From an uncultured bacterium (GTDB taxonomy: Bacteria; Patescibacteriota; Minisyncoccia; Phycocordibacterales; UBA6065), in the NCBI GenBank assembly GCA_903842365.1, contig CAIMLU010000052.1, forward strand, positions 1-37,907: a DNA stretch of 37,907 bases. The letters run 5' to 3'. Of the stretch, positions 1 through 37,907 are shown in pieces. Made by a program: the position numbers and the translations under genes. How positions within the stretch are numbered: the stretch's first letter is position 1; each line of letters begins with the position of its first letter. The notes under the pieces are model-generated. The model had not been told where the DNA came from, searched no databases, and worked only from the letters and a program-made list of their open reading frames with translations.

Positions 1-1515
<1,515 letters not shown>

Positions 1516-1606
1516 AGGAAATCTATGAATCAATATCAAGTTTATACTTGCTTATTGCGATACCTTGCCCGCTTTTCCGCGAAAAGGAAACGCTCAAAGA
1601 GCGCTG

Positions 1607-1719
1607 TGTTCTGGTGATTCGACGCAATGGCACCACCTCTTCCCATTCCGAACAGAGCAGTGAAACGTTGTAGTGCCGATGATAGTCCTTCGGGGCGAAA
1701 GTAGGTAATCGCCAGAACA
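1607..1719 (+). rRNA. 5S rRNA
   Basis: Conserved 5S core cacctcttcccattccgaacagagcagtgaaacg, terminal stem tgttctgg/ccagaaca, located just after 23S. Confidence 0.93.
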
Positions 1720-1735
1720 GAGCGCTTTTTTTGCA
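1720..1735 (+). terminator. rRNA operon terminator, GC-rich extension of the 5S stem followed by a T tract
   Basis: agcgct (5' of 5S) pairs with agcgct (3' of 5S), then ttttttt. Confidence 0.6.
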
Positions 1736-1830
1736 CCCAAAACGCAAACGCACCACTTTTTAGGTTGGTGTTTTTTTTGCGTTGGCGGTGACTCGTGTTA
1801 AAATAGCCTCCGAAACTATTTGTATAATAT

Positions 1831-4800
1831 ATGGATATATTTAAACGTATTCGCACTACTTTGTTTTTAATTTTGGTTAGCTTCCTGTTTTTTCTTTGCG
1901 GTAACGTTGGTGCTGAGGTTAATAATCCGTACGTGGTTGATTATAAATCACGGGTTACTTTTGGTGATAGTTCTGAGGTTGACGGGTATAAAGGTCTTGA
2001 AAATTATCAAGCCCAGTATATTGATGAGTATCTTCACTTGTCGTATACCATAACGCACGGACAACAATCATGGGCAAGTTTTCCGCCGTACCTTTATTTT
2101 TTTGGTGATGATCCAACGGTGCCACCCGGTATAGGTGCATTTACGGTTGGTTCTGCAGATCTCACGAGTTCCTATTGGAATCCAACTGATTACTATTTTG
2201 TCAATATACAATTTTCACGGAATGGGTACCGTACGATTGTGACACGGGGGAGAGATAAGATTCCTTTTTCAGATAACACTAGTTCAATAGACGGTATTAC
2301 TGATGATGTTTTTGTTGCGCTTGCTAATTATGCAACGGGACAGAATGAACACTCGATGGCGTTCCAACCCATGCGTATTGTGGAAGTTGCCCCATCTAAG
2401 TTTATTTCTTTTAATGTCAGTACGACAACTAGAACTGCTTTAGTTGAGACATATATTGCGCCGAAGGATATGGGTGCTTGGGTACATTTCACTATCTCCG
2501 ATTCTTCTGAAAATCTTGTCTTTTCGGGTAGTCCAGTGATTGCTACTACTTCTGGGGTGTCCACAAATGTATGGCAATTTCCTGAAGTTGCGAACACAAA
2601 AACAACCCAGTCGCAGACTTTTTATGCGCACATAGATTTGGTGTATGGGTCTACAACATTACGTACGAAAGATGTCGGTGTTACGTTTACTCCTACAAAA
2701 GAGGGGTATCCAGGGCACTCTAATTCCGTAGATAGCACATCAGAATATATAGATTATGCTGCCCAAACATTGGGGACAAATCTGTCGGGAACACTTACTC
2801 AGATTGATATTACAACAAGTAATATTGCTGCTATTTACTATGGCTCAAGACCAGTTATTGATTTATTTGAGTGTGAAAATGATACGTATGCAGGGTTGCC
2901 TCTTTTGGGAGGAATAGGTCCTGGAAGTGGTTGCACGATCATTTTTTCTGATGTATCAGGTGAGGCAAGTGGTCTTTCTACAAGCACTCAACATTTTTAT
3001 ACTCCCCCTATTATTTTTAACCCTTCAAAATACTACTTTTTTAGAGTGAGGGGTAATAATTTGCTTAACATTTTACCGATTTACTACGGGAGCTCTGAAG
3101 ATAAGGTTGATGGTGCATGTTACCGTCTAAACTATTCCAATGGACAAGCTGTTCCTTGTTCAACGATTTCTGATCTGTCTTTCTATTTACGAGGTGTGAC
3201 CAAAACAGTGTCTAATCCTCTGTGTACCGAAAACTGCAACTCAAACATCATGTTCTTTCCTGGAATCATGGGATCACGTTTGTATGATAGCGAGGAGAAA
3301 GAGCTGTGGGTTTCAAGCGGTGATTCTTTGCAAGCAAAACTCTCTTTGGATGAGACTGGAAAAAGTAATAATGTGATATACATCAAGGATGATACGTTGA
3401 GAAAAGAGGGGGAGGTAGATGAAAAGGGTATTGTGGATGATGTGTATGGCTCAAATATTTATGAATCGTTCATTAATGATTTACGTACATGGAAAGGAGA
3501 CGGAACCAATGGCATTATTCATGATTACGCCCTCATTCCTTATGACTGGCGCCTCTCTCTTAACGATATCGTAACGAACGGCGCCACATCAACCCAAGAC
3601 AATCTATCGTACGCAACGCCACAGGATTTTTCACAATCTTATATAGTAAAGCAATTGGAACAGCTTCAAAAATCGTCTCGAACCGGCAAGGTCGCTATTG
3701 TCGCACACTCAAATGGTGGTTTTGTTACAAAAGCCCTTATTCAAAAACTCAAAGACACGAACAATCCTCTGTATAACAAAATAGACAAGGTAATTTTTGT
3801 TGCAGTACCACAGGTGGGGACTCCGGAGGGTCTTACTGCTTTGCTTCATGGAACAAGTATGGGTCCCTGGGGTAGCGTTATGATCAACGCTCGCTCGCGT
3901 GACCTTGCAAAAAATATGCCAACTGCCTATAACCTCCTTCCATCATCTGATTATTTTAGTATCGTCGATCCTGGTTTTGCGGTTGATAAAGTAGTGTCAT
4001 TCCAAAATACTCATGCTTTTGATCGACAATTATTACAGTATGGAATGTTCATTTCAAATGAAGATGAATTCAAGCGATATGTTTTAAATGATGAGGGGCG
4101 AGCAATTCCAACCTACGCAGACACCACATACCCTGCCACGGGTAATCGTGCCCTCTATAACATGGCCGAGACCGTTCACTCTGTGCTCGACAATTGGCTT
4201 CCTGCATCAACCACAAAAGTAGTCCAAGTCGCGGGATGGGGAGAGGAAACGCTTGCTGGTATTGATTATACCAACACTGGCAGACTATCTTTAAAGCTCA
4301 GGAATGTTGTTGATGGTGACGGTACGGTTGTGGTGCCGAGCGCTCTTTGGATGTCGACTTCGACTCCAAATGTAGAGAGGTGGTGGGTGGATTTGAAGAC
4401 TTACTCAGATAAGAATTTGTTTTCAAGAGTTCATAAAGACATCCTCGAAATTCAAAACCTCCGTACTTTCATCAAATCCCAAATCAACAACTCTCCATTT
4501 AGTGATTCTGAAAATATCGTCGTCAATTCCACACAAACCCTCATATCAGATGGCGAGCGCCTCCACTTTACCCTCCACTCACCTTTAACCCTCGGCATCA
4601 CCGACTCATCTGGTCGCTATACCGGACTTGATTCTGTAACAGGAAAAGTGCGTGAAGAAATCCCAGGAGTAACCTACAAACAGTACGGGGAAGTGCAATT
4701 CCTCTCGGTTCCAGCGGGTCTCGAGTACACCGTAACTATGAAAGGCTATGAAAGTGGTAGTTTTGACTTTGACGTAGAGAAACAGGCCGGTAACGCTGTG

Positions 4801-5826
4801 ATTGCATCAACTACTTTTGAATCTATACCAAGTGCCACCTCAACAACAGTAACTCTAAACGTTTCTTCTCTATTCTCTGTAAGTAGTTCAACCTTGTTTA
4901 TCGATCAAAACAGTGACGGTACACCTGATATATCTCTCAAAGCCAATGAAAGTGGTGTAACGGTCTATGACACTACTTCTCCAACGATCACAGTAAATGC
5001 AGATGGAACCCTTGGTATGAATGGTTTCTACACTTCTCCTGTAACCATTACTTTCACCGCAGATGATCCTATGAAAGAGGGCGAGGTTTCTTCGGGTGTA
5101 GCTTCGACTACCTATTCGTTCGATAGAGGAATTACATGGAATACTTACAGCACGACTTCTCCTCTTCTTATCACTGCTCAAGGAACGACAACGATTCAAT
5201 ATTACTCTCTCGATAACAATGGTAATCAAGAGAAGACAAAAACGCTCACGTTCACCATTGATACCATTTCTCCGGTAGTTGTTATTACAACTCCAAATCA
5301 ATTGATCTACACCCATAGCGACACCATTCCGCTCTCTATTACTTCAACTGATGACGGAGGTGTTGCTTCAACCACAATTACTGTAAATGGTAGGGAAGTT
5401 GCAGACAATTCAGTCGACCTCTTCTTCCAAAGACTTGGAACGACAATGGTTTCAGCCTCTGTATCTGATATGGGTGGAAACACCTCTTCAGCAAGTACGT
5501 CATTCCGCATCATCGCCACCGCCTCCTCGACAATCTCCGACATCACCCGTGCCTTCACCTTGGGCTGGATCACTAAAGAAAACATCAAAGACACCCTCAT
5601 TAAAAAGATTGAAAAGATGGTAAAGCTTGAAACAAAGATTGATATCGTTACAGAAATCAAGAAAGGGAAGAAGGCAGAGAGGCATATTGAACGAATTGAA
5701 GAGAGGGTAGATAAAACCTTAGCAAAAGCACTTCTTCTCGACCTTAAAGCTTACGAGCGATCAAAGATTAATGAACGAGCATATACCCTTATCAAGGGAG
5801 ATGTTGAGTGGCTCATTAATTATTAA
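1831..5826 (+). CDS. Large secreted LCAT/PDAT-like alpha/beta hydrolase (lipase/acyltransferase-like) with C-terminal Ig/OmpL47-like repeats and charged coiled-coil tail
   Basis: 1331-aa ORF; N-terminal signal peptide (RTTLFLILVSFLFFLCGNVGAE); FFPGIMGSRL, YDWRLS, nucleophile elbow VAHSNGG, GTPEG, VDGDGTVVVPS and HKDIL as in LCAT-type hydrolases; repeats ending TISPVVVI / TTSPTITV. Confidence 0.75.
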   Translation: MDIFKRIRTTLFLILVSFLFFLCGNVGAEVNNPYVVDYKSRVTFGDSSEVDGYKGLENYQAQYIDEYLHLSYTITHGQQSWASFPPYLYFFGDDPTVPPGIGAFTVGSADLTSSYWNPTDYYFVNIQFSRNGYRTIVTRGRDKIPFSDNTSSIDGITDDVFVALANYATGQNEHSMAFQPMRIVEVAPSKFISFNVSTTTRTALVETYIAPKDMGAWVHFTISDSSENLVFSGSPVIATTSGVSTNVWQFPEVANTKTTQSQTFYAHIDLVYGSTTLRTKDVGVTFTPTKEGYPGHSNSVDSTSEYIDYAAQTLGTNLSGTLTQIDITTSNIAAIYYGSRPVIDLFECENDTYAGLPLLGGIGPGSGCTIIFSDVSGEASGLSTSTQHFYTPPIIFNPSKYYFFRVRGNNLLNILPIYYGSSEDKVDGACYRLNYSNGQAVPCSTISDLSFYLRGVTKTVSNPLCTENCNSNIMFFPGIMGSRLYDSEEKELWVSSGDSLQAKLSLDETGKSNNVIYIKDDTLRKEGEVDEKGIVDDVYGSNIYESFINDLRTWKGDGTNGIIHDYALIPYDWRLSLNDIVTNGATSTQDNLSYATPQDFSQSYIVKQLEQLQKSSRTGKVAIVAHSNGGFVTKALIQKLKDTNNPLYNKIDKVIFVAVPQVGTPEGLTALLHGTSMGPWGSVMINARSRDLAKNMPTAYNLLPSSDYFSIVDPGFAVDKVVSFQNTHAFDRQLLQYGMFISNEDEFKRYVLNDEGRAIPTYADTTYPATGNRALYNMAETVHSVLDNWLPASTTKVVQVAGWGEETLAGIDYTNTGRLSLKLRNVVDGDGTVVVPSALWMSTSTPNVERWWVDLKTYSDKNLFSRVHKDILEIQNLRTFIKSQINNSPFSDSENIVVNSTQTLISDGERLHFTLHSPLTLGITDSSGRYTGLDSVTGKVREEIPGVTYKQYGEVQFLSVPAGLEYTVTMKGYESGSFDFDVEKQAGNAVIASTTFESIPSATSTTVTLNVSSLFSVSSSTLFIDQNSDGTPDISLKANESGVTVYDTTSPTITVNADGTLGMNGFYTSPVTITFTADDPMKEGEVSSGVASTTYSFDRGITWNTYSTTSPLLITAQGTTTIQYYSLDNNGNQEKTKTLTFTIDTISPVVVITTPNQLIYTHSDTIPLSITSTDDGGVASTTITVNGREVADNSVDLFFQRLGTTMVSASVSDMGGNTSSASTSFRIIATASSTISDITRAFTLGWITKENIKDTLIKKIEKMVKLETKIDIVTEIKKGKKAERHIERIEERVDKTLAKALLLDLKAYERSKINERAYTLIKGDVEWLINY

Positions 5827-5839
5827 AATTTAATCTAAT

Positions 5840-6244
5840 ATGAAATATATAGAAAAAGTGTTGGGGTTGTTGACGAGAAAAAAAGTGTTATATTTTGGGA
5901 TTATAAGTCTGAGTATATTTTTTCTCTCGTATTACAGTCGAGAAATTGGATTGCCTTCATCATATGAAAAGTTTTGCTGTCTCGATGATAGAATATTTAA
6001 CCTATTTACTATAACTATTCCTGTGTGTATTTTTTCCATTATTTTTTTTAAGAATAATGGTTTTGAGAAATGGAAAAAATTTACTTTTATTTACTTATTT
6101 ACTTATTTACTTATTTACTTAATTGTGCCAACTCAAGGTGATGGGCTGATTTGGCTTCAAAGAGAAACGGTATCGTTTTTCGGAGTGATTGTATATTCAT
6201 TAATTTCGATCTTACTTATCTCCTACAAATCTCTCAAAAAATAA
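5840..6244 (+). CDS. Small multi-TM membrane protein, unknown function
   Basis: 134 aa with about 4 hydrophobic segments; homologous to the frameshifted copy at 6570-6987. Confidence 0.6.
   Translation: MKYIEKVLGLLTRKKVLYFGIISLSIFFLSYYSREIGLPSSYEKFCCLDDRIFNLFTITIPVCIFSIIFFKNNGFEKWKKFTFIYLFTYLLIYLIVPTQGDGLIWLQRETVSFFGVIVYSLISILLISYKSLKK
6097..6120 (+). repeat. Octanucleotide simple sequence repeat (TTTACTTA), about 4 units, inside ORF 5840-6244
   Basis: tttacttttatttacttatttacttatttacttatttacttaattg. Confidence 0.85.
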
Positions 6245-6245
6245 A

Positions 6246-6559
6246 CAGCAAATAATATCAGCACCATCTCCGACATCAATCGTACCTTCATCTTGGGCTG
6301 GATCACTAAAGAAAACATCAAAGACATCCTCATTAAAAAGATTGAAAAGATGGTGAAGCTTGAGACAAAGATTGATATCATTACAGAAACCAAGAAAGGG
6401 AAGAAGGTAGAGAGGCGCATTGAACACACCGAAGAGAGAATAGACAAAACCCTTGCAAAGGCACTCCTTCTCGACCTTAAAGCTTACGAGCGATCAAAAA
6501 TTAATGAACAGGCGTACAACGTGATTAAAGAGGATGTTGAATGGCTTATTAACAACTAA
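6246..6559 (+). pseudogene. Second copy of the lipase C-terminal coiled-coil tail (possible 88-aa ORF from TTG at 6293)
   Basis: TISDINRTFILGWITKENIKDILIKKIEKMVKLETKID... nearly identical to residues 1235-1331 of the 1831-5826 CDS; no plausible ATG. Confidence 0.65.
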
Positions 6560-6569
6560 AACTAAACAT

Positions 6570-6987
6570 ATGATATTAAAAATGGATTGGTTAACGAAAA
6601 AGAGGGCGATGATAATTTCGCTTGTCGGTGCACTTAGTTCAAGTTTTGTACTACAAAAGGATATTAACCATTTTCTTTTTTTATCCTGCAGGAATGGAAA
6701 AATTGAGTGGATTAGTGAATGTTTAAGTCTTAAAAATTATTCCATTCTGTTGCTTATAATAGGGGCAACTACCTTTGTTCCCGTTCTCGTTATGTATTTC
6801 TTAAAAAATAATGTTTTTGAATCTTGGAAAAAAACTTTACTTATTTACTTATAGGGATTTTTGTTCCATGGCATGGGGGAGATGCTTATTTACGTATCCA
6901 GAAAGATATAATCGCTATGGGTTTTTCAGTGTTGTACTTAATCTTCTCCTTACTCTTCATTTCCTACAAATCTCTCAAAAAATAAAC
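6570..6987 (+). pseudogene. Second copy of the small membrane ORF, frameshifted at an octanucleotide repeat
   Basis: N-half ...FLKNNVFESWKKTLLIYL* in one frame, C-half GIFVPWHGGDAYLRIQKDIIAMGFSVLYLIFSLLFISYKSLKK in another; both halves match ORF 5840-6244. Confidence 0.75.
6836..6853 (+). repeat. Same octanucleotide repeat, about 2 units, at the frameshift point of the second membrane ORF
   Basis: aaaaaactttacttatttacttataggg. Confidence 0.85.
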
Positions 6988-7137
6988 AGCAAATAATATC
7001 AGCACCATCTCCGACATCACCCGTACCTTCACCCTGGGTTGGATCTCAAAAAAACAGTAAAGGATGAACTTGTCGCAAAAGTGCAACAAGCAATCAAACT
7101 CGAAAAGAGAATTGATTTCATTAAGAAGAAGCTTTTA

Positions 7138-7175
7138 CAACAAAGGCCGGCACGCGAAGCGTGCCGGCCTTTTGC
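7138..7175 (+). terminator. Strong hairpin AAAGGCCGGCACGC gaa GCGTGCCGGCCTTTT
   Basis: Perfect inverted repeat followed by T-rich sequence; truncates tail copy C. Confidence 0.8.
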
Positions 7176-7214
7176 TGTTTTCAAACCCAACCTCGACACC
7201 AAGAACAGTTGCGC

Positions 7215-7442
7215 CCACGTGTAGTGGGGGGGTCAGGTGTGGGGAATCAAACCTTATACTACACAGATGATTCATGCCTCTGTGCTGCAGCGAAACATGC
7301 AGGAGCAACCATTCCAGATAATATGACGTACATAACTTCTCCAAGTCGAAGTTTATATGAGGGTTCTGCTAAAAAAGGAATCACTTCACAGCGTCAAATT
7401 GGAGCAAGTGGAAGCTTCACTATCTCCACAATCTCTCATTAA
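7215..7442 (+). pseudogene. LCCL-domain-like remnant
   Basis: GNQTLYYTDDSCLCAAAKHAGATIPDNMTYITSPSRSLYEGSAKKGITSQRQIGASGSFTIS resembles the LCCL pattern (YtdDSsiCrAAiHaG ... Y.Gs.rnGi.S); no convincing start, G7 tract at a frame change. Confidence 0.55.
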
Positions 7443-7446
7443 GCGT

Positions 7447-7492
7447 TACACACAAAACCACTTCCTGAGAGAGGGAGGTGGTTTTGTGTGTA
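7447..7492. terminator. Long inverted repeat, likely bidirectional terminator
   Basis: TACACACAAAACCAC ... GTGGTTTTGTGTGTA, 15-bp perfect arms. Confidence 0.65.
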
Positions 7493-7663
7493 TGGCATAT
7501 TCTTGATATTACCTGAAGTCCGTCCAAGCTATTGAACCATTACGGAAAATTTGACGGTTTTTTTTAAATATGCTTATATTGTTATGAAATGACTATGGCT
7601 TAATGCCACAGTTATTTGTCCTTTGAAGCAAACCCAAATAGAGCAAATAGAGAAAGAAAATTC

Positions 7664-8620
7664 ATGAAGATCAACAACCGTTTCAGTTTATTGTTTGTGT
7701 TGATGAGCAGTTTTGCCCTGAGCGCCACTTGTTATGCTGCGCGGGCGCAACCCTCGATAATTATAACGAATGGTGTCTTCCCATCAGGGGAACAGGTCAT
7801 TATTGCCTCCTCTGGTGCAGATAAAAATGAGGCAGACAAAGCCATGGCTTTTACAATAAATGTGAAGGCTGTGGATGGTGACGTTGAAGTCACTGGTCTC
7901 AGTGTTGGTGTCGCCGGTACTGCAACAGGTATGCTCACAACTGGATACATATTCAATGGTTTAACTGAAGTGGGTAATACGCCTATTACAAAAGGCGTTG
8001 CAAACTTCACAAATCTCAGGATGAGGGTTGCAAAAGATTCTACAATGCTACTTGCGATCAAGTTTGATGTTCGTGGCGCAACACCCACCCCCGCCTTTTT
8101 TATCCCCGCCATAAATAAAGTGGTGGCGAAGAGTGGGCGGGGTGGTGTGACGGTGGTATGTGAATCAATTTTCGGTGAATTTTTTACCGTAATAAATTCA
8201 GGTCCTATCTTCACCCTCGTTGGAACCCCGGTTCTTTCAAAGACTGTTCCATTAGGTTCACGGTCAGCCACCACTTACGCGGCGTCATTCACCTTTGATG
8301 TCGAGGCAGCAGGTGCGGACCTCTCAATCCCTGCTAACGCATTTGTTATTGGTATCTACAGTAACGGTGTGTTGATTTCAACATCAACCGCCGTCTTCGA
8401 GAAGCCAGTTTCAGGTGCCGCAGGTTCAAAAGCTCCTTACACCATTTCTGAAAATAATTGTGCTCGTTTCACAGCTCAAGCCTCGTTCACCTCAAACACT
8501 GCAGGAATTGTCGCAGGACAAGTCTTTACAGCTCGTCTTGAGTCAGCACTTGGTATGACTTACGTCCCAGACACTTTCCTCGCAACAAAGGATGGTCCAG
8601 GCTCAATAGTTGCTTTCTGA
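7664..8620 (+). CDS. Secreted protein of unknown function
   Basis: ATG at 7664 gives signal peptide MKINNRFSLLFVLMSSFALSATCYAARA; beta-rich repetitive body; followed by a terminator. Confidence 0.7.
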   Translation: MKINNRFSLLFVLMSSFALSATCYAARAQPSIIITNGVFPSGEQVIIASSGADKNEADKAMAFTINVKAVDGDVEVTGLSVGVAGTATGMLTTGYIFNGLTEVGNTPITKGVANFTNLRMRVAKDSTMLLAIKFDVRGATPTPAFFIPAINKVVAKSGRGGVTVVCESIFGEFFTVINSGPIFTLVGTPVLSKTVPLGSRSATTYAASFTFDVEAAGADLSIPANAFVIGIYSNGVLISTSTAVFEKPVSGAAGSKAPYTISENNCARFTAQASFTSNTAGIVAGQVFTARLESALGMTYVPDTFLATKDGPGSIVAF

Positions 8621-8647
8621 TTCTGAATCGAACGTCAGAAGCAAGAC

Positions 8648-8677
8648 CGTCTCCTAACAAGGGGGCGGTTTTTTTAT
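8648..8677 (+). terminator. Rho-independent terminator
   Basis: agaccgtctcctaacaagggggcggttttttt. Confidence 0.75.
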
Positions 8678-8700
8678 TTCTGTGCGATACTCTTTGGTAT

Positions 8701-9273
8701 ATGAAGAAGCCAGTTATTGTTTTTGATTTTGACGACACACTCCTCTATACCACCCGTGGTTTTGTTGATTGGTACAATGCGACCTATAAAACATTTCTCC
8801 GATATGAAGACATTGTTTCTGATGTCGCAACTTTTTTAGGTGTTACTCGTGATGCGGAGCTTGGATTATGGGGTGACTATTTTTCAAGCAGTACGTTTTC
8901 AACCCTTCAACCAACACCATGTTTGGTTGATGTTTTACGTGCACTTCATGTAAATTACGAATTGATACTTCTCACAAATCGTGAGCTTGAATTTAAAGAA
9001 TCCCTGTATGTGTGGGTGAACACGTATGTTCCAAATATGTTTTCACGTATTATATTTGCTCGTGATTTTCCAGAGGGGAAGAAGCCGAAAGGGGAGGTGT
9101 GCAAAGAAATGGGCGCAATCTGTCTTGTTGATGATGAGCCATGGAATCTTGTCTCTGCAAAAGAAAACGGTGTACATCCAATCGTTTTCGATGCGCCATG
9201 GAATCAAAAAGAAACGATAGGGAACCGTATTAAAACCTTGGAAGAGTTTCCAGCGATTCTTTCCAACCTGTAA
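8701..9273 (+). CDS. HAD-superfamily phosphatase, 5'(3')-deoxyribonucleotidase-like
   Basis: FDFDDTL motif I, LLTNRE motif II, K at KKPKGEVCKEMGA, VDDEPWN motif IV, FDAPWN. Confidence 0.7.
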   Translation: MKKPVIVFDFDDTLLYTTRGFVDWYNATYKTFLRYEDIVSDVATFLGVTRDAELGLWGDYFSSSTFSTLQPTPCLVDVLRALHVNYELILLTNRELEFKESLYVWVNTYVPNMFSRIIFARDFPEGKKPKGEVCKEMGAICLVDDEPWNLVSAKENGVHPIVFDAPWNQKETIGNRIKTLEEFPAILSNL

Positions 9274-9400
9274 TCTAAAAACAAACACCAAAGCCATTGT
9301 TTGGAATGTGTCCTTTTGTCCTTCATTTTGGCCACCTCTTTTTCACATTCCCCTTTATTACAGTTTCACTCTTTTTTCATTGCAAAAAGAGTATTTTTTA

Positions 9401-9428
9401 TTGACTTGCGCGTACGCTTTGCTATTAT
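9401..9428 (+). promoter_or_regulatory. Predicted sigma70-type promoter of tuf (-35 TTGACT, 16 nt, -10 TATTAT) with flanking palindromes
   Basis: ttgacttgcgcgtacgctttgctattattttgcgtacgcg. Confidence 0.7.
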
Positions 9429-9610
9429 TTTGCGTACGCGTTTTAAACAGCGCTCTTTTCAAATTGAAACGTCACTCTCGTGATTAGTTTCCCTAATCGA
9501 AAAGTTTATTAAGTACCTATTAGCAATTAAGCACTTATAGGTACGGGTTCATGATCTGCAGTCGTTCTCGCGCGTAGGTCTTGGATACGTACTCAATAAC
9601 TTAAAAAACT

Positions 9611-10804
9611 ATGGCAGAATTCAATCGTACAAAGCCGCACGTAAACGTCGGCACCATCGGTCACGTCGACCACGGCAAGACCACTCTTACTACCGCGATC
9701 CTCGCAACACAGGCTCGTGACGGTCTCGCACAAATCAAAGCTTACGCAGATATCGCAAAGGGCGGTACTGTTCGTGATGCAACCAAAGTCGTTACCATTT
9801 CTCTTGCTCACGTTGAGTATGAATCAGATGCACGTCATTACGCACACATCGACGCCCCAGGACATGCTGACTATATCAAGAACATGATCACTGGTGCGGC
9901 ACAGATGGACGGTGCCATCCTCGTCGTTTCAGCAATTGACGGACCTATGCCACAGACACGTGAACATATCCTCCTTGCAAAGCAGGTTGGTGTTCCTCGT
10001 ATCGTCGTCTTCTTGAACAAATGTGACGCAGTGGAGGACAAGGATATGATTGACCTCGTTGAAGAAGAGGTTCGTGGTCTCCTTACTAAATACGGTTTCG
10101 ATGGTACAACTACTCCATTTATCCGTGGTTCAGCTTTGAAGGCTCTTGAAGCAAAGGACAACACAGACGAATGGGCAAAGAAGGTTAAGGATCTTATGAC
10201 AACATTGGATACTTACATTCCTATGCCAGAACGCGCAACCGACAAGCCATTCCTTATGCCTATCGAAGATATCTTTTCTATCGAAGGTCGTGGAACAGTA
10301 GTTACCGGTCGTATCGAGCGTGGTCAGGTCAAGGTTGGTGATACCGTTGAAATTGTTGGTATGCATGACACCACTACGACTACCATCACTGGTATCGAAA
10401 TGTTCAACAAGCAGCTCCAGTCAGGTATCGCAGGTGACAACGCCGGCGTTCTCCTCCGTGGTACTGCAAAAGATGCTGTTCATCGTGGACAGGTTCTTGC
10501 AAAGCCAGGTTCAGTTATCGCTCATACAGAGTTCGAAGCTGAAATCTACGTTTTGAAGAAGGAGGAAGGTGGTCGTCACACCCCATTCTTCTCGGGCTAC
10601 AAGCCACAGTTCTACGTCCGTACAACTGACGTTACTGGCGATGTAACCCTTAATCCAGGTGTCGAGATGGTTATGCCTGGTGATACCGTTACCTTCACCG
10701 TCAAGCTCGTTTCACCTATTGCTCTTGAAGCACAGCAGCGCTTCGCAGTTCGTGAAGGTGGCAAGACCGTTGGTGCAGGTGTCGTTACAAAGATCATAAA
10801 ATAA
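9611..10804 (+). CDS. tuf: Elongation factor Tu
   Basis: [45 protein letters not shown]; full-length 397 aa. Confidence 0.97.
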
Positions 10805-10904
10805 CCCGTTTTAGGGTAGTGATCTTGCCCGCAACCGTGAGAGAGTTGACTTATGACTCTTTCTCGGGTAGTGTGGTCGGTACCTAATTCAACAGAGTAC
10901 TTTC

Positions 10905-11258
10905 ATGGCAACAGCAACAAAAAAACCAGTGGCGGTAAAAGCAGCGGCAGTAGAGCCAAAGCTTCGCATTCGCGTCCGTGCATACGAGAACAAAGTTCTT
11001 GATGCTTCGGTCAAGCAGATCATCGATACTGCAACAAAGTACGATGTACAGGTTTTGGGTCCGGTTCCTCTTCCAACAGATATCAGGAAATATACAGTCA
11101 ACCGTTCGTCGTTCGTGTACAAGAATGCGCGAGAACAGTTCGAGATGCGCGTCCACAAGCGTTTGATTGATATCGTGAATCCTACACAGAAGATCATCGA
11201 GGCTCTCACCAATCTCAATATGCCTTCTGGCGTCAACATCGACGTCAAGATGAGCTAA
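10905..11258 (+). CDS. rpsJ: 30S ribosomal protein S10
   Basis: LRIRVRAYENKVLDASVKQIIDTA ... GPVPLPT ... MRVHKRLIDI; adjacent to tuf. Confidence 0.95.
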   Translation: MATATKKPVAVKAAAVEPKLRIRVRAYENKVLDASVKQIIDTATKYDVQVLGPVPLPTDIRKYTVNRSSFVYKNAREQFEMRVHKRLIDIVNPTQKIIEALTNLNMPSGVNIDVKMS

Positions 11259-11300
11259 AACAAAAAAACTCCCGCAAGGGAGTTTTTTTGTTTTAGCTCA
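11251..11300. terminator. Terminator with 23-bp perfect inverted repeat overlapping the rpsJ stop codon
   Basis: TGAGCTAAAACAAAAAAACTCCC gcaa GGGAGTTTTTTTGTTTTAGCTCA. Confidence 0.9.
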
Positions 11301-11532
11301 TTGAGGTATTTTTTTGCTCGGGATTACCAAGGGTTTATTTGGTTTTTAATAGAAAGGAAAAAAAAAGGAAGTGCCTCCATAAATCCAGTCAACACACCGG
11401 TTGACACACACCACTTTATATGCCAATATCACAACCGGATTTTCTTTCACAAAACCGTGGTTTATATACGTTTTAAAACAACGTAGAGACACCACTCATC
11501 ACTCAACAACCAAACCAAAAAGAGGTTTTATT

Positions 11533-12258
11533 GTGACTACTACATCTACCCGTCAGCAAAGGCTGTTTTATAACACCTGGAAAGAAGCCGGGTCTGCAGC
11601 ACAGAAGCTTGGGATCAAGAGTTCTATCGAGTATCAGAAACGGTACCGCGAAGACCCTCAATTGCCGAGTGCTCCCGATGTGGTCTACCCAGACTTCCCG
11701 ATGTGGAATGTGTTTTTGAACACTGGTCGAAAAGCGTATGTTAAAAATCCATACACAACTTGGAAAGAAGCTGGTGTTGCAGGAAATAGGCTTGGAATTA
11801 AGGGTTATTCTGAGTATCAAAAACGATGCCGCGAAGACCCTCGATTACCAAGCACTCCTTGGCAATTCTATCCAGACTTCCCGGGGTGGAGTGTGTTTTT
11901 GAACACTGGTCGAAAGACTCGGATTCAAAATCCATACACAACCTGGAAAGAAGCATCCGTTGCAGCACAAGGGCTTGGGATCAAGATTTCCACTGAGTAT
12001 CCGGAACGGTACCGCGAAGACCCTCGATTACCGAGTAATCCTTGGAGTTTCTACTCAGACTTCCCAGGATTTAAAACCTTTCTTAATACCGGTTTCTACA
12101 CCATCTGTGCTGAAGCATCCGCTGCAGCGCAGAAGCTTGGGATCAAGAGTCAACGTGAGTACCACAAACGGTACCGCGAAGACCCTCGGTTACACAGCGC
12201 TCCTCAAACGTTCTACCCAGACTTCCCGGGATTTAAGAAGTTTTTAGAGAAGGAGTGA
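11533..12258 (+). CDS. Protein made of four about 60-aa tandem repeats resembling the phage-integrase repeat unit
   Basis: Repeat consensus Y-TW-EA--AA--LGIKS--EY-KRYREDPRLPS-P--FYPDFPGF--FLNTG four times; GTG start at 11533 preceded by aagagg; ORF track start (11401 TTG) looks too early. Confidence 0.65.
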   Translation: MTTTSTRQQRLFYNTWKEAGSAAQKLGIKSSIEYQKRYREDPQLPSAPDVVYPDFPMWNVFLNTGRKAYVKNPYTTWKEAGVAGNRLGIKGYSEYQKRCREDPRLPSTPWQFYPDFPGWSVFLNTGRKTRIQNPYTTWKEASVAAQGLGIKISTEYPERYREDPRLPSNPWSFYSDFPGFKTFLNTGFYTICAEASAAAQKLGIKSQREYHKRYREDPRLHSAPQTFYPDFPGFKKFLEKE

Positions 12259-12282
12259 GATTGTTCTTTAATTAGTTTTCGA

Positions 12283-12316
12283 GGGCCGTTGCGCGTAGCG
12301 CGACGGCCCTTTTTAT
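12283..12316 (+). terminator. Rho-independent terminator after the repeat-protein gene
   Basis: GGGCCGTTGCGC gta GCGCGACGGCCC TTTTT. Confidence 0.85.
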
Positions 12317-12423
12317 ATGACGCAAACGGAAAGGTGTGTTTATAAATGTTGCTTCCAAGAAGGATAGGTTTTTTTAAAGAGTCGGGGCGCCTGTAATCAG
12401 GCGCCCCTGCAATACCTCACGCT

Positions 12424-12453
12424 ATTTGCAATATTCATACTTTTACTGTAGTA
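12424..12453 (+). promoter_or_regulatory. Predicted promoter for rplC-rplD-rplW-rplB (TTGCAA-17-TAGTAT)
   Basis: tttgcaatattcatacttttactgtagtatcc. Confidence 0.6.
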
Positions 12454-12620
12454 TCCTCGGCACTAAGCAGGAAACTGCTTTTTGCGTTTAGGGCGCCAGT
12501 CACAAGAGTTTTGTTTGAAAAAACAGGCTCTTGTGGCCGACTCGAGCGTCTTAGGCTGTTTACAACGAGTCATTGAGTGCATGGTGGACAACTTGTGTCG
12601 CCACCCGCTGCATGAAAACA

Positions 12621-13256
12621 ATGAGGACAATGAAATTCATCCTCGGCACAAAAAAGGGAATGACCCAGGTCTTTGACGAGGCCGGCATATCCTACCCGGC
12701 AACCGTTCTTTCGGTTGAACCGGTTACTGTCGTTGCTATTAAAACAATTGCAACTGACGGGTACAACGCCGTTCAGGTTGGCTATGGCATCCAAAAGGAG
12801 CAGCGCCTTACCAAGGCAGAAATAGGTCAGCGAAAAGGTCTCGGCATGTTCCGTCACCTCGCTGAGTTCCGTGTGAGCGCAGAGCAGGCAGCAACATATA
12901 AAGTCGGTGACAAGGTATCTGTTGAACAGTTTATCTTGGGCGACAAAGTTGCAGTCAGGTCTCGTTCAAAGGGAAAGGGATTCCAGGGTGGTGTGAAGCG
13001 TTACCACTTTAAAGGTGGTCCACGTACTCACGGTCAGAAGCACTCTGAGCGCGAAGTTGGATCAATCGGCGGTCCAGGTCGTGGCGGTAGCGGTCGCGTT
13101 CCAAAAGGTAAGAGAATGCCAGGTAGAATGGGTGGTGACATGATTACGGTCATGAACCTCAAAGTTCTCCAGGTACTCCCAGAGACGAATGAACTCGTTC
13201 TCCAGGGATCTCTTCCAGGCGTTCGCGGCGTGCTTGTAACCATAGAATCTAAATAA
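12621..13256 (+). CDS. rplC: 50S ribosomal protein L3
   Basis: MKFILGTKKGMTQVFDE; GKGFQGGVKRYHFKGGPRTHGQKHSEREVGSIGG; start ATG 12621 or 12630. Confidence 0.96.
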   Translation: MRTMKFILGTKKGMTQVFDEAGISYPATVLSVEPVTVVAIKTIATDGYNAVQVGYGIQKEQRLTKAEIGQRKGLGMFRHLAEFRVSAEQAATYKVGDKVSVEQFILGDKVAVRSRSKGKGFQGGVKRYHFKGGPRTHGQKHSEREVGSIGGPGRGGSGRVPKGKRMPGRMGGDMITVMNLKVLQVLPETNELVLQGSLPGVRGVLVTIESK

Positions 13257-13267
13257 TACGCACTACC

Positions 13268-13933
13268 ATGGAAGCACTCGTATATAAAACAACAGGAAAG
13301 GAAGCTGGTAAGGTAAAGCTCCCAAAGGAAATGTTCGCACTTCCTTGGAACGCTGACCTTGTCTACCAGGTCGTCAATTCAATGCGCTCAAGCGCACGTC
13401 AGCCAATCGCTCATACTAAAACTCGTGGAGAAGTCTCGGGTGGTGGTAAGAAGCCTTGGAGGCAAAAGGGAACAGGTCGCGCACGTCACGGATCAACCAG
13501 GTCTCCACTTTGGGTTGGTGGTGGTGTTGCACACGGTCCTCGAAATGACAAAAATTTTGATCGCAAGATCAACAAGAAACTCAAGTCAAAGGCGTTCTTC
13601 ATCATTCTTTCAAAGAAATTTGCAGAAGGTGAAATTGTCTTCCTTGATGATGCATCAATGAAATCACCTAAGACCGCAGATGCAAAAGCAGCACTCGTTG
13701 CTCTTTCAAAGGTCAAGGGATTGGAAAAGCTCGCAACCAAGAAAAACAATGCGGCTCTCATCGCGCTTTCAAAGAAGAACGATGCAGTAGAAAAGAGCTT
13801 TAGGAACATTGGTTCCGTCGTCGTCGATGAAGCTCGTAACTTGAGCCCTCTTGATCTTCTCTCACACACCTTTGTTGTGTTTGAGAACCCAGAGGCAGCA
13901 CTCGAGATCCTTAAAACCAAGCTCGCAAAGTAA
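13268..13933 (+). CDS. rplD: 50S ribosomal protein L4
   Basis: HTKTRGEVSGGGKKPWRQKGTGRARHGSTRSPLWVGGGVAHGP. Confidence 0.96.
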   Translation: MEALVYKTTGKEAGKVKLPKEMFALPWNADLVYQVVNSMRSSARQPIAHTKTRGEVSGGGKKPWRQKGTGRARHGSTRSPLWVGGGVAHGPRNDKNFDRKINKKLKSKAFFIILSKKFAEGEIVFLDDASMKSPKTADAKAALVALSKVKGLEKLATKKNNAALIALSKKNDAVEKSFRNIGSVVVDEARNLSPLDLLSHTFVVFENPEAALEILKTKLAK

Positions 13934-13939
13934 ACAGCC

Positions 13940-14314
13940 ATGGCATTTCTAGGAATCAAAAAAGGTGCAAAGAAGGCAACAAAAGCAGAAGCTCCAAAAG
14001 CGGAGGTGAAAGCAATTGTTGTAGCATCGGCACCGTCGAAGGGTCTTTCAGGAATCATCCTTCGTCCGCACATCACCGAAAAGGCAGGTGTGCTCTCGGG
14101 ATCAAATGTGTATACGTTTGAAATCGCACAGTCTGCAAACAAGGGACTTGTTGCAGCAGCTATCAAAGACATCTTCAAAGTTACCCCAGTTAAAGTCGCC
14201 ATTATGAACAGCAAGCCAAAAACTCGTTTCGTTCGTGGAAAGGCCGGCAAGACAGGAGGAAGCAAGAAGGCGTACGTCTACCTCAAAGAAGGAGACAAGA
14301 TAGAGTTTATTTAA
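13940..14314 (+). CDS. rplW: 50S ribosomal protein L23 with N-terminal extension
   Basis: ILRPHITEKAGVLSGSNVYTFEIA; KPKTRFVRGKAGKTGGSKKAYVYLKEGDKIE. Confidence 0.93.
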   Translation: MAFLGIKKGAKKATKAEAPKAEVKAIVVASAPSKGLSGIILRPHITEKAGVLSGSNVYTFEIAQSANKGLVAAAIKDIFKVTPVKVAIMNSKPKTRFVRGKAGKTGGSKKAYVYLKEGDKIEFI

Positions 14315-14404
14315 ATCCGGGGCGTGCACGTGTTTCGATGTGTGCATGGGTCCGAATAATTATAAGTCGCCGGTTGGAATTGATCTTCCGGCGCAAGACA
14401 ATTA

Positions 14405-15256
14405 ATGAAAACCTACAAACCTACAAGTCCAAGCCGTCGTGGGATGCAGACGATTGATTTCAAGAAGTACATTACTTCAAAAGATCCAATCAAAGCTCTC
14501 ACTTTCGGTAGGAAGCGTGATCAGGGACGAAACTCCCAAGGTCGCATTACTGTTCGCCACAAGGGTGGTGGTCACAAGCGACTCTATCGTGATGTTACAT
14601 TCACGTACGATAAACGCGATATACCAGCAGTGGTAAAGTCAGTCGAGTACGATCCAAACCGTTCAGGTTTCATCGGAGTGCTCGCATATAAGGACGGTGA
14701 AAGGCGCTACACACTTCTTCCAAAAGGGGTCGTTGTTGGTACCACTGTTATTGCGGGAGAAAATGCTCCTGTAGAAGCAGGAAACTCACTTCCTTTGAAG
14801 AAAATCCCTGTCGGTGCATACATTTACAACATTGAGATTCGCCCTATGGGTGGAGCAAAAGTAGCTCGTGGTGCAGGTGTGTTCGCACAGCTCATCGCTC
14901 TCGATGGTGGATATGCACATATCAAGATGCCTTCAACTGAAGTTCGAAAGATTCACGCTGAGTGTTTCGCAACTATTGGTCAGGTTTCAAATGATGAACA
15001 TTGGCTCGTCAACTCGGGTAAAGCAGGTCGCTCACGTTGGTTGGGTATTCGTCCAACTGTCCGTGGTACCGCTCAAAACCCTTGTGACCATCCATACGGT
15101 GGTGGTGAAGGACGTCAGGGTCGTGGTCTTCGAAGGTTGAAGACTCGTTGGGGAAAGCCAGCAGGAAAGGGTCAAAAGACTCGTGCTCCAAAGAAGTACT
15201 CAAACGTATTTATTGTCTCACGCCGCCAGGTCGGCAAGGCAAGCAAGGGCGAGTAA
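14405..15256 (+). CDS. rplB: 50S ribosomal protein L2
   Basis: KTYKPTSPSRRGM, GRNSQGRITVRHKGGGHKRLYR, GRSRWLGIRPTVRGTAQNPCDHPYGGGEGR. Confidence 0.97.
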   Translation: MKTYKPTSPSRRGMQTIDFKKYITSKDPIKALTFGRKRDQGRNSQGRITVRHKGGGHKRLYRDVTFTYDKRDIPAVVKSVEYDPNRSGFIGVLAYKDGERRYTLLPKGVVVGTTVIAGENAPVEAGNSLPLKKIPVGAYIYNIEIRPMGGAKVARGAGVFAQLIALDGGYAHIKMPSTEVRKIHAECFATIGQVSNDEHWLVNSGKAGRSRWLGIRPTVRGTAQNPCDHPYGGGEGRQGRGLRRLKTRWGKPAGKGQKTRAPKKYSNVFIVSRRQVGKASKGE

Positions 15257-15287
15257 TTCTTTCTCCTATCTGCTCTATAAAAACACA

Positions 15288-15313
15288 AAACCCGCTTCAT
15301 GGCGGGTTTTGTG
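15288..15313 (+). terminator. Terminator after rplB
   Basis: AAAACCCGC ttcat GGCGGGTTTT. Confidence 0.75.
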
Positions 15314-15329
15314 TTGTATAATGGCAGGC

Positions 15330-16259
15330 ATGGAATATGAAGCATTTAATCGCCCTGTTGTTGATGATGAAAAATTGAACCTAGATTTTGCCCTCAATAA
15401 ACCATCGTCTGTATTTGAACGACTTGAAACTGACCCAACCAAAGCGCCTGAAGTGAGAGAAACACATGAGGCAGTGCTTTTAAGGTCAGAGGGTTTTATT
15501 GGTGCGGGAAATGATGGATGGGTTGTTGAAGTTGTTACCACAACTGGTCCAAGCAAACTTTGCCTCAAAATGTCTTGGGAGACTCTTTCTGTTGAAGTAA
15601 GGGGAAAGGCATACTACTTGCTTACACCTGAACTTAAAGCGATGAGGAAAATTCAAGATTATTTTGAAGAAGTTTCCGCCCAGAAAAGGTTGTTTGTTTC
15701 CCGTGGTGTTAATTTTATTGAAACGAATTCGCTTGTTGATGAGGCGGGGTTTCAAATAATCGCCCGAAAAATCCTAGAGGATGCTGGTTTTGGATACATG
15801 GTCCCAGATGTTCGTTGCATGAAACATTGTGAGTGGTCAGAGGATGGGGAACTTGGTGAACAAGTACCGTATGATTATTGTGAAAAAGTTGATGTGCTTG
15901 TTATGGAGAAAATACCAGGAAAGAGTGTGCAAGATCTTATTTTGTCTGAGGATGGCGATGCTATTTTAAGTACCCTTGATATTGATGCAATAGAGGTTGA
16001 TTTGAAAAAAGCGTTTAACATTCTCCACGATAAAGAACTTTTTCACCAGGACGTTACAAATCGTAATATAATGATCGATTTTGAGTCAAAAAAACCGATT
16101 ATAATTGATTTTGGAAAGGCCCGTTACAGAACACAGGATTTTACACGGGATGAGGAGTTGGAGCATGTTGCCGCAGTAGTTTCTTGGCTTCGAAAGGCAA
16201 AGGCGAATCACAAGGAGACACGAATGAAGCTTGCCGCTCAATTAAAACTTGTAAAATAA
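15330..16259 (+). CDS. Protein kinase-like fold protein
   Basis: Gly-rich IGAGNDGWVVEV, CLKMS lysine, HDKELFHQDVTNRNIMIDF (HxDxxxxN) and IIDFGKAR (DFG); -10 TATAAT 7 nt upstream of ATG 15330. Confidence 0.65.
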   Translation: MEYEAFNRPVVDDEKLNLDFALNKPSSVFERLETDPTKAPEVRETHEAVLLRSEGFIGAGNDGWVVEVVTTTGPSKLCLKMSWETLSVEVRGKAYYLLTPELKAMRKIQDYFEEVSAQKRLFVSRGVNFIETNSLVDEAGFQIIARKILEDAGFGYMVPDVRCMKHCEWSEDGELGEQVPYDYCEKVDVLVMEKIPGKSVQDLILSEDGDAILSTLDIDAIEVDLKKAFNILHDKELFHQDVTNRNIMIDFESKKPIIIDFGKARYRTQDFTRDEELEHVAAVVSWLRKAKANHKETRMKLAAQLKLVK

Positions 16260-16288
16260 TTGACTATATTACTATAGTATGATATTAT
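16260..16288 (+). promoter_or_regulatory. Promoter TTGACT-17-TATTAT ending 6 nt before ATG
   Basis: ttgactatattactatagtatgatattataaaaaaaatg. Confidence 0.75.
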
Positions 16289-16294
16289 AAAAAA

Positions 16295-16507
16295 ATGATC
16301 AGTCAAGATCTTTCAAAAAAGATCCACAATACCATCACACAAGAGGCGAAGGTGCTCGAGCGTGATGGTGTCATTGTGGTGATTCCTCATGACACATATG
16401 TGTTCCTTGTAGGATCCGAAGCCTATAAAACTCGCACGAAAGGGCTTGTTGAGGGCGGAATAGTAGATGGTAAGTACGCCGTCTATTTCGGTTCCCTGAG
16501 GGAGTAA
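16295..16507 (+). CDS. Hypothetical protein, 70 aa
   Basis: ORF with well-formed upstream promoter. Confidence 0.55.
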   Translation: MISQDLSKKIHNTITQEAKVLERDGVIVVIPHDTYVFLVGSEAYKTRTKGLVEGGIVDGKYAVYFGSLRE

Positions 16508-16695
16508 AAATAGTCCTGCTGTGGCATGTTGCGCAGCAGGCTTTTAATTTCTTAAATATAGACATTGGTTCTAGTGATGGCGTGTGTTGACTCCTGTTTT
16601 CCATACTGTTAATGTTTCATCGGTATAGTTTTTTCACATAGATGAATGGTTGATATCGCCATTCATTACAACAACCACATTCAACCAGTATCACC

Positions 16696-16914
16696 ATGCC
16701 TGATATGAGTCCTGAAGAAGCAAAGAATCTTGCTGCTATTCTTGGGTGTAGTTTATTTGGAAACACAGAGGAAGTTCCTGTGTCGGAGGATACAGGTGAT
16801 CGCTCTGATTCAATGAGTAGTGCCGTTGGTATTCCTGGGCTATCTCTTCCTAAAAATACAACAGTGAAAGCTCAGTCAATCCACAGGAGGGGGAAGCGAT
16901 GGCAGTGCGTCTAA
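16696..16914 (+). CDS. Hypothetical protein, 72 aa
   Basis: ATG ORF overlapping the next ORF by 16 nt; leader hairpin upstream. Confidence 0.5.
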   Translation: MPDMSPEEAKNLAAILGCSLFGNTEEVPVSEDTGDRSDSMSSAVGIPGLSLPKNTTVKAQSIHRRGKRWQCV

Positions 16915-17240
16915 CTGTTTTTCATTCTGATGGGACATCGGAAGTCATGGAGTGTTCCGGGATTCCTAATGACACTTTTAAGCCTCTTGTTGAAGAAGGG
17001 TCTGATTGGGAGATTAACCTCTTGCATGCAGACAAAGATGAGGATCGCACGTGGCGCCAAGCACATATGTCATGGCGTGTCGCGTTGGCTTTCAAGAATG
17101 GTAAGCCTGTTAAGAACAATAGTGGCAAGCCCTTTGCAACACAACAGGAATTTTCTTCTCTTTTCGTAAGGAGTAAGCCTGGTTCGGTTCATTTTTCAGA
17201 AACAAATGAGGCTGTATACATATCAGTGATCCATCACTGA
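16899..17240 (+). CDS. Hypothetical protein, 113 aa
   Basis: ORF with aggaggggg RBS-like sequence upstream; terminator downstream. Confidence 0.6.
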   Translation: MAVRLTVFHSDGTSEVMECSGIPNDTFKPLVEEGSDWEINLLHADKDEDRTWRQAHMSWRVALAFKNGKPVKNNSGKPFATQQEFSSLFVRSKPGSVHFSETNEAVYISVIHH

Positions 17241-17245
17241 TAATC

Positions 17246-17286
17246 GAGACACTCTTGAACATTAAAATGTTTGAGGGTGTTTTTTA
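17246..17286 (+). terminator. Rho-independent terminator
   Basis: gacactcttgaacattaaaatgtttgagggtgtttttt. Confidence 0.75.
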
Positions 17287-17463
17287 ATGTACTAGGGCAC
17301 TACGGATTGAAGCAGTTTAGACAATATTCTAATCTAAACCTTGTGTGGTAGGTATTACGAGGCGAGGGCCTTTGCGCTAAGAATATTGCTTTTTAGCATA
17401 TTGTGTGATATAATCAAAAAAGTTAAAGTCGTATTAGTAATACGTTTTTGTTATACTATTTTT

Positions 17464-19764
17464 ATGAATGAATCACCCAAAGACAGACTCGAATCACTCA
17501 AAGATCCGCAAACCACTCTCTCTACTACCGAGTTTGGTGAGTTTGTAGATGCCTTGGCACAAGAAGAGGCAGCGGAGAAAGAAGAAAGAAAAGCAAAAAG
17601 GGCAAAAAGGGCTACGGTCTTTACTCCAATTCAAAAAGCAAAAAAAACGTTGCATGAGGCGAATCTTACAGAGAATGACGCCGCTAGATTGAGGGTTAAA
17701 GAAAATAAAATCAAAAAGGCAGAAAAGGAAACAGCCGCCCAATCAGGTCTGCTTGTTGAGGGTGGGTCAACCAATACCAATAATGTTTCATCAGAGGTTC
17801 CATTGGAAAGTGTTGAGACTGACAAGTCTTCTCAAGAGGATACAGAAGAATCAAACATTGAAGGTACTGAACCTGTAGAACATCTCACATATGATAGTGT
17901 GGAAGACGAAGCTAAAGTTTCCGATGAGGTCATTTCAGTTCCAGGTCCCACAGTTCCAAAAACCCCTCTTACGACAGAGATTGTTCCTCGCGAAGAAATT
18001 CGGGAATCAGTCGAGAAGACCACTGGTAAAACTATTGTTTCAAAATTAAAAGAATCTGCGTGGGGTGCCAATGAATTTCTAAGAGAGAATATGGTTCGGA
18101 GCACTGATACGTTTAAGGAACTTTTTTCAGTTCTTAAAGGTTTCAAGACCATTAATTGTGCGGGTGTTTCCATTGACGCATTGGATATCATTTCAGAAAT
18201 TGAAGCTATTCGAAAACTTTCTGAAAATCTGCAATCAGAAGCTTTAGAAAATAAGTCTCTTGGTGTATTAGGTATACGTGAGAAGGTTATTGAGTTGCTT
18301 GAAAAAGAGTCTGAGGCAAAAGTTGCTGCCAAGCCTATTGCTATAGAAGCAACCCCTGCTCCGGAGGTTAAAGCTCCTGATGAAGTGGTTCCAGCTGCAG
18401 TGGGTGGTATTGCTGAAAGAAAACCAACTAAAGATGCTGAGGCAGCAGAAGTGGCGCCAATTGTTCCGGTATTAAAAAAATCAACACCACCCCCTTTTCC
18501 ATCAGGAACATCAGAGGGTACAAAAATCAAGGCAAACACCGAGGTACGTGATTCTACTGTTAATGGAATCGATATGGGTGACTTTTCAATAGATGACGCC
18601 CTTAACGCAAAGGGTACTATTGAATTTTTGTCACAGTATCCCGGAGCATCTTCTCATATGGATGATCCTTTGTGGGTATATACTCGAATAGAGGCACGAA
18701 AGAAAAGAGACCTTATTCTTGCCGATATTACGGGCACCATCGGAAAAACAGTTGAAGCTGAAATTGGTATTAAAATCGAGGCGGGTGATTTAAAGGATGT
18801 GTCTGAAGCAATAAATGCGAAGCTTCTAGAAAATCCTGAAGAGCTTTTCAAGATGGCTCGCATCCTTGAAACATCAAAAACAGTTACAGAGGGTGTCAGC
18901 GCTCTCGAGCAAAGTATCGAGCAGTTTGCCGGATCAAACACTTTTGATGAGCTCAAGAGGGAACGCGGAGTTCTCGCGCTTGCGCACAAGAGAAGTGGTT
19001 TTAATATCATTGGCCGTATGTGGGAGAAAATGAAGTGGGGTGCTCTTAACCTTGGCACAGAGTCTGTTCCAACTGATGCATCGCTTCTTGCTTCTCAGAA
19101 CAAAAACACTCCTTCACACCTCTTGCATGCTGCGTATCGTGAAGCGCGTGAAAAATATAACATATCGAATAAAACTGATATTGAATCTCGTATTGCTGGA
19201 TTGAATGCACACGTTAATGTTGTCGAGAAAAATCAAGCACTTCAAACAAATCTCTCGGAATTACGTGAGCGAATTATTGAGGATATTATTGGTGAAAGTA
19301 CATTTGCATCTCTCGTTGCAAAAAAAGTTGAACAAAAAGTTGGTGGCATGACAACTTCAACAAAGAGCCCCTCTGTAAAAGATATTGGCAACATTGATAG
19401 TGCTATCGCTTACCTTAAAACCCTTAAAGCAAACAAGTCGTTTGAATATACTGACTATGTTGATGTGGAGAGTTTGGAAGAGAGACTTAAGGGTCAAGCA
19501 TTGTCGGTTGCATCCTCTGTTCTCGAAAGGGCGGTTGCTAACATAAAGATGGGATCAAAAGTTCTCGAGGCTTTCGAAAAATCCATTGTTGATATCGCTG
19601 TTCGTAAATCGATCGGATCACATGAAGGAAAGAAACATGTACAGGCATTTGTGGTTGAAACACTTGAGACGATTGTAGGAAAATTTCCTGATACAGTCGA
19701 TGGTCACGCAAAGAAAATTGTTGTACAGAGAGCCATTGTGAAACTTAATAGCCTCAACTCATAA
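17464..19764 (+). CDS. Hypothetical hydrophilic, charged/coiled-coil protein
   Basis: Long ORF; ATG 17464 preceded by TGTTATACT at 6 nt; no TM segments or recognised motif. Confidence 0.7.
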   Translation: MNESPKDRLESLKDPQTTLSTTEFGEFVDALAQEEAAEKEERKAKRAKRATVFTPIQKAKKTLHEANLTENDAARLRVKENKIKKAEKETAAQSGLLVEGGSTNTNNVSSEVPLESVETDKSSQEDTEESNIEGTEPVEHLTYDSVEDEAKVSDEVISVPGPTVPKTPLTTEIVPREEIRESVEKTTGKTIVSKLKESAWGANEFLRENMVRSTDTFKELFSVLKGFKTINCAGVSIDALDIISEIEAIRKLSENLQSEALENKSLGVLGIREKVIELLEKESEAKVAAKPIAIEATPAPEVKAPDEVVPAAVGGIAERKPTKDAEAAEVAPIVPVLKKSTPPPFPSGTSEGTKIKANTEVRDSTVNGIDMGDFSIDDALNAKGTIEFLSQYPGASSHMDDPLWVYTRIEARKKRDLILADITGTIGKTVEAEIGIKIEAGDLKDVSEAINAKLLENPEELFKMARILETSKTVTEGVSALEQSIEQFAGSNTFDELKRERGVLALAHKRSGFNIIGRMWEKMKWGALNLGTESVPTDASLLASQNKNTPSHLLHAAYREAREKYNISNKTDIESRIAGLNAHVNVVEKNQALQTNLSELRERIIEDIIGESTFASLVAKKVEQKVGGMTTSTKSPSVKDIGNIDSAIAYLKTLKANKSFEYTDYVDVESLEERLKGQALSVASSVLERAVANIKMGSKVLEAFEKSIVDIAVRKSIGSHEGKKHVQAFVVETLETIVGKFPDTVDGHAKKIVVQRAIVKLNSLNS

Positions 19765-19769
19765 TATCT

Positions 19770-20048
19770 ATGAAAGATATATATACTCTTGTTCAAGATG
19801 GTAAAAAAGACGAGGCTCGTAAAGAGATAGAGAATATAGTGAATGGACTTTCTCTGGGTAGTAGGGAACGTGGTGATGTTATCCTTTCAACAATCCTTTC
19901 ATATCTCGATGCAAAAAATGAAATAATGGTTGATTACTTAAAGGAACTTGAGACATCATTATCTCAGCTTGAAAAATTGGGTATCATGGGACGCAAGGCT
20001 GAAGATGTCTCAAAGATACATGCCATCAAGCAATCGCTTAAAAAATAA
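19770..20048 (+). CDS. Hypothetical protein, 92 aa
   Basis: ATG ORF 5 nt after the previous stop, likely co-transcribed. Confidence 0.55.
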   Translation: MKDIYTLVQDGKKDEARKEIENIVNGLSLGSRERGDVILSTILSYLDAKNEIMVDYLKELETSLSQLEKLGIMGRKAEDVSKIHAIKQSLKK

Positions 20049-20088
20049 ATAAACCACCCCAGGCTTAACACCACAGGGTATTCATTAA

Positions 20089-20300
20089 GGAAATGTGTAT
20101 GCCACATTTCCGTCATAAGCAGAGCTTATGGCAAACTTCTTCTCATCCCACAAGCTGACGCTTGTGGGATGAGAAGAATAAACTAGTTTGTTCTGACGGC
20201 GCACCACAAGAGTACTTCCAATCTCTAATCGCTTTGCTCAAGAGATTTTGGTCGCTCTGACGCTGTGTGCGAGAATACTCGCCCACGCGCTCCTCGCTGG
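20089..20300. repeat. Cluster of inverted repeats in an intergenic region
   Basis: Arms: GGAAATGTG/CACATTTCC; GTCATAAGC/GCTTATGGC; TTCTTCTCATCCCACAAGC/GCTTGTGGGATGAGAAGAA (19 bp perfect); GTGTGCGAG/CTCGCCCAC; TCTGAC/GTCAGA. Confidence 0.8.
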
Positions 20301-20304
20301 TCAG

Positions 20305-20343
20305 AATAAAAAATCGTCCACATGTGTTGGACGATTTTTTATT
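20305..20343. terminator. Hairpin, bidirectional terminator-like
   Basis: AATAAAAAATCGTCCA catgtgt TGGACGATTTTTTATT. Confidence 0.75.
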
Positions 20344-20364
20344 CCTCCGTGGTAGAATGTGTCT

Positions 20365-23145
20365 ATGAATGAGCATTTTTTAGAGACACCCAAAGAAAAG
20401 TTTAAGACTCCTGAAGAGGAGATAGAGTGGCTTCGCGCAGAAGTTCTGCGCAAAGAGGAGGCGCTCAAGAATAAAAATGAGGATCGTCCACGAGAGGATG
20501 TTATCCGAGAGGGTGTCGGCCAATACATGAGTACTCCTGCTCATACGGTTCTCCATGATACGTATGCAATGAAGCACCATGAACAAGATGCAGTGGTCCT
20601 TGACCTCGCCCCTGAAGAGCATGACGTGAAGATGAGCGAGCTCCTCGGTCTCGTTCATGAGAAAGGTGTTTTAAATGTTCTTGGTATTGTCGAGAAAATG
20701 CGTGATCCACACATTGCTGATGATTTTCACCGATTTCTTATTCAATACATTAAAGCTGGATTTGAAGTTCATGGCATTAAACAAAAATCGAGGATGTGGC
20801 GTGAACTCCATACGACTCTGTATGAAATTGTGCTTCCTGAATCTGGTGATAAGGCGCCACAAAAGAGTTTGAAAGAACTTGTTTCCTCAATGGAACAGTT
20901 GTATGCCGGAATGCTCTCTATTAGTGATGAAAAAACTCGAGATGAAGAGGTTATGACGTTCGAGATTGCGAATGCCCATCAAAGCGAAGAATTTGTTTTC
21001 TATTGTAGTATTCCTGACGAAAAAAGAAACTTGTTTGAAAAGCAGGTGCTTTCAATATTTCCTGATGCACGTGTTCTCGAAAAGAAAGATGACTACAATA
21101 TTTTTGCAGAAGGAGGCGTTGTGTCAGGTTCGATTGCATCACTCAAAAAAGAGGCGATTTACCCCATTCGTACCTACGAGTCGTTCGACTTCGATCCTTT
21201 AAATGTGCTCCTCAATAGTTTTTCAAAAATTCAAAAGGAAGGCGAAGGCGCTGCTCTGCAGATTGTATTTAATCCAGTCGGTGATCGTTACATGAAGCCG
21301 TATCGCAAGGCTATTGATAGTATTGCGGGTGGAACAAAGGTAAAAGATGCGCTCAACAAACTTGATACAAGTGCATCGGCTGAAGTTGGTCGTATCTTCA
21401 AAGAAGTCTTTGGGAGTGCACCAAAAAAAGACGAAATAAAGAAAACGGATGATGTCGTCCTCAAAGAGTGGAACAACAAAGCGTCGTCTCCAATTGTTGA
21501 AATCAACTTACGTCTTGTTGCATCTGCAGCAAACACTGCCGCAACAGAACGAATGCTTTCTGATGTTGAATCTGCGTTCAATCAATTTGAAAATACCGTT
21601 GGAAATAAAATCATTTGGAATCGTCTATCGGGTGGAAAACTTGATGCGCTCATAGAACATTTTACTTATCGCGAATTTTCACATGGTGAAAAGATGCCGG
21701 TATCGATTAAGGAGCTTACAACATTTATGCACTTCCCAGCATCGGGAAGGGTATCAACCTCCCAGGTAAAACTTGTTAAATCAGTGACCGCTCCTGCACC
21801 ACTTGATTTACCACAATCAGGAACGCTCCTTGGTACAAATACCGACCGTGGTCGTGAGACAAAGGTTTTTCTATCGCCTGAAGACAGACTCCGTCATTTT
21901 TACACAATCGGTCAGACTGGTACCGGTAAGACGACAATTCTTAAAAATATGATTCTCCAGGATATTCGCCGTGGCGACGGTGTGTGTATGATTGATCCAC
22001 ACGGATCTGATATTCAGGACATCCTCTCTCTTATACCACCTGAACGATATAACGATGTTATATATTTTGATCCTGCATACACCGATCGTCCTATGGCTTT
22101 GAACATGCTCGAGTACGATATACGATTTCCTGATCAGAAGTCATTTGTGGTGAACGAAATGCTTTCTATTTTCAACAAGTTGTTTGATATGAAAACAGCG
22201 GGCGGTCCTATGTTTGAGCAGTACTTTAGAAATGCGGTGCTCCTTACTATTGAAGACCCTACAACGGGTTCAACCCTTCTTGATGTGTCACGAGTCCTTT
22301 CGTCTAAAACATTCCGCGAACTTAAACTCTCAAAATGTACAAACCCTCTCGTTATTCAATTCTGGAGAGAGATCGCGGACAAGGCTGGCGGTGAGGCATC
22401 CCTTCAAAACATTGTTCCATATATCGTTTCAAAGTTTGACAACTTTCTTGCAAACGACATCATGCGACCTGTTATTTCACAAGAAAAATCATCTTTCAAC
22501 TTTCGTGATTTGATGGACAAGAAAAAAATCCTTCTTGTAAATCTTTCAAAAGGTAGGCTCGGCGATATTAATGCAAATCTTATTGGTCTTATTATTGTCG
22601 GCAAAATCTTGATGGCGGCTCTGTCTCGAGTTGATATGATTGGTAGGGAAGACATACCTCCGTACTACCTTTATATTGATGAGTTTCAAAACGTGACAAC
22701 TGATTCGATATCAACAATCCTTTCTGAGGCTCGTAAGTACAAGCTATCGCTCAATGTTGCCCATCAGTTTACTAAGCAACTTGATGAGGGAATAAAAAAT
22801 GCAGTGTTTGGAAACGTGGGTTCAATGGCAGTATTTCGTGTTGGCGTTGATGACGCGGAGTATTTTGAAAAGCAATTTGCTCCAGTCTTCACTTCAAAAG
22901 ACATCATGAATATCGACAACTTCAATGCGTATGCAAAGATTCTCGCAAATGGAAAACCTGCACGGCCATTCAATTTCCGTCTTGAAAAACCAGAGAAAGG
23001 AAACCCTGGGCTTGCCGCACAACTGAAAGAGCTTTCATACCTCACCTACGGCCGCCCTCGCTCTGAGGTGGAGGGTGAGATCCTTAAAAAGTACGAAAGC
23101 ATGCGAAAACCGGCTCCTGGTCCCATTTCGTTGCCTAAAGTTTAG
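20365..23145 (+). CDS. Type IV secretion/conjugation coupling-type ATPase (VirD4/TraG/HerA-like)
   Basis: Walker A IGQTGTGKTTILKNM, GVCMIDPHGSD, Walker B YYLYIDEFQNVTTDSI, LSEARKYKLSLNVAHQFTKQL. Confidence 0.8.
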   Translation: MNEHFLETPKEKFKTPEEEIEWLRAEVLRKEEALKNKNEDRPREDVIREGVGQYMSTPAHTVLHDTYAMKHHEQDAVVLDLAPEEHDVKMSELLGLVHEKGVLNVLGIVEKMRDPHIADDFHRFLIQYIKAGFEVHGIKQKSRMWRELHTTLYEIVLPESGDKAPQKSLKELVSSMEQLYAGMLSISDEKTRDEEVMTFEIANAHQSEEFVFYCSIPDEKRNLFEKQVLSIFPDARVLEKKDDYNIFAEGGVVSGSIASLKKEAIYPIRTYESFDFDPLNVLLNSFSKIQKEGEGAALQIVFNPVGDRYMKPYRKAIDSIAGGTKVKDALNKLDTSASAEVGRIFKEVFGSAPKKDEIKKTDDVVLKEWNNKASSPIVEINLRLVASAANTAATERMLSDVESAFNQFENTVGNKIIWNRLSGGKLDALIEHFTYREFSHGEKMPVSIKELTTFMHFPASGRVSTSQVKLVKSVTAPAPLDLPQSGTLLGTNTDRGRETKVFLSPEDRLRHFYTIGQTGTGKTTILKNMILQDIRRGDGVCMIDPHGSDIQDILSLIPPERYNDVIYFDPAYTDRPMALNMLEYDIRFPDQKSFVVNEMLSIFNKLFDMKTAGGPMFEQYFRNAVLLTIEDPTTGSTLLDVSRVLSSKTFRELKLSKCTNPLVIQFWREIADKAGGEASLQNIVPYIVSKFDNFLANDIMRPVISQEKSSFNFRDLMDKKKILLVNLSKGRLGDINANLIGLIIVGKILMAALSRVDMIGREDIPPYYLYIDEFQNVTTDSISTILSEARKYKLSLNVAHQFTKQLDEGIKNAVFGNVGSMAVFRVGVDDAEYFEKQFAPVFTSKDIMNIDNFNAYAKILANGKPARPFNFRLEKPEKGNPGLAAQLKELSYLTYGRPRSEVEGEILKKYESMRKPAPGPISLPKV

Positions 23146-23221
23146 AGACATTAAAATACAGTTAAAGGACATATTGGATAGCGTTGGGTAATTGTATTGC
23201 GCAATAGGTAGAGAAACATGT

Positions 23222-23248
23222 AAAACGCCTTAACAAGGCGTTTTTGTG
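23222..23248 (+). terminator. Terminator upstream of the rpsS promoter
   Basis: aaaacgccttaacaaggcgttttt. Confidence 0.75.
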
Positions 23249-23252
23249 CCCC

Positions 23253-23280
23253 TTGACCTCTCGGAGATATCTGATAGTAT
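23253..23280 (+). promoter_or_regulatory. Predicted promoter of the rpsS-rplO operon (TTGACC-16-TAGTAT)
   Basis: ccttgacctctcggagatatctgatagtatgg. Confidence 0.65.
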
Positions 23281-23369
23281 GGTGCCCAAGCTCTCTGTAG
23301 GGGCTCATTTTGTTTCCAGGCGTCTTCTCTAACGCCGTCGGATTCAAACTTTAAAAAAACTTATTACTT

Positions 23370-23711
23370 ATGGCACGATCACTAGCAAAAGGACCGAATG
23401 TAGACCCTCGTCTTCTTAAGAAGCTCGAAGGCAAACGCCCAGTGGAAGCTGGCGTTATTAAGACTTGGTCGCGCGCATGTGAGATCAGCCCTGAGATGGT
23501 TGGCTTCAAATTTGGAGTTCATAACGGAAAGGACTTCATAGAAGTGCTCGTCTCTGAGGACATGGTCGGACACAGGCTCGGCGAGTTTTCACTCACACGT
23601 AAATTTACTAAGCACGGTGGAAAGATGCAGAAGGAGCTCGAAACCAAAAAGAAGGAGGCTGAGCTTGCTGCTGCACAGTCAGCAAAGGCTGCTACTAGCG
23701 ATAAGAAATAG
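23370..23711 (+). CDS. rpsS: 30S ribosomal protein S19 with C-terminal extension
   Basis: [66 protein letters not shown]. Confidence 0.95.
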
Positions 23712-23737
23712 AGCAGTTCTTTTTCGTCCAAAAAATC

Positions 23738-24178
23738 ATGAAGGCATCTCTTAAAAATTTCAGGCAGGCACCGCGCAAAATGCGCCTCGTAGCCAATACA
23801 ATTACTGGAAAGAGCGTTGAAAACGCCCTTTCTACACTTTCCGTTACCCCAAAGCGTTCAGCGGCACCTTTGGAAACTCTTCTTCTCTCGGCAATTGCCA
23901 ATGCAAAGAACATGGGTATTTCTACCGATGGTCTTATTGTAAAGGAGTGTCGTGTTGATGGAGGTATTACGCTCAAGCGTAATATGCCCGGTTCACGTGG
24001 TTCAGCCTTTCCAATCAAGAAGCACACAAGTCATATCTTGCTTACTCTTGGTACTAAAACTACAAAGGGTACAAAGACTGAAGTCGTAGCAACTGAAGTG
24101 CAAGAGACTGTTGCTCCTGCTCCAGCAAAGAAGGCAAAGGTCGCAGCAAAGAAGCCCGTAGCAGATAAAAAGGCTTAA
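23738..24178 (+). CDS. rplV: 50S ribosomal protein L22 with Ala/Lys-rich C-terminal tail
   Basis: RQAPRKMRLVANTITGKSVENAL, LIVKECRVDGGITLKRNMPGSRGSAFPIKKHTSHI. Confidence 0.94.
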   Translation: MKASLKNFRQAPRKMRLVANTITGKSVENALSTLSVTPKRSAAPLETLLLSAIANAKNMGISTDGLIVKECRVDGGITLKRNMPGSRGSAFPIKKHTSHILLTLGTKTTKGTKTEVVATEVQETVAPAPAKKAKVAAKKPVADKKA

Positions 24179-24200
24179 ATACACCCCTACAAATAAACGT

Positions 24201-24881
24201 ATGTCACATACAGTACACCCATATTCACACCGCCTCGGCATCATTCGTGATTGGAAGTCACGTTGGTTCTCGAAGAACGGATCGTACCAAAAGAATCTCA
24301 AGGCAGATGTTCTCCTCCGTGAATTCTTTACAAAGCGCTTCCGTGGTCTCTACGTCAGTGGCGTAGAAATTGAACGAAGTGAAAAAATTCTCCGCATCAT
24401 CATCAAGACTGCTCGTCCAGGTATCCTTATCGGCAGACAAGGCGAAGGCGCAACAAAGCTTCGCACAGATATCGTTGAATTCTTGGCAAAAAACAAGATT
24501 GCAAACGCAAAGCAGGAGCTCAAGATTGATATTGAAGAAATTCGTTCACCTGAGTCAGATGCAGCAATTGTTGCATATATGATTGCAGAAAGTCTTGAAA
24601 AGCGTTTGCCATTCAGGCGCGTCATGAAACAGACTGTTGAGAAAGTCATGATGAACAGGGATGTCAAAGGTGTTCGTGTCTTCTTGGGAGGCAGACTCGG
24701 CGGTGCCGAGATGGCTCGCGTGGAAGAACTTAAAAAAGGTCGTGTTCCTCTCCAGACGCTTCGTGCAGACATCGATTTCGCTCGTGAAAAGGCACATATG
24801 ACTTACGGTGATATCGGTATCAAGGTTTGGATCTACAAGGGCGATATCTTCAAGAAGAAGATAGAAGCCAAGAAAGCCTAA
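24201..24881 (+). CDS. rpsC: 30S ribosomal protein S3
   Basis: HPYSHRLGIIRDWKSRWF, GILIGRQGEGATKLR, RRVMKQTVEKVM, YGDIGIKVWIYKG. Confidence 0.96.
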   Translation: MSHTVHPYSHRLGIIRDWKSRWFSKNGSYQKNLKADVLLREFFTKRFRGLYVSGVEIERSEKILRIIIKTARPGILIGRQGEGATKLRTDIVEFLAKNKIANAKQELKIDIEEIRSPESDAAIVAYMIAESLEKRLPFRRVMKQTVEKVMMNRDVKGVRVFLGGRLGGAEMARVEELKKGRVPLQTLRADIDFAREKAHMTYGDIGIKVWIYKGDIFKKKIEAKKA

Positions 24882-24892
24882 CTCTCACTACT

Positions 24893-25318
24893 ATGTTCCC
24901 AAAGAAAGTTAAGTATCGTAAGTGGCATGTCATGCGCAAGAATCCATCAAAGATTGGAATTGCGTCACGAGGTACCACGGTTGCATTCGGATCATTTGGT
25001 CTCAAGGCAACTTCATTCTTCCGAATTCGTTCAGAACAGATAGAGGCAGCCCGAAAGGTTATCTCTCGCGAAGTAGGTAAGAACGGCAAGGTGTGGATCA
25101 GGATTTTCCCTGACATGCCATATACCCAGAAGCCAGCCGAAGTAAAACTCGGTAAAGGAAAGGGTGATTTACAGGGATATTGTGTCCCAGTAAAGCCAGG
25201 TCGAGTTATGTTCGAAGTCGACGGTGTTACAGAAGCGGTTGCTCGTGAAGCGCTCCGAAAGGGCGGCACAAAGCTCCCCGTAACTTCTACCGTTGTATCT
25301 CGCGATTTCATCGCATAA
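24893..25318 (+). CDS. rplP: 50S ribosomal protein L16
   Basis: MFPKKVKYRKWHVMR, RGTTVAFGSFGLKA, VWIRIFPDMPYTQKPAEVKLGKGKGDLQGYCVPVKPGRVMFEVDGV. Confidence 0.96.
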   Translation: MFPKKVKYRKWHVMRKNPSKIGIASRGTTVAFGSFGLKATSFFRIRSEQIEAARKVISREVGKNGKVWIRIFPDMPYTQKPAEVKLGKGKGDLQGYCVPVKPGRVMFEVDGVTEAVAREALRKGGTKLPVTSTVVSRDFIA

Positions 25319-25322
25319 ACCT

Positions 25323-25505
25323 ATGAAAGAACTCTTGAAAAAATCAGAAGCAGAACTCGTGAAGACTCTTACAGAGAAACGCGAAGCTCTCAGGGCTTTC
25401 AGGTTCGGGGTCTCGGGTAGCAAGATCAAGAACATGAAGGAAGGTAGGACGGTTCGAAAGGATATTGCTCGCGTTATGACAGCGCTTAGGTCGATAACAA
25501 AGTAA
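25323..25505 (+). CDS. rpmC: 50S ribosomal protein L29
   Basis: MKELLKKSEAELVKTLTEKREALRAFRF, small ORF between rplP and rpsQ. Confidence 0.9.
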   Translation: MKELLKKSEAELVKTLTEKREALRAFRFGVSGSKIKNMKEGRTVRKDIARVMTALRSITK

Positions 25506-25511
25506 ACTTCA

Positions 25512-25775
25512 ATGGAAAAGAAAACTACAAAGAAAAAGGAAATAAAGGTATTGAAAGGCAAAACCCTCAGCGGCACTGTTGTTTCAACCAAGATGAAGGA
25601 TACTATTGTTGTCCTCGTTGAGCGTTTTGTTAAGCACGAAAAGTACGGAAAATATTTCTCAAAGTCGAAGAAATATAAGGTTCACGATGCAGGCAACACA
25701 AAGAAGATGGGCGAAGTTGTCACCATTGTTGAAACCGCACCTATTTCGAAGGACAAACACTTCACAATAGCGTAA
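25512..25775 (+). CDS. rpsQ: 30S ribosomal protein S17
   Basis: LSGTVVSTKMKDTIVVLVERFVKHEKYGKY, KMGEVVTIVETAPISKDKHF. Confidence 0.94.
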   Translation: MEKKTTKKKEIKVLKGKTLSGTVVSTKMKDTIVVLVERFVKHEKYGKYFSKSKKYKVHDAGNTKKMGEVVTIVETAPISKDKHFTIA

Positions 25776-25788
25776 CAGAATGTTGATT

Positions 25789-25838
25789 GGTTTGTAGCCT
25801 ACAGGGCGGATGTACTTCTTTCCTGTAAGCTGCAAACC
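25789..25838 (+). promoter_or_regulatory. Structured intergenic leader upstream of rplN
   Basis: GGTTTGTAGC ct ACAGG ... CCTGT aa GCTGCAAACC. Confidence 0.7.
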
Positions 25839-25861
25839 GTCAGCGTTTATTAAAAAAAACC

Positions 25862-26233
25862 ATGATTCAACCTCGTTCGATCGTGAATATCGCCGATAAC
25901 TCTGGCGCAAAAATTGGCCGTATCTTCAAGGTATTGGGCAGTTCAAAGAAGCGCACAGCAGAGATTGGTGAGCTTGTGGTTCTTTCGGTTCAGAAAGCCG
26001 AACCCCGTAAGTCAGTTAAAAAGAAGGATGTTCTTCATGCGGTAGTGGTTAGGCAGGTTAAACCATTTCGTAGGAAGGACGGTTCTTATATTAGGTTTGA
26101 TGAGAATGCAGTTGTCATACTTGAGAAAGGCAAAAAAGAGCCTCTCGGTGGACGTGTTTTCGGTCCTATTCCGCGAGAAATTGCAGAAGCAGGATTCAAA
26201 ACAATTGTTTCTCACGCCCAGGAAATCATCTAA
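25862..26233 (+). CDS. rplN: 50S ribosomal protein L14
   Basis: MIQPRSIVNIADNSGAKIGRIFKVLG, FDENAVVILEKGKKEPLGGRVFGPIPREI. Confidence 0.96.
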   Translation: MIQPRSIVNIADNSGAKIGRIFKVLGSSKKRTAEIGELVVLSVQKAEPRKSVKKKDVLHAVVVRQVKPFRRKDGSYIRFDENAVVILEKGKKEPLGGRVFGPIPREIAEAGFKTIVSHAQEII

Positions 26234-26247
26234 CCCTTGAACATATC

Positions 26248-26493
26248 ATGCACGTAAAAAAAGGAGACAAGGTCGTCGTCCTCGCAGGAAAGGACAAGGG
26301 CAAGACCGGTGAAGTTGTACGTTCACTTCCACAGGAAAACAAAGTTATTGTTTCAGGAGTGAACAAGGTTAAGAAGCACGAGCGCGCTCGAAAGCAGGGT
26401 GCTAAGGGCCAGACTGTGGAGAAAGAAATGCCACTCCATGCGTCAAATGTCGCTCTCGCTGGGGCAGAGAAAAAGGTATCAAAGAAAAAGTAA
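26248..26493 (+). CDS. rplX: 50S ribosomal protein L24
   Basis: MHVKKGDKVVVLAGKDKGKTGEVVRSLPQENKVIVSGVNKVKKH. Confidence 0.95.
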   Translation: MHVKKGDKVVVLAGKDKGKTGEVVRSLPQENKVIVSGVNKVKKHERARKQGAKGQTVEKEMPLHASNVALAGAEKKVSKKK

Positions 26494-26517
26494 TTAGTTT
26501 TATAGATAATTTAATCC

Positions 26518-27057
26518 ATGAATACTGTCAAGGACAAGCAGAAAACAGCATTCGAAGCCATGAAAAAGACATATGGTTTTACGAATGTTATGCAGGCGCC
26601 TCGCATCATGAAGGTTGTCGTTTCTGCAGGCGTTGGTAAGTTCAAGGACGACTCCAAAAAGGTTGCTCTCGTAGGCGATAGGCTTGCGAAGATAACCGGG
26701 CAGAAGTCCTCGGCACGCGCTGCAAAGCGATCAATCGCTTCATTTAAATCACGCGAAGGCGAGATAATCGGATATCAGATCACCCTTCGTGGTGATAAGA
26801 TGTGGAACTTTGTTGACAAGCTTGTGCATATTGCACTTCCTCGTACTAAGGACTTCCGCGGACTCGAGCGATCGTCGGTCGACGCTATGGGTAACTACAC
26901 TATTGGAATCAAGGAAAACACCATCTTCCCTGAAGTTTCTGAAGAAGAACTCAAAGATGTGTTTGGTTTTGCTATATCGATCATCACGAACGTGAAGGAT
27001 CCAAAACAAACGGTCGAATTCCTTGAACAGCTCGGCTTCCCAATGAAGCGTGCGTAA
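26518..27057 (+). CDS. rplE: 50S ribosomal protein L5
   Basis: VMQAPRIMKVVVSAGVGKF, ITGQKSSARAAKRSIASFKSREGEIIGYQITLRGDKMW, LPRTKDFRGL. Confidence 0.95.
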   Translation: MNTVKDKQKTAFEAMKKTYGFTNVMQAPRIMKVVVSAGVGKFKDDSKKVALVGDRLAKITGQKSSARAAKRSIASFKSREGEIIGYQITLRGDKMWNFVDKLVHIALPRTKDFRGLERSSVDAMGNYTIGIKENTIFPEVSEEELKDVFGFAISIITNVKDPKQTVEFLEQLGFPMKRA

Positions 27058-27078
27058 TATTTTTTAAATCTACGAAAC

Positions 27079-27264
27079 ATGGCTAAAACATCAGTCATCG
27101 CTCGGTCACAAAAGAAACCAAAGTACTCTTCTCGAATTGTACGTCGCTGTTTCCGCTGTGGTCGAAAACACGCTTTCATGAGAGATTTCGGTTTGTGCCG
27201 AATCTGCTTTAGGGAGCTCGCAAACGACGGTCTTATCCCCGGAATCAAAAAGTCTTCTTGGTAA
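27079..27264 (+). CDS. rpsN: 30S ribosomal protein S14, zinc-binding type
   Basis: [40 protein letters not shown], CxxC...CxxC. Confidence 0.95.
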
Positions 27265-27271
27265 AACATAT

Positions 27272-27667
27272 ATGACTACCGATATAATTTCAGACCTCAT
27301 AATCCAGCTTAAGAATGCAGGTCTTTCAAAAAAAGAATGCGTTTCCTTTGCTGACACGAACCTTAGGTTCGCTGTGCTTGAGAAACTTGCAAAAAAAGGT
27401 TTTATCAAGAGTGTTACAAAGAAGGGAAAGAAAGATGCTCAGACCATTGAAGCTGGCATCGCATATTACGAAAATGGTAAACCAAGAATCTCAGACGTTA
27501 AACGCGTTTCAAAACCTTCTCGAAGGGTGTATCGCGGTTACTCTGAAATCGTTCCTGTAAAACAGGGTTACGGTTCACTCATTATCTCTACTCCAAAAGG
27601 TATCCTTTCGGATGACGAGGCTCGTAGGGAAAAGGTCGGCGGCGAAGTACTCTTTAGCATCTGGTAA
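27272..27667 (+). CDS. rpsH: 30S ribosomal protein S8
   Basis: TDIISDLIIQLKNAGLSKKE, RVSKPSRRVYRGY, GYGSLIISTPKGILSDDEARREKVGGEVLFSIW. Confidence 0.95.
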   Translation: MTTDIISDLIIQLKNAGLSKKECVSFADTNLRFAVLEKLAKKGFIKSVTKKGKKDAQTIEAGIAYYENGKPRISDVKRVSKPSRRVYRGYSEIVPVKQGYGSLIISTPKGILSDDEARREKVGGEVLFSIW

Positions 27668-27677
27668 CAACACTTCT

Positions 27678-28205
27678 ATGTCACGTATAGGAAAGAAACC
27701 AATCGCAATACCAGAAAAGACCACCGTAACTTTTGATGGACGTACAGTCACAGTCAAGGGTCCTTTAGGTGAATCTTCTCGTATTGTTCCAACAACCGTC
27801 ACTGTAGAAGTGAAGGATAATGTTGCCACTGTTAGTGCTCGTGGTGCAGGTGCATCTGCAATGTGGGGTACATTCGCTTCACACTTGAAAAATATGATCA
27901 AGGGTGTGAACGAAGCATACTCAAAGAAACTCGTTGTCGAAGGTATCGGATTTAAAGCCGACGTAAAGGGAACAAACATTGTTTTCTCACTCGGATTTTC
28001 TCATCAGATCACTGTCGCTATCCCAGGGGAGTTGAAGGTTACCGCTGACAAAAACATCGTATCTGTTTCAGGTATCGATAAAGAACTTGTTGGAAGGTTT
28101 ACTTCAGAAATCCGCTCACTCAAGAAACCTGAGCCATATAAGGGTAAAGGTATTCGTTATGAAGGTGAGGTTATTAGGCGTAAGCAAGGTAAGAAAACCG
28201 CATAA
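27678..28205 (+). CDS. rplF: 50S ribosomal protein L6
   Basis: [55 protein letters not shown]. Confidence 0.96.
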
Positions 28206-28210
28206 AGACC

Positions 28211-28552
28211 ATGAAAAACGTAAAAATCGCAAAGCGTGAAAGGCGTCACGTAAAGATTCGCACGAGGGTCGCAGGGACAGCAGAAAAGCCACGTCTCTCG
28301 GTTTTCAAGTCGAACCTTTATATTTACGCACAGCTCATCAATGATGATGCAAGTGTAACCATCGCAGCGGCTTCTTCTGCAAAAGAAAAAGGCGCAAAAG
28401 CAATCGCCGCAACAAAGGTTGGCGAAGTTCTCGCAAAGGCAGCTCTTGCAAAAGGTGTCAAAAAAGTCGTCTTTGATCGTGGTGGATTCAAATACACCGG
28501 TCGCGTCAAGGCTTTAGCAGATGGCGCACGTAAGGGTGGCCTAGAATTCTAA
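28211..28552 (+). CDS. rplR: 50S ribosomal protein L18
   Basis: [49 protein letters not shown]. Confidence 0.95.
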
Positions 28553-29247
28553 TGTCTATGAATAACGAAAACCCAGTAAACAGCACTCCAGTTGCCCCTG
28601 TTGCACCAGCAGCAGTAGCACCAGCACCTGCTCACCAAGGAGGCTTCGCGCCACGTGGTGGTCAGCGCAGTGGATTTGGAGGAGGATTCCGTGGCGGTAA
28701 TAGCGGAGGTGGCCAGGGAGGTTCACGCGGAGGATTCCGTGGAGGAGCTCGCGGTGGCAAGCCAGGATTCAAAGAAAGGGCAAAGCCTGAGTATGATAGC
28801 AAGATGCTCGAGATTCGTCGCGTGGCCCGCGTCGTTTCAGGAGGTCGTCGCTTCAACTTCTCTGTCGCTCTTGTTGCAGGAAACAGGAAGGGTATGGTTG
28901 GTGTAGGTCTTGGCAAAGCAGGTGATACTTCACTCGCAATTGACAAGGCTATGCGTGATGCAAAGAAACACATGATTCGCATCCAGACCACCAAAGACTT
29001 CTCGATTCCTCACGAAGTAAAGGCAAAGTACTCAAGCGGCATTGTTCACATACAGCCTGCAAAGGATCGTGGACTCGTCGCCGGTAGTGCTACTCGTATT
29101 GTTCTTGAGCTCGCAGGCATCAAAAATGTTGTTGCGAAGATTCAATCTCCGTCGAAGAACAAGCTTAATATTGCACGTGCTACTATCAAGGCTCTTGAAG
29201 GTCTCTATTTGAAGAAGCCAACAAGCACGTCAAAACCAGCTAATTAA
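28552..29247 (+). CDS. rpsE: 30S ribosomal protein S5 with Gly/Arg-rich N-terminal extension
   Basis: EIRRVARVVSGGRRFNFSVALVAGNRKGMVGVGLGKAGD; N-term GGFAPRGGQRSGFGGGFRGGNSGGGQGGSRGGFRGGARGGK. Confidence 0.95.
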   Translation: MSMNNENPVNSTPVAPVAPAAVAPAPAHQGGFAPRGGQRSGFGGGFRGGNSGGGQGGSRGGFRGGARGGKPGFKERAKPEYDSKMLEIRRVARVVSGGRRFNFSVALVAGNRKGMVGVGLGKAGDTSLAIDKAMRDAKKHMIRIQTTKDFSIPHEVKAKYSSGIVHIQPAKDRGLVAGSATRIVLELAGIKNVVAKIQSPSKNKLNIARATIKALEGLYLKKPTSTSKPAN

Positions 29248-29254
29248 TACCCTC

Positions 29255-29710
29255 ATGCAGCTCAACAACATTATCCCCCGTACCCAAAATACTCCTCGTA
29301 TGCAGGTCGGCCGTGGTGGAAAGCGCGGTAAGACTTCAGGAAGGGGAAACAAGGGTCAGAACTCTCGTGCGGGTCACAAGAAGCGTCCAGAAATTCGTGA
29401 TATTATCAAGAAGCTTCCAAAGCTCCGTGGTTATGCCTTCAAATCAATCGAAGAAAAGCCAACTCCAATTGCTCTCTCGGTTATCGACAAAGCATTTTCT
29501 GCAGGCGAAGCAGTCAACCCAAGGACTCTCACTGCAAAAGGTGTTATTTCAACCTTGAGTGGAAAGTACCCAATCGTAAAGATTCTTTCGAATGGGGAAC
29601 TCAAGAAAGCCGTTACTGTTTCAGATTGTCTCGTCTCAGCAGGTGCTAAGGCAGCAATTGAGAAAGCTGGTGGAAAAATTATCCCAGTTGTAGCGAAGGT
29701 TACGAAATAA
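29255..29710 (+). CDS. rplO: 50S ribosomal protein L15
   Basis: MQVGRGGKRGKTSGRGNKGQNSRAGHKKRPE; no rpmD (L30) between rpsE and rplO. Confidence 0.94.
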   Translation: MQLNNIIPRTQNTPRMQVGRGGKRGKTSGRGNKGQNSRAGHKKRPEIRDIIKKLPKLRGYAFKSIEEKPTPIALSVIDKAFSAGEAVNPRTLTAKGVISTLSGKYPIVKILSNGELKKAVTVSDCLVSAGAKAAIEKAGGKIIPVVAKVTK

Positions 29711-29717
29711 ATAAAAG

Positions 29718-29742
29718 ACCGCCCTACGGGGCGGTTTTTTTG
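29718..29742 (+). terminator. Terminator after rplO
   Basis: aaagaccgccctacggggcggttttttt. Confidence 0.85.
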
Positions 29743-29757
29743 TTCGCAGAATATGTG

Positions 29758-29785
29758 TTGACACTTATAAAAAAAGTTGTACAAT
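29758..29785 (+). promoter_or_regulatory. Predicted promoter (TTGACA-16-TACAAT)
   Basis: tgttgacacttataaaaaaagttgtacaataaac. Confidence 0.7.
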
Positions 29786-29920
29786 AAACATCCAGTGTTC
29801 TTTGATTAAAGATACTGGTCACAGCCACAAGGGTCCGTATATCGGGTTTTGGTGGCTGTGACCAAGGACGGTCTAGCTCCTCAGTTTTTGAGGAATCACA
29901 AATGTCGAGTTCTTTTTTCT

Positions 29921-30496
29921 ATGAAAAACTTAGATTTAGGAGAACAATTAGAGTCATCAGCTCAGCAACAAGTACCCTCGTCCTTCATACGGGATATGGG
30001 TGAGATTCATGTTAACAGGGTGTGTTCTGACAGACGTACCTGTGTTGAGATGGTTGATTCGCTCAAAAAGGCGGATACCATTCTTCGGGTCGGGTATGAT
30101 GAATTGTTGAATTCGGCGCACTTCATTGTTTTGGATAGAGTTGAATATGAAGCGGTGATACTCTCTGGTGAGATGTTTCCTGATGACCGTCGTCTTACGT
30201 CGTTTGTGAACCACGAGGCTGTGTGTCGTGGGTTGGAAGGTGCACCTCTTCAGGCAAGTTGTCTCATCAACGAACTGCTTCAAGATAGTGATCTTGTCGC
30301 CATGGGCTTCACCGAAATACTTTGTCTACAGTTCAACCCTCATAATAAAACATCACGGGTGTTGTCATTTGGAAGGACTAAGACAGGTGAACGGTTCCTC
30401 GGGACGAGTGTTGCTCGGCCCAACACAGTTTGGCAAAAAGATCATGGATTTCTATTCATACGACCTGTCAGGGTGGTTTCTGGTGAGGTTGATTAG
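29921..30496 (+). CDS. Hypothetical protein
   Basis: ATG at 29921 after a structured leader; the ORF-track start at 29849 lies inside a hairpin. Confidence 0.55.
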   Translation: MKNLDLGEQLESSAQQQVPSSFIRDMGEIHVNRVCSDRRTCVEMVDSLKKADTILRVGYDELLNSAHFIVLDRVEYEAVILSGEMFPDDRRLTSFVNHEAVCRGLEGAPLQASCLINELLQDSDLVAMGFTEILCLQFNPHNKTSRVLSFGRTKTGERFLGTSVARPNTVWQKDHGFLFIRPVRVVSGEVD

Positions 30497-30550
30497 TTGA
30501 GTGAAATGACAAGTATTTCACTTGCTTATAAAGCAACCGCACCATACTTT

Positions 30551-30595
30551 AAGTCGCGAACCCCTTAGGGGGGGGGGACGCGACTTTGTTTTACC
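30551..30595 (+). terminator. Terminator-like hairpin with G10 tract
   Basis: AAGTCGCG aa CCCC tta GGGGGGGGGG a CGCGACTT TGTTTT. Confidence 0.65.
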
Positions 30596-30819
30596 TAACA
30601 TACCCAGTTAGGTGGGGTTGGGTTCTTGCGCTCATTTCATCCTTTTTTATTGTCAGTTGCGGGTCATAAGTTGTGAGTTTTCTATCTTTGACCTTCCTTA
30701 AAACTGTGGTTTTTTGGCTATACAAAAAGGAAAATCGTGGTAATGTGGTTACATCCAATTAACAGGATACATTAATCGCAGGAAGGCCGTCAGTGACGGA
30801 AAGTACTGCATAATTCCAG

Positions 30820-32097
30820 ATGAACGCTTTTATACAAAAATTCAGTCTCGTCTTTCGTGACGTGACCCTTCGCAAACGAGTGATCTTTACGGTCGGTGCA
30901 CTCGCGGTATTTCGCTTACTCGCGCATATTCCAATTCCAGGTGTTGATGTAAACCAACTCAAGGCATACTTTGCGCAAAATGAATTATTGGGCGTTATGA
31001 ATCTATTTTCTGGTGGTGGTTTTTCAAATTTATCGATTGTTATGTTGGGTGTTGGGCCATACATCACCGGATCGATCATCATGCAACTTCTCACCATCAT
31101 GTTCCCAAAGTTGAAGGCACTTCAACAGGATGAGGGTGAAGCAGGTAAAGCAAAGTTTTCTCAATATTCACGTCTCCTTACTCTTCCATTGGCACTCATT
31201 CAAGCCTTTGGATTCCTCTTGCTTCTCTCGAGGCAGGGAATTGTTACCGCGCTCAGTCCTTTTGAGTTTGCGGTAAACGTTATTATCGTTGCTGCTGGAT
31301 CAGTGCTCCTCATGTGGTTGGGTGAACTTATGACAGAGTTTGGTGTTGGTAACGGAACATCAATGATCATCTTTTCAGGTATCGTTGCGGCTATTCCAAA
31401 GGCGATTACCAACATTTCAAATACATTTGAACCATCACAGGTTCCTCTGTACGTTGCATTCATCGCCATTGCCGCTGCGGTTATTTATGCTGTGGTGTTT
31501 GTGACTGAAGCAGAGCGTCCAATACCAGTAACCTATGCAAAGCAGGTTCGTGGTAGCAAGGTGTTCGGTGGCGTTTCAACATACCTTCCACTTCGTATTA
31601 ACCAAGCAGGTGTTATTCCAATTATCTTTGCACTTTCACTCCTCTTGTTCCCTCAGATGATTTTCAACTTTATGGGAAATTCAACAAATGCAACGTTGCT
31701 TAACATTGCATCGGTTGGAAAGGGGATTCTTGCAAACGAGTGGATTTACGGTGGAGCATACTTCCTCCTCGTCTTCCTCTTCACGTACTTCTATACCGCA
31801 GTAACATTTGATCCAAAACAGATCTCTGAAAATCTTCAGAAATCAGGCGCGTTCATTCCAGGCGTTCGTCCAGGTATGCCAACCGCTGAATACTTATCAA
31901 AGATTGTTACTCGTATCACGCTCGTTGGTGCACTCTTCCTTGGATTCATTGCGGTTCTCCCATACATTATCAAGGCGTTCATGGGTAGTGGTGGTCAGGG
32001 ATTTGCTATCGGTGGCACATCGCTCCTCATTGTTGTTTCTGTTGTTCTTGATCTCATCAAAAAGCTCGACGCGCAGATTTCAATGAGACAGTACTAG
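30820..32097 (+). CDS. secY: Preprotein translocase subunit SecY
   Basis: HIPIPGVDVNQLKAYF, FSGGGFSNLSIVMLGVGPYITGSIIMQLL, NGTSMIIFSGIV, QGFAIGGTSLLIVVSVVLDLIKKLDAQISMRQY. Confidence 0.97.
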   Translation: MNAFIQKFSLVFRDVTLRKRVIFTVGALAVFRLLAHIPIPGVDVNQLKAYFAQNELLGVMNLFSGGGFSNLSIVMLGVGPYITGSIIMQLLTIMFPKLKALQQDEGEAGKAKFSQYSRLLTLPLALIQAFGFLLLLSRQGIVTALSPFEFAVNVIIVAAGSVLLMWLGELMTEFGVGNGTSMIIFSGIVAAIPKAITNISNTFEPSQVPLYVAFIAIAAAVIYAVVFVTEAERPIPVTYAKQVRGSKVFGGVSTYLPLRINQAGVIPIIFALSLLLFPQMIFNFMGNSTNATLLNIASVGKGILANEWIYGGAYFLLVFLFTYFYTAVTFDPKQISENLQKSGAFIPGVRPGMPTAEYLSKIVTRITLVGALFLGFIAVLPYIIKAFMGSGGQGFAIGGTSLLIVVSVVLDLIKKLDAQISMRQY

Positions 32098-32103
32098 GTT
32101 TTT

Positions 32104-32137
32104 AACAAAAAACTGCCCGAAGGGGCAGTTTTTTGTT
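32104..32137. terminator. Terminator after secY
   Basis: AACAAAAAACTGCCC gaagg GGCAGTTTTTTGTT. Confidence 0.85.
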
Positions 32138-32204
32138 GTACATCATTAAGATGTGTTGTGCGGTTGCTTTTATTTTTTGTTTCGTAGTTTATACTGACGG
32201 TGAT

Positions 32205-32795
32205 ATGTCATATACATTTATATTTATTGGAAGGTCGGGGGCAGGAAAGGGGACACAAGCCCCCATGCTTGAGGAGAGCATAAAGAAGATCGATGCTACA
32301 ACAGACGTTGTCCGAATGGAAACAGGTAACATCTTCCGAACCTTTATAAAGGGTGATAAATGGGCACAGAAGAAAGCAAAACTCATCACTGATGTTGGAG
32401 GTCTCCAACCAGAGTTTCTAACAGTGAATCTATGGTCAACATTTTTCATTGAGCATTTTCATGAGGACGTGCACATTATTGTTGATGGAACACCACGAAA
32501 AACATTTGAGGCAACAGTGCTTCACGGTGCCTTCCAGTTTTTTGAGCGTGAGAAACCGATTGTTGTATATTTAAATGTCACCAAGGAATGGGCTATGGAA
32601 AAGCTTCGTGCCCGTAAGCGCAATGATGATACTGAGTCTGGTATAGAAAAGAGGCTCGCCTGGTTTGATACCGATGTACTTCCTACGATTGAATACTATC
32701 GACATAACCCAGCGTATCGATTTATCGAGATTAATGGTGAAAAATCAGTTGATGAGGTTCATGAAGAAATTCTTACTCGATCGGGCTTAAAGTGA
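32205..32795 (+). CDS. Adenylate kinase-like nucleoside monophosphate kinase (copy 1)
   Basis: P-loop FIGRSGAGKGTQ, METGNIFR, DGTPRK, DVGGLQPEF, RARKRNDDTESGIEKRLAWF; sits between secY and map like adk. Confidence 0.75.
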   Translation: MSYTFIFIGRSGAGKGTQAPMLEESIKKIDATTDVVRMETGNIFRTFIKGDKWAQKKAKLITDVGGLQPEFLTVNLWSTFFIEHFHEDVHIIVDGTPRKTFEATVLHGAFQFFEREKPIVVYLNVTKEWAMEKLRARKRNDDTESGIEKRLAWFDTDVLPTIEYYRHNPAYRFIEINGEKSVDEVHEEILTRSGLK

Positions 32796-32816
32796 TACGT
32801 ATCACAAAATAATCTC

Positions 32817-33404
32817 ATGGCAAACGTCTATATTTTTGTCGGGCGATCAGGATCAGGGAAAGGTACGCAGGGCGCGCTTCTTGACGCTGCGATTCGTACT
32901 CTTTCTGGAAACGATTCGCTTCTTTACCTTGAAACAGGGCGACTTGTGAGAGATTTTTCAAAAGGTGATACAGAAAGTAGTTTGATGTCAAAAGCTATTA
33001 ATGATGTCGGGGGCCTCCAACCAGAGTTTCTCATCATTAGCTTGTGGTCAAATTTTCTTATCAAGAATTTCAAGAAGAACATGCACGTTATTACTGACGG
33101 TACACCACGAAAACTACTTGAAGCAAAAGTGCTTGATTCAGCTCTTGATTTTTATAACTTTCAACATAAGTTTGTTATTTTCCTTAACGCTTCAAATGAT
33201 GAAGTTACAAAACGTCTTCTTGCGCGCGATAGGGCGGATGACACCCTAGAAGGTATTCATTCACGCCTTGCGTGGTACGAAACGGAGGTCGCCCCTGTAG
33301 TCGACTTCTACCGCACTAATTCCAAGTATATATTTTGTGATATAAACGCTGACCAATCAGCAGAAAAAGTTCAAGAAGACCTTCGAAAGGCGGTTGGTCT
33401 ATAA
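32817..33404 (+). CDS. Adenylate kinase-like nucleoside monophosphate kinase (copy 2)
   Basis: FVGRSGSGKGTQ, LETGRLVR, DVGGLQPEF, DGTPRK, RDRADDTLEGIHSRLAWY; paralogous to copy 1. Confidence 0.75.
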   Translation: MANVYIFVGRSGSGKGTQGALLDAAIRTLSGNDSLLYLETGRLVRDFSKGDTESSLMSKAINDVGGLQPEFLIISLWSNFLIKNFKKNMHVITDGTPRKLLEAKVLDSALDFYNFQHKFVIFLNASNDEVTKRLLARDRADDTLEGIHSRLAWYETEVAPVVDFYRTNSKYIFCDINADQSAEKVQEDLRKAVGL

Positions 33405-33447
33405 GAAGATGGTATGAGAAACATGGCTCTGAAGAGCCATGTTTTCT

Positions 33448-33476
33448 TTGACTTGTACTATTGTATGCAGTACAGT
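33448..33476 (+). promoter_or_regulatory. map promoter TTGACT-17-TACAGT ending 7 nt before ATG
   Basis: ttgacttgtactattgtatgcagtacagtataccgtatgg. Confidence 0.7.
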
Positions 33477-33483
33477 ATACCGT

Positions 33484-34254
33484 ATGGCTATCACTATTAA
33501 GACACCAGAGGATATTGAAATGTTGCGTGAAGGTGGTAAACGCCACGCTTTTATTTTAAAAGAACTTGCTCTCATGGTGCGTCCGGGTATTTCAACAAAA
33601 GAAATTGATGATCGCGCACACGCATTGTGTGTTGAACAAGGTGATCAACCCTCTTTTTTAAACTATAAACCATATGGTGCGCGACGTGCGTATCCAGCAA
33701 GCGTTTGCATTTCAGTAAACGATGCTATCGTCCACGGTATTCCAAATGAGAATCCCATCGTTTTAAAAGAAGGTGATATTGTTTCCCTTGATATGGGTGT
33801 TACCCACAAAGGACTTATTACCGATGCTGCGATAACTGTTCCTGTGGGCGCAGTATCAAGTGAGGCAAAATCACTCCTTTCATTTACAAAAAAAGCTCTT
33901 GATGTTGGTCTTAATGCTTGCAGGGCTGGCGGTACAACAGGTGATATAGGGGCAGCAATAGAGGACATTGCAAATAAGCATGGTTATGGGATTGTTCGTG
34001 AGCTTGCTGGGCACGGCGTTGGATATAAGGTGCATGAAGACCCTTATGTACCAAACTATGGCAAGAAAGGTGAGGGGGCAAAATTAAAGGTGGGAATGGT
34101 TATCGCTATTGAGCCGATGTTTAATATTGGTGGCGATGATATTACGCTTGATGATGATGGGTATACATATCGAACCGCAGACGGTAGTTTGAGCGCCCAT
34201 TTTGAACACACTGTGGTTGTTACTGAAAAAGGCTGTGAAATCCTCACAAAATAG
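33484..34254 (+). CDS. map: Type I methionine aminopeptidase
   Basis: SVNDAIVHGIPNE, DIVSLDMGVTHKGLITDAAIT, LAGHGVGYKVHEDPYVPNYG, GMVIAIEPMFNIGG, FEHTVVVTEKG. Confidence 0.96.
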   Translation: MAITIKTPEDIEMLREGGKRHAFILKELALMVRPGISTKEIDDRAHALCVEQGDQPSFLNYKPYGARRAYPASVCISVNDAIVHGIPNENPIVLKEGDIVSLDMGVTHKGLITDAAITVPVGAVSSEAKSLLSFTKKALDVGLNACRAGGTTGDIGAAIEDIANKHGYGIVRELAGHGVGYKVHEDPYVPNYGKKGEGAKLKVGMVIAIEPMFNIGGDDITLDDDGYTYRTADGSLSAHFEHTVVVTEKGCEILTK

Positions 34255-34313
34255 AAACTTGCACCGCACTCCGTGCGGTGCTTTACTTATGGGTAAGTAA
34301 TATAATTATTTCT

Positions 34314-34529
34314 ATGGAAACTTTTCCAACTAATGAGAGTGTAGGGAATTTTGAAAAATCATCATTTCCTCAAGAGGTTAATGATATACTTTTTGATCGT
34401 GATGACGAAATAGCACAAATCCTTGCTGCTGGAATGGAATTTAGTTGTCCTGTAGATGTTGATGGAAAAAAAATGAAACTCACCATAACACCTAATAACA
34501 CAATTTCACTCGAGGAAATTACCGAATAA
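34314..34529 (+). CDS. Small hypothetical protein, 71 aa
   Basis: ORF with TATAAT 7 nt upstream of ATG. Confidence 0.5.
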   Translation: METFPTNESVGNFEKSSFPQEVNDILFDRDDEIAQILAAGMEFSCPVDVDGKKMKLTITPNNTISLEEITE

Positions 34530-34541
34530 TTTATATAGTGT

Positions 34542-35141
34542 ATGCACCCAAAAGAAGAACGATCGTTTGTAATGATTAAGCCTGATGGTATTCAACGTGG
34601 GCTTATTGGTGAAATCATTAAACGCATTGAACGAACAGGCCTCAAACTTGTCGGGCTTAAATTGGTGCTTGCCGACGAAAAAGTGTTGTGGGTTCATTAT
34701 AATAAAGACGAAGCATGGTTTGTCTCAAAGGGCGCAAAAATAGTTGAGAATAAAAAAGCAGCAGGATTACCTGTAACCAAAGAGGCGATTGAGTACGGTA
34801 AGGATATTATTCGTGGACTTATTCGATTTATGACTGCTGGGCCAGTTATTCAGATGGTGTGGGAGGGAAATCAGTCGGTCGCTATTATTAAAAAAATTGT
34901 CGGTGGGACAGAGCCTCTTACTTCGGATGTCGGGACCATTCGAGGTGATTTAACTGTTGATTCATACGCAATAACAGCAGTTGATGATCGTGCGGTTCGC
35001 AATCTCATTCACTGTTCAGATAATACCGAGGACGCTAGGCGTGAAATTGGTTTATGGTTCAAGGAAGACGAAATGATTGAGTATCGACTTGTTACCGAAC
35101 AAATACTCTATGATGTAAATCTTGATGGTATCTTGGAATAA
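34542..35141 (+). CDS. ndk: Nucleoside diphosphate kinase, enlarged form
   Basis: ERSFVMIKPDGIQRGLIGEIIKRIERTGLKLVGLK, GTIRGDLTVDSYA, active-site region RNLIHCSDNTEDARREIGLWF. Confidence 0.88.
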   Translation: MHPKEERSFVMIKPDGIQRGLIGEIIKRIERTGLKLVGLKLVLADEKVLWVHYNKDEAWFVSKGAKIVENKKAAGLPVTKEAIEYGKDIIRGLIRFMTAGPVIQMVWEGNQSVAIIKKIVGGTEPLTSDVGTIRGDLTVDSYAITAVDDRAVRNLIHCSDNTEDARREIGLWFKEDEMIEYRLVTEQILYDVNLDGILE

Positions 35142-35203
35142 ACTGCAAAACAGGGTTAGGAAGCCTTAATTTTGCACACGATTTTTTTCGGTGTTTATCT
35201 CCC

Positions 35204-35231
35204 TTGTGTCTTATAAAAGACGGTTTATAAT
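35204..35231 (+). promoter_or_regulatory. Predicted promoter (TTGTGT-16-TATAAT) of a stand-alone RNA
   Basis: cttgtgtcttataaaagacggtttataatcaactatggg. Confidence 0.65.
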
Positions 35232-35238
35232 CAACTAT

Positions 35239-35397
35239 GGGTCGATGAAATGTTGACTCTATACATTTTTTTAGGGAGTTCTATATTTCTGCGTACCTTG
35301 GTATAGCAGCTGCGGACACCCACCTAGCACATCGCTAGGGACAACATTTCGTCGGCCTTTCGAAAGAGCACATCTGTAGAGACAGATGTGCCTTTTC
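35239..35397 (+). ncRNA. Candidate structured small RNA, family not recognised
   Basis: 16-bp closing stem GGTCGATGAAATGTTG (35240-35255)/CAACATTTCGTCGGCC (35342-35357), internal hairpins, intrinsic terminator GCACATCTGT agag ACAGATGTGC CTTTT, no ORF. Confidence 0.65.
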
Positions 35398-35434
35398 GTT
35401 TCACTTCTCTATCTCTGATATACTATTGTCCATC

Positions 35435-35839
35435 ATGCTAAATAAGACCATCAATCTACTTGTTTTTTCTCTAACACTCACCGCAGTTCTTCATTTTTTA
35501 TTCCTACGTTTTGATTCGTATTATAGTTACTCATGGATTGATATTCCTGTTCATTTTCTTGGCGGCGTTGTCATTGCAAGTCTCTATTTCTGGCTTGCTT
35601 CCTTTGTGCCAAAACTGTCCCAGCCAACGTGGTCACGGATGCTTGCTGTTATTATGGTGGTGGGAATAGGCTGGGAGTTGTGGGAAGTTTTTGTAGGCGC
35701 TGCAGATATGTCTAAATTTGATTATGCTTCGGACACTCTGCAGGACATGATTAATGATACACTAGGGGCATTGGCGGTTTGGTATTGGTACGTGAATATA
35801 AGCAATAAACATAATTCAGAAACAGTATGTCAAAAGTAA
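35435..35839 (+). CDS. Small multi-TM membrane protein, DUF2238/YjdF-like
   Basis: 4 hydrophobic segments; IDIPVHFLGGVVIA, GWELWEVFVG, YASDTLQDMINDTLGALAVW. Confidence 0.6.
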   Translation: MLNKTINLLVFSLTLTAVLHFLFLRFDSYYSYSWIDIPVHFLGGVVIASLYFWLASFVPKLSQPTWSRMLAVIMVVGIGWELWEVFVGAADMSKFDYASDTLQDMINDTLGALAVWYWYVNISNKHNSETVCQK

Positions 35840-37185
35840 CATTCCTTTCAGGTGTTGGGACCGCAACGGGCGCGAATTTTATGGTTGAGAAAAATGGTAA
35901 ACGCTTTCTTGTTGATTGTGGTTTAATCCAAGGTTCCGAGACTGCGTTTCGTGATAACCACGAACCTTTCAGTTTCAATCCTGATGAGGTTGATGTTCTT
36001 CTTGTCACCCATGCACACATGGATCACATTGGCCGCATTCCAAAGCTTGTTCGGGAGGGGTTTAGGGGTGTTATATATTCGACACCGCAGACGCGAGACT
36101 TATCAGCCGTTATGTTTGATGACGCTGTCGGTCTCATTGCCCGTGAATCAAAAGAAACAGGGAAGCCACCTCTTTATGAAGAGCAAGACGTTGCAAAGGC
36201 ATTATCGCTTTGGAGGACCCACGAGTATCATTCACCGTTTGAATTTATCCCTGGTCTTTCTGCTGAATTTTACGATTCCGGTCACATTCTTGGTTCGGCG
36301 ATGATTAAGGTTTCATCAGGTGAGAAAAATTTCCTCTTTACTGGTGATCTTGGGAATTCTCCATCACCACTTTTACCAGACACTGAAATTATTTCCGATG
36401 TAGATTACCTCATCACTGAAAGTGTTTACGGTGATCGAAATCATGGATCTAAAGATGAACGTGATGCTCATTTTTTAAGCGTGCTAAGAAAGGGAATAGC
36501 AAAGGGTGGTGTAATTCTTATTCCAGCATTTTCGATCGAGCGTACACAAGTTATTCTCTACAAACTCAATGATTTCATCGAGGGTGGATTGATAGCAAAA
36601 GTGCCTGTTTGTGTCGATTCTCCACTAGCATCGAAAGTAACAGCGATATATAAAAACAACACAGATCTTTTTAAGGAAGGTGTACGAAAAGATATTGCAG
36701 ACGGTGATGATATTTTCGCATTTCCCGGCCTTACATTTATCCGTACCATGGAAGAGTCGCGAGCACTCGATAACAATAATGGTGCAAAGATAATACTTGC
36801 CGGATCAGGCATGTCTATGGGGGGGAGGGTGGTGCGACATGAAAAAACATACCTCTCTAATCCGAACGCTACGGTTGTAATGGTCGGATATCAGGTCCCA
36901 GGAAGCCTTGGGCGCCATATAGAAGAGGGTGAGGGTGTTGTTGTGATTGAAGGCGAGCATGTGCGTATTCATGCGACTATTGAAAAGATTGATGGTTTTT
37001 CATCTCATAAAGATAGTGACCATATTGTCGAATTTATCTCACATATGAAGGATCGTGTAAAAAAAGTTTTTGTTGCCATGGGTGAACCAAAATCATCGAT
37101 ATTTCTCACACAACGCCTTCGTGGAGAATTGAGTATTGATGCCCTATACCCAGAGCGTGGATCATCAGTCGAGATTGATTTCTAA
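35827..37185 (+). CDS. MBL-fold / beta-CASP RNA exonuclease (CPSF/Ysh1-type)
   Basis: VTHAHMDHIGRIPKL, YDSGHILGSAMI, LFTGDLG, ITESVYGDRNH, IIPAFSIERTQ-type region, SGMSMGGRVVRHE, DGFSSHKD. Confidence 0.88.
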   Translation: MSKVTFLSGVGTATGANFMVEKNGKRFLVDCGLIQGSETAFRDNHEPFSFNPDEVDVLLVTHAHMDHIGRIPKLVREGFRGVIYSTPQTRDLSAVMFDDAVGLIARESKETGKPPLYEEQDVAKALSLWRTHEYHSPFEFIPGLSAEFYDSGHILGSAMIKVSSGEKNFLFTGDLGNSPSPLLPDTEIISDVDYLITESVYGDRNHGSKDERDAHFLSVLRKGIAKGGVILIPAFSIERTQVILYKLNDFIEGGLIAKVPVCVDSPLASKVTAIYKNNTDLFKEGVRKDIADGDDIFAFPGLTFIRTMEESRALDNNNGAKIILAGSGMSMGGRVVRHEKTYLSNPNATVVMVGYQVPGSLGRHIEEGEGVVVIEGEHVRIHATIEKIDGFSSHKDSDHIVEFISHMKDRVKKVFVAMGEPKSSIFLTQRLRGELSIDALYPERGSSVEIDF

Positions 37186-37223
37186 CAACATAAAAACCAC
37201 CCGTTTGGGTGGTTTTTATGTTG
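37186..37223. terminator. Bidirectional terminator between convergent genes
   Basis: CAACATAAAAACCACCC gttt GGGTGGTTTTTATGTTG, 17-bp perfect arms. Confidence 0.9.
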
Positions 37224-37227
37224 AGGT

Positions 37228-37572
37228 TTATTTCGCGAGGGCGATAATTTTCTTCAAAATTTCTGGGTGCTCTTGAGCAAGAATCGAGAGGATCTTTCGA
37301 TCAACTTCAATGTTCTTCTTTTTGATAGCCCCGATGAATTTCGAGTAGGAGAGTCCTTCTGTTCGGACAGCTGCGTTGATGACAAGGTTGAATTGTCGTC
37401 GAGCCGCACCTTTTTTGTCCCTCCTGTGTGCGAGTGCGTAAGCACCTGCATGAGCGATCGCTTCGTTTGCTGCACGCTCCTTTGTTGAGCGAGAGAAACG
37501 GTAGCCCTTTGCCATCTTGAGGATGTTCCTCCTTGATTTCAAAGCGTTAACACCTTTTTTTACTCGTGACAT
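37228..37572 (-). CDS. rplT: 50S ribosomal protein L20
   Basis: MSRVKKGVNALKSRRNILKMAKGYR, RRDKKGAARRQFNLVINAAVR. Confidence 0.95.
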   Translation of the reverse strand: MSRVKKGVNALKSRRNILKMAKGYRFSRSTKERAANEAIAHAGAYALAHRRDKKGAARRQFNLVINAAVRTEGLSYSKFIGAIKKKNIEVDRKILSILAQEHPEILKKIIALAK

Positions 37573-37592
37573 GTTAGTTGTTGAATATTAAT

Positions 37593-37778
37593 TTAGAAAC
37601 CTATGATGAAGCGAGATTTCACTTTATGTGACATAGGAAGTTCGGTTGTCCCATGTTTCTTTATCTGGGAACGACCGCTTTCTTTTGCGTTAAAGTGGTT
37701 CTGACCCTTCCTTCGAGCCAAGATCTTACCATTTTTGGTAACCTTGAGCCTTTTTGTGAATGACTTAGTCGTTTTCAT
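37593..37778 (-). CDS. rpmI: 50S ribosomal protein L35
   Basis: MKTTKSFTKRLKVTKNGKILARRKGQNHFNAKESGRSQ, immediately upstream of rplT. Confidence 0.93.
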   Translation of the reverse strand: MKTTKSFTKRLKVTKNGKILARRKGQNHFNAKESGRSQIKKHGTTELPMSHKVKSRFIIGF

Positions 37779-37907
37779 AACTGTTTAATGACCTTGTTTT
37801 TAGGCAAGGACGCCTCGTGTAAAACGTGTTGCAAAGACTAACAAAAAACCGTTAAAAAGTAAAGAGCGGGGTTTTTCATCAGCTGAAGCAAAAACCCGCT
37901 CATTGTA

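What the first reader, a model, noticed from the sequence alone, without database searches (positions are those of the whole stretch)
5533..7130. Tandem duplication of a lipase-tail + membrane-protein module
Anchors atctccgacatc recur at 5533, 6266 and 7007 (offsets 733 and 741). Each unit carries the coiled-coil tail of the secreted lipase followed by a small membrane ORF; a third partial tail ends at a GC-rich hairpin. The tails are still closely similar in protein, including EWLINY/EWLINN ends. This suggests a recombination-active cassette attached to a surface hydrolase, perhaps tail or partner switching.
Basis: seen in the sequence. Interest (0 to 1): 0.7.

Follow-up and report, generated by a model that had tools for sequence, protein, structure and literature searches.

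The report
Lipase locus with spare immunity-like cassettes
A small-genome, probably candidate-phylum bacterium carries a secreted fat-cutting enzyme followed by spare copies of the enzyme's end piece, each joined to a different small membrane protein, an arrangement that recurs across its order and resembles the spare toxin/antidote cassettes of known bacterial weapons.

Summary
The repeat is real. The tail of an LCAT-family lipase (1831-5826) recurs headless at 6263-6559 and, truncated, at about 7003-7128. The first two copies are each followed by a small membrane protein (TM1 5840-6244; TM2 6570-6985, frameshifted). It is not a plain tandem duplication: tails 1 and 2 are 84% identical in protein, TM1 and TM2 only 31%. 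Related loci show the same contrast (97% vs 27%, 95% vs 43%, 77% vs 26%), with tails unrelated to this one. In 297 genomes of the order, 65 of 80 hits of this membrane family lie downstream of an LCAT lipase on the same strand and none in another orientation nearby. Partner divergence tracks the lipase domain (Mantel r 0.62), hardly the tail. Many array members are closer to proteins of other loci than to their neighbours, and orphan partners in sister species are under purifying selection. Best reading: a secreted lipase effector, a membrane immunity-type partner, and orphan tail+partner cassettes left by recombination, working like CDI/Rhs orphan modules or the staphylococcal TslA/TilA lipase system, but unrelated to them in sequence. 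Anatomy and recombination are shown; the immunity function is inferred. New variant of a known kind.

The parts
1831..5826 (+). Secreted LCAT-family lipase, 1331 aa: hydrophobic N-terminus (signal-peptide-like), alpha/beta-hydrolase domain with AHSNGG nucleophile motif, OmpL47-type/Ig-like modules, C-terminal helical tail
   Evidence: PF02450 LCAT E=2.7e-9; OmpL47-type domain E=3.4e-18; AHSNGG
5530..5823 (+). Tail 1: ~98-residue C-terminal helical domain of the lipase; the repeated module
   Evidence: 86% nt direct repeat; four helices predicted, pLDDT 74
5840..6244 (+). TM1: 134-aa multi-pass membrane protein, family TM-A, intact; cognate partner of the lipase (immunity-type, inferred)
   Evidence: TM-A family found in 44-48 of 297 genomes, next to LCAT lipases
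6087..6121 (+). 8-bp simple repeat (ATTTACTT, about 4 copies) inside TM1; unit not a multiple of three, so a possible phase-variation site
   Evidence: only such repeat in the window; background of 4 repeats of this size in 578 kb
6218..6262 (+). End of TM1 plus intergenic junction, nearly identical to 6959-7003
   Evidence: part of 96-nt repeat D2, 91%
6263..6559 (+). Headless tail 2: 84% aa identical to tail 1, no ATG start, frame open without stops
   Evidence: dN/dS 0.146 versus tail 1
6570..6985 (+). TM2: second TM-A gene, frameshifted at about 6834-6851; 31% aa identical to TM1 and closest to an orphan TM-A of genome G285
6959..7003 (+). Second copy of the TM-end/intergenic junction
   Evidence: repeat D2
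7003..7128 (+). Headless tail 3: truncated and diverged, with a stop codon
7142..7172 (+). Terminator-like hairpin closing the array (14 pairs)
7161..7442 (+). ORF with remnant of an LCCL domain (7212-7397), a further decapitated 3' end
   Evidence: PF03815 E=8.4e-7

Best explanation
The locus is a secreted lipase effector with its membrane-bound immunity-type partner (TM1), followed by orphan cassettes (headless lipase tail + another partner) left by, and usable for, homologous recombination at the tail. Shown: the lipase and TM-A proteins form a conserved gene pair; the pair is followed in many genomes by further partners preceded by headless lipase tails; tails are much more alike than partners; partners follow the lipase domain rather than the tail; lipase bodies exchange tails. 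Inferred: TM-A sits in the cytoplasmic membrane and neutralises the lipase at the outer face; the orphans protect against lipases of relatives; recombination between tails swaps which partner stands behind the lipase, or takes in a new lipase while leaving the old tail and partner behind.
For: (1) Pairing: 65/80 TM-A hits lie within 6 kb downstream of an LCAT gene on the same strand, 0 near one in another orientation; 41 of 44 TM-A genomes have LCAT against 101 of 297 overall, Fisher p 5e-19. (2) Tail vs partner aa identity within arrays: window 84/31, G268 97/27, G018 95/43, G285 77/26. (3) Headless tails precede second or third partners in about ten arrays with unrelated tail families; in G062, G110 and G290 (weakly G043) the headless tail matches another locus' lipase better than its own. 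(4) Partner distance tracks lipase-domain distance (Mantel r 0.62, p 2e-4; 0.60 given tail class), tail class barely (partial r 0.14, p 0.06). (5) 18 of 33 array TM-As have a closer relative in another locus. (6) G043 and G117 share an ordered array; orphan TM2 pN/pS 0.28/0.80, like lead TM1 0.27/0.72. (7) A partner family without detectable homology, TM-B, takes the same place, and one array mixes TM-B, TM-A, TM-B. (8) Window tails dN/dS 0.146: not an old neutrally decaying duplicate.
Against: No biochemical evidence that the lipase is toxic or that TM-A binds or inhibits it. At least 20 further LCAT lipases of the order have no small multi-pass protein next to them and many sit beside a ribosomal-protein gene, so LCAT lipases are not in general partnered. 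The Mantel signal partly reflects shared descent. In CDI/Rhs the duplicated piece is the toxic domain; here it is a non-catalytic tail, so tail homology alone does not load a new toxin. TM2 is frameshifted, so the orphan may be dead in this genome.
Confidence: 0.62

Rival explanations
1. TM-A is a lipase-dedicated export, folding or anchoring factor (like a lipase-specific foldase) rather than an inhibitor; extra copies are spare or variant chaperones that switch lipase specificity or surface display.
For: Strict gene pairing downstream of the lipase and co-variation with the lipase domain suit any dedicated partner.
Against: Foldases are not known for orphan arrays. Two partner families without detectable homology, plus further small multi-pass proteins behind other LCAT genes, occupy the same place, and many LCAT lipases lack any partner. 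Extreme partner divergence with conserved tails is typical of immunity genes.
Confidence: 0.2
2. Ordinary tandem duplication followed by fast divergence of the membrane gene, with no exchange between loci and no function for the extra units.
For: Units lie head to tail at 733 and 741 nt, and two of the junctions are nearly identical. In some arrays (G018, G135, G032) the TM-As of a genome are closest to each other.
Against: Tail/partner identity contrast up to 97/27; 18 of 33 array partners closer to another locus; mixed TM-A/TM-B arrays; foreign headless tails; orphan partners under constraint across species.
Confidence: 0.1
3. The tail+TM cassettes are a partner-switching (antigenic or phase variation) device: the lipase is constant and the membrane partner is exchanged by recombination between tails and switched on or off by slippage at simple repeats.
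For: Near-identical junctions, an 8-bp repeat in TM1, and three frameshifted TM-A genes (window TM2, G285 TM3, G117 TM1) whose break falls in a simple repeat. In the Kerfeldbacteria locus two partners differ in the N-half and are identical over the last 120 nt.
Against: No population data; frameshifts in metagenome assemblies at simple repeats can be sequencing or assembly errors; does not by itself say what the partner does.
Confidence: 0.15

Closest known systems
Orphan cdiA-CT/cdiI and rhs-CT/rhsI modules (CDI, Rhs; PMC3150448)
   Same: Full-length gene + immunity gene, then an array of headless 3' fragments without start signals, each followed by another immunity-type gene; fragments begin near a module boundary where full-length genes also switch; orphans match full-length genes elsewhere.
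   Different: Here the conserved repeated piece is a non-catalytic tail and the enzyme domain is upstream of it; no CdiA or Rhs scaffold domains found; the partner varies more than the fragment.
TslA/TilA, type VII-secreted lipase toxin and immunity lipoprotein (PMC10730906)
   Same: Lipase domain upstream of a C-terminal helical domain; several non-identical immunity genes at the locus, shuffled by recombination across a conserved stretch.
   Different: TilA is a lipoprotein (DUF576), not a multi-pass membrane protein; TslA is T7SS-exported with small helical partners, whereas this lipase has a signal-peptide-like N-terminus; no sequence relation found.
LCAT family (PF02450)
   Same: The lipase domain passes the Pfam cut-off.
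   Different: Embedded in a large surface protein with swappable tails and a paired membrane protein; no curated family covers the tail or TM-A.

Membership tests
LCAT (PF02450) | Profile match above curated cut-off and Ser nucleophile motif | tested here: met
   37.2 bits vs 21; AHSNGG
CDI/Rhs orphan toxin-immunity modules | Headless 3' fragments of the upstream gene, each followed by a small immunity-type gene | tested here: met
   window and about ten further arrays
CDI/Rhs orphan toxin-immunity modules | CdiA/Rhs scaffold and variable toxin domain C-terminal to a fixed motif | tested here: not met
   lipase domain lies upstream of the repeated tail; no such domains in Pfam scans
CDI/Rhs orphan toxin-immunity modules | Small protein neutralises the cognate toxin | not testable with these tools
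   needs expression assays
TslA/TilA | DUF576 lipoprotein immunity and T7SS helical partners | tested here: not met
   TM1 has no Pfam or NCBIfam match and is multi-pass
FIMAH C-terminal domain (PF22888) | Profile match of the tail | tested here: not met
   no Pfam hit for the window tail; no profile-profile similarity with FIMAH-like lipase tails
Simple tandem duplication | All parts of the unit similarly alike | tested here: not met
   tail 84% vs TM 31% aa

The most novel reading that the evidence does not exclude
Patescibacteria-type bacteria use secreted LCAT lipases as rivalry weapons, with a previously undescribed membrane immunity family kept in recombination-reloadable, possibly phase-variable arrays in which the shared tail, not the toxic domain, is the recombination joint.
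Probability: 0.4. Interest if true: 0.8.

Novelty: new variant of a known kind. Interest (0 to 1): 0.62.

Why it matters
It points to a widespread, undescribed lipase/partner system with orphan immunity-like arrays in tiny-genome bacteria thought to live on other cells. If the partner is an immunity protein, it gives a handle on how such bacteria attack or compete and how they avoid self-harm, and a case where a non-catalytic tail serves as the exchange joint.

Tried and rejected
Pfam, NCBIfam and PADLOC gave no family for TM-A, TM-B or the tail. Tail as FIMAH domain: not supported. TM-A and TM-B as one family: not supported. Tail model against PDB: nothing below E 0.28. TM1 folded without an alignment: low confidence, mean pLDDT 62, not searched further. 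Literature searches found no paper on LCAT lipases paired with membrane immunity proteins in these bacteria; subscription papers are not covered. The window's genome was not available as a file. Simple-repeat phase variation stays a side observation (3 of 3 frameshifted TM-As, small number).

Full report
Observation. The three anchors are exact and unique in the window. The repeat 5530-5829 / 6263-6562 is 86% identical, and a second repeat joins the end of the first membrane gene to the start of the next tail (6218-6313 / 6959-7054, 91%). The upstream gene 1831-5826 encodes a 1331-aa LCAT-family lipase directly behind a 23S-5S rRNA locus. Its tail recurs headless; the frame of copy 2 is open but lacks an ATG. 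The genome (813 kb, 66 contigs, 99% complete) has no other copy of this tail.

Not a plain duplication. Tails 1 and 2 share 84% of residues, TM1 and TM2 only 31%. The tails diverged with dS 0.54 and dN 0.079, so both spent most of their history under purifying selection. A headless copy drifting since an old duplication would have far more amino-acid changes, so tail 2 was probably decapitated recently, or is still constrained. The lipase is a mosaic: residues 466-1145 match the G285 lipase at about 61-63%, whereas residues 1145-1332 match the Kerfeldbacteria and G126 lipases, whose catalytic domains are only ~22% identical to this one. The repeat unit begins at the start of the helical tail.

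The same architecture elsewhere. A Kerfeldbacteria contig (L005) shows lipase-tail, membrane gene, headless tail, membrane gene; its two membrane genes differ in the N-half and are identical over the last 120 nt to the contig end (the contig ends inside this repeat, so its true length is unknown). A profile of TM-A finds it in 44-48 of 297 genomes of the order. 65 of 80 hits lie downstream of an LCAT gene on the same strand, none near one in another orientation, and several of the remaining 15 lie at contig ends. Every complete long upstream gene lacking the strict serine motif that I scanned was still LCAT by Pfam. Second and third TM-As are preceded by headless tails in the window, G018, G285 (twice), G062, G043, G268, G117, G110 and G290, and a TM-B/TM-A array stands in G201. 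The tails fall into unrelated clusters, so the arrangement arose repeatedly.

What travels with what. Across 32 pairs, partner divergence follows lipase-domain divergence (Mantel r 0.62) and hardly tail class (partial r 0.14, p 0.06). The window lipase shows this directly: its tail belongs to a cluster otherwise seen with SMGG/STGG-type lipases, most of them with TM-B partners, but its body and its partner are of the SNGG/TM-A kind. Eighteen of 33 array TM-As have a closer relative in another locus; window TM2 is closest to the third TM-A of G285. G043 and G117 keep the same ordered array although their lipases are only 48% identical; lead and orphan TM-As show equal constraint (pN 0.27-0.28, pS 0.72-0.80) and the headless tail less (pN 0.43, pS 0.87). 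So orphan partners are maintained while headless tails are looser.

Mechanism. Established parallels are CDI/Rhs orphan modules, whose fragments lack start signals while the immunity genes stay functional (PMC3150448), and S. aureus TslA/TilA, a lipase with a C-terminal helical domain and several recombining immunity genes (PMC10730906). By analogy I propose that the lipase acts on membranes outside the cell, TM-A protects the producer's membrane, and orphan TM-As cover variants made by relatives. Recombination between tails can remove intervening units and bring an orphan TM-A behind the lipase, or import a lipase with its own tail and partner. The TM-A consensus suggests N-in/C-in with two outside loops, the first often carrying a cysteine pair; this is read from hydropathy only. 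Function is inferred, not shown.

Limits. Forty-seven further LCAT loci without TM-A or TM-B and with enough flank were inspected: 16 have another small multi-pass protein next to them, and many of the rest lie beside a ribosomal-protein gene with no partner, so only part of the LCAT family has this organisation.

Noticed in passing
window 6087-6121 and 6834-6851; L119 9097-9112; L136 3816-3823: Simple repeats (8-bp, 4-bp and poly-G) sit in TM-A genes; the three TM-A genes found frameshifted all break inside such a repeat, suggesting phase variation or assembly error.
   Followed up: partly
window 7161-7442: Remnant of an LCCL domain right after the array terminator, probably the 3' end of another lost surface-protein gene.
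   Followed up: partly
window 11401-12258: ORF made of repeated ~60-residue units (KEAGSAAQKLGIKS...YREDPRLPS...FPDFPGF).
   Followed up: no
L162, L167, L169, L177, L182-L186, L189, L194, L200: A partner-less class of LCAT lipase genes lies just upstream of an ORF that looks like ribosomal protein L10 (rplJ) in many genomes of the order; named by eye, not by a profile.
   Followed up: no
L178, L193, L203, L205, L208, L209 and L029/L030: Many contigs of related genomes end or begin inside or next to the lipase gene, as expected if such loci carry repeats that break assemblies.
   Followed up: no
L158, L160, L161, L166, L188 and others: Other small multi-pass membrane proteins, not matched by the TM-A or TM-B profiles, stand directly behind LCAT genes.
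   Followed up: partly

Follow-up and report, generated by a model that had tools for sequence, protein, structure and literature searches.

Orphan lipase 3′ ends and divergent membrane-partner genes lie in series behind an LCAT-type lipase gene in Patescibacteria

Arrays of orphan immunity genes have been described in the T6SS clusters of Vibrio cholerae (PMC5361080), and at the TspA–TsaI locus of Staphylococcus aureus a 3′ fragment of the toxin gene lies inside a string of immunity genes (PMC9484751). S. aureus TslA is a secreted antibacterial phospholipase, and multiple non-identical TilA immunity genes are present at its locus (PMC10730906). Patescibacteria, ultra-small and for the most part uncultured, presumably live on other bacteria; which of the proteins they secrete serve as weapons is largely an open question. 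Here we analysed a contig of 37,907 nt (CAIMLU010000052.1; hereafter, the window) from an uncultured member of this group, in which a large lipase gene is followed by a series of lipase 3′ ends and small membrane-protein genes (Table 1). A limited literature search, in which absence is not proof, found no report of such a lipase–partner pair in Patescibacteria.

The lipase has a hydrophobic N-terminus, an AHSNGG nucleophile motif, an Ig-like region and a helical C-terminal tail, for which a FIMAH-like identity was considered and dropped, Pfam giving no match. The 3′ end of its gene (tail T1) is followed in order by the membrane-protein gene P1, an orphan lipase tail (T2), a second, broken membrane-protein gene (P2), a remnant tail (T3) and a terminator-like hairpin. 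The repeated unit comprises the last ~300 nt of the lipase gene together with the membrane ORF; the initial annotation, which had described a duplicated membrane ORF, had missed the much larger size of this unit as well as the third, broken lipase tail. Positions 5530–5829 and 6263–6562 are 86% identical, and positions 6218–6313 and 6959–7054 are 91% identical. In the window, the identity profile ran at 0.70–0.97 across the tail and at about 0.4–0.55 inside the ORF, with the exception of the region of a repeat tract (0.81) and a renewed rise at the end of the ORF.

Table 1 Features of the lipase–partner locus, in positions of the window
Feature	Position	Strand	Basis or remark
Large LCAT-type alpha/beta-hydrolase (lipase), 1331 aa	1831..5826	+	Pfam LCAT E=2.7e-9; sequence; homologues before P genes in relatives
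Resident lipase 3′ end (tail T1)	5530..5826	+	86% identical to 6263-6562
P1, undamaged membrane-protein gene (134 aa; four long helices predicted), partner proximal to the lipase	5840..6244	+	ORF, family alignment, AlphaFold2 model
Perfect TTTACTTA tract, 4.4 units, third helix of P1	6087..6121	+	Tract search, resampling
Orphan lipase 3′ end (tail T2)	6263..6559	+	Frame open throughout; lacks an ATG start
P2 upstream part (94 codons, then TAG)	6570..6854	+	Frame, family homology
Two TTTACTTA units at the P2 break	6836..6851	+	Tract count
P2 downstream part, −1 frame (GIFVPW...SLKK), undamaged further on	6854..6985	+	Homology
Third lipase tail (T3), broken off and frameshifted at a seven-A run	about 6995-7135	+	41% identical in amino acids over 7001-7162
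Terminator-like hairpin of 14 pairs at the end of the array	7142..7172	+	Sequence

The surroundings of the array are as follows. A 23S rRNA gene, of which the 3′ portion is present (1–1520), and a 5S rRNA gene (1610–1717) come first, and the lipase gene begins about 110 nt after the latter; the 23S rRNA gene has about 300 nt beyond the model, a possible intron or insert. Directly behind the array, a short ORF (7161–7442) matches the C-terminal portion of the LCCL domain (E=8e-7); it adjoins a seven-G run and is probably a gene remnant. The ORF at 11401–12258 is built from units of the integrase-repeat type (Pfam PF14882, INT_rpt; E=6.8e-27) and has a 183-bp tandem repeat.

P1 and P2 belong to an unnamed family of ~135-aa proteins (P), predicted to be four-helix membrane proteins. 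The AlphaFold2 model of P1 was confident (mean pLDDT 88), with long helices at residues 13–35, 59–69, 75–95 and 108–133 and short helices at residues 2–10 and 50–56, and matched no solved structure in the PDB at E≤0.001. Pfam, NCBIfam and PADLOC returned no family for P as a whole, which makes it a membrane protein family absent from the profile libraries searched; the idea of a known defence protein was dropped because PADLOC gave no match. Membership of P in a known immunity family was not found in the Pfam, NCBIfam, PADLOC and PDB fold searches, a result that, as such families are many and unrelated, counts only against membership in any one of them. P1 and P2 share 36% amino acid identity, and an AU test rejected them as sisters (p=0.009). 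These comparisons indicate that the two are divergent members of different lineages of a diverse family and no recent duplicate pair. The duplicated ORF of the initial annotation is thus not borne out; P2 is best read as a broken, displaced copy.

P homologues were detected in 30 of 387 genomes in a class-wide search and in 54 of 397 in an order-wide search, a sample in which the genus is represented by this genome only. Across the ~50 Patescibacteria loci sampled, almost all first P copies immediately followed the gene of a large LCAT-type lipase; where the region was covered, the gap between the end of the lipase ORF and the first P gene was nearly always no more than tens of bases, except at contig edges and at L125, L129 and L130, three loci with no good lipase call. 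An LCAT gene was present in 48 of the 54 P-bearing genomes of the order sample and in 94 of 340 P-less ones (Fisher p=5e-18). Among the about 94 LCAT-positive genomes of the order in which P was not detectable, some lipase genes have genes for other small membrane proteins, without a Pfam match, behind them, and several have none; as LCAT lipases occur without P and even with no adjoining small membrane gene, toxicity of the lipase to its own cell is not a given. At one locus (L166), a lipase tail homologous to that of the window (35%, 99 positions) is followed by a different predicted membrane protein of 79 aa. The window lipase, used as a query in a scan of genome contigs, retrieved no relatives. 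At L151, L152 and L160, in genomes that lack P, a second small membrane family of about 114 aa with an FHT-WWGKT motif stands directly behind LCAT lipases; the two members scanned had no Pfam match, and the family is a candidate alternative partner.

About 20 loci carry more than one P copy, and one of them (L028, genome G217) has six. At ten loci (the window, L028, L091, L092, L094, L098, L101, L102, L103 and L115) an orphan lipase 3′ end precedes a distal P, ending at the lipase C-terminus or close by; it is the lipase tail, not the catalytic domain, that is repeated in the arrays. At the clearest loci (the window, L092 and L115) the tails are 86–97% identical in nucleotide sequence, as against 43–60% for the P genes; at L098 and L101, where the tails are less similar, the contrast is small. 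Differences between tails fell chiefly at third codon positions in the window (T1/T2, 23 of 40, p=0.0014) and at L091 (175 of 270), the tails of L092, L115 and L028 (T1/T2) having too few changes or no bias, and the orphan tails tested contained no stop codons. The third-position bias and the lack of stops therefore indicate that the tails diverged within working lipases before they were orphaned, not after duplication in place. Together with the AU test and the tree, this bias points to other alleles or strains as the source of the displaced genes. A simple tandem duplication that then decayed was rejected, given the unequal divergence of tails and P genes and the coding constraint in the tail differences; on these sequence comparisons, the array is to be read as cassette displacement, not duplication. 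Distances between lipase cores and between proximal P proteins were only weakly correlated (Mantel rho 0.24, p=0.008).

Decay was concentrated in the distal copies. Proximal P copies were intact in 53 cases and broken in 1, and distal copies were intact in 20 and broken in 11 (p=4e-5); two of the intact 'distal' copies are doubtful (L093, which lies at the edge of a contig, and L123, which has a second lipase of its own), and removing both leaves 18 intact and 11 broken. The fourth copy of L028, scored as intact and distal, has a frameshift near its start, so distal decay is, if anything, undercounted. The lesions comprise internal deletions, truncations and frameshifts, and P2 is one of this common class of broken displaced copies. 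Array copies are also frameshifted at homopolymers, in T3 (7039–7070, seven A) and on the reverse strand of L028 (about 3310, eight T), in keeping with a relaxation of selection once copies are displaced.

The break in P2 lies at a short repeat. Within the intact ORF of P1, a pure period-8 tract of 35 nt, with four perfect TTTACTTA units at 6090–6121, encodes the third helix. A tract of this length arose in 0 of 2,000 synonymous-codon resamples of P1 drawn with the codon usage of the window and in 0 of 5,000 drawn with that of P1 itself; the P1 tract exceeds chance. TTTACTTATTTACTTA had no further occurrence in the 813-kb genome. The tract of P2 (17 nt) was reached in 1.6–9% of the P1 resamples and alone would be weak evidence. 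As the initial annotation had observed, P1 has four units and P2 two, which sit exactly at the break: the frame that opens with ATG at 6570 meets a TAG (6852–6854) directly after them, and homology picks up again at 6854 in the −1 frame and continues to a TAA (6983–6985). Its frame arithmetic was also right, since the needed shift is obtained by adding two units or removing one; a third route is a +1 change in the seven-A run at 6828–6834, a second slippage-prone site that abuts the tract and could explain the shift. The conserved Trp is separated from the end of the third helix by 19 residues in 65 of 74 intact family copies, and P1 has this spacing; P2 is 16 nt short of it, exactly two units, so that a two-unit (16-nt) loss appears to be the simplest and likeliest history of P2.

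These observations can be joined in one account, which we consider probable: a secreted LCAT-type lipase with its cognate membrane partner P1, followed by older, displaced cassettes of immunity-type partners, of which P2 was broken by the 16-nt loss. Incoming lipase-plus-partner DNA would recombine within the lipase 3′ end, and the new pair would occupy the expressed place; the old lipase tail and partner would thereby be shifted downstream, as a cassette of an orphan lipase 3′ end and a divergent partner gene. The partner may be an immunity-type protein that guards the cell membrane against the cell's own lipase and that of its kin, in which case displaced partners could be retained for a time as spare immunity and then decay, P2 being a displaced copy that probably broke at a slippage-prone tract encoding its third membrane helix. 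What is observed here is how the cassettes are built, that they recur in relatives, that they are mosaic and that distal copies decay; the pattern of the array and its match to published arrays suggest the immunity function. P lies directly 3′ of the lipase, and divergent extra partners stand behind 3′-end remnants of the effector gene, which by analogy with effector–immunity arrays is the signature of stepwise cassette displacement. The other small membrane proteins found behind some P-less lipases speak for the account as well; against it speak the many LCAT lipases without P, the repetition of the tail instead of the catalytic domain, the weak correlation of lipase-core and proximal P distances and the small contrast between tails and P genes at L098 and L101.

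We weighed this account against a partner that serves the lipase as chaperone, anchor or export factor, with the array an amplification free of conflict. The strict adjacency and order of the genes and the membrane location of P would suit such a role. Amplification leaves unexplained why near-identical tails stand beside deeply divergent partners of different lineages and why orphan tails diverged under coding constraint, and related lipases manage without P; we therefore hold this reading to be unlikely. Other alternatives concern the break itself, for which genome G639 (L091) offers a comparison: its P copy is the sister of P2 (support 100/97) and is broken at the same site, in the same −1 relation and with the same 41-nt spacing, within a (TTTA)4 repeat. 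In both sisters the two halves evolve under coding constraint, third positions being the least conserved. The locus in G743 is identical to that of G639 over 12 kb and adds no independent case, the two genomes (Nomurabacteria GW2011_GWC2_42_20 and, for G743, L145, Yonathbacteria UBA12043) being listed as different species all the same. A P2 profile found only the G639/G743 locus in the scan of genome contigs, and a search for further P2-type copies in the families of G639 and G672 and among G402 relatives yielded no independent broken sister. With n=2, we lean towards two independent losses at a fragile site rather than an old break that was tolerated or used.

Were the break used, P2 could be a phase-variable partner, as the initial annotation had proposed, turned off and on reversibly by TTTACTTA slippage and caught in the off state in this genome. 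That proposal is sound in that the tract coincides exactly with the break and, its unit not being a multiple of three, sets the frame by its length; moreover, the downstream half of P2 carries none of the extra inactivating mutations that the initial annotation had contemplated, and the G639 sister is likewise broken in a short repeat. Two repeat units are too few for fast slippage, however, and two alone remain in P2. No variation in repeat number was seen, both assemblies of the G639 locus being identical, and no comparable tract occurs in the other intact family members, the one sister copy having (TTTA)4 at the same place. Close intact relatives (for example, L027 and L030) write the same helix in repeat-like AT-rich codons, which is why a repeat is able to form there, and the FIYLFxYL motif in such codons yields near-repeats unaided. 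Distal copies, finally, decay through many unrelated lesions, and the break falls in this displaced, often-broken class; we judge reversible switching improbable. Programmed frameshifting or a split gene, with P2 and its sister functional in the −1 arrangement, would account for the equal spacing and frame relation of the two and for the coding constraint on both halves. Inspection revealed no canonical −1 signal, with no slippery heptamer in frame in both sisters and no usual start codon for the downstream part near the break; the third helix of the product would be five residues below the family norm, and the independent cases number two, which makes this reading very doubtful. The broader idea that one P sublineage keeps the third-helix break on purpose, through repeat slippage or a frameshift signal, as a switchable reserve immunity gene is a long shot; if true, an uncultured epibiont-type bacterium would join an immunity array with a genetic switch. 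Under the displacement account, which we prefer, the locus illustrates how misleading a repeat at a frame break may be where the copy concerned is a displaced cassette, and the conserved lipase–partner pair with immunity-style arrays is a concrete candidate for antagonism among Patescibacteria.

Simple-repeat phase-variable genes, such as those of Haemophilus influenzae (PMC2651432), share with the window locus an intragenic repeat with a unit length indivisible by three, so that the reading frame depends on how many units are present; here, by contrast, the units are very few, no variation was observed and the broken copy is a displaced cassette. In the V. cholerae T6SS arrays, as here, the array stands at the 3′ end of the effector gene, with old immunity genes kept behind the current pair, and horizontal exchange through recombination (PMC5361080) would correspond to the process that we infer for the window. 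The window locus differs in that it retains C-terminal tails of a lipase, the host belongs to the Patescibacteria and the partner matches none of the known immunity families. At TspA–TsaI, too, divergent genes for polytopic membrane immunity proteins form strings immediately behind the toxin gene; TspA, however, is no lipase but a T7SS toxin that depolarises membranes, and TsaI belongs to DUF443, which P does not match. TslA–TilA shares a lipase with multiple non-identical partner genes at its locus; TslA, however, is a T7SS substrate of different build and TilA a DUF576 lipoprotein, whereas P, with its four long helices, is a membrane protein.
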